Shown here: positions 1-64,000 of the stretch, piece after piece
How positions within the stretch are numbered: the stretch's first letter is position 1
Layout of the letters: each line of letters begins with the position of its first letter
Source of the DNA: Tilletia caries
Lineage: Eukaryota; Basidiomycota; Exobasidiomycetes; Tilletiales; Tilletiaceae
DNA: 64,000 nucleotides
Direction: 5' to 3'
NCBI GenBank assembly: GCA_032718865.1
Contig: JALUTQ010000040.1
Coordinates: 558,001 to 622,000, forward strand
The notes under the pieces: model-generated
The model's input: the letters and a program-made list of their open reading frames with translations, nothing else
What the model was told of the DNA's origin: nothing
Databases searched by the model: none
Program-made: the position numbers and the translations under genes

Positions 1-659
1 GAGACTGGAGTCTCATTGTCTCTCTATCGGCCGAGACGCCAAGACCCGCTTTTCGGACCCTGAATTTCTTAATTTTTGGCGAGATTGGCGAGAAATAAAC
101 AAGTGTAAATAGAGCGTAAGCAAGGGGAAGATCCGAGATCACCCTTCTCCCTGCCGCCGTCGGAGACAGGCAGGGTGCCGAGACACTTCCGCTCGCCACA
201 CGGGGTGACACTTACGAAGGCTAAGCTCAGGCCATTCGCGGCGAGAAATACGGAAACCACACCACTTTTTCCGGCGGCCTGTTATTTCCTTCTTGTTTGG
301 GCACGCTGACTGGCGCACTGCTGGTGGGTTGTGGACTAGCTGGTGCGATTTGTGGAAGGACTACTTGTCCGCGCGCGCACCGGCGACCTTTTTTCGCACC
401 TCACCTTTTGTCCTTCTCTTCTGCTGCCACAGTTCTCTCGTTCGCTCGCTCTCTCCGTCTGACCACATCCCTTCCCTTTCCCTTTCCCTTTCCCTTTCCC
501 ATCTCTCTCCCTCTCTCCCTCTCCCTGGCTTCCCTTCCCTACTCTCCCGCGCCCCTTCTTCTTTAATCACTTCCCACTTGTTCTCCTTCCCTCTTATCCT
601 TCCCCTTCTCCCTCCGGACACGCAAACCCCACAGCAAACAGGAACTCAAATCGCACATC
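1..659. promoter_or_regulatory. Upstream region and 5' leader of ERG3
   Basis: No gene is seen here. The 200 bp before the ERG3 start are strongly pyrimidine-rich on the coding strand, including a run of CCCTTT units around 470-505. Such CT-rich tracts are common in promoters and leaders of fungal genes, but no specific operator was recognised. Confidence 0.4.
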
Positions 660-1821
660 ATGGACGTCGTACTCGAAATCGCAGACGAGTATCTGCTCGA
701 CAACATCTGGAACGCAACAGCAAACGCAGCCGCTTCATGGCTCCAAAACACAGTCCTCGGCGCGGCCATCCTGTCCCCCAAGGGCGTCGGTCTCGGTGGC
801 ACCGCCTTCCCGCGCGACAACCTCTTCCGCCAGATCGTGTCCCTCTACTCTATCACCTACGCGGGCATCTTCCTCCTCTACTTCCTCTTCGCCACCGCGT
901 CCTACTACTTGATCTTCAACCACGAGATGATGAAGCACCCGCGCTTCCTCAAGAACCAGGTCCGCCGCGAGATCAAGTCCAGTCTTAACGCCTTCTGGGT
1001 CCTCGACTGGCTCACCCTGCCCTGGTTCCTGGGCGAGGTCCGCGGATACAGCAAGCTCTACCATAACATTGGCGACTACGGAATCGTGTACGCCGTGCTC
1101 TCTGTGCCCTTCTTCCTTGTCTTCACCGACGTGTGCATCTACTGGATCCACCGGCTCGAGCACCACCCGCGCCTCTACAAGCACATCCACAAGCCCCACC
1201 ACCGATGGATCATCCCCACCCCCTTCGCATCACACGCCTTCCACCCTCTGGACGGATACGCACAGAGTCTACCATACCACATCTTCGTCTACATCTTCCC
1301 TCTCCATCGGTGGATCTACATGGGCCTCTTCGTATTCGTGAATCTGTGGAGTATCCTGGTGAGTGTCCCAATCGAGGGCTACCGCGCGTCGCTATTCTCC
1401 GATCACTGATATTATCTCCCCGACCTCCAGATTCACGACTCGGACATGATCTGCAACACTCCACTTGAGAACATCATCAACGGTCCATCACATCATACCC
1501 TCCACCACATTGTGAGTGTCCCTTCCAGTCGCGTAGCTGTCAGCCTTCACGTAATCTGCTCGCGATTGGCTGACCGCTCATCGGTCTTCCTTGACCTCCT
1601 CACAGCACTTCAACGTCAACTACGGCCAGTACTTCGTATGGTCAGATCGTCTCGGCGGCTCCTACCGCGCGCCCAAGATGGAGGACGACCCCATGCACGA
1701 CGTCGTAGCAGAGAAGCAGAAGCTCCAACAGAAGCAGCAAGCAGCGGTCGCCACAGCGGCAGCGGCAGCGGCAGCAGCAGCAGGCGCAGCCGCCGCGGCG
1801 CTTTTCGAGAAGCGGCCATGA
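660..1821 (+). CDS. ERG3: Sterol C-5 desaturase (ERG3-like), 3 exons
   Basis: Predicted 331-residue membrane desaturase of the fatty acid hydroxylase superfamily, which introduces the C5-C6 double bond in ergosterol synthesis in the ER. Exons are 660-1358, 1431-1511 and 1606-1821; both introns are phase 0 with GTGAGT donors. The three histidine boxes that bind the di-iron centre are visible: HRLEHH, HKPHH just after it, and HHTLHH in the short second exon. Hydrophobic segments lie before the first box (YAGIFLLYFLFATASYYLIF) and after the second. The ATG at 660 gives an N-terminus that fits the family, and the length is normal for fungi (about 330-365). The last exon ends in a low-complexity Lys/Gln then poly-Ala tail that is probably not conserved. 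Recognition is by motif and overall similarity. Confidence 0.9.
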
Positions 1822-2239
1822 GAGAGGAGGAAAGCGCGCGCGCGAGGGTCCACTCCGCCACCTACTCCTCCTTCACTCTCTCCTTTTACCCTATTCAGAC
1901 TTTTCTTTAACAATACATAGCATACACCTGGGGATCTGGCAAAAGTGGCAAGATGTGATGAGGGGAGATTGTAGATGAATGATGATCAGCATCGTCTGAG
2001 GCGCTGATCAGGCCGACGATCTTGCTGCCGGGGTGAGCGGTGAGACGCGCTGAGATCCGACTACTTCCGAAAGAAGCCGGATCTTATCTTGTGGCAGCAG
2101 TGATTGAGTCACGTGATATGTATCTGACGCGTCTGAGTGACGTAGCTGTTGCGTGAGGCCCAGCTCAAGCTGTGCTGCTTCCTTGATCCTTGGTCCTCGG
2201 CCTTCCCACCAGCATCTCGTCTTCCTCCGTTCGAACAAG
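1822..2239. other. Intergenic region ERG3 to FIT
   Basis: Holds the 3' end of ERG3 and the promoter of the next + strand gene. A CACGTG E-box-like hexamer lies at about 2109-2114, roughly 130 bp before the FIT start; whether it is used is unknown. No gene is seen. Confidence 0.3.
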
Positions 2240-3547
2240 ATGGCGTCCCTTCGCAGCTCGCGCGTGTCGTCAGCGCTGCGGCCGTACCAGGTCGTCGCCG
2301 TGTGCACGCTCACCGCGATCGTCGTCCTCGGCAGCACGCTCGCCTCCCTCCGCGGCTCCACGTCCTTCAACCTCTTCTTCTCCGACCCGCTCCGCTTCCC
2401 ACACGCAGCCGACGCAGCCCAACCCTCGACGCTCTTCGCGGACCGACGCAATTTCCTCAATGCGCTCTTTGTCAAGCGGGTGTGGGCATGGACGACGCTT
2501 GCGTTTGGGGCGCAGGCGGTCGTGTTGCGCAGGCCGTGGAGTAAGCTTTTGCAGCGCGCGAGTGGGGAAGGACAGCCGGGCGCGAATGATCCCCTCGTTA
2601 GGAGCATTCTGCGGTTCATCATCGCAACCGTAGCGTGGGGTACGTGTTTCCTCTTCCCTGCTGTACTCAGCTCGTGATTACTCCGTTTCGCTGACTTTTC
2701 TTGGATCACAAACCAGTCTTCTGCACGTCCTGGTTCCTCGGCCCCTCGCTCGTCGACCGCACTTTTATGCTCACCGGTGGGCACTGCCGACTGGACGTCG
2801 CCGGCACAAGCATACGCGTGCCCGCTGAACTGTGTCGCACCCGTGCCGCCATCAGCTACGAGACACACCCGCAGCTTTTCCAAGTCGAAGGCTTCAACAC
2901 AGCCGACTTTGATACGAGTTCTCTGAAGGACTTGCTCCCCCGACGTGAGCTTATATACCTATTCCGCGCCGCGTGTGCCGCAGTGTCTTCACCAATCTGC
3001 TAACTTTTTCCCGCTCTGCCCCGCTTGGAATGGGGGGTTTCTCATCGCAGTTCGTGGCGGAGTCGACATGAGCGGCCACACCTTCCTCCTCGTCCTCGTC
3101 ATCCTATTCATGCTCGAGGAAATCACCCCTTTCCTTCCGTACCTGTTCCTCCGCCTACCTGCGGCCATCCGGCCAAGTAAAGCCCTGATCGAGTCGCTGA
3201 TACCCCGCTCGCTTTGGGCCTCGTTGGACCCCTTCCACCCGGCACCCACGTCGTCCTCGGCTCCTAACGGACGGAACGGTTCGGGATCCCGTCCGACAAG
3301 CTCGACGAGCGTCAAGGACAACTTGCTCGCCTCCCTCTCTCGGCCGCACATCCAGGCGCAGCTGACCGCGGGAGGCGTGTTGATGCACATCGGTCTGTCC
3401 CTTTGGATGTTGCTCATGACCCAGCTCTACTTCCACACCTTGGCCGAGAAGATTGCCGGGCTCGTGATCGGTGTGCTGTCGTGGTACGCTCTGCCGAAGG
3501 ACGAGGCTCCGTCTCGACCTCCAGCGTCGGCCAACAAGGCTCGCTGA
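2240..3547 (+). CDS. FIT-family fat-storage-inducing membrane protein (SCS3/YFT2-like), 3 exons
   Basis: Predicted 374-residue ER membrane protein of the FIT (FITM2, yeast Scs3/Yft2) family, known to support lipid droplet budding and reported to act as an acyl-CoA diphosphatase. Exons are 2240-2639, 2717-2944 and 3051-3547; the splices restore one frame through the family signature WFLGPSLVDR followed by TGGHC, and a second conserved block MSGHTFLL with the histidine expected in the active site. Several hydrophobic segments are present (for example VVAVCTLTAIVVLGSTLASL near the N-terminus and FLLVLVILFMLEEITPFLPY in exon 3). The ATG at 2240 (ACAAGATGG) is preferred; an in-frame ATG at 2153 would add 29 residues. 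A Ser/Gly/Asn-rich loop interrupts the C-terminal half. The 3' end lies 167 bp from that of the converging methyltransferase gene. Confidence 0.85.
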
Positions 3548-3714
3548 TGGCTATACTCTGGACTCCCAGGCCTGGATATCGAAGTCACACCCAACTAACT
3601 CATAGTAGCGCGGCAGTAATAAACAAAAGCACCTACACGGATCTGGACAGGTTCCATTTGATCCCCGAGCGTGTCTATACACGATACACCATATGATTTC
3701 TTTTTTTTTGTTTT

Positions 3715-4655
3715 CTACCGCTTTGGACGAAAGATCAGGATCCAGTTGTTGGAAGGCATGGCGATGCGTTCTGCCAGACGATGGCCATGTAAATCCGCGA
3801 CCTGTCGGACGCTGTCCACGGAGCGAATGCCAAAGGACGAATTGCGGGAGCGGATGTCGGCGTCGAACTGCAAGGGGAGCCCGCAGATCAGAAGCTCAGG
3901 TTCGTGTTAGCCGTCTCTAACGCTCGTACCTGGGGAAACAAACATTGTCCCTTTACGCCACCCCTGCTGAACAGACGGGGAAAGAAAAGGAGAAAAAGCA
4001 AGGAGCTTACCTTCGCGTTCCCCTCGCTAAGCTCGTCATCTTCGTGCTCCTTGAATGCACCGTAGAAGGCGATAAAGCCGTGCATCTGATGGAGCATGGG
4101 CGGCGATCCGGCTCGCTCGGGATCGAGCTGTTGGAATATCGAGTGGGTGACTTCGAAGGGGGTGATGTGTAGCAGGTTGAAGGCGAAGATGGCGTCAAAG
4201 GGAGCAGCAGCCTTGTCGTCGTCCTCGTCCCCGTTTTCCGAACCTTGCTGAGTTCTACGAATCTTGTCCCAGTCCTTAGAATCGGTCAAGTCGAGGATCT
4301 GAGGCGGGAGGATGATGTTCTCGTTGTTCCCGTTGCCACGAGCACGGGACGCGTTGAGTGCAATCTGGGAGCACAGCCATTCATCCGCCTCCGTCGGTTG
4401 GTAGACGAAGCGATGTGTCGAACCACTCTCTTGGGCGAACGCAGCGACATGCTCGCCAGTCCCAGACGCCAACTCGAGTACCCGCACCGCCTTCCCTCCT
4501 CCCTCCGACTTCTGTTCGGCCAGGTGCACGAGATGGGGCTGCAGGGCAGCGACGATCGCTGGCGTGTTGCGTCCGGCACTTCCCGGGAGGGATTGTCGCT
4601 CGGGGAAACGTATCGCCGACGATGAGGACGTCGTAGACTCCTGATTTCTCGGCAT
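3715..4655 (-). CDS. DUF938 SAM-dependent methyltransferase-like protein (METTL26-like), 2 exons
   Basis: Predicted 265 residues. Exon 1 is 4655-4011 and exon 2 is 3867-3715, joined in phase 0. The N-terminus has the DUF938 signature around AGRNTPAI and the SAM-binding motif I VLELASGTGEHVAAFA at about residues 58-73; a later FNLLHI block fits the family. Unspliced, the frame runs on to a stop at 3888 and gives a wrong tail. Splicing to the AG at 3868 instead gives FDADIRSRN, then FGIR and AMPSNNW, which is the usual end of DUF938 proteins, so this model is preferred. The substrate of the family is not established. The gene is divergent from MED11 and converges on the FIT gene. An overlapping reverse-strand frame (4381-4821) looks fortuitous. 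Confidence 0.8.
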
Positions 4656-5065
4656 TTCTTTCTATCTCGAGCAATATGTAAGGGGGGACAGGGCGAGAGG
4701 TCTGGGATTTGGGAATGGTTAAGGTGGTGGTTGTGATCGGGAGAGACCGGGTTAAAGTGATGTTGGCTGCCTCCGGAAGAATCCGATCAAGTTCCTCCCT
4801 CAGCAAGGAATCGCTCATCACCTTCCTTCCTCCTTTCTTGACTCGCTACGCTAATCTTTGTGGTACCGCGGCTCAGTCTGGCAGCTCTGGAGGGAGTATA
4901 GAAAGCCTCGTCTGCGGGTGTGGCCGAAAATCCCTGATGGTCGCCCGAGCATTTTGAAGAACGAACCAGCATCCATTCATTCTTTCCGCCAGCCAAGTGT
5001 CAACCCCAGTCCCCATCACCTCGAGAAGCAACCCTGGTTCCGAATCGTTTACAAGCGCACGCAAA
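4656..5065. promoter_or_regulatory. Divergent intergenic region, methyltransferase / MED11
   Basis: 410 bp between two divergent start codons, so it should hold both promoters. No TATA box or known operator was recognised. Confidence 0.35.
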
Positions 5066-5731
5066 ATGGCGAGCATGACGGTGGGCGGCGACGGCGGAGG
5101 GATCTCCTCCACCTCTGCTCGCGTGGAGCGGAACGGTCGAACCACCGCGTTACTCGCCAAGCTGGCAGAGGCAGACGATTCCCTCGCACAGGTCCTCGAC
5201 CTCGCAGCCCAAGCCATCGACACCTTACCGCCCTCCTCTTCCTCTACTACGGATTCGATCACGGGGCCCAGCGTCAGGCGCCTTGGTAGCGAAGAAGAAA
5301 GTGGCGGCGGAATGGAGCAATTCGAATCTTCCACGACGGAGTACTTCGCCCTCCTGAACGATATCCAGCTCTTCCTCCGCTCCGCCGTCTTCCACCTGGT
5401 CCACACCGCCAAACGAGCCCCACTCACGCCCGCCCAGACCACAACCGCATTTGACGCCCTCCGAGCGGCCACAGTCACCAAGGGACACTCCCTCCGGCCT
5501 GTCGATGTCGCTCGGCAGCAGCAGGACAGCGCGACGTCCTCAGCTCAGGTTCGAGCGAACGAGCACGGGAGTGCAACGACTGCTGAGCGGGATGGGGCAG
5601 TGGGGAAGGCGAGATCTGCAAAGGGTTCGGTCGTTGGATTGTCCGATGATGCGCATTTGTCCATCGGTGCCCTCAGATTACAGCATCAGACATGGACCGA
5701 CCTGGCTGCCGCTCTGGAAGCCCTCCGGTGA
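5066..5731 (+). CDS. MED11: Mediator complex subunit 11-like protein, single exon
   Basis: Predicted 221 residues. The pattern of two helical segments, LLAKLAEADDSLAQVLDLAA at about residues 28-47 and YFALLNDIQLFLRSAVFHLV at about 92-111, is what Med11 shows in the head module of the RNA polymerase II Mediator, where it pairs with Med22 in a helical bundle. The ATG at 5066 (GCAAAATGG) is the first ATG in frame. A second half rich in Ala, Ser and Gln then ends in a helix (LQHQTWTDLAAALEALR). It is longer than yeast Med11 (about 115-130 residues) because of the linker between the helices and the C-terminal part. No intron is needed. The assignment rests on pattern, not on a computed alignment. 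Confidence 0.65.
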   Translation: MASMTVGGDGGGISSTSARVERNGRTTALLAKLAEADDSLAQVLDLAAQAIDTLPPSSSSTTDSITGPSVRRLGSEEESGGGMEQFESSTTEYFALLNDIQLFLRSAVFHLVHTAKRAPLTPAQTTTAFDALRAATVTKGHSLRPVDVARQQQDSATSSAQVRANEHGSATTAERDGAVGKARSAKGSVVGLSDDAHLSIGALRLQHQTWTDLAAALEALR

Positions 5732-6135
5732 CAGACGCCTCCGGCCCGCGCAGTATACCCTGCTGCGTCCCGCTGCACCACCCTCGCACAGCAAGTCGCC
5801 GGAGTCATGAAGGCAGCGCGTTTCGAGCGGGGACGTCCTGCTTTTCCTGTCGCTCTCTAGTCATGCGGCAGTCCTTCGCTGTTTATCGCCACCATACCGC
5901 CTCGCCTCCAACGATCGATCATTGCCCTCCGTTCACTCCTCACTGCGACTTGACATGGCCGTCTCAGAAGGCCGGGCAACCGCAACTTATCTACTCCAGC
6001 ACCCGCGCTCTCTTCTGCATCATCAGCCAGCCCAGACGTATCGGCCCCAGAGCAATGATTTCGTTTCCCATAAAAAGACAGAACCCTCGCATAAAAGCGC
6101 AAGGGTCGAAGTTTTGTAATTTTGAAGACGATGAT
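5732..6135. other. Tail-to-tail intergenic region
   Basis: About 400 bp between the converging 3' ends of MED11 and the RRM gene. Only short open frames with no recognisable product; presumably both 3' UTRs. Confidence 0.4.
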
Positions 6136-9100
6136 TCAAGCCTGCCGTAAAGTGGAGGGTACATTAGCTCTAGATGTGGAAGGAGTCCCCGTGCGAGAAT
6201 CGTTCGAGCTTTCGCTCTCGCTCAACCCCGCTTGCTGCTGAAATTGTTGACGTGTCGCCCATGAAAGTTGAGCCTCCGAAGCGCGTCGGTTGAAGAGCGC
6301 AGTCGCGCTGATTTGATCCCGGACCGCATCCCAGCTCCATAGATCCGTGCCATAGGAAGATCGCGAGAGATTGCTTGGGAGTGCCGGAGGAGCTGCGGTT
6401 GTTGAGGGGATACCAGTGCCTGATCCGCTCGAGCTACCACTTTCGCTCAGAGCCGGTTGCTGAAACTGTTGTCGCGTGACCCACGAAAGCGGCGCCTCGG
6501 AAGCGCGTCGGTTGAATAGCGACGCAGCATTGTTCGCGTTGAATTGACTTAGCGCCGAGATCTCGTCCCTGTCCCTGTCCACGTCAGCAGCGAAGGAGTT
6601 GGTAGTGCTCGGACCCGCAAACGAGCCGCTGCGCATGTTGATGTCGAACAGGGACGCGCTCCGTCCATTGAACAGCGAGGACGGCAGCAAGTCGTTGAAC
6701 CCTGCAGCACCCGCAGCACTCGCGCTGTTCCTGTGCGCTTCGGCCAGCCGACCGAAAGCCTCAAAGGACTTTGACCCGGCCGCTGTGCTGTTGTTCCTTC
6801 CTGGGACGGTCGAACCCGTGGCCCCGGTCAACGTGCTGCCGCTCCCCTCGCGTAGACTACGCATGACGCCAAAGGGATCAGCAGACGACGAAGCCGATGA
6901 GATGGAGGGCGACTTTACCGGCGCCTGCTGCTGCCGCTGTTGCAGACCCGCTCCCATGTAACCTCCGGGGTTTGCGTTTACGCTCGTGTTCATGTTCCCG
7001 CCCGACGGCGCGAAAGGGTTCATCCCAGCCTGGAAGATGCTCGAAGCAGGCCCCTGTCCCTGTCCCGGCCCCGTTCCGGTTCCCATGTTCCCTGAAAACA
7101 GCGACCCGGAAAAGCCGGGCATCGCTCCCAACCCTTGCTGCGCACCACCCATCCCGAAACCATTCGCGCCCATTCCGCGGCCGCCGTTCAAGCTGTGCAC
7201 CTTCTGCACGGCAGCCGCAGCAGCCGCCGCTTTCTGGACTTGCAACTGCGCAGCTTGTGCCTGTTGTGCGTATTGCGCATAGGCAGCGGCCGCAGTGGCG
7301 TACTCCGCAGCGGCAGCATATTGGTGCTGGCTCTGCAAGACGAGAGCGGCAGCGCGGATGCTCTCAGCGGCCGCAGCAGCGGCGGCGACATTAACCCCTT
7401 GTATGGCATGTGGGCCGGCTAATCCCCCTCCGAGGCCTCCTCCAAGGCCTCCTCCGAGACCACCTGCGATACCCCCACCGATGCCCCCTCCTAGGGGAAC
7501 TGCTCCACCTGGGCCCCCGTTGTGGTGAGCATTTGAGGGATGGGAAGGCTGATTGGCGGCTACGAAAGCAGAGGTGTACTGGGAAGGCGTGGATGGAATG
7601 CCGTTCGTTGGTGGGACGCCAGAATGCGCGAATCGGTCGAAATGGACTTTCAGCGTGCGGCCTGAGTATTCATACCTGAAAAAGTGCAATCAAGGCAAAG
7701 GGTATGTGGTCAGCGTTACTAATACTATCAAGCTGCAACGGATGAGAAGAGCAAGCACAACAAGACGTACCCATGATAGATTCGCACAGCATTTTGCGCG
7801 TCTTCCTGCGTAGCAAACAGCACTGTTCCGAACCCGCGACTCCGTCCCTCTGGTCCAAGACCGACATCCGCTCGCAAGATGTTTCCAGCCGCGCGAAAGA
7901 GGTCTTTCAGATCTTGCCACTGGCAGTGGAACGGCAGATTCCCAACAAACAAGACGCGGCCTGCGTACGAGGTCGGCTGCAACGGGACGGGAGCCGAGGG
8001 CGTCGCCAGTCCTCCGACGTGATTGGGTGGATTCGGTCCCTGATAGCTATGCGCGTACGGGTGTGGCTGCGGTGCTGAACCACCGGGCCCGAAGGCGCCT
8101 CCGCCCGGATTGTGAAAATTGTTCAGGTGAGGCGGAATCACGTTTCCGCTGGGAGGGAAAGCCTGTCGGCCGGAAGGCGCGGGAGCCAGTCCGTTCCCTC
8201 CTATCCGCTGAGCTGACTGCAGTCCGCCGTTGCCTCCTTGGAATTCGAGTGGAGAAGGGGGGTTCTCGCTTCCGTTTGCGTTCGACCAGAGAGCGGGGGA
8301 TGGTCCCCTGAAATTTGTTGCCGAAGCTGGCGGAGGCAGTGCCGGCGTGGTGGAGTTGTTGTCACGATTGGCAAGGGTCGCAGCACGCATGGCAGCCTCG
8401 AGCGAGCTGTCATCACTAGGTGCGGAATTCCTCTGCGTCGAGCCAGGGAATGTGGCTGATAAGGGGCTTGGGGTGTCTTGAGCGCGCGGTGAGTAGCCGA
8501 GGACGCCCATTCCGCCGGGAAGAGAGCCCACGCCAAGACCGATGCCCGGAGGTGGTTGTCTGCCAGCACCACTAAGGAAATCTGGGAGGGTGCCCATGCT
8601 CGCGTACGTGGTCATTGATGATGACGATGATGACCCATTCCCGAGGCCAGAGCCGAGAGGAGCGGCCATGAGGGTTCCGCTTCGGTCGATGCGACACTCG
8701 AGGAGCCGGCCTTGCCATGTGAAGCCGTTGAACATGTCAACCGCGCGAAGGGCGTCCTCTTCGGTCGCCATCAGGACCGTTCCGTGACCCTTGGAGCGGT
8801 TGTCGGGGGTGAGGGCGACATCGGCCCGGAGGACGGTGCCTGTCTTGCGGAAGAGGTCCTTGAGATCCTGCCATCGGACGCGGTATGGTAGATTAGAGAT
8901 GTAGAGTTGGGTGCGTGGATCAGAGAGGGAGAGAGGCCCTTCCGAGCCTTGTGAGACGGGCGGCAAGTTCTGGTGAATGGGAAAGTGACTGGTAGGTGGG
9001 AATCCCCCGAAAGTGAAATCTGATTGGAACGGAGCAGCTGCACCCGCGACCGGCGATGCGGAACTGCCCTGCGCGGGCGGGCCGCCTGCTGGAGAAGCGA

Positions 9101-9140
9101 GTGAGGTGGGGGAGTGCAGGAAATCCATCGAAGCTGTCAT
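6136..9140 (-). CDS. Two-RRM RNA-binding protein (Gbp2/Hrb1-like RRMs), 2 exons
   Basis: Predicted 969 residues. Exon 1 is 9140-7771 and exon 2 is 7675-6136; the intron lies inside the second RRM and splicing restores its last strand (YEYSGRTLKVHF). RRM1 is at about 78-155 (RNP2 LYISNL, RNP1 KGHGTVLM) and RRM2 at about 392-470 (RNP2 LFVGNL, RNP1 RGFGTVLF). Both contain WQDLKDLFR, as in the yeast mRNA export adaptors Gbp2/Hrb1, so a role in mRNA binding or export is likely but not proven. The rest is disordered: Gly/Pro/Asn-rich between the RRMs, poly-Ala and Gln-rich after them. Near the C-terminus a block of about 25 residues (LFNRRASEA, then LSW, then TRQQFQQ) occurs twice, coded near 6405-6525 and 6190-6305. 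The start at 9140 is the first ATG; 9128 is an alternative. Confidence 0.8.
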
Positions 9141-10777
9141 CGAAGCTGTGGAAACCCCCGGAAGTGATGCTCTGTGACGGAGATCGATGTGGGAAGCCTT
9201 GAGAAAGGAGAGCCAGGAAAGGAAAAAGAGCCGTGGGCGAAGAAAGAGAGTTGGGGAAGGATTAAGGAAGGAAGGGGGACAGACGCTTGGGGTCGGTTAG
9301 TGTTAGGGTGTGGTGTGGTGACTGCTGGCGGAGATCGGAAATAAGGATAGAGCGGTGACAGCCTGGAGTCCTTCGATCTATCTTCGAGCGTCCAAGATGA
9401 TTGCGGTCCTAGTGGGTGAGTGAGAGTGACCTTCCGAGTGCCGTTTTGCGTGTTCGTAGTCGTCGTTCAGGAAGTGAAGTGAAGCGTGAAGAAAGGGTGA
9501 GCGGAAGGAAGAAGTGAGCGGTGAAGCGGTGAACAGGCAAACCGCAAAAGACCCAAAGAGGCAGAAGGAAAGCGAGGCCAGTCGTAAGTCGTGAGCCGGT
9601 TCACCCGTCACCGGAGTCCTGCTGTCCTGTCCGCGTGCGTGTCCCTGTGGGCCGGCGGAGTTAGTTCGCCCAGTGTGTTCCAAAGGGAGCTGCTAATATA
9701 AATGCGGGTTAGCGCACAGCAAGAACGGAGCGTCAGCGCAGCGCGAAGGGGAAAGGTGTCCAACGGCGAAGATCATGCGATCATGGCCACGATTGCTCTG
9801 CGACACTTTTATGTTAATGAGTTCGAGAGCCGTGCTCCACAGTATGCATGCACAGATCGGCGTACAAATAAAAATCCAGCATGCTGCATGCTTATGATGT
9901 TGATCCTCTATATCTTGCTGGACCACAGGCGGTCATACTTATGTTCTTAACACTAACAAATTATCATTGGAAATGCTTGCAAAAAAAACTAAGCGCTTAA
10001 GATTATATGTTATGGAACACAACTTCTGTATGGTAAGAAATACCATATGTCTATGCCAAACACACTCTGCGTGGGCATCGCTGGTCGCTGTGACAGAGAA
10101 ATCCCAACCGGGTAAGGTGATTGGCCAAGGCCCAAGGGCGAAGATGATGCTAGGTCAATTCATCATTGAGGTTCGTTCGGTTCGGAAGCTGAAGAGAAAT
10201 GACATGGGGATACGCACATTATTAAGAGCTCTGGTAAGATGTTGGCGACCGCAGGATGTATAATTCCAGCTTTGCGTCCTTCTCGGCGACCAGCTTGGAC
10301 AATCACTTGGGGGCTTGGGGAAGCTTCTCCAGACTGGTCTCAGCTTCGAAGATGAGCGCTTGAGCGCGAGAGCAGGCAAGTTAGCAGATCAAATGAACAT
10401 GTCGCTCGCTCAGATTATTATTTATTAGTGCTCTCGCCTCTCAGTCCATCGATCGAGGACCTCTGCTTCTCGAGCAGCTCATCTTTTCTTGGTTACCACG
10501 GGGGTGGCCACCAGAAGCAATCCCTCATGTAATTCAGTCCCTTCTCTCACAGGAGCTCGTGTAAGCAAAGGTTCCATGGTATCATCGAGATTCTTGAGAA
10601 GAAGTGGCAGGGTGGCAGAAGGTCTTGAGAGGAAGTAGCAGGGGTGGACAGAAAGGGCCAATGGGGCCCGAGGAAGTCGAAACGAAAGTGCCCATCATAG
10701 GTCCGTTATGCGGCGTGGGAGGTTTGCAAGTATCAGTCCTGAGTGTGTTGACTGTTGAAGTTGTCGTGAAGCAATCA
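9141..10777. other. Long intergenic region with an AT-richer island
   Basis: 1.6 kb between the start of the RRM gene and the 3' end of the CSC1-like gene. The first 550 bp are probably the promoter and leader of the RRM gene. From about 9690 to 10060 the base composition becomes visibly richer in A and T than its surroundings, with no gene or terminal repeats recognised. The remainder holds only short open frames. Confidence 0.4.
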
Positions 10778-13700
10778 TCAATGATCGGCCGTCCTGGAGG
10801 TCTTGGGTACCGGCGGTCGGACGCCGAATTCCCGCATCGGCACATGCTCTATGACAGGTGACGAAGCACTGACCTCAATCGGTCGACGCTCGCTAGGACC
10901 AGCTTCCGGCGAAGGCCCGCGGCCGGTGGAGCTAGCCCCGGGCCGGTTCGTGGGGTTCCATGTCACAGCCGTAGGGAACGCCACTGTCGACGTTGCGGCG
11001 GCGAGGGCCGTCGTCACCGATGATGGCTCGCGACGAGCACGAGACCGACTTCGTCCGATGAGACTGAAGCCGCGTGCGTGCCCACCGCTAGGACCGCCAA
11101 ATCTCTCCGTACCCTGGCTGCGTGTTGCTTCCAGCAGCTCCTCGACCGTGTGGTCTCCGGCTTCGCTCCGTCCGAGTTGTCGCCGCAGTGCGTGTCTGGC
11201 CATGATGCCGCTGGTACTGTAAGATGCAAGTTAATGTCAGAGGCCCGCTTTCACCCTCACCGTCACGGTCAATTGCCTGCACAGAACATACCTGGACTCC
11301 AGATGTGCCATCGCCGCCTGCGCATCGGTCATTTCCATCTCTTCAGCAACAGCAGAAACAGAAGTCCCACCAGCGGCACCAGGAGCTGCGCCAAGACCAT
11401 CCGGATCTCCAGCCCCGCCCGACCGACGTCGGTTCTTCGCACCGAGCTTGCTGACCATCTTGGACCGCTTCAGCGTAATCAGTCGCTCCTTCAACGTCGT
11501 CCGCCATTCCTCCTCCAAAATTTCCGCACGAAGCGCCTCTCGCAATGTCACCGGCCGAGCTCCACCGCCCGTCGAGCTCACTGCACTTGCAGCCGCGGCA
11601 TGGCTCATGTTGCTCGCACCGGCCGATCGGCGAGGATGCGTCCCAACCCGCAAATACGGGTCGTGATCGTACGCCTTCGTCGTGCCTGCAAACGCTATGG
11701 TGTGATTGGTCTGAGCTGGTACCATGGCGTGCGAAGTAGCGCTCGTCCCTCCCTCCAGCACTCGCTCCGGGGAGACGGGTGAAGCAGGACTGAGGACCAG
11801 CCCAGGCTCGGCCGTTTGTATTGTCTCATCGGGCTCGCCGGTAAAGGTCGCATCGGTAATCTTGAGCAAGGGCGTGCTGCCCGAGTTTTCAATCCCGCCT
11901 TCCGTGGCCCCGCTCCGCTCAGCACTCTCATCGAGTTGATCGTTCGTAGCGCCCGAGAAGGCACGGGAAGGCCCAGCGGCGACAGCAACAGCTGCCAGAC
12001 TGTGCGAGTGTTCTCCCCGTTGACGGAACGTCTGAGTCGGAGAACGGATGCTGGAGAATTGCGATGTGAACGAGTTTTGGCGTTCGAGCCGCGATTCTGC
12101 CACGCTTCCAGCGACAGATCCACCTGCCTCGCTACGGCTGTTGTTCCGAATCGCATCGCGGTAGTCCTTCATCACAGCCTTCGGAAGACTGGCCGCCGGG
12201 TCCTTGACTGCCTCGACATCCTCAGCCTCCTCCAGGTGACGTGCGAGTGTGTCGCCAAGCACGATCTCCTCACGCCCGCTTATGAAGTGGTGTACTCCGC
12301 TTTCCGACATTGAGCCCTTCTCATCAACATCCCCGTCCGATTCGTCCTCCCATTCGCCCACATTTCCGGCGCCGCCTTGCGAACTGACAAGAGCTGGTCC
12401 GTACCACTCAATTGTGTCGAAGAGGTTGAGGATCTGCGTGGGGTCCCGGGGCAACCAAAGGAAAGGATCCAGGTGATTGTTGTAGAAGGGGTTGTTGTAC
12501 TTCGCCGAATTGTTTGGTGTGTCATCCCAGGTCACCGGTGCGTGTTTTCGTACCAGTGGAAGGTCGTCCTCATCTTCGTCGTTGTCCCAATCCGAAGAGT
12601 CGTCGTCATCTCCCTCATCGGTCAGGGCATCGTCCGGAAGCGGTGCTGGTGCCTTCTCAACAGCCATCTTTCTGGGCTCTCTCCCGGCTACAGCGCCAAA
12701 CTCAGAAATAGGTTTCGATATCATGCCGCTCACCGAAGTGTCCAAAGGGTGTAGCCCTGGTCGCTGCTGCTTCCTGGGCGTGTTCCGATTGCTCCGGTTG
12801 CTCCGGTTGCGCCTTGGCGTTGAATGAGTCCGGAAATGACCCTCAGGAAGATCCTCGTTCTCATCCTCGCCATGCGTGGTCGGGACCGGTGCATGACTGC
12901 TGACGACATCAAAGCTGGAAAGGAAGGGTGCCTCTTCGGATCGACAGCTGGCAGCTCGAGAGTGGAATGATTTCATTCTCAAAAGCTGTGCTTGATCCTC
13001 TTCGACCGCCTCCGCCTCCGTCGTCGCCATGTCTTGGTTGTAACGCGCGGTACTCTCGCCGTACATCTTGTCCATCGCGCGCTCCTCGCGATTCTTGCCT
13101 AGGCCCAGAGTCGCTTTAGCAACACTAGCTCGATGTCTGGCGGCATGCGCGGATGCGCGGGCTGCTGCAGCTGGGACATGCGCTAGTGCTCTAGCACCGG
13201 CAATGGCAGGATTTTCCAGCTTCTCTCCCCTGCTCACCGTGGCAATAATGCCACTAGGACGATCGAAGCCGTTTGCATGGAAAGAATTGTGAATCCTTTG
13301 CCAAGTGTTGTAGAAGACCGATGTCGTATTTGGTGGGATGACGGCAGGCGGGTAGCGACCGCTTGCCTGTGCGTCAAGCGGGATGAGTCCTTCCAGGCTT
13401 CCGCGGAATTCCGAGCCGACTCCGAATGAGTGTTCTCGTGCATGGGTTGACTCCTCCACAGACCGCAACGTGTCCAATCCACAGAGTGCGCAGGCCTCCT
13501 CCTCATCCAACGCTCTGCATTGAGACCTCCACCACCGCGTCATCAAGAGCTTGAAGATGACCGTAAGCGGAATGGTGAGCGCGCAGAAGCCGATGTACAC
13601 GGCCCGCAGCTTGAGGACGGCAAACAAGATCAGCAGTACGGCCTGTCCGACGATGAGGCCGTCGAGACTGAATCGTAAGATGCGAACGAAGTAGACGACA

Positions 13701-16615
13701 CCCTCCTTCTCGTTGAAGCGGCGGTAGTAGATGTACGCCAAGTTCTTCTTGAAGACGACGAACGCAAAGAGAAGGTAGACGAGGCCGAAGGGCATCACGA
13801 GCGGGTTGAGTAGCGTGAAAATGAAGAGGATCGTCATGATGAGCACGTGGAAAGGTAGCCAGTAGTACCGGTTAAAGTTCCGTGGCAATGTCTTGATCGC
13901 ACGGACTCGGGGCGTCTTTGCACGTCGAGCACCGTAGTGTTGAACCAGCGGCACCATGAAACCGAGCAGCTCAAAGCCGGAATGCAGACCCATACCGAGG
14001 ATGAGGTACGAAACGAAGTAAGGTGCCGATGTCGGGAAGCTGAACCCGATCCTCGCCAACAGAGTGGACGAGGACGTGACCGTACCCGCACCGGTCGAAG
14101 TGATGAGGAGGGTCTGCAACAAAGGCGAGCCAATAGCAAAGAAGACGACGACGTTGAGGATGACAAACTTCCAGTAGCGCGTCAAGCACATGTCGTACAG
14201 TTGACTGAACGTGACAAATCCTTGTGCACGCTTGCTGATCTGAAAGACGAGCTCGGGAACGGACATCGTGATGAGCGAAACCAACAAGGACGGTAGCGTG
14301 GTGCTGACGAATCCGCTGAGCTTCTCGTGATCGAGGAAGAAAGGCTTGAGCGCGCCGACGTTGGTGAAATTCGCCAGGCCAGCCGTGAGCAAGTTGATAA
14401 GAATCGTCCAGAAGAGCGTCATCGCCCACACGAAGACGGAGACACCAGCTCCTCGGCCAACCTCGCCAGAGAAAGTTGTGCTCATGAGCCGTTCCCAGTC
14501 CAGATCCTTGACTTCGGGCGCAAGTCGGACCTTGGCCACAATCTGGTCCTTCAGCTCCCGCCACACCATACGTGCTTGACGAGGATCACGGAAGGTGACA
14601 AAAGCCGTGGAGGCCGGAGCGTAGCTGGAAGGTGGACGTGACCTCATCTCGGTGACGAGCGCAGTGAGCAGGTTGAGCTTCGTGAGCAAATAGTCGATCG
14701 TCGGCACGGTTTGACCTCGGAAGAGAGCAGAGAGACGTGTCACGGGTTGGTAAGGATCAAGAAGCTCCCGGGGAACCTCGGAGAGCGCCTCCCAAACACT
14801 TTCCTCCAGTTTAGGCTCGTCCATTTTGCCCCTGTACACTCCGGCCTGAGCCTGCTGGAGGTCGAGAGCTTGCACAAAGGGACCGAGATACTTGACGAGT
14901 TCCTGCACTCTCAGATTGTGTTCGCTGAGCTGATTGCGTTCCTCGACGTCCTGGGTTTTGGCCCGTCGCTTTGTCCGCTTCTTCATGTTGTTGATCCGAT
15001 CGCGCAGACTGATCGGCTCGTCATTCGAAGCCGGCTCCTTGTCCTTGTTGGCACCGGACGTGCGATCTTGCCTGACCATGCTCGCCCGTACATCGGCCAG
15101 GACGGCTGTGGCAAGCTTGACATGAGCCGCCTCCAGCTGGCCGAGGACTGCCTGCCGACGGGCGAGCAACGAAGAGAGCTCGTCCATTTTCCGGACGAGG
15201 ACGACAGCCTGTATGGGACTTCTAAGATGCCGATCGGGTTGCATGTCCGGTTCGGGTCCGCGGGGCTCGCGCCCTTTGGAGAGGGTCCCATTCTTGTCAT
15301 CCTCCTCGCCCACCATTGTCTTGACGGGCGAAACCGCTTGTTCGGCGGTGTGCTTAGTGTCGGAATGGTGCGGGGCGTCATGTGATTCGCGCAAAGGAGC
15401 TTCATTGAAAGGTTGACTGCCACTGCTTCCACCGGCGTTACCACCATGTCGACGGGAGTTAGGTCGGCTGAGCATAGAATCCCGCTCATCTGCAATCGTG
15501 CTGGCATCGTCGGGCCGAAGATACTCTTCGAAGTAGCGTCGGATACCGGCCTCGTCCCTCATGGTGGCAGGCAGGTTGGAAATCATGAGAGTCCGCTGCC
15601 TCCAGCCGAGCGAATCAAGGGATGCATCTTCGGCGAGTTGACGATGAGAGAGATGGTGGTTGGGGTGCTGTTTTCTCCGCTCCTGATGGTTGCGGTGCTC
15701 CTCCGCCTTCTTCGCCTCGATCTCTCGGGTGCGTTGAATGAGACGCCATCGGACTTGGAGACCGCCGTGTGCGATACGCCAAAGGGCATAACACCAGGTG
15801 AAGGTCATATAGTACAGGAGCAGCAGATGGACCCAAAGAATTTTTTGACCCTGCGGATTTGGGTAGAAGACACATTTCTCCTTGATAGCTTTGTCAGCGC
15901 TTGTGCATTCGATTGAGGGGGAGGCGGCAACGTAAGAGAGGGAGGCGCGGGCCATGTTACTCTCGTCGATGCGGTTGTCTTTGACGAACTGCTCGCTGTA
16001 GTGGAAATGAATGGCAAGCAGGGTCGGCGCGGTGGTCAGCGTCTGGATCAGGGTCCAAATAACTGAGGCAGGCGGGAGAACAAAAGGAGAAAAGTCAGAC
16101 ACAAAGGCAGAAACGAGCTAATGCTGCGGTGTGCGGATGTACTCACCGCATGCTTTGAGGAAGCGGACGTAGATGACGGTGTCCATGCCTGTGTGTGTGG
16201 CGTAGAACCAGTCGTCGAACTTGACGGCCTGCCATGCCCATTGGAGGGGCCATCTTGCGAGAGGTGGCGTGGGGGAGGTTGCATGGAAAGTACGGGCGTG
16301 GTAGAGATGGCCCATCTCCCAGTCTTCGCACGTGAGCTGCTGCTTCTGCTTCTGCTGATCCTTCTCTTCGCCGTCCTGCTGCGGCGACTGTTCGCCGTCG
16401 CCCGTGCTGCCGTCGCTAATGCTGGACGGCTTAGAGTCCGACTTCCGAAGGGCGGCCCATGACTGAGATACCGATGCGAAGTGTACGGTGGGCAGCCGTC
16501 GGAGCTGCCTCATAGTTTCGAAGCCGATCAGACATGTCCCTCCGATGGCCGCGAAGATGGCGGTGGTCGTGGCCAGACCGAGGAAGGTCGTGTTGGTGGA
16601 GGTTCCGAAACTCAT
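10778..16615 (-). CDS. CSC1/TMEM63/PHM7-type osmosensitive channel, very long form, 3 exons
   Basis: Predicted 1892 residues. Exons are 16615-16147, 16062-11292 and 11216-10778; all splices keep frame. Members of the CSC1/OSCA/TMEM63 (DUF221) family are mechanically or osmotically gated cation channels in plasma or internal membranes. Hydrophobic segments lie near residue 10-30, 157-178 (WTLIQTLTTAPTLLAIHFHY) and about 225-245, followed by a charged cytosolic region with the RRM-like part of the family (STAFVTFRDPRQARMVWREL), then the multi-span core at about 690-1040 (for example FWTILINLLTAGLANFTNVG). A PHM7_ext-like segment follows. The last 750 or so residues are acidic, Ser-rich and disordered. 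Yeast relatives have about 780-1000 residues, so this form is nearly twice as long. A possible TATA box lies about 100 bp upstream. Confidence 0.88.
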
Positions 16616-17224
16616 CCTTCTATACGTTGCAGGCCGGGGCTTCCAGGCAGCAGGGTCGGTGGCAGGTTTCTAGCGATGTAGTCTATAGGCGATGCGCCGT
16701 GTATTTTCCGTCCCTTTATACGTAATCGTGATGACCCCTCTTGTTGCGGTCGTTGGGGAGGACGCTCGAGGCTCACGCGGGCGGGGGAGGGGGAGGAACC
16801 GAGGGGCTGCCGCTACCGCTTCTTTGCCCTTGGCGCTTCGTGATGAGACAGCGCCGAGCTCAGGGGCGGAGCGGGCAATTCACGCTGATGACCTTCCAAG
16901 ACGATCCGCGAGACGCTGCCGTGGTGGTCGTCGGCGAGTTCGGTGTCGATGCTGTTGAGATCGACAGCGATGGCACCGGCGAGATATCGTTCGTTTCCCC
17001 CTGGCCGATCCACAAATTCACTCAAACGGAGCCTGATGAGTACATTTGTAGTTTCCCTGGTTTAAGAAATGCCCTCTGGTGACAAGTCACAGCTCCGTTT
17101 GAGTTGCGATGCACGATGGGGAGGGGCCCAGGCGCAGAAGCAACGGCAGGGACAAGGACCGTGAGATCCTGAGAGGGGATCGATGAGTCGGGCGGAGGGT
17201 GAGCCAGCCTTGCTCTCTGTGATG
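16616..17224. other. Region between the CSC1-like gene and the MULE
   Basis: Contains the promoter of the CSC1-like gene on its left. A + strand frame of 113 codons at 16741-17082 has no recognisable product and its first codon is TTG-type context rather than a clear ATG start, so it is not called as a gene. Confidence 0.3.
16714..16720 (-). promoter_or_regulatory. Possible TATA box of the CSC1-like gene
   Basis: TATAAAG read on the minus strand, about 100 bp upstream of the ATG at 16615. Position is reasonable for a fungal core promoter; use is inferred only. Confidence 0.3.
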
Positions 17225-17232
17225 TTCTGCTG
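17225..17232. repeat. Left target-site duplication of the MULE
   Basis: TTCTGCTG immediately before the left inverted repeat; the same 8 bp follow the right end at 19475-19482. One more G could be counted, giving 9 bp. Lengths of 8-11 bp are typical of Mutator-like transposons. Confidence 0.85.
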
Positions 17233-17293
17233 GGGGGGTGATAGGGACAAAACCGATTCGGGTAGGCACAAAACCACTGACTAGGCGCAAAAC
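17233..17293 (+). repeat. Left terminal inverted repeat of the MULE
   Basis: Begins GGGGGGTGATAGGGACAAAA. Three CAAAAC cores end at 17253, 17274 and 17293, spaced 21 and 19 bp. The inner 27 bp (17267-17293) match the reverse complement of 19395-19421 with one mismatch. Confidence 0.88.
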
Positions 17294-17374
17294 TGTCGCG
17301 TCTTCGCGCGTCGCGCGCGTCCCTTCTCCTTTCCCGTTGTATGCCTCTCTGTACCTCAAAAAATCAGAATCAGC

Positions 17375-19231
17375 ATGCCGCCCTTTCTACGACCCCCGCC
17401 CGACGATGCCTTTGACAGCAAAGAGGCAGGGCTGAAGTTCGCACAGACGTGGGCCAGAGCCGAAGGATACGCAATCGTGATCTATGCATCTTCAAAGAAG
17501 GGAAGGTACAACTATCTCCGCTGCGACAGGGGCAGCAAGTACCGAAACACGCGCAAGATAACGGACGAAGATCGGCAGCGCAAGACATCCACAACCAAGA
17601 TCGACTGCAAGTTCAGGGCTCGGCTCGTTTGCAATTCGGAAGGGGGTTGGGAGCTGAGCGTGCAGGAGGGAGCCCACACCGACCACGGCCCCACGGAGTC
17701 CTGCCTGTCACACTCCATTCAGCGGCGATTCGATGCGCTCACGACTGAGCGCGTTCTGGAGCTCGCGCGAACCGGATCTCGTGTCCGTCAGGTCGTTTCC
17801 TTGCTTCAAGAGCAGGTTCCGCCGGTGCTCGTCACGTCGCGGGACGTATCCAACCTCATCTCCAAGTATCGACGTCAGCTCCTCGAAGGTCGGCCACCGG
17901 CTGAAGCCCTTCTCGACTGGCTGAAAGAGCAGAGCTGGCCGTTCATCGAGAAGCGAGTGCCGGTTTCGGAGAACGCAGATCGCCTGGAGGGGTTGCTTTT
18001 TGCCCATCCGCGCGGAATTGAGCTGCTTTGCCGCTTTGGTGGTGTCGTAGTCATCGATGCTACGTACAGCACAAATCAGCACCGCCTTCCCCTACTTCAC
18101 ATTGTCGGATTTACCAGCTCCAACCGCACATTTACTGCCGCCCTCGCCTTTCTTCCCAATGAGACGACAGTCACGTACACATGGGCGCGCCAAGCACTTC
18201 AGCTCAGCGCTCCTACGTGGGAACCGGACGTTCTCGTTACGGATGAAGACGCGGCTTTGAGCGCGGCTCTAATCAATAGTTTCCCTCCTTCGGTCTCGCA
18301 GGTGCTGTGCCAGTGGCACATTCGGCAGAATATGCAGAAGCACGCGCGAAAACGACTGGTTGACGAGGATCAATACGAGCTTCTGATGAGCGATTTCGAC
18401 GAAATTCGCGACGCACGGACGTTGGAGCAGCTTACCGAGGCCAGAGACGTGTTCTTCGACCACTGGCAAGACTCTCATCCTGCCCTTTGCGACTACCTCG
18501 ACGAAAAGCTGTCTGCGGAGCATCTTTGGGTATCGGTCTACATCAATCGGCATCCGCATATGGGGACAAAAGTGACGTCTCGCGCCGAAGGCGCACATGC
18601 CACCTTGAAGAATTGGCTTCACTCCCGACACGGCAGCCTTTTCAACGTTACGCAGGCCCTGAGGAACCACTTCGTCGTTCAGCACAATCAGATCGCAAGT
18701 GACCTCCAGAATGACATGAGCAAAATCCCCATCACCATCCTCGGCGACCCTTTCTTCGTACAGGTCTCGAGGACGGTGTCTCGATATGCGCTGAATCTTA
18801 TAAAGCAACAGGACGAAGTCAGCAGACGCCCTCGCCACAAAGAGGATGGCTATGCTGCTCCTGTTCCGTGCGACTGTATTTTGCCGCCAACCATGGGACT
18901 CCCGTGCTTCCACACGCTGGCTCGATGGCATACAACAGGAGAGCCGATTCCTTTGAGGTGCATTCACCCTCAATGGCGCACAGCTGTCGGTCTCGCTCAG
19001 GAACGAACGACTAGGCTGTTGGATCCTTTGCAGCCGGAACAGCGTAGATCTGCAGCCCAACAAGTCGCGTCTGGTCGTCTAATGACCGGAAATGAGGTGG
19101 CCCAAAAGGAATTCCAACGCCGGTCCAGACGCTGCAAGAACTGCCATCAGCCCGGACACAACTCGAGCAGATGCCCTCTGCCTTGCGGACGTTGCAAAGC
19201 GGATCATCAACTCGGCCAATGCCCTTTCTGA
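17375..19231 (+). CDS. MULE transposase with FAR1-like, DDE, SWIM and zinc-knuckle parts
   Basis: Predicted 618 residues in one exon. The N-terminus (about 15-110) resembles the FAR1 DNA-binding domain that occurs in Mutator-like transposases. The MULE catalytic core follows: first Asp in VVVIDATYSTNQ (about 227), second Asp in VLVTDEDAAL (about 289), the CQWHI block (about 310) and the Glu in SRAEGAHATLK (about 405), which form the DDE triad. A SWIM zinc finger is seen as CDCILPP then CFH at about 503-517, and the C-terminus carries a CCHC zinc knuckle (CKNCHQPGHNSSRC at about 587-600) followed by more Cys. No stop or frameshift was found. The ATG at 17375 is the first in frame and lies 82 bp inside the left repeat. 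Expected role: excision and insertion of this element. Confidence 0.9.
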   Translation: MPPFLRPPPDDAFDSKEAGLKFAQTWARAEGYAIVIYASSKKGRYNYLRCDRGSKYRNTRKITDEDRQRKTSTTKIDCKFRARLVCNSEGGWELSVQEGAHTDHGPTESCLSHSIQRRFDALTTERVLELARTGSRVRQVVSLLQEQVPPVLVTSRDVSNLISKYRRQLLEGRPPAEALLDWLKEQSWPFIEKRVPVSENADRLEGLLFAHPRGIELLCRFGGVVVIDATYSTNQHRLPLLHIVGFTSSNRTFTAALAFLPNETTVTYTWARQALQLSAPTWEPDVLVTDEDAALSAALINSFPPSVSQVLCQWHIRQNMQKHARKRLVDEDQYELLMSDFDEIRDARTLEQLTEARDVFFDHWQDSHPALCDYLDEKLSAEHLWVSVYINRHPHMGTKVTSRAEGAHATLKNWLHSRHGSLFNVTQALRNHFVVQHNQIASDLQNDMSKIPITILGDPFFVQVSRTVSRYALNLIKQQDEVSRRPRHKEDGYAAPVPCDCILPPTMGLPCFHTLARWHTTGEPIPLRCIHPQWRTAVGLAQERTTRLLDPLQPEQRRSAAQQVASGRLMTGNEVAQKEFQRRSRRCKNCHQPGHNSSRCPLPCGRCKADHQLGQCPF

Positions 19232-19393
19232 TGTTTTTCTCTCTCTTCAGCGTCTCTCTGTTCTCCCAGTCTCCTCCGAATACGATTGATTTCCCATGTT
19301 GATTGATGTTTGGATTTGTCTATCTACAAGTACTGTCTGTTCCGTGACCTTTCACTCCTCTCCACCTACCACCACCATCACTGACTGTCTCAC

Positions 19394-19474
19394 GGTTTTG
19401 CGCCCAGTCAGTGGTTTTGTGCGCAGTTTGAAGTTTTGTCCTTACCCAGGTGAGTTTTGTCCCTATCACCCCCC
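19394..19474 (-). repeat. Right terminal inverted repeat of the MULE
   Basis: Reverse complement begins GGGGGGTGATAGGGACAAAA like the left end. It has four GTTTTG(T/C) cores starting at 19395, 19414, 19433 and 19454, one more than the left end, with spacings of 19, 19 and 21 bp. Confidence 0.88.
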
Positions 19475-19482
19475 TTCTGCTG
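19475..19482. repeat. Right target-site duplication of the MULE
   Basis: TTCTGCTG, identical to 17225-17232. Confidence 0.85.
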
Positions 19483-20347
19483 GTCTTAGTTCCACGTGGT
19501 AATGTCAATGCTGTCTGCTTCCTGTATCTTCGATGCAGGGTTGGGTTCAGAGCACTCTTAGTGCTCGCACGTCGATGCGGCCCGACCCGGTGCGGCTGGG
19601 CGACGCAGACGCAATGGGGAGGGGGAGGTGGGTGGGTGCTTTCTTCCCTATCACGGAGGGAGCGCAAGTCGAGTGAAGTGACGGTCTTCTTTCCGTCTTC
19701 GTACTCTCAGAGACCAACACTATCAAATTTCTCTCTTGCGCACCCTCCACTTTCGCAAGGCTCGGCGTCCCGCTCTCCCGCAGCAAGACTAACAAGTCCT
19801 CTCGCGGCCCGACCGTGCCCTCATTGATGATGGTCACCTTCACAGGGCGGAGTGGACGGGGATGCTTTCAACATCTCCACAACAGTTCTTGCGCCTCCGA
19901 CAAGTCACAAGAAGCTTGATGACATTCGTGGGGGCGAAAGAAATGATAAATGTGTACGTAGGAGGAGAGGAGAGGAGGAAAGTGGGAAGAAATCAAGAAG
20001 GAAAGGCCGAAGGAACAAGGCGATGGAAATTCAGCTTCATCGCCTGGCCAGATCTGATGCTCGACCATAATCAGGCGTCCTTTGCGGGTTTCCTTCTCTC
20101 AGAAAGCGCCGGATCAGCCGGCAGGATGGTCGAAGGTCGAAGGAGGAGGGGTTCGGCTAGAGTCGATGCAGTGGAAACGAGGTCGAAGGCGAATAAAGCA
20201 GATGGAAGGAGAGATGGTGCCGCAGATGGCTGCGAGGTCGGATCCAGTCGCCAGAGTGGCAGGCGGCAGTACGGCGATCGCTGGTCGGATATGTGGCACA
20301 ATGGGCTCGGGTTCACAGTCCCACATCAAGGCTTCCTCTGCTTCTAC
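19483..20347. other. Intergenic region between the MULE and the GH16 gene
   Basis: 865 bp with no supported gene. Open frames on the + strand from 19852 are antisense to, or continue into, the GH16 region and show no family features. The part next to 20348 is the presumed 3' end of the GH16 transcript. Confidence 0.35.
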
Positions 20348-22318
20348 TCATCCGGAAACCCACGCAAGGAAGGCAGCAATCAGAATCAACAATATCCAAC
20401 CAGCACATGCATGGACAGCACCACTCACCTGCCAGATCTGGATGTCCTCGATCGCCCAGTAGGCCTCGCCGAGATCCACCTTACCAGAGTTAACGTAGTC
20501 CCAGAACGAGCCAAAGCCAGTCTTCTCCTTGCAGCTCTTCTCCATGGTTCCCTTCCACTCCCAGACCTGTTGGTTCCCAGCCCACGTGCCTCCAAATGTG
20601 TTCGTGATCACCGCGGCATGCTTTCGGAAGTAGTTGCTTGGGCTGCAGCCTTCGGCTGGCCAGTAGGAGGTCGGCTTGCCCCATGTCTTGGGATCGGGTT
20701 TGCCCGAGGCAATGTCAGGCGTGAGGTCCTTGGAGTGATACACTGAGACACCGTGGTTCTCGTCCCTGTTATATCGCACAAGCAGAATTCATGAGAACAG
20801 TCAGCAAGAGTGCAAGGTGATTGACCAGCAGTTTGAGGCCTCTTCGTATCAAGCTTCACTACGTACCATGCCATCATGTACATGCCAAAGCCTGCCGAAC
20901 ATAGAAGGGCAGCCTCAATCAGCTCACTACAGCTCAAATAGCCAAACATATGGAGAACAGACAAGCAAACTCACCATGCTCGTTGACCGCGGCACCGAAG
21001 TCATCCTGCTGAGACTGGATAGCACAGCCCTTGTCATCCGTCTGGTACGCAGCACAGTTCTTGCTGCTCTCCGATCCGAGTTCGCCGAGCTGGAGCGGCA
21101 GGGCCCAGTCCTTCATGTGGCAGCCTGTCCAGGAGGTAGGAGATGCAGATGTCAGCCCTGGTTCACTGTTTACATCAAGAGGAAGTGGAACAGGCGTACC
21201 TGGGTTGGTGTGGATGCTCATCTTGTTCGACTTGTAGGAGTGCACGCCTTCAACGATGTCTGTCGGCCAGGAGAGGAGGGGAAGGATGAGCGTCATTCAA
21301 AACATAGAGCAATGAGGTTGACTAGAGATACTCACCAATCTCTCCATCGCCAGGCCAGTTGCCGCTCGGAGCGACGGTAAAGATAGCAGGCCACTTGTGA
21401 CAGGAAGAGAGTTCGGAAGGTCAGCTCAGCCGCCGGCATGCTTCCAAGAGGTCGACTTATACGTACGCTGCCACAAGCCGCAGGCATGTGCTTGACTCTG
21501 CCGAACGGTACCGGATAGTGATTCAGTCAGAAAGGGGATACAAAGACGAGAGTCAAAGGAACTCTAGACTTACTTGACGATAACAAGACCCTCCGTGAAC
21601 GTCTTGACGGTCGAAGGCCGAATGGAGAGGTACGCGCCATTTACCTTTTGCTTCGACATGCCCATGTAGATCTGGCCATTGTCCGTGTTGACCAGACCGT
21701 GCTGACGGGCTTCCTTCATGCTGACGTAGCGAACCATACCTTTGGTCGGATCGGCACCAACAAACCTGTAAAGCTCAGAAGGAACAAGTGATCAGCCTCC
21801 CACCTTCTGCAACTGAAAAAAAGGACCGGGCCATTAGTAACGAACGTGTTCATCTCCTCGTAGAAATTCGTGTGGTCGATCTTGACGACGAGCTTCCAGT
21901 CCCTCCTGGGTAGGTGGCGAGATCAGAAGAAGAAGAAAAGAAGCAGAAATTTGATGAGACAGATGATTGTGAGGATGCATGTAAAGCCTGAAACTCACGA
22001 GTCGTTGCCCCACTGGACTGTGTCCTCCTGAGCATTGGACTGCTGCTGCACAGAAGCGACACCATGCTTCACCTGCGGCGGCTGAGGCTCCGGCTCCGGC
22101 TGCTGCTTTTGCGGCTGCTGGGCATGGTGGAGGTGATGATGATGATGATGGTGGTGGTGGCCGTGTTTCCGAGCCTCAAACTCCTGCGCATGCGACTGAA
22201 CCTCGTCACCAGGGTGTCCGGGCGAACGTACGTCAAAGACCGGCGGGCTGTCGACAGAGGCAAGGGCGCTGCCGCTCAGCAGACAGAGAAGCGCGAGGAG
22301 GTTGGAGAACTTTGTCAT
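20348..22318 (-). CDS. Secreted GH16 endo-beta-1,3(4)-glucanase-like enzyme, 9 exons
   Basis: Predicted 437 residues. Exons: 22318-21999, 21905-21846, 21765-21574, 21497-21467, 21393-21336, 21259-21200, 21124-20975, 20891-20867, 20765-20348; every junction keeps frame. A signal peptide (LLALLCLLSGSALAS) starts the protein, followed by a His-rich and Pro/Gln-rich linker with nine consecutive His. The GH16 domain begins near residue 108. Its catalytic signature GEIDIVEG is built across an intron at about 218-225, with Glu219 and Glu224 as nucleophile and acid/base and Asp221 between them. WPAIF before it and WEWKG, FWDYVN and YWAIEDIQIW after it fit laminarinase-type GH16. The enzyme should cut beta-1,3 or mixed-linked glucans outside the cell. 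The C-terminus is uncertain: after IQIWQ there is a GTGAGT donor, but reading through gives a short hydrophobic tail ending at 20348. Confidence 0.82.
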
Positions 22319-22895
22319 CCTGTGGCAAGGTTCAGGTAGGTCGGGGATTTGAGGGTGGCGTTTGCAAAAGAGCGTTTGGGAATGTAGTGTGGTTGGGAGG
22401 TAATCTCACTGAGACTAACTAGGAGCGGGGGGTGGGAGGACCGGGTCGCTTGAAGATAGGGGGCGGTGTGGGTAGATGGAGGTAAGGAAGAAAAGGGAAA
22501 TGGGGGGACTGGGAAGGACAAATGGAAGAGGTGAGCTGGGTTCTTATATGCACAGGGGCAATCAAACTCCGGGTCGCGTTCCCAGGCACCTGTAACTCAT
22601 CGAACAAAGCATCAAAACAGGGAAGGAAATGAGAAGAACGCGTGTCAGAAACTCAGAAGACAGATTAGATGAGGTGGTCGCCATCATCAAAGGATGCGTG
22701 GCCAGCGAGCTATGCCTCGCTCGGTCTCATTAAACAGCCTTCTTTCCTTCTCCCTTGGGAAAACGAGGGTTACGGGGACCGGAAATGCGGCGCGGCTCGT
22801 GAGCCTCCGTGGCAACCGGCGAGCGGCGAAGGGGTCTGTGCTGAAAGTATGACAGCAATTTCGGGGCAACGCTGGCATGTAAACTTTTGGTGGAT
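22319..22895. promoter_or_regulatory. Promoter of the GH16 gene and 3' side of the pinin-like gene
   Basis: 577 bp. On the minus strand an ATATAAG-like TATA element lies near 22543-22549, about 225 bp before the GH16 start. No other gene is seen. Confidence 0.3.
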
Positions 22896-24015
22896 TCATG
22901 CGGTGCTGGCGACAGGTGTCTTTTCTCGATCAGAACCGGCTATTGCCATCTCTGCATCTGGATCGGATGGCTGTGTATGTGCTGGTGGCTGTGCCTCCTG
23001 TGCCTTCGCCTGTGGTTCTCCGTCTCCATTCTGCTCCATGATGCTGTCCTCGCCTACGTCAGCTGAAGGTGGCTCGGGCTCATTCGCTCGCCGCCGTTCC
23101 ATGATCCTCTCTCGAAGCTGCTTGCTACGTTCTTCAAGCCGAGCTCTTCTCTCGCGCCACTCCGTCTCAGCATCGTCGATCAGCCTGTCGACGCGATCTT
23201 CTTGCTCGTCGAGCTCGTCCTCCTGGGACGGCAGCAGCTTGGCGGGTAGGTAGTATACGGGAAAGCGGGAGCCCTCCCGAAGAGGTTCCAAAGCGAAGGG
23301 CAGGTCGGTGGCGTAGTCGGCGGTGGAGAGATACTCTGATTCTGGATGAGCTCGATCCCGGCGATGATTGCTCTCTCGCCTCGCCGCGACGGAGTCGTTG
23401 ACGTCGACTTTGACGCAGAGGAAGCTGGCGAGTCGTCTCTTTTGAGCTTTGCGCACGCGAAAGTCGGCCTCTCCGACGGCGATGGCATTCGTGATTCTTG
23501 TGAGCTCGGCGACGTCGGCTCGGTCCTGCTTTGCTCGTGCCGCTTTGGAATGGAGCTGGTCTGTCTCCCGCTGCAGCTTTTGCTTCATGCGCTCATCGAT
23601 TTCCGCTCGTCGCTTTCCCTTTTCAAAGATAGAATGCAGAGAGCCTGTCAGCCGGACATGTAATCAAAGACCCCTTCACAGACAGATGAACTCGACTCAC
23701 TGCCTCTCCAGTCATGCGCTTCTCGTTCTCATTGGCGACCTTCTTGAGGGTGGAAGTTACGAGGCCGAACATACGCAAGCCGCGAGACCGAGCATTTGGA
23801 TCCCTACGCGGACGCTTTGCGAGAGGCTCCTCAGCCGTGTCTGCGTCTCGCTCCGCGCTGCGTGCTGCTTGCGTAGACGATGATGCCTCCGCTGCTTGTG
23901 TATGCGGTTCGGCCGATGGACCTGCTTCCGTGGACTCCACTCCCGCGTCCTCCTTTTTTTCCATCCCGACTGCGGCGATGGGCTCCGATGCGAGCGCGGT
24001 CTGCTCTTCTGCCAT
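22896..24015 (-). CDS. Pinin/SDK/MemA domain protein, 2 exons
   Basis: Predicted 345 residues. Exon 1 is 24015-23701 and exon 2 is 23618-22896 (phase 0). Exon 1 is an acidic, Ala/Glu-rich leader that ends in the signature of the pinin/SDK/MemA domain, RSRGLRMFGLVTSTLKKV at about 77-94; the domain continues in exon 2 as KRRAEIDERMKQKLQRE. A long charged helix, probably coiled coil (DELDEQEDRVDRLIDDAETE and following), comes next, then a disordered Pro/Glu-rich tail. Human pinin belongs to the exon junction and ASAP complexes in nuclear speckles, so a role in splicing is expected. The acceptor AG at 23619-23620 lacks a good pyrimidine tract; it is chosen because it alone keeps phase 0 into the conserved block. 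Confidence 0.78.
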
Positions 24016-24364
24016 TGATTGCGTGGATCCACCTTGCGAATGACTTGACTGCTGCTGGCTGCTGGCTCGAGCTCGAGCTCGACATCATGAACGAGAAGGT
24101 CGTCTTGCGGCTCGCCCGATCTGAGCGGAACCACGTGGCGCGATCCACCGGCAAGCTCGGGCCGACGCTCGGGTGCTCGCGCGCCTCCACCCCGCTTGCG
24201 TGGCTCGAGCTCATTCGGCTCACTCGCTCACTCAGCGCTCCGAGGCTGCGAGCGGACTGACCTGCGCTTCCACCACGACACGACCTGCGCACGTACATAA
24301 CTGCACAAGTCACCCCCACTCTCATCCCCCCCAACTACCGCCCCCCCTTCATATACTCACAGCC
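24016..24364. promoter_or_regulatory. Divergent promoter region, pinin-like / CDC48
   Basis: 349 bp between two divergent ATGs. The 60 bp before CDC48 are rich in C and T. Both products are nuclear or general housekeeping factors, so shared control is possible but not shown. Confidence 0.4.
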
Positions 24365-27509
<3,145 letters not shown>

Positions 27510-27881
27510 AGAACGAAACACGGCGCTGTCTCGTCATTCACCTTTCCCTCACACGATCGCATGGCATCGAATGATTTCCTCTCGAACTTTTCTCCCTTCT
27601 GTTCTTCCTGTCCTGTGAAATTCAACGACTGTGTTAACCTCTCTCCCAAGTCCCATGCTCGATCTCGTCCGAGCGATGACGGTGATGCGGCCCGTGCGAA
27701 AGTCTGCCAGACTTGCAAAAAGTCACAGTAAAATTGGGCGAGATCCAACTTTTTTTCCCTCTTTAGCGAAGCGAGGGAGAGCAAGAAGGACACGCGCCGG
27801 AGAAGAACACTTGAGAGACATCTGACAAGATCGTCGTTTCTCCCGCTCATCACCAACGATCCGCTCAACTCGTTCGCCAAC
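27510..27881. other. Intergenic region CDC48 to importin
   Basis: 372 bp holding the 3' end of CDC48 and the promoter of the importin gene. No gene or clear TATA box is seen. Confidence 0.35.
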
Positions 27882-30800
27882 ATGGATACTCTCTATCAGC
27901 TACTTGGGTCCACGCTGGAGTGAGTTCCGCTCTGAGATGATCTGCGCTGGGTGAGAAGAAACGAACTGACAGCTGAGAGGGTTTTTTTTTCTTTTTGGTT
28001 TGCAGCCCCAATCCCAATAACCGCAAGGCGGCCGAGCTCGAGATCCGCAAGCTCGAGCCGCAGGAGGGCATGCTCGCCGCCGTCTTCCAGATCGTCTCCT
28101 CCAACGAGGCTGACGTTTCTGTTCGCCAGGCAGCCTCGATGTGAGTTCCCACCTCGGCATGTAACTCCTTCCCTCTATCGCTTAAATATTCATCTCTCCC
28201 ACAGCTACCTGAAGAACCGCATCGTGGGCAGCTGGGATCCCGAACTCAGGGCACGGCGTGTGAACCCGCCTGCCAGCGCGGGTCCCATCCCTGGCGCTAT
28301 CCCGGACAGCGACCGCCAGACGATCCGTTCTGGCATTTTGCCGGCGCTCATGCATGCACCGCCCGTGATTCGCTCCCAGATCTCCCCTGCCCTGCGCTCC
28401 ATCATCGTATGCGACTACCCGGCGCAATGGCCTGATCTGCTCCAGACGGTGATGCAGATGCTCAGCACCGAGGACCCGCAGACGTTGTTCGCCGGTCTCA
28501 CCGCTCTGCTCGAGGCCATTCGTGCTTTCAGGTGAGTCTATTGTTTAATGAGTCACAGGAGCTACAACAAACTCATACCCCCTAACCTTTCCGTTCCTTT
28601 GACTTGTTTGTGTTCAGGTGGAAGAGTGCGCACGCCAGCACCATGGAGGACATCGTTTCCCAGGCCTTCCCGTCCATTCTCGCAACAGGCCAGAGGCTCC
28701 TCCAAACTCCCAATGCGACTTCCCCCGAGGCTGGCGCGCTCCTCTACCTTATGCTCAAGTGCTACAAGACCAGTATGGAATCTCACCTGACAAAGCACCA
28801 GCAGTCCAACGAGTCGATCGTGCCCTGGGGTCAGCTCCTCCTCGCCATTGTTGACAAGGACATCGACGCCTCGCAGCTGCCCGACGACGATGACGCGCGC
28901 GAGTCGGCTCCCTGGTGGGCGGCCAAGAAGTGGGCCTACTTCTCTCTGAACAAGCTCTTCTTCGCCTTCGGAAACCCCTCCCAGCTTCCCCCTTCCAAAA
29001 AGATTTACAAGCCCTTCGCAGAACGCTTTGCCACGCTCTTCGCGCCCGAGATCCTCAAGGTGTACTTGCGTAAGACGGAGCAGTACGTGGCCGGACAGTC
29101 CTGGCTCAGCAGACGCGCGAGGCGCTTTCAATTCAAGTTCTACGAGCAATGGTGAGACTTCTCCAGTGCACGTGATCTGGGCCCTCTTTCACCCTCATTC
29201 TGACTCCATTCTCTCATTTATAGCGTGCGGCCAAAGTCCACTTGGGCTCTTCTCAAGCCCTCGGTCAACGATATCGTGCAAAAGTTCGTCCTGCCGACCC
29301 TCTCTTGGAGTGCCACGGATGAAGAGCTGTGGGAGCTCGACTCCGCTGATTACGTTCGCTCTCAGACTGGTGAGCACTTTTCCCACATCTCTCATGGTCA
29401 CTCAACATAAGTTCCGGCACTGACCGCTCCTGCTCCTTCAGAGGGTAATGACGACCACGCCAGCCCAACTTTCGCTGCCAAGGACTTCCTTACTTGTAAG
29501 TCGCGATCAAATATTCATTTCCTCGTCCCGTCAATGCGCTTATGCAGTCTGCTCTTTATCTACCATGTAGTACTGGTAACAAAGCGGGCCAAGACCACGC
29601 TCCAGCCCCAGTTGGAGTTCATCACGGCCGTGATCACCGGATACCCCGGTACTTACAATGCCGCACAAAAGGACGGTGCATTGAGAATGTGCTGTGCCCT
29701 CTCCTCGTTGATGGTCAAGCACCCGCTCGTCGCCGACACGCTCGACTCCTTCGTTTTGAACCACGTTGTTCCAGAGCTCACCAGTGAGCACCGGTTCCTC
29801 CGATTCCACGCCTGCGAGGTTATCAAGGAGTTCGACAAGGACGGCATGAACTGGCAGTCAGACAAGGTGAGCCTCGCCAAAGTTTTGCGATGCGACCTTC
29901 GTGTCTCCACATGTTGTCCTCCCTGCTAAATTATGGATCTTCATACAGACCCTCGAAGCAGCGTTCTCTGGCATCATGTCCTGCCTCGGTGACTCTGAGC
30001 TTCCTGTCCGCGTCGCGGCCGCGGAGGCTACTGGCTTCCTCATTCAGCACGACGAGGTACGCGTCGCATTGGCACCTCGCGCCGCCGAGGTCATGCAGGT
30101 CTTCCTCAAGCTTGCCGATGAGGCGGATCTGGACAACCTGGGCCAGGTGCAGCAGACCTTCTTTGAGGAGTTCCAGACGGAGCTCTTGCCCTTTGCTGTG
30201 CAGTTCGTCACCCAGATTGCCACAACCTACCGACGCCTGCTACTTGAAATCAACAACATGAGCGGCGATGGGGACGAGGGTATCGAACTCTCGGACATCT
30301 CTGCGGACGAAACGGACAAGTGTGAGTGAAGTTGAGGAAGTGGTCGGTCTGGCGTCGTGCTGACTTCGTCCGCTTCTTTCATCAGCTTTCGCCACCATGA
30401 ACTGCCTGGCGACCATTTTCCAAGTTGTGGACGCAGCGCAGAGCAGTCCTCCCATCTTGGAAGAAATGGAGGCTGTCATCCTCCCTATCATCAGTTTGAC
30501 ACTGGAGAAGGAGGCGATCGGTGAGTAATAAATCTACACTAATCATATCAGATTCCATGAGGCTCACCAATCCGGCCACTCTGCAGACTTCTACGACGAC
30601 TGCTTTGAGGTCACCGATGCGCTCACATTCTACCAAAAGAAAATTTCTCCTGCTCTTTGGCAGTTGTTCGGCCAAATGTACCAGTCCCTCAAAGGTTCTG
30701 GCATTGACTTCTTCGCTGGTGAGCCGTCGTCCTTGTCTTGTGCGGGCAATGTCTCCTTGATAGCGACTGACACGCTGATTGATTCCCTGCAGAAATGTTC

Positions 30801-32170
30801 AACACCCTGGACAACTTGATCACCTGGGGAGCTGACACCTTCAAGCAGAATGCGGAATACCGAAACATGCTCTTCGATATCCTCAACACGGTCATGACCT
30901 CAGAGCACCTCGGCATTAACGACCGTGTTTCGGGTGCCAAGTTGGCCGACTCGATCCTGCTCAGTCTGAAAGAGAGCGTTAACGACGTGCGTCTGCATTT
31001 CAAATCCGAAGCATGACGGCATTTGCACTGACGCCGCTTTTCTACCCACAGGCATACGCTGGCGTGCTCGGCCTCATCCTCCCTGGAGTCTACGACACCA
31101 ACAAGGACGCTTTGCAGTTGCGCAAGTGGTCCACAGTTGTTGTGCTCGACATGATCTATCTCAACCAGCAGCTCACCCTGTCCATCCTCGAGACTCGCGG
31201 CGAGACCGTCAAGTTCTTCACGATCTTGATGGGTACTGTTCTCAGCACGTACAGTCGCGTGCACGAGAAGCGAGTGGCCATTCTGGGCTTCCTGAGCTTG
31301 CTCAGCGCTCCGACTGAGAGCCTCCCTCAGGCAGTGCGGGACGGACTCCCGCAGGTGTTTGCAGGTCTCTTGCACCAGCTGGACACGTTGCCTGAAGCCA
31401 TTCTCAGGCGCAAGGAGTTGCAGGATCTCTTTGAGGACGATGACGATGACGAGGTCGATGATGACGATGAGGATGCCGAGCCTGTCGACGGTTTCGATGA
31501 TGGTACGTGGTCTTCTATGTTTCTAGATCAGTTTGCTTTACTAAGGCCCTTCTCTTGCTTCCCTTGCTTTTCACAGACAAGGATGTCATCGACGCTGAGA
31601 GTAAGTAGACGGCACTCAGAACCTTCGTCCGACTCTCGCTGATTGAGCGTTACTATTGCCCTTCCGCAGACGAGATACAAGAGATGCTCGCAGCCGAACA
31701 AGCTCGGCTTGCAGCTGTTAATGCGGCAAAGCAGGCGGGCATGGAAGTGCCCGAAGACGAGATCGACGAGGAAGCGTTGGACGACGATGAGGATGATGAG
31801 TTCACCTTCACTTCGCGTAAGTCGAATTGAGAGATTCAAGCTGTAATGTCCCAGCTGACCTGAAAACTATCGCTTCGCAGCTATCGACGATATTCCGTTG
31901 TACGACGGCTTCCGCTCCGTCATGACTGGTGAGCCGCAGAAGTTGCACGCTGTACAAGCAACGTTCTGGATACTGATGATATTTGCTCTTTACTCTCTCG
32001 CGCCACTTTGCAACACAGAGCTACAAGGGAAGAATGCCGAGCTCTTCGGTGCGCTGATGGGATCGCTGAACGAGGATCAAAAGTTGACCGTCCAAAAGGT
32101 CAGCGCGCTTCAAGACAAAGACGTCAACGAAGCCGAACCAGAGGCAGACCTGTCCCAATCCTTTTCGTAA
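27882..32170 (+). CDS. Importin-7/8-type karyopherin (Nmd5/Sxm1-like), 16 exons
   Basis: Predicted 1061 residues, close to yeast Nmd5 (about 1048). Exons: 27882-27919, 28006-28140, 28205-28531, 28618-29151, 29224-29369, 29442-29495, 29571-29866, 29949-30321, 30386-30520, 30587-30718, 30793-30986, 31052-31502, 31577-31600, 31670-31816, 31881-31928, 32019-32170; all keep frame. The N-terminus (DPNPNNRKAAELEIRKLE, then VRQAASIYLKNRI) is the importin-beta N-terminal domain that binds RanGTP; helical HEAT repeats continue throughout, and the acidic stretch FEDDDDDEVDDDDEDAEP near residue 920 is usual in this subfamily. It should carry proteins such as ribosomal proteins, TFIIS or histones into the nucleus. 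Exon 7 is taken from the acceptor at 29568-29570, because the nearer AG at 29547 leads to a stop. Which of Nmd5 or Sxm1 is closer cannot be decided by eye. Confidence 0.92.
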
Positions 32171-32586
32171 ACATCGCTACATCCAAACCGCTTTATTCCC
32201 ACGCCCCAAAGACACTTTCGTCTCGCTCGCTCATCGTCCTATACGACGCAAATATCAACACTCATTATCCCAACATCCCCTGTTCTTATTCTAACCCCCC
32301 TACATTTGACTTCCACCCTTTTATTCTGCACCTTTCGAATTTCGCTACCGTATACAAAAGAGATCAAAGAACGCTCGCACTTCATCATGTTGCTCATGCA
32401 CATTTGAGGGCGTGTTAGGCGTTAGCAGAGGGAACAGCATGCAGATGTGGAAAGTGAGGTCTGTCTGGATAATGCGGGATCAAGGGCACAGGAAGATTCG
32501 TGTGTTTTAATATTCCATGAAAGGGCAGTCAGCTTACAGCCCAGTTGCACAGCGGAACGAGAAGAGGGAGAAGGCAAAAAGTGGAC
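32171..32586. other. Tail-to-tail intergenic region
   Basis: 416 bp between the converging importin and coiled-coil genes, presumably 3' UTRs. No gene is seen. Confidence 0.35.
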
Positions 32587-33011
32587 TCACTTGACCTGGA
32601 GGCCCAGAGCTGCTCGTTCCTGCTCGAACCAGGCTAGAACTGCCTCATAGTCGGCTGCGAGCTGTTCGATCTCAGCCCGGGTCCTGGGCGTCTCGGCCAT
32701 GATCTGCTTGCTGAGGACCTCGCGGTGCTCCGCCATGACTTTGGCCATCTCCAACTTCGCCTCGAGCATCGCCGTCTCGGCTTTGACCTGCTTTACCTCC
32801 TCTTTGGCCAGCTGTGTGGAGGCGTCCTTCGCGTTGATCTCCTCTTGAACTTCGTAATTCTTAGCCAGCATCGCGAGATATTCAGCATGAAGGTGCGCCT
32901 CAGTTCTGCTGCGAGGGCGGAGAAGAAAAAGGTAATGAGTATCATATGCGACTGAGATCAGAAATGGATGAAGAGGAAAGGAAATACTTACCAGCTGTGA
33001 GAGGCGGACAT
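32587..33011 (-). CDS. Small coiled-coil protein of unknown function, 2 exons
   Basis: I do not recognise this gene. Predicted 113 residues from exons 33011-32992 and 32908-32587. The first exon gives MSASHS; the intron has a GTAAGT donor, and of two tandem CAG acceptors only the first avoids a stop. Almost the whole product is predicted helical: AEYLAMLAKNYEVQEEINAK, then KEEVKQVKAETAMLEAKLEM, then a stretch ending FEQERAALGLQVK, with heptad-like spacing of Leu, Met, Val and Ala typical of a coiled coil. There is no signal peptide or membrane segment. The codon after the last Lys is TGA, which is also part of a GTGAGT donor-like sequence, so a further exon cannot be excluded. Confidence 0.55.
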
Positions 33012-33967
33012 TTCTGCTTGATTGTACAAAAACGGGATGATAGAGTCTGAGTGACAACTGAGTGGTTGGGTGCGTGTGTGGGTGACTGAGTGGGTGACTG
33101 AGTGGGTGACTGAGTGGATGACTGAGTGGGAGGAGGTAGAAGAGGAGGAAGAAAAAGAGTGGAAGGGGGTCAGCAACGATGGCCGACTGCCTCCTTATAT
33201 GGCCTTTCTCAGAAGCTGTTCGAGAAGACGGGAAGGCCGAGAAGGAAACAGCGAGGAAGAGATCCACAACAGTAGCACAGTCTTGTGCTCATTTTTGGAT
33301 GCGACTGGGCCGTCGTCAAGGGGGTCGGGGCGATGCTGCTGTGTCGCTCTGAAACCGAAGGATGATCACGGCTCTCGCTGCAGGGAGAAATCAGAAAAGG
33401 GATAGAGAGGAGAAAAAGACACAGGGTGATCAGCGATCAGCGCTCAGCACGCAGCGAGAACTTCACAGTCAGCCTTTTGATCATCCCATGATAACCGCAA
33501 GAGCTCCTGTCAACACCGATGGGTGTGAGAACGATCCGCCAGGAACGAGCGAGTGCGCTGCTGTGCAGATCACCTCGATCATTTGGATTTAAAGAAGCGA
33601 TTATTCGGACGGCACCTCAGCGCCTCAGCCAAGAAGGGTAGAACTTGACATACCTATGTGCGATTTGAATTTGAGGGAAACTGTCGAGAGAGACTGTAAG
33701 AAAGGGACAGACTGTGTATACGTCTAAGGCATAGAAGGGCCTAAGGGGAGAGAAGAATTGCAGATAAAAGGGCGTCCCCAGGCGATTATGTGTGGAAAGT
33801 ATCATTGATTCGGCCTGCTCTGTTGCCGAAATTTGAATGCGGCGACGCGATGGACCCGGAGGATAAGCACCCGGTGGTGTCAGAACATAGTGCGTGCGTA
33901 TGAGAGCAATGGGCTTGGGTATCAACAGGCCAGACGGCCTGGGTATCGAGAAGTGAAGTGTGGGATA
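33012..33967. other. Intergenic region with a 12-bp tandem repeat
   Basis: 956 bp upstream of the coiled-coil gene and downstream of the kinase gene. At about 33080-33130 a 12-bp unit (GGGTGACTGAGT) is repeated about four times. A TATATAAG-like sequence on the minus strand lies near 33195-33202, about 185 bp before the coiled-coil start. No gene is supported. Confidence 0.4.
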
Positions 33968-36900
33968 TCAGTCGGCCGTGTGCAGGACACCTTCGACAAG
34001 GCCCAGTCCCATGCTGATGACGGTGAGGGAAACGGCGATACTGTCGAGGTGTTGTCGCTGCTCCGCGTCCCCCTCGCCTTCCGTTGCCTTCTGGGCCGTC
34101 GACTGCCAGTGGCTGACGAGGGTTCGAAGCGGATCGACAAAGGTTCTGCGCAGTTCGCTCTGAAGAGCTGGCTCTCGAATCCCGGTCTGAAATGTGATTC
34201 CAATTCAAGGTTGAGTGTGAGTGTTGCGTGAGGATGACTTCTCACTCCTCTCAGCCAAGGCACTCACGAGATTGTCCTGGTCACGCTTGAGGAGGTAGTA
34301 TAGGGTATGGCAGCACTCGCTCAGCCAAGCTCCGTGATCATTCAAGAAGGCTTGCATCCGAACAACCTGTGCCGGCTTGTCCGACGCTTCCTGAATGCGT
34401 TCGAAGCCGGAGGGAAGCGTGAATAGCACCGATCGAAGTCGTTGCAGGAATACCGGCGTCAGCACGCCTCCTTCATCCGGCGCCAGGAGCGCCGCAACGC
34501 TGGTCTGGGCAATACGCTTCTCGAGCTTGAGGTCGATTATGTCGCGTATCATCCCGACGCCGGCACAGCGCAAGTTCGCAAAGGGGCATTCGGGGGAGAC
34601 GATGTCGAACAGTAGATCCGCCGCCGTTTGCTCGGAGACGTGGTGCGTGATGACCTGCTTTACCAGCAAAAAGCTGATCAACCTGGCCGCCGACGCTGAG
34701 AGGGCCGTATTCATGGACAGGGACTGCAAGAACAAGGATGAAGCGTCAGATTGGGGAAACCTCATTTCCAGTCTACAGACCAGGTGCAACCTTACCTGAA
34801 CGAGGGCGATAGCCATCTCCGGCAGAACGACGCGGTCCGTAAGAGGCGCGGACTCCAGCACATCGAAGCACCACAGGATCCAGACCAACGCAGCATCCTC
34901 CAACGGCTCAATGGGAGCATGCTGCTCCACCGCCGTCGCTGCCGTACCGCCCGCTCCGATCTTCATCGTCGCATGACACTTGAGACCTGCCAACACAACA
35001 GGAAGGGCAGTGTTCAAGTGTTCATGGGCCTGAACTGCCGTCCATGTCGATGGTTGCCCTACGCCCAGATTGGAGCATGTCGTCTTGAGGGCCATCATGT
35101 GGGCGAGGCACAAAAACGCGCCTATAGACGCCAGGGCTGCTTGTGAATGGCCGCTTTCGGCCGACTCCGAGGCTACTACCGAGATTGACCTCGCACCATG
35201 CGGGCCAAAGGCAATCTCGTATACAGAGGCGTGCATACCCTCAACGGCGGAAGCGACCTCTTTCCACATCGCCGCCGTTTCATCGTTGCTGAACGACGGC
35301 TCCATCGAAGGAGACGACGGAGCAGAGGGTGCTGCCGAGTTGGGACGTTGCAAAGCGTACTTTGGGTTCTTGCTAAAGAAGAAGGTTTCCGAGAGGCCAG
35401 ACACCGTGCCTGCTGATGCTTGTCGGAGATTGGGCAGATGCGGCACGAGAGACGCAAGCGTCGCAAAGAACATCACGCCCGTGTCTGCCGAGCGCTTCAG
35501 AGGCTCTGTCCGAGTTGCTGCGGACTGTGTGCAGAAATGAGTGAGTGTGTCAGATGTTATGGGAAAATGAAGGGGAAAAAGGCCCATAGATATAACGACG
35601 AACTGTTCTACGTACCGAAGTCATAATCGAATCCGTCTTGCCATCATCAGCCAGACACCTGATCTCCCACGCATTGGTCACCTTGGTCAGCTCAACGAGC
35701 GACTTCAATACCTGCAAGGCATTTTGCTGACGGAATGTTAAGCCCACGGTTGGGCCTTCAGGCAAGCCCTTGCTCTGAGACGGATCCAGCTTCTTCGGTC
35801 GGATTTGGCTCAGAAGCGCCTTGGTCGCTCTGGGAACGAGACTGGCGAGAGATTCGGAGAAGTTGTGCGGTTTCCGCGTCTTGATGCGTGGGATGACTGA
35901 GAACGATAAGCAATAACCAACAGTCATCAGCTTTGTCCAGAATGTTAGCACAGGCGTACGAAAGAGATAACTCACCAATGCACAAAAGCCCGAGCAAGCC
36001 ATCCAACTCCAGCCCACCATCCCAGCCCTTGGTCGCGGGCCTTCGAGCCTGATGACCCGATTTTCGCCGTTCCATCGTCACAGTAGCAGGCGTATCCGGA
36101 ACATCGTCCCGATCGCTCGTGGGCTGATGCTGGTTCTCCGCAGCCTGCGAGATGAGCAAGTCGAGCCGCTCCTGTACCGCAAGGAACATCTCGCGTGCAC
36201 TCGAATACTGTGCCGCCAATTCGAGCGCGCTGCGGGCCATCTTGGACATCGGCGTCGGCTCGTCGAGACTGTCGAGGGAGGAGGAAGACGAAAACGGTTT
36301 GGCTAGAGGGGCGCTGTTGGTGCTGTTGCCGTTGGTGCTACTCTTCGTGCTGCCCTTCGATGACAATTCCTTCTCAGACCCGGACTCGTTGGGAGAGACT
36401 TGGCCCGATTCGCGCGGTACAACAGGAGAAGCCAACAAAGAAGATGTCGTCCCCGTCGACTCGCTCGGTTTGCTCCCGGTTGGCGACTCCTTTAGAGGAT
36501 GCTGATGATTCGCTCGGGCCCGGACCGGCTCCAAACCCAACACAGGCGTGAGCACGCTGAACAGCTGGAACGTAATTGGTGACAGTGCAGCCTGGAGCAC
36601 GGGACCTTGTGCCCGCTCCGCATCCTGTAACGTCTGCAACAGCCCCGCCAAATTCAGACGCGCCTGTTCAACCGTCGCCAACCCATTCTCTCTTTCGTTC
36701 CTACCGCGCCCCGAGCGCGTCAAGACAGGTCGCAGCGCAGATTGGACCGCGTCCAATTTGCGCTCCAGTTCTTCCGACGTAAGTGAACTGCCCCGGTTGG
36801 TCCCCGGCCGTACCGAAGCCTGACTCTGTGTCCGAACCGCACGATGGCTCTCGGACCGACGAGGAGCAGCGGGCGCAGCCAACCGTCCGCGCTGGACTTC

Positions 36901-39900
36901 CGGTACGTCCCCACCGTTTTCGTCGACTGACGGGAAGGGGAGTCCGATGGTGGCACCCGTACCAGTCACCCCATTGAGTGCAGAGGCAGAAGCAAACGTC
37001 TGGGATCGAAGGACCGACGGTCTCGATTTGCGCTCAAAGGTTGGAGAGGTCGGAGTCCGGGGTGACTCGTCGTTGCTGTGCTTCTCCTTTTCCTTCTCCT
37101 TCTCCTTGCCTTCCGCCCCCGCCGCACCTGGGGATGTCGCTGCACCACCCTCGTCCTCTGCATCGGAACCTTCGAACGTGCCCCCGACCGAGAGAGCCTT
37201 CTTGAGTGCGCCCAAGGCCCGATCGTCGGACACGTAGAGGAAAATCTTGGGTTTGCTGCTACTGCTGTTGCTGTTGATGTGAGAAACGCGACTCTTAAGT
37301 CGTTGACGAGAATGAGCTCGCGAATGCGAGCCTGTCCGTGTACGTTCGCCCGAGGGGCGATTGCCACCGCCACCGCCCGCCCCCTCACTATCGCTCACCT
37401 TCAGCGTCTGGCCCTCCTTGCTGTTCGCTGCGTCAGCTTGAGCCGGCTCCATTGAAGTCCGAGCAGGAGCAACATGTGCCAGACCCTGTTCTCGCGACTC
37501 AGGACTGTGTTCCGACAATCGAGCCCCCGCGCCAGAGTCATGGCTCTGTCCACCTCCCGATCCACCAGCCGAAGTCGCACGCGACCGTCGACCCACCGTC
37601 GACGACGAGCGGTGATACCCCGGCCTTACGGCTGCACCGCCTCCAACCGTGGTGGGAGATGAAGAGTAGTTTGCCTTGGAAAGCCGAATGACCATCCAGA
37701 ACGGCAGACATCTCACCATCACTTTCCCACCGTTCGCCGCCGCGTTTGCCGCCGCTTTCTCACTCCCCTCCGCTGCTGCAGCCGCAACGGCCGCGGCCGT
37801 GTCCGCCAAGTTCGGCTTGGGAGGCTGAGAGAGACTCCGCTTGTTGTTCGGTGCCGTGCGGCGACCGAAAGCGGCCATGATGGTCTGCACAAGGGAGAGC
37901 TGTTGTTCGGGTTCTTCGATGGGTTCGGGCAGATGGAGCACACACTGAAAGATGTGAATGTGGTGAGAGCTTGCTGAACCTCCTGAACTCGGAATGTCTA
38001 GTCGTTCTGAGCTCAAGGTTGCCCATGTGGCATTGTTCGAGATGGAGGGGGAGGGCGGAAAAGACAGTTCGGGAACAGCACCATTGGCTGCGCTCAAGGG
38101 CAGCATCGAAGCTGAGATCGCCGGGGCTGCCGCAGTTGAAGACGCGTCAGGCCAGCAGTGGTAGAGAATGCCAGCACATCGCAGGCAGTCTGTAAGGGAA
38201 GGGTTGAAGGCTTAGTGAGGGCTCCTTTTGAGCAGGATTATGAGACCAAAAATACGCACATTTGATGAAGGAAAGTACACGCTGCGGGGGCTGTCCCGTC
38301 GGGTTCATCAATATCAAAGTCTTCGTACCAGGCGGTGCAGGCTGTTGCTGAGGCGGCGCGCCATTGCTGCTGTGCGCGTGCCTCAGCGGGGAAGGCGAGG
38401 GAGCGCGCGAGGTGTTGGGTGTGTTGCGCGAAGATGTCAGCGGAGAACGTTGTCCGGAGGCCAGGTTTTCCGCCTGTTCGGCGGCAGCCCCGACTAGGAG
38501 AGGTAGACGCATGGTGTGACTTGCTTCCGTCGGAATAAAACTGTACCGAAAAGATGAATAGCATTCAATGCGAACAAATGAGTGAGTTCTGACCCAAAGA
38601 AAAACGCAGGCGAGACAAAGGGAAAAAGACTCACGTCGTACTCTTGAACTCTTTCCGGTCCCGCTGTGGCTCGCCCAAGAGGCGCTCTTGCTCGGCATTC
38701 ATCTCCTGGAAATAACGCATCCGCTTGACACTGTCCATATCGACCAATTTGGCAACCTTTTCGCGCAGGCTCGGATTGCTGACCATCGCCACAGATCGCT
38801 GGGCGCGTATGTGCATGGACCGGAGACTGGTGTGCTGTGCTCCGAGTGGGTAGAGGACCCCGGTGAGGCAGCGAAGCATGGTGATGCCGCATGTCCATGC
38901 GTCGACTTCGGGCCCCCAGTACATAACGGAGCCCGGAGGACTTGCGAGCGCTTTGACTATCTCTGGACAGTGGAAAGCCGGAGATCCGCAGCATGTGCTG
39001 AGCTTTGGCTCAGAGCGACTGAAGTGGGTTGCGAGCCCGAAGTCGAGAAGTTTGAGTTGAAGGGTGACGGGATGGACGAGGATGTTCTCCGGCTTGATAT
39101 CTCGATGGCAGATCTGGAGCGGAGTGTGGATGGAGTTGACTACGCTGATGAGCTGTTGGAAGACCTTCTCGGCGGCATCGTCGGGCAACTTGGCTGGTTG
39201 ATCGGGCGGCTGCTTGCTGAGAAGCGAGACCAGGGCTTCGAGTGTGACGTATCCTCCGAGGTATTCTTCGACGAGGTAGAAGTGACCGGGCGTTCTGATC
39301 GTCTCGTTTACGGTGACGAGGTTCGGATGAGGCGGTAGCTCCGCAAGCAAGGTAGGCTCGCGAAGCAGTCGAGTGGAGATAAGCGGGTGATGGGGGAAGA
39401 GGGCGGTGTGTTTGATAGCAAACTGTTCGCCATTCTTCGCGGCGAGGAAGACGGTGGAGAATTTGCCTCTCCCAAGAATCTTGGGGAGCATGGTGTATTC
39501 GGAGATGCCTCGGGTCAGGAGCATATCTGCGCTCGGTACCTCGACCGGCTTCGATTTTGGAAGAGTACCAAGTGAATGTTCAGCCTGCATTTCTGATTAA
39601 CTTCAGATGGGAAGTGGACTCACATCGTATTTCTTGGTATGAACCTGTTCGAGGGTGGGCAGGACGTCTTCGGCCTGCCAGGTGTCGATCGGCTTCGTCC
39701 TGAACTCTTCATCATAGAGAGCAAGGACGGAGCTTCCGGCGCCGCGGGTGCGCTCCCAGTGCTGTCGCTGCGCCTCCTTTGCGGCTGCGCGTTCTCGCTC
39801 TCGCTGGAGATCGCGGGCGAGATCGGCCTCTGACTTTGGGCCCGGGTGTTTGGAGGTGGCCTGGCGAGCGGAAGTGGAAGCCGACGGGCCTGCTGCCTTG

Positions 39901-39905
39901 CTCAT
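33968..39905 (-). CDS. Protein kinase with long linker and Ybp1/glomulin-like C-terminus, 8 exons
   Basis: Predicted 1803 residues. Exons: 39905-39624, 39584-38635, 38540-38260, 38189-35976, 35896-35616, 35524-34796, 34723-34268, 34186-33968; all junctions keep frame. The Ser/Thr kinase domain lies at about 120-385: glycine loop GRGKFSTVF, AIK lysine, catalytic loop HRDIKPEN, DFG in LLDFGLA, and CPE in place of APE. A 700-residue disordered Ser/Gly/Arg-rich linker follows within one long exon. From about residue 1180 the protein becomes helical (SAREMFLAVQERLDLL, then VIPRIKTRKP), and near the end SPECPFANLRCAGVGMIRDI looks like the Ybp1/Ybp2-glomulin family, which helps oxidative-stress signalling or kinetochore function in yeast. 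That second assignment is tentative. Either this is a true fusion, or two genes joined by my splicing; the open frame of exon 4 argues for fusion. The first intron would be only 39 nt. Confidence 0.65.
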
Positions 39906-41143
39906 CGTGAGGAAATTGCAGCTCGTAAGCTCAGCCGTACGCGCGCGACAAGGGAACGGTTAACGGAGCGAGGTGAGGGCGAGTATTTACGTTGAGAGCA
40001 TGACAGACGCATCTATCACGACAGAGGGCAAGGGTTGGAGGTGATGATCCTGCGATCCAGCCATATCAAGCACAATTCACAAAAACACCACAGCAAATCG
40101 TCATTAAACCCGCCGAAAGTGCCATAATTTTTCAAAGCTGGGACTCGGGACCGCCTGCAGTCAGTCTGCAGCCCTGCATAAACACATGCATGTTGCGGGA
40201 TCGCGGATCGCCGATGTTCACCGTTCACCGTTACTTGATACTTCACACAGCGATAAGCAGCAGAGAAGCCTCGCCTACCATCGCCTATCGCCGCTTTATC
40301 GTCGCTATACTTTTTCTGGCCCTCGCGACCATTTTTGCTTAGCCGTGACGCGCATGAAAAGTCTCGAATCTCGATCCCCAGCCTCGACTCTCTGGCAGGC
40401 GGCAGCGCGCGGGCCGCGGAGCGGGTCCAAGTTTCGCCGCTGCGAAGAACGAAAGGAAAGACGAGAACGGGCGATTCGAGAAACTGAGAGAGAGAAAGGG
40501 AAAGGAGAAGAGCGAAAGAACCAGAGGGGAAAAAACCGGGGGGGAAAGCGGAGGAGGAAAGGGCGGAAGAGGAGCGAAGGGAGAATATATCGACAGCCAT
40601 TGGAAGAAAGGGGGGAAGAAACCGGCGGGAGGGTCCCGAGAGAGAGAGAGAGAGGAACGGAGGAGGAGGAGGGTGGGAACGGCAAAGGGGAGGACAACGA
40701 GGATGGCAGAGAAGAAGAGATAGAGTAAGAGAAAGGAAGAAGGAAGTTTTGTTTGACGCGGCCGGAAGGAGGAAGACGGGGAGGAGGAGGAAGCGACCTG
40801 TTCTGGGTTGCGTAGGCGGATGCGGGAAAAATGTGCATAGTTTGATTGATCTTCGTCGTAGTTTGTTTCGTTTGATTTTGTACCGGGCGTCCGGAGCAAG
40901 GTGAGGAGTAAGGTCGAGGGAGGGAGGGAGGTAAAGAGGAGCATCGGCTGTATATATGCGGAAGGTGGAACGGTGGCAGTCGACCATTGAAGTATCGTCT
41001 TTCGGCAAGGGAATTCGGAGGTGGCATGCTCATGCGCTCGTGAGAAGGGAAAGCACAGTCCGCGGCCGGACCGAGCCGGTTGGATATCTTGACGTGAAAA
41101 ACATTTGCTGGAATCAAAACTCCAAAGGTTCGCGGCATTTCCA
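39906..41143. other. Long leader region with a purine/pyrimidine-biased tract
   Basis: 1.24 kb upstream of the kinase gene and downstream of the PP2C gene. From about 40430 to 40800 the + strand is almost all A and G (pyrimidine-rich on the kinase coding strand), with short GA repeats near 40638-40655. Several long open frames on the minus strand across it are low-complexity (Ser, Pro, Leu, Arg) and are not supported as genes. Confidence 0.45.
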
Positions 41144-43369
41144 TCACGCAGTCGACTCGACGCCCGCCATCGCATCGTCCTTCTTATCCGCAGATGTCGA
41201 TGCCTTCTCCTCCGCTTGTGACGAAGATGCTGCCTCGGATGATCCTGTTGATGCTGCTGCTGCTGCTGATCCTGGTGCACTGCTCTTCCCCGTTGCCTCC
41301 TCCTTTGCTTCCTTGTCACCACCCTCTACCTCCTCAAATCGAGACCCTGCCGCCTTTTCGGTATCCTCCGAAGCGGCCCCACCATCCTGCGCATCCTCCT
41401 CGCTGTCGTCTTCGTCGGCATACCGCGCCTCGTACACGGTCTCACCGTCCTCATTAGGCTGTCGGCTCGGTCGCAGAACAATGCCAGCACTCGACAGTCT
41501 GCAGAGAGTAGGGGTCAACACGTCAGCACTGCACGGAGAAGAGACGAGAGTGTGAGAGAAAGGAAGAACTCAACCACAATCACTCACGCTCCCGCCAAGC
41601 CCGCCGGCAAGTTGATGACATGCGAATCACCATCATCGCCATCATTCCCGCCGCCAAAACCACCGAAGTTGGAGAACATGCCCGAACCAGGTCCGCCCGC
41701 CCCGCCCCCCTGGCCAAATTGCATCCCACGGAGCATCCCACCCACGCCAGCCTGTCCAGCACCGCCTTCCTCCGAATCAGCGCCGGCGCCACCTGCACCA
41801 CGTCCTGGTCCGCCAGCCAGGGCACCGCGTAGGCTCGCGCCGAGTCCACCGGCTGCACCGCCTGCGTTCGTGTTGAAGACCGGCGCGATGTCGTCGGGTG
41901 TCTCCCATCCGACGTTGTTGTCGACGCGCTCCTTGACCCACGCGTACCACTCCTTCTTCGTTCGGCCGTTGAGCAGTGCAACAACACAGATCGTCATCTA
42001 CAGAAAACGAAAAAAAGACACGCGCGTGTGAAGAAGAACGGGGGGGGGAAGATAAAGATGTCAGAGAAACAGCAAAAACACGTGCCTGGGTCGCATTGTC
42101 TGCCCCAAAGCCTGACGGAAGCTGATTCGAAAACTCACGTTGTCGCTTCCCACTCCTCCCAGGTCCGTATCCGGAGCCAGACACCTGTCCATAGCCTCCT
42201 CACAGATCTTGCTAAGGTCCTTCCCACTGGCAATACCCCTCCTAACAAAGTCGACAACCTGCTGATTGCTCAAACAGTCGAAAATGCCGTCGCACGCGAG
42301 GACGAGGAACTCCTCCTCGCCGGTCATGCTGTGCACGATCACGTCCGGGTCCGCCGTCACCGCCTGGTCTTCCGGCGGGAGGGAGTGGTTACCCTTGAAT
42401 TCGAAGTCGCCAAGGGCGCGGGAGAGGGCAAGGTTGCCGTTCACCCGACCAAACTCGACGAAGCCACCAGCACCAACGATACGAGCCGTTTCCTCTGCGG
42501 GAAGAGAAGTGTGAGAAAAAGAGAAGAGGATAATCAGTGTAAAGGTCATCGACATGGCTAGGGAGGGGAGGAGGAAATATGACGTACTCTGGTTGGTGGG
42601 CTTGTGGTCATAGCTCATCGGCTTTGCCTCGCCCTTGAGAGAGAGAACGGAGCGCGAGTCACCGGCATTGGCGACGATGATTCTCCGTGCAGCCTCGCTG
42701 GTCTCTCCAGGGACCAAAAGAGCAGCGACAGCCGTGCATCCGGATGAGTCGTTTGCGAACGCGGCGTCTGTGCAAGGGTCGTTCACGGAGCGCGAATCAC
42801 AGACGGGGAGTCAGTACTTGCCGGTTACATGCGCTCCAAATGATCTAGGAGTGCATTTTCTCTGCTCACCTTCGCGAAGGTCTTCGTCAGTGGCGAGGAA
42901 GGCACGTTTGAGCGCAGCTTCGTAATCCCCGCTCTTGAACTGGGGCAGCTTCGATAATCGGCCATGGACCGTCTTGCCTGCGTACTTGGCTACGGCAGAG
43001 CCTATAAAATCCACCACGCGTCAGCACCACTTTTGGGTCAGTGACATGTCTGGATTGCGCAGGTGTTATCCGAACAGGAGAAGCGAAGGACTGACCTCCG
43101 TGGCCATCGTATACTGCGAAAAAGCTGATTTTGTCCTTATCGTCGGCGTCGGTAAGTTTGAGGATGGTAGCGTGCGCATCTTCCATGCCTGTAGGAAAGA
43201 GAAAGAATCAATGTCAGAAGAAGCCGAGGAGCAGGACCGCTCGGTGGGAGGCAAAAGAATACGCACTGATTCGCCATCCCTGCATCTCAGAGATACCGTA
43301 GACGAGCGTGGCGTCCTCATCTGCGGAGGTATGCTTCTCGATGACGGGTTCGGAGAGTGTTTGGCCCAT
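41144..43369 (-). CDS. PP2C-type Ser/Thr phosphatase (Ptc2/Ptc3-like), 7 exons
   Basis: Predicted 542 residues. Exons: 43369-43267, 43188-43096, 43001-42870, 42767-42588, 42494-42139, 41997-41588, 41498-41144; all keep frame. The N-terminus MGQTLSEPV is followed by the PP2C motifs in order: GISEMQGWRISMEDAH, FFAVYDGHGG (metal-binding Asp), SGCTAVAALL, ANAGDSRSV, FGRVNGNLALSRALGD, LACDGIFD and GVGSDNMTICVVAL. These Asp residues bind two Mn/Mg ions. The family dephosphorylates MAP kinases, Rad53/Cds1 and CDKs in yeast. Gly2 after the start Met could be myristoylated. After the catalytic domain (about 1-310) comes a Gly-rich stretch and an acidic, Ala/Ser-rich tail, as in fungal Ptc2/Ptc3 though longer. 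Confidence 0.92.
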
Positions 43370-44032
43370 GATGTCCGCTGATTGTGGAGTGTTTTCTGGG
43401 GATGGAGATGGGGAGGAGGAGCAGGGGGAGAATTCCTAGAGGAGGTTTGCTGTGTTCTTGTTGCTCCGTGCGTCTACGCCTGGGATCTCGTCGCTTGTTC
43501 GTTGCTGAGACGTTTTCGTGTTTTCCGTCGTCGTCGTCGTCGTCGGGTCGTGACTCGAGAATGAGCAGAGCAGAGAGAGAGAGAGAGAGAGAGCGCGAGA
43601 GGGAGAAGGAACGGATGCTTCTTGCGATATTGCTGGGGGACACGCTTCAGATCGAACGTCGACGCGGACAAGGTGCAGAGAATATTCTGATTCTGTTCAG
43701 GCGGCTCGGTGGATGTCAATCGTCAACAGACTGACGACGCTTTACTCAACGCTCCGCAACGTCTGCGCTCTGCACAGATGAAGGCAGGGCAGCCGGGTGA
43801 GAGGCCGGGAAAATCAGTGGCAGATTTCAGACAGACGAAACCCCAAGCGGTGACCCCTACCATAAGCTGCAAGCGAGCATGCAGACCCTGTTTCTGAGAC
43901 TTTTCCTGGTCTTGATCATGCGACCACGTGTGATCTGTTTTCCCCCGACTTTCCTGAATAATATGGTCACAGCTGGCATGTTGCTATGCGGGCTCGCGCC
44001 ATCTTCCCTTCCCGAACCCAAGGCAAGTAACC
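43370..44032. other. Promoter of the PP2C gene and flank of the inverted-repeat element
   Basis: 663 bp with a GA-repeat near 43571-43597 and no supported gene. Confidence 0.35.
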
Positions 44033-44226
44033 TGAATGTCCCGATCTATGGTCGATTCGCCCCGAGCATGAGGCGATTGGCCCCGTAAGCGTTTTTTGAA
44101 TTGAGCCCGTAAGATGAGGCGATTCAGCCCGTAATTATCGGCGACTGAACCCATAAACAAAGGCGATTGAACCCATAAAGATGGTCGATTGACCCCATAA
44201 GGCAAGGGCACTGGCCCCATAAAAAT
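44033..44226 (+). repeat. Left arm of iterated units
   Basis: Outer 36 bp match the right end inverted. Successive units end in GCCCCGAGC, GCCCCGTAAG, GCCCGTAAG, GCCCGTAATT, ACCCATAAAC, ACCCATAAAG, CCCCATAAGG and CCCCATAAAA; they are more alike toward the centre. Confidence 0.7.
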
Positions 44227-44529
44227 CTCAAATCGCCTTTGGCGACCTTCCCTGCTTCCAAATCTTCCAGATAAATTATTCTACAGCGGCCAGGGTGCCT
44301 GAAGTAACTGTACTGAGCTTCCAGGGTCATATCCGGTCATAGGCGGGCCGGGATGGCGGTCTTCGGCGACGTAATTCACTTTGAGAGCTCGTCGACGGGC
44401 GGAAACGCTTCACAGAAGCTCGACTTGTGTGTGAGCTGAACCCTCTTACATACCTGAAGGCCCGACCGGTCGTTTGGACAGTGTTAGTACACACTACCGC
44501 TCTATCCGGCTGAAATAGACATTACGGGC

Positions 44530-44739
44530 TCTGTCCACCATCTTTATGGGGCCAATCGACCATCTTTATGGGGCCAATCGACCATCTTTATGGGTTCAAT
44601 GTACTAATCTTACGGGGTCAATGCACCAAAATTGCGTTTTTTACGGGCTCAATCGACCATCTTTATGGGGTCACTCAACTATAGATCGGGGTCAGTGCCG
44701 GGGTGCTCGGGGCGAACCGACCATAGATCGGGACATTCA
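44530..44739 (-). repeat. Right arm of iterated units
   Basis: On the reverse strand it reads as the same unit family; two neighbouring units near the inner end (CTTTATGGGGCCAATCGACC on the + strand) are identical, which points to tandem growth of the array. Confidence 0.7.
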
Positions 44740-45222
44740 CCCGTTCTCGGAACCGAAGCGTCGAGCCATCAGCGCACCAGAGCGTCAGCCAGCGTGGACG
44801 AAGGCGAGTCCGGAGCCACATACAGCGAGCAGCGAGGGCCATCCACATTGCACCGCGGCTCTCCGGTGCGAGACTGGGACGGATGCGTTTGGGGCTCATC
44901 ACTCATGCGCAGTTGATATTCCAAAACAGGTTTTTTGACCACTCACTTTCACAGCCATGCATGACCGCATCATGGGAACGGCGCGGACGCTCAATAACGC
45001 TGTGCCCCGTGCGGGAGGAAAGTTGCGCATCCCGATCCCATTATTCCCACTCGTGCTCCTCTGGAGACGCTTCACTGCCACACTTGCACACCGAACACGT
45101 TGCCTTCCCGCTTGGCCTTGCTTCGTCTTGGTGGTGTCTCTGCGGGGCGCAGCTGTGCGAGTCTAGAGTCCAGTCACGAGGTTCGCCTCACGTTTTTATT
45201 GACGCCTGCGAGTTGAGCTAGG
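44740..45222. other. Spacer between the two transposons
   Basis: 483 bp without a recognisable gene or repeat. Confidence 0.3.
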
Positions 45223-45225
45223 ATG
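45223..45225. repeat. Left target-site duplication of the CACTA element
   Basis: ATG, repeated right after the other end at 53191-53193. CACTA transposons duplicate 2-3 bp. Confidence 0.7.
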
Positions 45226-45390
45226 CACTGTGCCAACGGTAGTAGTTTCCAGCCACCGAATACTCTTTGGAAATTGACAGTTTTCAGGAGGTTTTCTGAT
45301 CAGTGAAAACCTACCGGTTTTCATCGAGTTTTTTGAGCTCAGAATATCTTTCAGTCTTCAAGGAGTATTCGCTTGTCGAAAACTCAAAAA
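45226..45390 (+). repeat. Left terminal and subterminal repeats of the CACTA element
   Basis: Terminal CACTGTGCCAACGGTA, followed by CCACCGAATACT at 45255-45266 and several short TTTTC/GAAAA words up to about 45390 (CAGTTTTCAGG, GTGAAAACC, GGTTTTCATC, CGAAAACTC). Confidence 0.75.
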
Positions 45391-45730
45391 GGACTTGGCG
45401 AGTTCCAGGAGGTGACCTCCTCTTCGCCTCAAACCCTCACGTCCTCGCCAGAGCTATCGTCGTCAACACCTCCTGCGACTGGCTCGGTTATTATACTCCC
45501 GTCAGCTTCTCCTGAGTTCTGGGAACTCCAGCGCCTGGCACTCTGCGCTCGCCGCTCGGTCGCACTTGCTCGCCATCTTGTGGCCTCCGGGTTACGGATA
45601 GGTACAAGTACCTGTCGCTGGTAAGCCCTCTCCGTTCCTGGCTTGCGGGTGTTCTGGATATCGGTCACTCTGATCATTCATCTCCTCCTCTTTTCCTTGT
45701 CCAGCCTTCACACAAATCACAATCACGCCT

Positions 45731-46759
45731 ATGTCCGACCGATCTTCTCCCTTTGACGAGCAGCGTATCGACCCGTGGAAACACCTCGGCCATCCCAAAC
45801 CTGCTCCCGTCACACTGGCGCTTGAGCTGCTCACTTCACACGCTTCCAATGTTCGCATTCAGCGTCTCGTTCATTGGCAGGACGAACCGTTTATGTTTAC
45901 CGACCCGGACATCACAATGGAAGACCGATACGCCAGCTACCTTCGATACGCACGACGCGTCACCGCTTTCGATTACAGCAAATACGAGCTCCCCCATCAC
46001 TTCTACTCGGTCCTCGTCAATCTGGTCATCAACGTCGGGTCGACTGAAATCACGTATGCCCATCAACGTGCTCAGCAGACGATCATTGGTCGGGTCAAGG
46101 CAGAGGATTTGCCGACCTCTCCCGGCATCATTCGGGCACCTTTGGGCGACGCTTCCAACGATCAAACCGAGGAACGATCACCTGGGTCCATGGCGCTCGG
46201 TATCGGCGACGATATGTCTGAAGCAGGAGACTCTACGTTCTCATGGGGTGGACTGGCATCATCTTCAAGCCGCGCAAGCTCAATCACCACCTACGTTCCA
46301 GACTCTGCTCCATCTACGAGCGGAGGTTCACGCTCGTCGGTCCCATCATCATGGAGGCTCCCGTCAGTGAAGCATCGTCGTGGGCACAAAACTCCTCTCG
46401 GGTGGACGGATGCCCATGCGTATCGTTCAGTCCATCAGCCCACTCGTTTTAGGACGCCCGACCACCCAGCTCGCACTCCTGACGTGCCCGTTCGTCGTCC
46501 AGCCTCACGGTCTCCCGACTCGGTCGACTCGGTTTCCAACGAAGAAGATGGCCCTCCTTCCCCTCGCAAAAAGTCGAAGCTGACGCCTTTGCCGGAATCA
46601 CCACAGGATCCGGACTTCTTCATGTCCCCTCGCGGTTCTCGCTCTGGAACGATGCACGATGATCCCATCAATTCTGTCGATCCTGCCGCGGAGTCCGTCA
46701 CAGAGCCCAAATCCCCTGCTGCGGAGTCTGTCACGGAGCCCGAGTCGGAAGCCGATTGA
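45731..46759 (+). CDS. Accessory protein of the CACTA element, function unknown
   Basis: I do not recognise a family. Predicted 342 residues in one exon from the ATG at 45731. The first 130 residues look folded (LALELLTSHASNVRIQRLVH, ITMEDRYASYLRYARRVTAF, HHFYSVLVNLVINVG), while the rest is Ser/Pro/Asp-rich and disordered with a basic patch PRKKSKL that could be a nuclear localisation signal. The last residues repeat PAAESVTEP twice. No stop or frameshift breaks it. It lies between the left end of the element and the transposase, in the same orientation. CACTA elements often code a second, DNA-binding protein (TnpA-like), which this might be; there is no direct evidence. Confidence 0.6.
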   Translation: MSDRSSPFDEQRIDPWKHLGHPKPAPVTLALELLTSHASNVRIQRLVHWQDEPFMFTDPDITMEDRYASYLRYARRVTAFDYSKYELPHHFYSVLVNLVINVGSTEITYAHQRAQQTIIGRVKAEDLPTSPGIIRAPLGDASNDQTEERSPGSMALGIGDDMSEAGDSTFSWGGLASSSSRASSITTYVPDSAPSTSGGSRSSVPSSWRLPSVKHRRGHKTPLGWTDAHAYRSVHQPTRFRTPDHPARTPDVPVRRPASRSPDSVDSVSNEEDGPPSPRKKSKLTPLPESPQDPDFFMSPRGSRSGTMHDDPINSVDPAAESVTEPKSPAAESVTEPESEAD

Positions 46760-47029
46760 CCAGAACTTGTCCAGGCCTCGCCAGTGTCTATCGTACCTAT
46801 GACTCTCAATGCTCTCAAATCAATGACCCGTTCTATTATGCTTGATGCCGCTTGATATTGTGGCCTGTGACTGAGTCGTTTGAGATATCGGTGATGCTCA
46901 GCTGTCTGCATCGCCTCCTGAAATCTATCCGCACCTCGTCCATCTCCACGACAACACTCGCCAACGCCCAGCACCGAGCAAGCATCACGTATTCAAGTAC
47001 AGACTAACAGACACAGCAGCACACTCCAC

Positions 47030-50000
47030 ATGTCATCAAGATACCTCAGCACGGAGTCTGAGGGCGAGCAGGGCGTCGCGGGCGCGTCCGGGCGCAAACT
47101 GTGTCGTTGCAGGACGCGGTGTGGTTCGGAGGGTCGGTGGGTGCATTGGCGGACTTACAACGACCATCTTGTCGACTTTGACGAGGCCGACTCCTCGGGC
47201 TCTGACGAAGGCCTGGGTGGCGCGTCTGGCGGCGGCGGTTGGACGGAGGATCGGATGGATTCTGCTGCAGAGGACTTCGGACAGGTGAGTAGTATCGACT
47301 GGAAAGGGGAGGCTGGTGATGTCCGAGTTCTCTGATTCTTTCCCAACCTTGCTTCTTCATCTTCACTTCAGGGTATGGATTACTCTGATGAGGACGAGCT
47401 GTACCTGGGTCTCAACGAAGGACTGCTTCCCGCTCAAGAAGATCTGCTGGCGGGCGGGTTTGCTCTGGACGGAAACGGTGTCGGCGAGAGCGATTCGGAC
47501 TGTGGTTCGACAGCAGCACCCACCTCACAGCCAGAGTGGCTATGGCTGATGGAGATCATGCTGGTTTGGTGCAACGTTGTTCACGGTGTCTCGGATCGTA
47601 CATGCGAGCAGCTCCTCACCTTTCTCCAAGCTGTCGCGTACACGTTCTTGGCCGGCTCCACCGCTTCGAAGCAAAGGCCAGCTCCGAACCCTCGCATCAC
47701 TCGGGTCAGGAAGTCTCTTGGCCTAGAGGGTTATGGAATCACTTATGCGCTATGCCCGGATCGAACTTGCTGGACTCCGCATCTGCTCAAGACCGCGATC
47801 GAGCTCCAGACCAAACTATGCAGACGATGTGGCACGGCACTATTTTAAGATTTATCCGCGAACCCATCAAACACCCCTTCGCAACAGAACAATCCTCTCT
47901 CGCAGCGCCAAGTCAAGGTTCGATTTCGGTACGAGCCGATCTCGCATTGGATCAAACAGCTACTACCTCGACCGGACGTTTTTGCTTCTTGCAAGAAGTA
48001 CCAGCAACAACCGCGCCCCCCCCGGCATTTACCGCGACTTATACGACGGCTCGGAGTGGGCCGACCGTGAGGGCGATGATCGGTTCGACCTCGTTCTTCA
48101 TCTTTCACTGATGATAGACTGGGTTCAGCCGTTCTATCGACTAGGGACATCGTCGTACAGCTGCGGCGTTATTTCGGTTCGGGTAGACAACCTCCCCTTC
48201 CAAATGCGCAACTCTTCTTCGTACACGCATGTCTGCTGTATCCTGCCCGGCCCGCAAAAGCCCACATCGGACGGCCTTCAAGCGGCGCTCGAAATCATCG
48301 TCACGGAACTCCATCGGCTTCACGAAGACGGCATCCAAGTCGACGAGCTCATTGACGAACGGACACGTCAACCCCTCAAGGTTCGGATCAGACTTGCGCG
48401 CCTATTGGCGGATACCGATGCACGCACAATGACGGTTGGGTTTCCAGGTCACTCGTCCAAGGGGCAGTTCTGTCCGTGGTGCACGGTGGACGAAGGGGAG
48501 TGGGTCAAGTTGCTGCTGCGAGGGGAGGAAGGGTCGCCAAGGAGCGAGGCAGACCATCGACGCAACTGTCTGAAGGCTTTGCCAGATGCTATACCGCGGC
48601 TACGCCCTTTTTCAGGTGGACGCACTACGACGCGATCATGCCGCGGCCACCTGCGTTCTCTACAAGCTACCCGGATGGTCAAGCTTGGCCCACGCGCCCG
48701 TAGACGTGATGCATAACCTTGATCTTGGGCTATGCAAGCATTTCTGGATGCAGACGTGCGTCGATGGCAGCCTCATCGACTCGAAAGACCTACAAATCTG
48801 CAAAACGATTCTTCAAGAGACGACATATCCCACTGGAATCACCCGGATCAGTCCTGACCTGGGCCAGACATCAGGGGGGACCCCGACCGCAGCCGGCTGG
48901 TCGATCCTGTCTCAATACATCATGCCAGTTCTCCTCGCCTCCTCCTGGGCCACTCTTCTGCAAACATCGGCACAAAAGACCTTCCACAGCAAAAAGAAGA
49001 AGATGGTCAAGGAGGGATTGGCCGCTATTGCCGCAAGCTCAGCATCCAACCTTGTCAGCCCAGAGCTAGCCGGTAATGCGTCGACTTCGACGTCGATACA
49101 TGCTCCTGCCATCGCATCATCTTCGACATTAACTCCCACACGTGCACCGCCGACGTCGACACATGCTCCTGCCATCGCATCATCTTCGACATTAACTCCC
49201 ACACGCGCGGCAGCGGTGCATAGCCGTGCCAGACACGGCAAGCCCCGCAAAGGGAAAGAACCCGAGCCCCCCAAAGAAAAAGAACCAGAGTTTACTAAAT
49301 CAGTACCGATTGCTTCAATACTGGAAGCATCACTGGTGCTCGCCAGGGCGTGTCGATTGGCACACGGCAGGATCATAGAAGAGCCTCAAATCACAGTGCT
49401 GCACATGAGCTTGGTGACTTTCGCGACTCTGATTGCCACCCAAATTGGCTCCCCCTGGGTCACCTACAACTACCACATTGCCCTTCATATTGCCGATCAT
49501 ATTCGCCGTCACGGTCCAGCGTGGGCCTACTGGAGCTATCCACAAGAACGATCCTACGGACTGATGAAACGAGTGAGTAGACTGTGGTCTGTAGGGGTCG
49601 AGTCGTGATTCGTGTTCTATGTGCTGAATTCACTTGTCTCCTCTTCGTAGATCAGGACCAACAAGCACCGTGGTGGGGAGTTGGAACACACCATGCATAC
49701 TCGCAGCGAAGATCGTCATCGTATCATGGCCGTTCTGGAGTCAATGCCTGTCACGCCTCTCTCGCGGATACTGCGCGGCATCATCAGGGCCGAAGCAGGG
49801 ACTGAAGCAGGACCCGAAGCAGGGCCCGACGCAGGGTCCGGCGGAGGTCCCCAGAGCACTGGTTTGCTTCCCGACGAGTCAGGACTCCGTGACGAGGGAG
49901 ACAACGGTGACGGTGACGAGTCAGGAGTCCGTGACGATGGAGACAACGGTGACGATAACGATGCTACGAGCGACCCCGACGGAAATAGCACCGACCGTCC

Positions 50001-50550
50001 GATAACCCTCAGCATTGCAGATCTCCAGCGCATATGCTCATTGGCCAATCAACATCGCAATGAGGGTCAAGCTCTGTTCGTTCCCCTCTTCGACTATACC
50101 GGCCGCACGCGTCAGCTTGCCCTCGACTCCAGCGCGTACTATGTCGCCAAACTTGCTGTCGGGGAATTCGTACTGCGTCCGAGGAACAAACGTCACGGGC
50201 CACGATCAGACCCGTCTGCATGCTTCGTATCGACGCCGACAGGGTCAAGACTGGCGCATTTCCATTCGATCGTCCGCTTACCTTATTTCGACGAACGTCT
50301 ACGCGAACAGTTCAAGGAATACGCCGTGGTATACATTCTCGATGCGATTGCCTGGCCAGCTAGTCCCGGGTTGTCGTCACCGACGTGGAATCAACTCGGA
50401 TACCTCGCCGCTCGATCCCGGTCTGGCGTCCGAACCATCATCAAGATCGATAACATCTTGGGTCCTGCCATTGTCCTACCAGGCTCCCGCATTCTCGATG
50501 ATCAAGACGGCGTAATCGCGACCATGGTGCAGACCACGAAGAAGACTTGA
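47030..50550 (+). pseudogene. Tnp2-family (CACTA) transposase, broken by a stop and frameshifts
   Basis: Exon 1 is 47030-47284 and joins in phase 0 to 47372 onward. The Cys motifs LCRCRTRCG and CPDRTCW with CRRCG fit the zinc-binding front part. Frame 2 then meets TAA at 47846-47848 but continues with family sequence (KVRFRYEPISHWIKQLLPRP). At a C8 tract (48016-48023) the frame moves by +1: seven C would join it to GIYRDLYDGSEW, MIDWVQPFYR, CCILPGP and CPWCTV. A second shift near 48575-48610 leads to the frame with DVMHNLDLGLCKHFW and YGLMKR. A last intron (49573-49650) joins to INKHRGGELEHTM-like sequence and an end at 50550. The order IYRDLYDG, IPGP, CPWC, MHNLDLG, GGELE is that of Tnp2 transposases of basidiomycetes. 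One or more shifts could be sequencing errors; all three together suggest an inactive copy. Confidence 0.82.
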
Positions 50551-50940
50551 GCTCATACGCCTAACGCAGTATGTGAGTGCGCTGACTGGCCTCCTTTACA
50601 TACTTCCATCGTCTCATGTTCTCGTTTGCTGATTGCTGAACGACAAGTATCATATCTTGCAGTCCTCGGTGCTCTCTTTGCCCTGCCGAGGCCCGAGTGC
50701 CGCCAGCTGTCAATTTGCATGACAACTCAGACCACTGCTTCATGCTCGTGGAGGGAAAGATCAAAGAACTATGTGGATTGTGATCGAGTCGAAATAAACG
50801 AACAAACTGACCGAACGATTGAATAGGCGAAACCCTTAACCCAGCAGCGGACAGGCTAACTGGCTGACAACTTCTGCAACCCTCTCCCCCTTTTTTTAAT
50901 CTCCGGCTCCTGTCTAACCAGGTCCGGCGTCGTCCCCACC
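50551..50940. other. Tail-to-tail spacer inside the CACTA element
   Basis: 390 bp between the transposase and the minus-strand gene. No gene is seen. Confidence 0.35.
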
Positions 50941-52152
50941 TCACTCTGAGTCCTCCTCATCGTCACTTCGCTCGGGGTCATCGGCCTCATCGCTATCTTG
51001 ATCGCTGCGGCGAAGGATATCGCCGTCGCCGGCGCTGAGGTCGCCGTCCTCGTTTCCACGTTGACTGGGTGTGGAGAACATTGACCAGTCCGGGTCTTCG
51101 CCCCAGTCCTTTGCAGCTTTGACCGCAGAGAACCGATCTTCAAATGGACCAGCATTGTCCGATACATCGACGCACGCATCCGGGTTCGCTTCTGCCCAGG
51201 ATCGAGCAACCATCCACCGACGAATGTTGGAAGGCAACGTAAATCCAGGAGGTACGTCTTGAAGGCGCCGAGGCGGAAGCGTGATTTTGGCCGGCTGACG
51301 CTTTCGCTTCTTGTCCAAACTCTCAAGCTGTGAGATGAGGCACGCCGAGCGCCAGATCAGACCCACCCGACGGCGAGCTGTGTACCCGGATGGGTCTTCG
51401 TCCATACCATCGTTGTCCGAGTCGGCGTCTGAGGATGATCGACGTGGAGCCCTGCCTTTGCCCTTGTCTTCAACGGGCACCCATTCGTCTTCTTCATCAC
51501 TCATAGCGAATTTCTGAACGGCAAACTCCACATCCGCCCGCACCGCCCCTTGTCGCACCTGACGAGCATCGTCCTTCTCCTTGGGCTTCGAAACCTTCGC
51601 ACCATCAGAGAAAAGGTAGTATCGGTCGATCCGCAGCGCTTTGGCACGCGCCACCGATTTCCGTTCTCGGCGCGACGTTTCTACGGACCGAGCTAACGCA
51701 GCTTCTTTTTTCTTTTGACCAGTAGATGAGAGCGAGCGTGTGTATTCTGTGGCCCAACCGTCGAACGTTACGGCGCACCTCGCGATGAGTTCTTCGAGCG
51801 TCATATCGGGCGGGACACCACACCTCTGCCGATGAGCCAGCATGTATCGGAAATACCGGCGGAGTTGATTCTGGTTGATCGGATCGTTGTACGGGCGACC
51901 TAAGTGCAGCCGAAGTTGATCTCCGCTGGTGAGCTCCTGTTCCGCGCTTTGAGACTCGCTGGGACCCGACGTCTCGGTACTATGAGAAGGAGGATGCTTC
52001 GGCCAAGCGCCACGGGCGGGATACGCCTGCTTAACGATGTTTTTTCCTCCTCGCAGTCCACCATACCCGACGTAAACGAGCCTGCGGAAACTTGCATGTA
52101 GCTTTGGAGTCCGATGTTTTTCTCGAAATAGGCGGCGCCGACGGACCTCCAT
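50941..52152 (-). CDS. Second accessory protein of the CACTA element, function unknown
   Basis: I do not recognise a family. Predicted 403 residues from the ATG at 52152. It begins with a very basic segment (VRRRRLFREKHR), continues with a region that looks folded (NQNQLRRYFRYMLAHRQRCG, then TLEELIARCAVTFDGW), then charged helices, and ends in a strongly acidic tail (SDQDSDEADDPERSDDEEDS). KKRKRQPAK could be a nuclear localisation signal. Upstream on the same strand, another frame (about 52300-52031) holds a coiled-coil-like stretch (EERVAILEELLESA, then RKQRKELNRLG); a frameshift or intron may separate it from this gene, so the true start may lie further up. The gene points toward the transposase, tail to tail. 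Confidence 0.55.
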   Translation of the reverse strand: MEVRRRRLFREKHRTPKLHASFRRLVYVGYGGLRGGKNIVKQAYPARGAWPKHPPSHSTETSGPSESQSAEQELTSGDQLRLHLGRPYNDPINQNQLRRYFRYMLAHRQRCGVPPDMTLEELIARCAVTFDGWATEYTRSLSSTGQKKKEAALARSVETSRRERKSVARAKALRIDRYYLFSDGAKVSKPKEKDDARQVRQGAVRADVEFAVQKFAMSDEEDEWVPVEDKGKGRAPRRSSSDADSDNDGMDEDPSGYTARRRVGLIWRSACLISQLESLDKKRKRQPAKITLPPRRLQDVPPGFTLPSNIRRWMVARSWAEANPDACVDVSDNAGPFEDRFSAVKAAKDWGEDPDWSMFSTPSQRGNEDGDLSAGDGDILRRSDQDSDEADDPERSDDEEDSE

Positions 52153-53190
52153 TCGGGTTTCGACCCAATCGATTCAACTCTTTACGTTGTTTGCGAGTCG
52201 TCACTTGAGCGGACTGGGACGCGACCCCACTTGTCGCCGACTCCAACAGCTCCTCTAGGATAGCCACACGTTCTTCGAGAGTACGAACCTCGGCTGCACT
52301 TGCGGTTCTTCCCCCTATGGGCAGACGGGCTAATAGTGTAGGGGCTGGGCTCGGCCATACTGATTTACTGACGCAGAGTCGCAGACCGTAGTAACCTGAC
52401 GCAGAGGGAGGACGTGGAGAGATCAGAGCACAACGATTGACCCCAACTGACTTTGATTCTTGACTTTATATACGACAGACACGGAAGCTGCTGACAGTTG
52501 ACCGCTAAACAATTATCCCCATCCTGTGATTCCTCAGTAGTCTGCACAGGTCATCAATTGCAAGCAAAACCGGGAGATCAAGGAGGTCAGGCTCGTAAAG
52601 GAGGTCAAGGAGACGGTCCACAAGCAAGCGAGGTCGCGAGCATCGTCCGTCCGTCAGGAGAGGAAACACGGTGAGGGGGCGGGGGCAATCCGTAGGGCGC
52701 GATGCCGCGATCGACTCGAAGCCCGGTGGCAAGGAGAGCCTGGAGAAGCAAAGCATAAGGGAAGCGAAGGGCGGGGCGCGAGGGTGAGGCGAACCGACGG
52801 GAAAAGATATCTGGAGGACTGGAGTAGAGTAGGGAGGAAGGGCTGTGAGCGGAACCTGTACAGAGCTCAAGCTCGCTGCTCGAAGAGCTGGCAATCACCA
52901 TACACCGCGTACCATGTATGCGCAGCATCATGTCTAACTCCTGTACCGATACGCAGCGCTTGAAGCTTGAACGGATTGACCAAGCGAGGAAGGAGTCGCG
53001 GGCGGGAGGGTCAAGGGAAGCGACAAACACCCCCTGAACCTGGGAAGACGAAAATCTCACGGAAAGGCAAATCCAACATCCGAATACGCTCAGAAAACTG
53101 GAGCGGATTAAAAAGTTTTCGAGGACGGAAACTACGACGTAGTTTTCACCCAGTTTTCATCCACCGAATACTGGTTACCGTTTCGCAGTG
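52153..53190 (-). repeat. Right non-coding end and subterminal repeats of the CACTA element
   Basis: From about 53085 to 53190 several GAAAAC/GTTTTC words (AGAAAACTGG, AAGTTTTCGAGG, AGTTTTCACCC, AGTTTTCATCC) lead to CCACCGAATACT at 53161-53170 region and the terminal CAGTG. The rest, about 52310-53080, contains no supported gene apart from the possible upstream coiled-coil frame near 52031-52300. Confidence 0.6.
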
Positions 53191-53193
53191 ATG
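53191..53193. repeat. Right target-site duplication of the CACTA element
   Basis: ATG, identical to 45223-45225. Confidence 0.7.
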
Positions 53194-53301
53194 GAAGTCG
53201 GCGGAGGCAGGAGGCGGGGGAGAGGCTGTGCTGCATGCTGATGCGCTGATGCCTGATGGGGTTCGCCTGCTTCTCCGCCTTCAGCCTTCCCAAACGTGTA
53301 T

Positions 53302-53308
53302 TATAAAG
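53302..53308 (+). promoter_or_regulatory. TATA box of the LURP-one-like gene
   Basis: TATAAAG, 148 bp before the ATG at 53450 and followed by a CT-rich leader (CCCTCCTCCCCCTCCC). It lies 112 bp right of the end of the CACTA element. Confidence 0.55.
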
Positions 53309-53449
53309 GGCCGTGCTCTGCCCTTGATTCCTGGCTAACCCTCCTCCCCCTCCCTAACCACCATATTCTTACGAATACTCTTGTGCCAAACTCGCCCTGA
53401 TCCCATACCCATCCCTCGCTCTCACACACACATAAATCACATTACCACA

Positions 53450-54458
53450 ATGGGTCTCTTCAACAGCTCCAATGCCCCCGAGCCCGCGGCCGTCCTCGCG
53501 CCGGTGCCCCACCCCATCGGTGTCCTCCCGCAGTACACCATCCACACCCAGCAGATGGCCCTCAAGATACGCGAACGCAAGACCGGATTCTCCGGTGACA
53601 ACTTCAAGGTCAAGGATGCCGTTACCGATCAGTCAATCTTCCAAGTCGATGGCAAGGCGTTCTCCCTCTCGTCTTCTAAGCACATCTTGGACGCGTGAGT
53701 GTGGCCATAATCAACGCGTCTTGGCATGTAGTCCGCTGATTTCCCATTCTTTCCCCTTCCACAGAAACGGACAGACTCTCTTCACCCTCAAGTGAGTCTA
53801 CATCATAGTTCAGGCAGTAAACGTCGTTACTCAGACCAGTTTTCTTCTCCAATCGGTTCAGGAAGAAGCTCATCTCCATTCACATGACCTACGAAGGCTA
53901 CGCCCCCAACACCGACGAGCCCCTCTTCACCGTCAAGTCCGGCTTCTCCTTCGGAACCAAGCTTACCGCCAGCTTCACAAACCGCGCCGCAGCCGGCGGA
54001 GGCGCGGCCGGTGAGCCCGTCACCCTCGTGCTGAAGGGCGACCTGTTCGATCGCAAGGCGGAGATTTGCACGGAGGCGGGCGTGCCCGTTGCGCGGATTT
54101 CGAGGTCGTTTGCGAACATGGGACAGCTGTTCTTTGACACGCAAACCTACATCCTCACTGTGAGTTTTCCTCGTCGGACGATTTCCAATAATGATAGAAA
54201 GAACGCGCGCGCGTGCGCTGATGAGGTTCTGACATCGCTTTCTCTTCGACAGATCGCCCCTGGTGTTGACGCCGCCCTCCTCCTGGCTATTTGCATCGTT
54301 CTCGACGAGAGTGAGTCCGTCTTAACCTGATTCATTCCACTTTCCCGCGGAGACCCGCATTATTCATCACCCATCGCTCCTCTCCCACAGAGGCGAACGA
54401 AGACAAGCACTAATCGCCCCCTTGCCTTCCAACAGAGGCCAACGAAGGAAGTTCCTAA
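53450..54458 (+). CDS. LURP-one-related / tubby C-terminal-like protein, 5 exons with two possible last exons
   Basis: Predicted 216 residues. Exons: 53450-53694, 53765-53791, 53862-54159, 54253-54310, then either 54391-54413 or 54436-54458. The sequence has the LURP-one (DUF567) pattern: LKIRERKTGFSGDNFKVKDA near the start, IFQVDGKAFSLSSSKHILDA, LFTLKKKLISIH, then KGDLFDRKAEI, VARISRSFAN and YILTIAPGVDAALLLAICIV, which is the closing strand and central hydrophobic helix of the tubby-like barrel. Related proteins (phospholipid scramblase superfamily) are thought to bind phosphoinositides at membranes; the function in fungi is not established. Two acceptor sites 45 bp apart give nearly the same tail, KANEDKH or KANEGSS, so the last exon appears duplicated. 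The gene has a good TATA box. Confidence 0.85.
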
Positions 54459-55188
54459 AGCAACTCGCCACAAGCACTGATCGATCGCCTCGCGCCCGGC
54501 TTCGTAGCCTCGAGCCTCGACGTCTCTGAAGTCCATACCCCAAGCTCGTTCGATTCGATCTCTTTCTCCGTCTCTTCCCGCGCAAACTCGATACATATAT
54601 TCCCAAACATTGAATGCAAACGATTGTAGCAAATCCAACCAAGCGGAGGAGTGGGACAAGGAGGCCGGGAAGGTGGTGGTAGTGCTGGTACGCAGGGAGG
54701 AGGGAGACAAAGGCAGAGGTATAGGATTTCCCAAACTGAAGCGGTGGTGCAGACAGACGATGGACAAGTCTAGCATGATTTGGACATGAGAACGCAGTCG
54801 ACAAATCAAGAAGCATGTGCTAGGAGAAAAAAAGGGGGAGGAGTGGGGTGCGAATATGTAGAGCGGGGGGACCAAAGGAGGAAGCAAGACATTGGAGGGA
54901 AGGTGAAAGGTGAAAGACAGAACGAAAACAAGCGGAAACGAAAGGGGTACGAGGTTGGCCGATGCGAGAGAGAGCCAGTGGTGAAATCAAAGCGCCTCGA
55001 AAACCCCCAGATGAAAGATGCTGTATGCGGCAAGACAGAAACGGAAGGAGACGGAAACGATGCGAATTGCGATGGGCGCCTCAGGCAGGTTCGGCCGAGG
55101 CAAGGAGGTGAAGAGGGGGGGGGTTTGGGATTCGTAGGGGCTATGTGTTGACCTCCCGCCGCCCCCCGCACTTCGTTCGCCCCTTCCA
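54459..55188. other. Tail-to-tail intergenic region
   Basis: 730 bp between the LURP-one-like and PH-VWA genes, with G-rich low-complexity runs on the + strand (54820-54900, 55100-55140). No gene is supported. Confidence 0.35.
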
Positions 55189-58100
55189 TCATTGACGAAC
55201 GCTCGTCCGTGCCAAAACAGCACCATGCGCCGCAAGCGCCGGCCCATTATCGTCCAAAAAGTGCATATACTCCAACAACGTCCGCGTCGTCCACGCCTTC
55301 TGATCGCGCAGAATCATAGCCTGCTGAGCGGCATAGTTGCGCAGATCCCGGTCGAAATGGTGTCGAGAATGTTCCAGCTCGTCCAGTAGGAGGTCCAGAT
55401 CCTCCAGGATCGCATAGAGCAGGTCAATCGTGGCGATGCTCACGAACTCGCGCGCCTTGCGCACGCGGCGTTGAGCTGCGGGTAGGCCCTGTCGATCCTG
55501 GGCGCTCATGGCTTGAACCACAATTTCGACGATACGACGCGTCTCGGAGAGGACTGCCAAGGCTTGCCGGTCGTTGTGGCGCGATGTCAGGTAGAGCGAG
55601 CGTGAGATCATCTCGGACACGAGAATCTCGATTCGGCGGCGCGTCACGTGTGGATCGGCCAGGACCGCAACCGTGCCTGGGGATGCCTCGGAGAGCGGAT
55701 CGGGTGAGGTGGCATCCACTTCGAGGGAAAGCACGGTGGTGTGTGGAGTTCGGAACAGCGTCCGTTGCGAGGTCGTGTCGCGATACGACGCGTCGACCTC
55801 CAGGACCACGATGTCCTCCGTCAAAGGACCCGGTGAGATTTCCCTCGGAGTCTTTTCGTCCAGCGTAAGATTGTGGAACCCAAGCCTCTGCATGAAGTCG
55901 GCAGTGGCTGAACCTTCTTCCACAACTGCATTTGGAACGCCATGGACGACGGTACGGCCGTCACCAGTGACTTCTGTCACGAAAGGGACCAGACCATTGA
56001 AGTCGAACTCCAGCTCGACAAAGATCTCTTTGACGTCGCCATAGTGCAGCTCGCCGATCTCGATCTCGACTTCCTTGCCGCTTGCAGAGATGACAGAACC
56101 AGTCGGTCCAGAAATCTGTAACAAGACGATCCGGAACTTGAGTCAGCCAAACGACGGAGAATCGTAAGGATGTGGCAGCAGACTTACCTTGCGCACGCGG
56201 AAATGATTGTCAGATGGTACACCGATATGGGCCTTGAAGTCCACCAGTGCGACCGACATCAACGAGCCAATGCAACCCAACAGACATTCCTGAAGCTGAT
56301 CCCATTCGCGTACGAACCTGTGGAAGTGGAGGGGTATTCGAATGCTCAGCATCGGGGAGAGAGACTCTCAAAACGAACGAAAGAAATGAAGCTAGAACTC
56401 ACGCGTAAAGACCCCGCGTCTGGTTGGCGAACTGCCACAACGTCTGTGCATCGTGAGACTTGCCAAACCCAAAGCAATGGATCGGCACACCCGTCGTCTC
56501 CGCCCTGGACAGAATGAAATCCATCTCGCTCCGCCGCGGAGGTTCCGCCGAGTCGGAGATAAATAGCATGCCCGACACCGGATTCTTGCTCTTCCGCTGA
56601 TGCATGATGTCCAGTCCGACATTGATGGCCGAGATGGAGTCGACCCGGGGCGAATCGGTTCCCTTTGATCCTGTGCTGGAGGAGGACGAGGCACCGCGGA
56701 CAATATCCTCAAGGAACGGGTCCTCCTCCTTCGGATCCCACCCATGGTCAAGCGAGTGCACAAACTGCTGAAACTTCTGAACACTTCGTGGTTTGTGCGA
56801 GTTCAACAGCGCCGTACGACGGACCTGTCCTTCCTGACCGGACGAGTATGTGACGACCGCCAGTCGATCCCGGGGTCCCATGCTGGAAATGACGAGCTCG
56901 AGCGTGGCACGGATGACTCGAAGCTTGAGAGAGGCGGTGGTGGACCCAGAGGTACTCCGTGCCCCCACCTGCGTCGGCAGGGGGACGGCCATTATCACCA
57001 CGAGGTCGATCGGACTGTGGGGGAGAAGGGGAGGAGCAGGCAGACTGGGGTTGAAGCCGCCTGACGATGCCCATTTCGTGTAAGGCGCGTCATCGACTGC
57101 GATGGTTGTCACAGGTCCCGGGGTGTTCGGTGGGCCACCGCGACTCTTGGATGTCGATCTGTCGTTGTTCCTTATGCTCGCGCGCGAATAACCACCGGGT
57201 GACCGACTGCGGGCCCGATTGGTCGACGATGCTACGGAGCCGGGAGTCACTGGCAAGATCGTAGACGGGATTGCAGGTGTCGTGCTCGTAGGCACCAAAG
57301 GACTGGGCAATAGATGAGGCCTCTTTCCGATCGAGTCCGCTCTCCTGTAGTGCTTCGGTAGCGGGAAGAACGCAGTGGAAACTGAGTTGTTCGTGTTCGT
57401 GTTGACTTCACTGCCGTAGTTGACCAGAGAGCCCTGGGTTGTCGATCCGGAGAGCTCGATGCCGAGCCCTGGCGTTGGTCTCCCCGGTTCGGAAGCGGTA
57501 CGCATGCCAGATAAGGAGGAGGAGCCGTAGACGGTGCTGCGGGTGAGTGCATGTGCACTGAGCTGTCCGAGGATGTGCTTTGACCAAACATCCATTTCCT
57601 CTCGAGTGCTGAAGGTGAGAACAAACTGGTCGAGGGAGTCGTCATCGAGCTTGATGTTGATCGTATGTTCGACTTTGGGCGGGGAGCACGCAATCTTGCG
57701 GATGTGGCGCAAATAGATCCTTCCTTTGAGTTTGAGCACGGGTGCACTCTGGGCATTGGCTGCGAGGCTGGGCAAGGTGTGTTCGGTGACGGGTGCACCT
57801 GTTGCGGGACCAGTACGTGCGGGGGAGGCGTGACCTGGAATGAAACGACTGAGGCCTCGTCTCTTTTCCTCGTTGATGCAAACGAGGACGTCGCGGAAGA
57901 GGAAGACGTGGAAGTTGCGGATGACGGATGTCTGGCGGACGCTGAGGAATCCGAAGGTGAGTAAGGGGCCGAACTCGTCCAGAGCATGGCCTTTCCAGTC
58001 TAGAACTCGGAGTCGAAGATCTTCAGTGGCAGCCTGGATGACGAGCTCGTGAGTGGTGAGATCAGAGGCTGCGGGGGTAGCGCCGAAGGAAAAGGGGGCA

Positions 58101-58787
58101 TCCTCGTCGGACAATGCCAGTGCGGAGTCCTTTGCGCCGGCGAGCTTCTCGTCCGAGCGGGTGTAAGTGGATCGGAAGCCAGCCTCGCTGCCGGAGGTTC
58201 CGAATGGATTTCCGCCAGCGGAGACGCTGCCGGGCCGTACGGTTTCGGTCACGCGCGACGAGAAGTCCTGATGATCACTTTCGCTCCTGTCATCTTCCAT
58301 AGAGTGAGCGTCGGCCAGCTCGCGGCCGGGAGCGTGTGGTGATGGTGCATATTCTCCGTGAGGTGAGGGGAATCTACCTGCGTGAGAGGTAGCTGTGGCT
58401 GCTGAAGACGGTGCGGATGCTGCTGCTGCTGCTGCTGCTGCTGCGAGTCGACTTTGACTGTGGGGAGGTGGCCTGTTATCGCCCGGGCTGTTTAATCTGC
58501 GGCTGGGGAGTTCGATGGAGATGACGCAGACGACGTTCTGCTTCCCCTGTGCGCCGGTGGGATCCTTCCGGTAGATGGTGGTATATTCGGGCTTGACCTT
58601 GATGATGGGCGCGACGACGGCCGCTGCTGGTGCCGCTGCTGCAGGCAGACCACCGCGAGAGGAAGTCGTGAGATCGTTCTCGGAGGTCTGTGAGCCTGCC
58701 ATGCTGTGGTCGATGATGGAGGGGTGAATTGGATCGGCCTCGACTGCGGTGCTGGTGGTGCTCCCGCCTCCGCCTGCTCCTCCTGCT

Positions 58788-58820
<33 letters not shown>

Positions 58821-58879
58821 GCACCGCCACCGCCGCCGCCGCCGCCGCTGCCGGTGCCGCTGCCTGAGCCGAAGTGCAT
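55189..58879 (-). CDS. PH and VWA domain protein, 3 exons
   Basis: Predicted 1177 residues. Exons: 58879-56403, 56317-56188, 56115-55189, all keeping frame. The frame is open a little further up, but the first ATG is at 58879. The start is low-complexity (Gly/Ala and Ser-rich). A PH-like domain lies at about 300-450: LVIQAATEDLRLRVLDWKG, FHVFLFRDVLVCINEE, LRHIRKIACSP, FVLTFSTREEMDVWSKHI. A von Willebrand factor A domain lies at about 620-850 (IDLVVIMAVPLP, LELVISSMGPRDRLAVVTYS, SGMLFISDSAEPPR, CFGFGKSHDAQTLWQFA). Its first motif reads VVIMAVPLP, so the usual metal-site DxSxS is missing. The rest is a beta-rich segment (GKEVEIEIGELHYGDVKEIF) and a helical end. The family is known from basidiomycetes without an assigned role; the PH-like domain suggests membrane or GTPase contact. 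Confidence 0.72.
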
Positions 58880-59649
58880 GCTGGGATGGGTAGCCGTGTT
58901 GACTGTTGACACAAGAACCTAGGAGCCCAAGAACCAAGAAGGAGAGAACCAGGGCTGGCCCTAAAGCCACACACGCGCCAAAATCGAAGGAGACGAGGCC
59001 GGGAAGCAGACGCGTCGGCTGGACCAGCTGGCGGCGATCACGGGCACGGTGCCTGTGGCTGTGGCTGTGGCTGTGAGTCGTGGGTGTCAGTGAATGTCAG
59101 CACAGATAGAGAGGCACTCGCAAGTCCCAGTAGTAAATAGTAAATAGTAAATACTCCCTCTCTCAGTCCGAGGCGGCTCGAGTTCCCCAATCTGAGCCCT
59201 GTCTGACTGACGATCACTCCGTCCTCATGATCATAACCACATATCCCGCGATTTCCGGAGTCTCGTAACAAATTCGACTGGGTCACCACCGGTCACCACC
59301 GAGTCTCGTGCTCGCACAACCTCGCCCCGCCCGTTCGAAACAGCCTGCCCGAGCCTCACGAAGCTCGAGAGCAACACGCTCATGCGCTGATCTATCGTAT
59401 GTATATATGTAGTGAGCCTCGCACGCTGTCCAGTGACTATTTCCGACGCGACAGGCAGGAAAAACAAAACACAGAGCAAGACAAAGAAAGGAGGAGAAAG
59501 AAAGAACGAGTGTGGTGCTTCACTTGTGGCAATCCTGGGCCCAGGACCTGACCAACGAGTTGAAGTGATATAACAAAAGACACAGCACAGCACAGCACAG
59601 CCGTGGCGCGCAAATGAGTGGATGTGTGGGTGGCCGACATGTTCAGATG
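58880..59649. other. Promoter of the PH-VWA gene and 3' side of the membrane protein gene
   Basis: 770 bp. A CTGTGGCTGTGGCTGTG short repeat lies near 59050-59073 and a TAGTAAA repeat near 59132-59152. No gene is seen. Confidence 0.35.
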
Positions 59650-61029
59650 TCAGAAGCCACGCCCAAAGTTGGACGTATCCAGCTGGACAGCGCCCCCGTC
59701 CCCGCCCCGCATACCCGATTGATCTTGTCGGTACGTCGGCCCCCCATTCCCACCCATACCAATGCCCGTGCTCATCGCCATACCACCGCCGCCATTCGAC
59801 ATCCCAGCCGCAGGTGCCCGTCCGAATTGAAGTGGCGGCAACCGCATATGGAGCGGATCGCCATCCTGCCCAGTCATACCACCACCACCACCACCACCAT
59901 CGCCATTCCCTTGCATGTAGTTCCCCTGCTGCATCTGTGGCTGCTGCTGCTGTTGTTGTGGAGGATAGTGCTGGTTCGAGCCCGATCGCTGGAGAGCTTC
60001 CAAACCAGGGAACTGCGCATCCGCAGCGAGGAACATCGATTTCCGCAGGACACCAGGTCCCACCGAGTCAATCTTCCGACTTTGCCGATTCGCTCCTCGT
60101 GCACCCACTCCAGGACCAACGCCGCCGTCGCCTCCTCCTCCCTCCCCACCACCGACTGGGCCTCCCATCCCTCCACCACCCCCGCCACCACCACCAGCGG
60201 AGAAGTCCGGCCCGCCGATGCGGCTATACCGCGACCGTCTCCGACTCTCGGCAGTAGCAGGCGGAGGTCCACGCGCCATAGAGACCATGCTCATCCGCTT
60301 GTTGTCCCGACTTGGCCTGGCAAGGTCCATCGACGGATTCGGGTTCACATTCAAAAAGCTTGGTGAACCTCCCGGCCCGGGCCCGCCGCCGCTGCTGTAA
60401 GGCATCGCACCGGGTGACGTGCTGCCATTGGGAGACCGGAAGGGCTGGCCCGGTGTAAACCCTGAGCCGTCGGGCGCGATGATTTGGCCTGGTAAAGTTG
60501 GGTGTCCGCCCGCGGGTCCGAAGCCCGGCCGACGGGCAGCCATAGGGGCCGCCGGGTATGGGTGTTGAGAGATGCTCGTGCTCGTGCCCCGGTTGTGCGT
60601 CCGCTCCGGGGTGCTGCCTCCGTTGTTGTGCCCATCGAAGGACCTCGTGAAGCTGTCGTCCCGTCCCATCGGTTGGGCCGCCCCGAGCAGGTTGGTCCGG
60701 GAGTTCGATGCATGCGAGGGCGTTCGGCTCAGTTGCGCTTTCCCTCCTCCCGCTGCTGCTGGTGCTGTTTTACCGCACTTGCCGCCAGCAGCACCAGCAC
60801 CCGCAGGACCGCCCGCGCCTTGGCGAGCGCCGTAGCCCGCAGCAGAAGGTTGATAGAGAGCCCCGCGTCCATTGATGAGGTAGGGCATGGCTTCCTCCGA
60901 CGGCCTGTTGACCGCCTTGCAGATGAAGGCGACGGCGACGGCGAGGATAAAGGCTGCGCCGATGCCTGCGCAGACGGCCACGAAGGCGAAGGGCGTGATG
61001 CCGGAGGTGTCGACCTTCGCAGCACCCAT
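59650..61029 (-). CDS. Single-pass membrane protein with Gly-rich cytosolic tail, single exon
   Basis: I do not recognise a family. Predicted 459 residues from the ATG at 61029. One clear membrane segment lies at about 12-36 (TPFAFVAVCAGIGAAFILAV, then AVAFICKAV), followed directly by positive residues (KAVNRPSEE), so a type III or signal-anchor topology with a short outer N-terminus is likely. The remaining 420 residues are disordered and rich in Gly, Pro, Ser, Gln and Arg, with poly-Gly and poly-Gln runs; short basic/Ser patches (RRRSRYSR, NKRMSMVSM) could be kinase targets. The layout resembles fungal SKG6/Axl2-like single-pass proteins of cell polarity, but there is no sequence signature to prove it. 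Confidence 0.6.
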   Translation of the reverse strand: MGAAKVDTSGITPFAFVAVCAGIGAAFILAVAVAFICKAVNRPSEEAMPYLINGRGALYQPSAAGYGARQGAGGPAGAGAAGGKCGKTAPAAAGGGKAQLSRTPSHASNSRTNLLGAAQPMGRDDSFTRSFDGHNNGGSTPERTHNRGTSTSISQHPYPAAPMAARRPGFGPAGGHPTLPGQIIAPDGSGFTPGQPFRSPNGSTSPGAMPYSSGGGPGPGGSPSFLNVNPNPSMDLARPSRDNKRMSMVSMARGPPPATAESRRRSRYSRIGGPDFSAGGGGGGGGGMGGPVGGGEGGGGDGGVGPGVGARGANRQSRKIDSVGPGVLRKSMFLAADAQFPGLEALQRSGSNQHYPPQQQQQQPQMQQGNYMQGNGDGGGGGGGMTGQDGDPLHMRLPPLQFGRAPAAGMSNGGGGMAMSTGIGMGGNGGPTYRQDQSGMRGGDGGAVQLDTSNFGRGF

Positions 61030-61582
61030 TGTGTGTTTTGGCTGTTGCCCGTGTGTGTACGAGTATATATATGAGTGTGTGTGCGTTCCAATCGGGTACA
61101 GGAAAGAGAGGAGTAGTAAGAGGAAGAGCTGCTGCAGAAGAGGTTGGTGGTGGGTGCGCGGTAGTAGGGAGCGTGGAGTGAGTGAGCAGTGAGTAGTGAG
61201 TGAGGAAGTGGGTGAGTGAGTGGATCAAGAAAGGGGAAAGGTGAGCGCTGGGGGAGCTTCCGTTGGCTGGCAAGTGGCAGGCAGGCCGCACTCGGCAGCC
61301 AAGGTACAAGCGTCACACAGACCTTCCAGTTTCAACGCGCGGGGTCTTGCCTGAGACTTCTGCCCCATCTCATCTCGCTTAATCAAAACGGCTGCCTGTG
61401 ACATGTGACTTTGGCGTGACTTCTCCCGCGGTAAAGTAGCGGTGGCACCTGATGCATTCGATCACCACGTGTTGACACGCCGTTAACACGCGGTATACAC
61501 AAGGGCAAGCTGCGGTCCTCTCCCATTATTCATTCCTGGCTCCTGCTCACAGATCCTCAATACACACTCCACTTGAACGGTT
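61030..61582. other. Intergenic region with short TG-type repeats
   Basis: 553 bp. A TATATATA run near 61065-61072 lies close before the membrane protein start, and GAGTGAGTG repeats occur at about 61178-61222. No gene is seen. Confidence 0.35.
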
Positions 61583-62027
61583 TCATTGATCGTAGGACAC
61601 ACAGAGAGTTATAGGCACGAGCATCAGGAGGTGCATCGTGAGGACCTCATCAGCACCAACGTCGTCCTTGAGTTGGGTCTTGCCCAGTGCACGACGGAAG
61701 TACGCCTTGGCGAGCTCCGCCGCAAAAGGGTGCAGAGGGCAAAGGAACTCGGACTTCGTCGATGTACCATCGTAACGCGCTTCCGTTTTGAAGAGCGGCC
61801 GCACGAGGCGAGTCGATGACGTTAGGGGCGTTGCGGACAAACTGCAGGGTGGCCTGGTTCCCAATGTACAACTGGTCCTCCTTGAAGGCGATGGGTGTTG
61901 CGAGCTGGCGTTCGCCGTCCTCGTTTGCGATCATATCGACGCGTCCATGCGGGTTGATGGAGGCGATCGAAGAGTAGCTCAGGCCGAAGTTAGGTCCGAT
62001 GACTGCGCCAGCTGATTCAGTAATCAT
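61583..62027 (-). pseudogene. Truncated SSZ1-like Hsp70 ATPase fragment
   Basis: The frame from 62027 reads as the beginning of an Hsp70 ATPase domain: VIGPNFGLSYSSIASINPHG, then MIANEDGERQLATPIAF and LYIGNQATLQFVRNAPNVID. This resembles the ribosome-associated Hsp70 Ssz1 more than the SSA group. After NVID the frame must shift by one base near 61815 to continue with RPLFKTEARYDG and a stretch ending at 61583. No peptide-binding domain or further ATPase motifs follow, so at most 150-170 of more than 500 residues remain. The ATG is preceded by CAG as in a splice acceptor, so an upstream exon may once have existed. It could be a decayed copy, or a gene damaged by a rearrangement. Confidence 0.65.
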
Positions 62028-62643
62028 GTCTGTGTAGCAGAGAGATATTGAGAGAAAGCGGGAGTATGGAAAGGTTGTTCGTTAATCATGAAGAATGCGA
62101 ATTAGCGTCAGCAAATGGAGATGAGCGTCCGACCGTCAGTAAGGGATAAAGATAAGAGTCAGTAAGAAGCTGCCAAAGGTTGACACCAGTTGGACAAAGC
62201 TCAGCATGAAGAGAAGAGTCAGCAACAAAGTAAGTCAACGTCAGTCTAAATCAGAAGGGCAAATGATATGAGATGAACGGGAGAGGCCCGACTAGGACGA
62301 GTCATGAGCTGAAGCCGGACGTAAAAGACGCAGATGATGTAGACAAGAACGGTGAGCCGCGTGTGCTGTGTGCGCAAGAGAAGACGACGTCGAGATGGAT
62401 GGATGGATGGATGGGTCAGTAGTCACTAGTCAGCATTCGGCAAAGGCGGAGTTGAGGAGACTGTAAAATAAGAGAGAGAAAGCAGGGATGAGGGAGTGAG
62501 AGACTGACCGTGATGGAATGGCGAGGCGGATCGAAATACGGCGCAGCTTCGAAGAATGTCTGGCCTCTGCTGAGTGCTGACTGTTGGCATCAGCGAGCCT
62601 GGATAGATGTAGTCATAAAGAAAGGTAGAATGTCAGTGAGAAA
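62028..62643. other. Region with GATG microsatellite and GTCAGT-rich sequence
   Basis: 616 bp. A run of about five GATG units lies near 62394-62413, and GTCAGTAAG/AGTCAGCAA words recur between 62130 and 62250. These resemble splice donors but no exon could be placed. It may contain the 3' exon of CGI121. Confidence 0.35.
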
Positions 62644-63479
62644 TCAAGAACCCTGGCCCAGTACGGAGAAAGATACTGACGGAAAACAAACGGAGGTGGA
62701 GACGACTTGCGAGTGAAAGCGATGACCAGACGCCGAGCCATCTCTGGGAAAGTCTGAAGTGCTCATGTGGTCGAGGATACTTTGTGAGGAGACCGACGAG
62801 GGGCCGACGCGGAGGAGGAGTAGGGAGGTTGTCGTGGCGGCGATACCGAATTTGCGAATGGATTCGCCGATCTGAAGCTCAGAGGCACAGGAGAGAAAGA
62901 GCTGCAGCAGAGGAGGGTATGGAGCGTGATGGGAAAGATGGAACAGAAAGTCAAGTTGGAAATGAAGAGGGATCCAAGGACGAAAGAACAGAAGAGAAGG
63001 AGAAAGCCAGTCAGCTCGCCACCGGCTAAATGGTCAGATGCAAAAGGCAGCCAAATATCAGCTCACAGCTAACTCACATTCCCACTAGGATGTAGCGCAA
63101 ATATCACCTCCGAACGAACCGTCTTTGTCTTCATCCCGCCCTCGACCTCGCTCCCAACACCCTTCGAAACAGCCAACAGCGCCTGGTGCAAACCCGTCCG
63201 CAAATGCCGCTCGCTCGTGATCAGCCTGGCATCGATAAAGGCGTACTTGAGCGTCTCTCGCTCGGAAGGTGTTCCGGACGGGGCGGCGATCAGGCGGGAG
63301 CGGAGGGCTGAGGAGGTCGATGAGTCGAGGGAGGGGGAAAGGGCGAGGGCTGTGCTTTGGTAGGCGGGTGGCAGGTGGGGACAGGTGAAGACGAGGACGC
63401 TCGTTTTTTTTTTCAGCTCTCCTTTCAGGGGGTGCTCGTACGTTCGTTGCTGAGGATTTCCGTATGCATGCCTGCGACG
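62644..63479 (-). CDS. CGI121: KEOPS/EKC complex subunit CGI121-like, ends unresolved
   Basis: Two exons are clear: one ending at 63078 and one from 62871 to a stop at 62644 (phase 0). They give SALRSRLIAAPS, then LKYAFIDARLITSERHLRTG, KTKTVRSEVIFALHPSGN and, across the intron, IGESIRKFGIAATTTSLLLL. This is the order of conserved blocks in Cgi121/TPRKB, which binds the Bud32 kinase and tRNA in the complex that makes t6A37 in tRNAs reading ANN codons. The 5' exon has no ATG in frame in its readable part: the open frame extends to about 63557 but from a TTG, so an upstream exon with the start is missing from my model. The residues after ILDHM do not look conserved, so the true 3' end is probably spliced. 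Coordinates of both ends are therefore approximate. Confidence 0.65.
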
Positions 63480-64000
63480 CTTCAGATATGGCAAAGGTGG
63501 GAGCGAAGGCGATCGTGGGAAAATGCAGGAAGCGCTTTTGAATTTGAGTGGCGCCAAAGCACTTTTGTTTCGAAAAATCTGGCTCGCTGTTTCGCGGGAT
63601 CCGCGGTCGTCCTCGCCCCGACCTCCTCACCGCCTCACCGCTGACCTCTTTCCCTCCTTGCCCCCAACATCTCCAGCTTTCTCACGCCGAACAAGACCAG
63701 CGGCGGTTATCAACCGGGGCTCGGCCATGCTGCATTGTCCTGTGTCTGGCGGCTGGCCAGCATGGAGATGAACGGGGCCGCAATCGACTCATGTGATATC
63801 TTATCATTTTGGGGCTCTGGGCCCTCGTTCAAGACGTCAGACGCCCTCGAACAAGCCGGCTGTCGTCGCGCTTGAGGACTTCCTTTCTCATTTCAACCAG
63901 TCGTCTTCATCGCTGTCAGTCAGTTACAAACGTATATAAGAGGGCGGCCTTCTCAATGCATTTTGATCCCTCCCCGCCTCACCACTCATCCCTCACCTTC
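63480..64000. promoter_or_regulatory. Window edge with promoter of a gene beyond the window
   Basis: The left part may hold the first exon and promoter of CGI121 on the minus strand. At 63933-63940 the sequence TATATAAG on the + strand, followed by a leader rich in C and T up to the window end, looks like the core promoter of a + strand gene whose start codon lies outside. Confidence 0.4.

What the first reader, a model, noticed from the sequence alone, without database searches (positions are those of the whole stretch)
45226..53190. Full-length CACTA-type transposon with CACTG ends and ATG target duplication
Both ends can be defined to the base: inverted CACTG termini with a similar next 11 bp, shared subterminal words (CCACCGAATACT and GTTTTC/GAAAAC words) and ATG on both outer sides. 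Inside are a Tnp2 transposase and two further genes of unknown family, one on each side. I infer a three-gene fungal CACTA element; the two accessory proteins appear undescribed to me.
Basis: partly seen in the sequence, partly recalled or inferred. Interest (0 to 1): 0.8.

Follow-up and report, generated by a model that had tools for sequence, protein, structure and literature searches.

The report
Fungal CACTA transposon with partner gene
This stretch is a real cut-and-paste jumping gene of a wheat-bunt fungus, one of several related families in that genome, and most of its relatives carry, facing the transposase gene, a second gene of a family with no assigned function.

Summary
Confirmed and extended. 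Window 45226-53190 is a CACTA/EnSpm transposon in a Tilletia (wheat bunt) genome. A second copy (99% identical) ends at the same bases with different flanks and another 3-bp duplication (GAT; here ATG). Five complete copies of related families B and C have CACTG-type ends; with the two family A copies, 7 of 7 have matched 3-bp duplications. A more distant family D has 20-bp CACTG inverted repeats, 14 of 17 matched duplications, and deletion derivatives of about 0.83 kb. One family C insertion has an exact empty site elsewhere (477 ungapped bases, one CAT). The new part is that gene, ORF3: in pooled searches 44 of 47 ORF3 loci lie convergent to a Tnp2 gene and 44 of 52 Tnp2 loci have one (random placement: mean 0.4). 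The homologues found are all Tilletia; no Pfam family or known fold matched. AGTTTTC words concentrate at the element ends. I infer, without proof, that ORF3 is the counterpart of plant TnpA/Tnp1. One ORF3-like gene stands alone.

The parts
45226..53190 (+). CACTA transposon, family A, 7965 bp
   Evidence: second copy at C34 with identical end bases, other flanks and another 3-bp duplication
45223..45225 (.). left copy of target-site duplication ATG
53191..53193 (.). right copy of target-site duplication ATG
45226..45241 (+). left terminal inverted repeat CACTGTGCCAACGGTA
53175..53190 (-). right terminal inverted repeat CACTGCGAAACGGTAA (read on the minus strand)
45253..45264 (+). subterminal word CCACCGAATACT, left
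   Evidence: direct repeat D7
53161..53172 (+). subterminal word CCACCGAATACT, right
   Evidence: direct repeat D7
45279..45384 (.). left subterminal AGTTTTC-type sites (45279-45285 plus, 45378-45384 minus); the site at element position 54 is kept in all 7 complete copies of families A, B and C
53093..53158 (.). right subterminal AGTTTTC-type sites (53093 minus; 53114, 53141, 53152 plus)
45731..46759 (+). ORF1, 342 aa, open frame; low-complexity, fast-evolving accessory gene
47030..50550 (+). Tnp2 transposase gene (likely introns 47285-47371 and 49573-49650 by GT..AG and frame, not confirmed by transcripts); frame broken in this copy by a stop at 47846-47848 and by frame changes
48108..48134 (+). 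first catalytic D region (LMIDWVQPF)
   Evidence: role recalled from CACTA alignments
48402..48482 (+). second catalytic D region and C(2)C motif (DTDARTMTVGFPGHSSKGQFCPWC)
   Evidence: role recalled
49474..49572 (+). H(3)H motif and catalytic E region (HIALH ... YPQERSYGLMKR)
   Evidence: role recalled
50941..52348 (-).

Best explanation
The window holds a complete-ended but probably no longer self-sufficient copy of a fungal CACTA/EnSpm cut-and-paste transposon. Shown: defined CACTG ends, 3-bp target duplications, several families in the genome, an exact empty site for a family C copy, a Tnp2-type DDE transposase, and a convergent partner gene (ORF3) kept across the element families. Inferred: Tnp2 cuts at the CACTG ends and joins the element to a staggered 3-bp target; ORF3, perhaps with ORF1, binds the AGTTTTC-type words clustered within about 150 bp of each end and brings the ends together, as TnpA/Tnp1 do in plant CACTA elements. 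The window copy could then move only with proteins supplied by another copy. The confidence given is for the shown part; for the ORF3 role it is about 0.4-0.5.
For: Two family A copies with the same end bases and different flanks and duplications. 7 of 7 complete A-C copies have matched 3-bp duplications: ATG, GAT, AAC, TGA, ACT, AGA, CAT (chance about 2e-13). Family D: 14 of 17 end pairs (about 3e-23). Empty site for C_C40: 477 bases ungapped, 472 identical, one CAT. PF02992 above its curated cut-off for three proteins. All six motif patterns that I wrote are found in 7 of 7 complete A-C copies. ORF3: 44 of 47 loci convergent to Tnp2 within 8 kb, 44 of 52 Tnp2 loci paired; random placement mean 0.39, maximum 3 in 1000 trials. 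ORF3 dN 0.24-0.43 in 6 family pairs; dS 2.1-2.3 in three pairs and not computable in three. AGTTTTC: 17 in the terminal 250 bp of three elements against 1 in about 23.8 kb of interior.
Against: No direct evidence that ORF3 or ORF1 binds DNA: no Pfam match, ORF3 model of low confidence (pLDDT 59, pTM 0.33) with 0 of 19 PDB matches at E <= 0.001, ORF1 model unusable (pLDDT 39). Tnp2 frames are interrupted in both family A copies; single-base differences in homopolymers could be assembly errors. ORF1 is recognisable only between A and B and marginally in C (E 0.002-0.004). 3 of 17 family D end pairs lack a matched duplication. The motif patterns were shaped on family A: in the 7 family D loci three of the six found nothing, and the D1 pattern found nothing in E. 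8 of 52 Tnp2 loci have no detected ORF3. No empty site was found for the window copy itself or for five other A-C copies. The 44 pairs are not independent events, since copies within a family share descent.
Confidence: 0.87

Rival explanations
1. ORF3 is a passenger or self-protection gene, for example against silencing, rather than part of the transposition machinery, as is proposed for TET/JBP genes in other fungal DNA transposons.
For: Fungal EnSpm and other DNA transposons can carry TET/JBP genes (PMC12730594, passages). ORF3 has no recognisable DNA-binding domain. A stand-alone ORF3-like gene exists with no Tnp2 detected within 12 kb.
Against: ORF3 is found beside most Tnp2 loci detected (44 of 52), including families with Tnp2 only 31-37% identical to the query, which is more than expected of an optional passenger. 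No enzyme signature was found by Pfam.
Confidence: 0.3
2. It belongs to another CMC lineage (Plavaka, ESTA, Mirage, Chapaev) rather than CACTA/EnSpm.
For: These lineages mostly share CA..TG ends and the C(2)C/H(3-4)H motifs (PMC12730594, passages). No transposase tree was built here.
Against: 3-bp duplications in 21 of 24 end pairs tested, CACTG ends, and PF02992 as the only Pfam family above its cut-off. By the passages, fungal families with CAC..GTG ends and 3-bp duplications were classed as EnSpm, and ESTA makes TA duplications.
Confidence: 0.06
3. The region is a segmental duplication or a chance set of genes between similar short words, not a transposon.
For: Only two family A copies were found in the assembly.
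Against: Exact common ends, unrelated flanks, 3-bp duplications, related families with the same anatomy, and an exact empty site for one of them.
Confidence: 0.01

Closest known systems
CNIRT6 of Cryptococcus neoformans (CACTA superfamily)
   Same: Basidiomycete, about 7.5 kb, inverted repeats beginning CACTG, 3-bp duplications of variable sequence, CMC-type DDE transposase (PMC12810828, passages)
Fungal EnSpm families of Puccinia and other rusts (PMC12730594, passages)
   Same: CAC..GTG ends, 3-bp duplications, EnSpm-like transposase
   Different: the families described there carry a TET/JBP gene; the window element carries ORF1 and ORF3, and no Pfam enzyme family other than the transposase was found in its frames
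Plant CACTA elements (maize Spm/En, Antirrhinum Tam1, soybean Tgmt*)
   Same: Tnp2 transposase, short CACTA-type ends, 3-bp duplication, subterminal repeats; a second protein (TnpA/Tnp1) that binds the repeats and varies strongly between elements (PMC2613891, passages)
   Different: in Spm and Tgmt* the second protein comes from the same transcription unit by alternative splicing (passages); here ORF3 is a separate gene on the opposite strand, and no Pfam family matched it

Membership tests
CACTA/EnSpm superfamily | Tnp2-type transposase (PF02992) | tested here: met
   33.3 bits against cut-off 28.6 for the window fragment; 28.8 and 40.5 bits for two relatives
CACTA/EnSpm superfamily | DDE residues with C(2)C and H(3-4)H motifs | tested here: met
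   all six motif patterns in 7 of 7 complete A-C copies, in whatever frame, without a check of frame continuity. The patterns were shaped on these families: in the 7 family D loci the D1, MHN and E patterns found nothing, and D1 found nothing in E. Catalytic assignment by recall and by the motif description.
CACTA/EnSpm superfamily | short inverted repeats starting CACTA or CACTG | tested here: met
   43 of 48 ends start CACTG; within those five bases the other 5 differ at the first base only
CACTA/EnSpm superfamily | 3-bp target-site duplication | tested here: met
   7 of 7 and 14 of 17
CACTA/EnSpm superfamily | subterminal repeated motifs | tested here: met
   AGTTTTC 17 terminal against 1 interior in one element each of A, B and C; the word was picked from the same elements; not tested in family D
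CACTA/EnSpm superfamily | precise empty site with one copy of the duplication | tested here: met
   met for 1 of 7 copies, C_C40 of family C; none found for the window copy and the other five
CACTA/EnSpm superfamily | transposase groups with EnSpm in a tree | not tested
   no reference transposases were on hand; no tree was built
TnpA/Tnp1-type accessory protein (ORF3) | encoded by the element and kept with the transposase | tested here: met
   44 of 47 ORF3 loci convergent with Tnp2; within the ends in the complete A-C copies
TnpA/Tnp1-type accessory protein (ORF3) | binds the subterminal repeats | not testable with these tools
   needs a binding assay; referred
TnpA/Tnp1-type accessory protein (ORF3) | sequence or fold similarity to a known DNA-binding domain | tested here: inconclusive
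   no Pfam match, weak model, no PDB match at E <= 0.001

The most novel reading that the evidence does not exclude
ORF3 founds a new family of transposon partner proteins: a lineage-specific counterpart of plant TnpA that recognises the element ends, encoded on the opposite strand facing Tnp2 in most CACTA elements of this Tilletia genome, and at least once taken over as (or derived from) a free-standing fungal gene with a glutamine-rich tail.
Probability: 0.4. Interest if true: 0.65.

Novelty: new variant of a known kind. Interest (0 to 1): 0.5.

Why it matters
Plant CACTA elements need two proteins (passages). For the Schistosoma element the DNA-binding partner was proposed only by analogy (passages), and the fungal papers whose passages I read do not name one. 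A convergent gene kept beside Tnp2 across distant families of one fungal genome is a concrete candidate. Exact ends, several families, deletion derivatives and an empty site also make this genome a good one for annotating fungal CACTA elements.

Tried and rejected
ORF3 fold (471 aa, 12 sequences): pLDDT 59, 0 of 19 PDB matches at E <= 0.001. ORF1 fold (3 sequences): pLDDT 39, not used. PDB sequence searches with Tnp2 and the ORF3 profile gave only matches at E 0.14 or worse. Profile search for ORF3 outside Tilletia: 12 hits, all Tilletia; only candidates of 0.55-1.75 times the query length that share exact words, and only the 7988 best, were scored, so relatives elsewhere are not excluded. No short derivatives of families A-C were found with their six 220-bp end sequences, unlike family D. 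Family E (C1:603383): right end CAGTG found, left end not found in the sequence held. Empty sites for the other six A-C insertions: none found with 120 bases on each side. The pattern search gave 55 matches against 5 for its control. Only 17 end pairs were fetched and counted; the single C22 end was fetched and left out of the pair count (it starts TACTG), and the ends with one particular internal mismatch (CACTGCCACCTTGGG...) were not fetched. One search scanned one frame of the downstream gene wrongly; one search replaces it. One search gave no hAT match for the empty-site frame, so 'hAT-like' there is only my impression. Segmental duplication and other CMC lineages were considered and rejected, as argued under rivals.
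Full report
The element. The 7965 bp at 45226-53190 begin CACTGTGCCAACGGTA and end in the inverse of CACTGCGAAACGGTAA, with ATG on both outer sides. A search of the own genome with the whole element found one other near-identical copy, C34:1082017-1090086, minus strand, 8070 bp, 96.6-99.2% identical in its three main blastn pieces. It begins and ends at exactly the same bases but has unrelated flanks and a GAT duplication. The global alignment of the two copies has 37 substitutions and 11 indels of 1 to 63 bases.

Related families. One search also found matches at 66-82% identity. Families B (three complete copies on C1, C25, C30; one truncated on C5) and C (C1, C40) were bounded by comparing copies. 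Their complete copies are 8272-9594 bp long. All seven complete copies of A, B and C have a 3-bp repeat immediately outside the CACTG-type ends: ATG, GAT, AAC, TGA, ACT, AGA, CAT. For C_C40, the flanks joined with a single CAT matched another place, C1:544982-545222. With longer flanks the match is 477 bases, ungapped, 472 identical: an exact empty site. The surrounding sequence looked hAT-like to me, but Pfam did not confirm that. Family D (Tnp2 40-51% identical to the family B query) ends in CAGTG in five of five copies examined. A pattern search with its 20-bp end gave 55 matches, against 5 for the reversed control. Of the 17 end pairs that I fetched with flanks, 14 have a matched 3-bp duplication, and 13 match the 20-bp pattern exactly at both ends. 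The pairs span 659 bp to 24.7 kb. Those of about 0.83 kb share about 130 bp with the right ends of five D copies and about 137 bp with the left end of the C27 copy, so they look like deletion derivatives. Not every end listed was fetched.

The host. The best protein matches are 97-100% identical to Tilletia controversa and T. caries proteins. The 38.1-Mb genome resembles the 38.18 Mb reported for T. caries (abstract start in the listing, PMC10684912). I conclude a wheat-bunt Tilletia; the species is not settled.

Transposase. A window frame matches PF02992 at 33.3 bits (cut-off 28.6). The D, D, C(2)C, H(3)H and E motifs lie at 48108-48134, 48402-48482 and 49474-49572; their catalytic assignment is by recall and by the description. 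Two introns are likely from GT..AG borders and frame. The window copy is interrupted by an in-frame stop at 47846-47848 and by frame changes; the C34 copy is also interrupted, partly elsewhere. Family B has a longer open frame (770 aa stop to stop in B_C1). Several differences between the two A copies sit in homopolymer runs, so assembly error is possible.

ORF3. The 403-residue frame matches T. controversa P0001 from residue 79 on. The 12 database proteins first found are 372-611 residues long, some marked partial; open frames in this genome's A-C copies other than the window's run to 473-638 residues stop to stop, as far as listed. They have a predicted N-terminal helix (low confidence) and a conserved C-terminal RRWMV...VSDNAGPF block. 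Protein searches gave 12 hits with one sequence and 12 with the profile, all Tilletia, including T. indica and T. horrida. In the genome, P0001 found 21 loci. A second query, from the divergent stand-alone gene at C1:1917686-1919713 (hhalign probability 98.3%, E 1.5e-14 to the ORF3 profile), found many more. Pooling two Tnp2 queries and two ORF3 queries gives 52 Tnp2 and 47 ORF3 loci after clustering. Of these, 44 ORF3 loci are convergent with a Tnp2 locus at 0.96-5.4 kb, and 44 Tnp2 loci are paired. Random placement on the contigs with hits, with contig lengths approximated by the last hit, gave a mean of 0.39 and a maximum of 3 in 1000 trials. The genome searches score only the best candidates, so the loci are lower bounds. 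The unpaired ORF3 loci are the truncated B copy on C5 (which keeps a Tnp2 C-terminal remnant), C19:692236, and the stand-alone gene. Eight Tnp2 loci, two of them fragments under 300 bp, had no detected ORF3. ORF3 shows dN 0.24-0.43 in six family pairs; dS was 2.1-2.3 in three and not computable in three, which indicates purifying selection with saturated dS.

ORF1. The 342-residue frame is open and has two database hits, both Tilletia; one is an annotation that joins it to an upstream sequence that is not part of the element. In this genome it matches only families A and B (38%), with a marginal match in C. It is mostly low-complexity.

Subterminal words. AGTTTTC/GAAAACT occurs 17 times in the terminal 250 bp of A_W, B_C1 and C_C40 and once in about 23.8 kb of their interior; the rest of the window has 5 in 56 kb. 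The word was picked from these same elements, so the test is descriptive. A site at element position 54 is kept in all seven copies of A-C, and other positions recur between families.

Comparison with what is known. CNIRT6 of Cryptococcus (passages of PMC12810828) is an active CACTG-ended fungal CACTA element with 3-bp duplications, so the window element is not a new class. Fungal EnSpm with CAC..GTG ends is described in passages of PMC12730594. Plant TnpA/Tnp1 proteins bind subterminal repeats and differ strongly between elements (PMC2613891, passages; PMC1636069, passages). CACTA elements have been counted in T. indica (PMC6547692, passage); the main text held of a comparative genomics paper on bunt fungi has no occurrence of CACTA or EnSpm (PMC9172201). 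My library searches for fungal or Tilletia CACTA elements and accessory genes listed no paper that I could recognise, from titles, abstract starts and the passages read, as describing an ORF3-like partner; the library lacks most subscription journals.

Verdict. The observation and the main interpretation hold. The element is a member of CACTA/EnSpm by every feature that I tested; a transposase tree was not built. The added finding is the convergent ORF3 family. That it acts like TnpA is my inference (about 0.4-0.5).

Noticed in passing
G000 C1:1917686-1919713 (L032 458-3856, minus strand): A stand-alone ORF3-like gene with a 1175-aa open frame and a Q-rich C-terminus; no Tnp2 was detected within 12 kb, and a carboxylesterase gene lies beside it. 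It may be a domesticated transposon gene or the source of ORF3.
   Followed up: partly
Element ends of families A-D: The first base of the terminus is G or T instead of C at 5 of 48 ends, against 0 of 192 at positions 2-5 (Fisher p 0.0003; ends of one family are not independent). One 692-bp element on C30 has G at both ends with a perfect ATC duplication. This may hint at one-base staggered cleavage or repair at the end.
   Followed up: partly
G000 C4:679299-680123, C7:2420993-2421821, C1:1947870-1948696: Short non-autonomous elements (about 0.83 kb) that share both ends with family D elements; another group of about 0.69 kb has the same 20-bp ends and a different interior.
   Followed up: partly
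window 53450-54330: The element ends about 260 bp upstream of the start of a gene whose first exon matches LURP-one-related (PF04525, 27.7 bits, cut-off 24.5; a second exon 17.7 bits, below cut-off), so it may affect that gene's promoter.
   Followed up: no
protein P0013 (T. controversa): A public gene model joins ORF1 to an upstream sequence that is not part of the element, which suggests an insertion beside or in another gene in that strain, or a wrong gene model.
   Followed up: no
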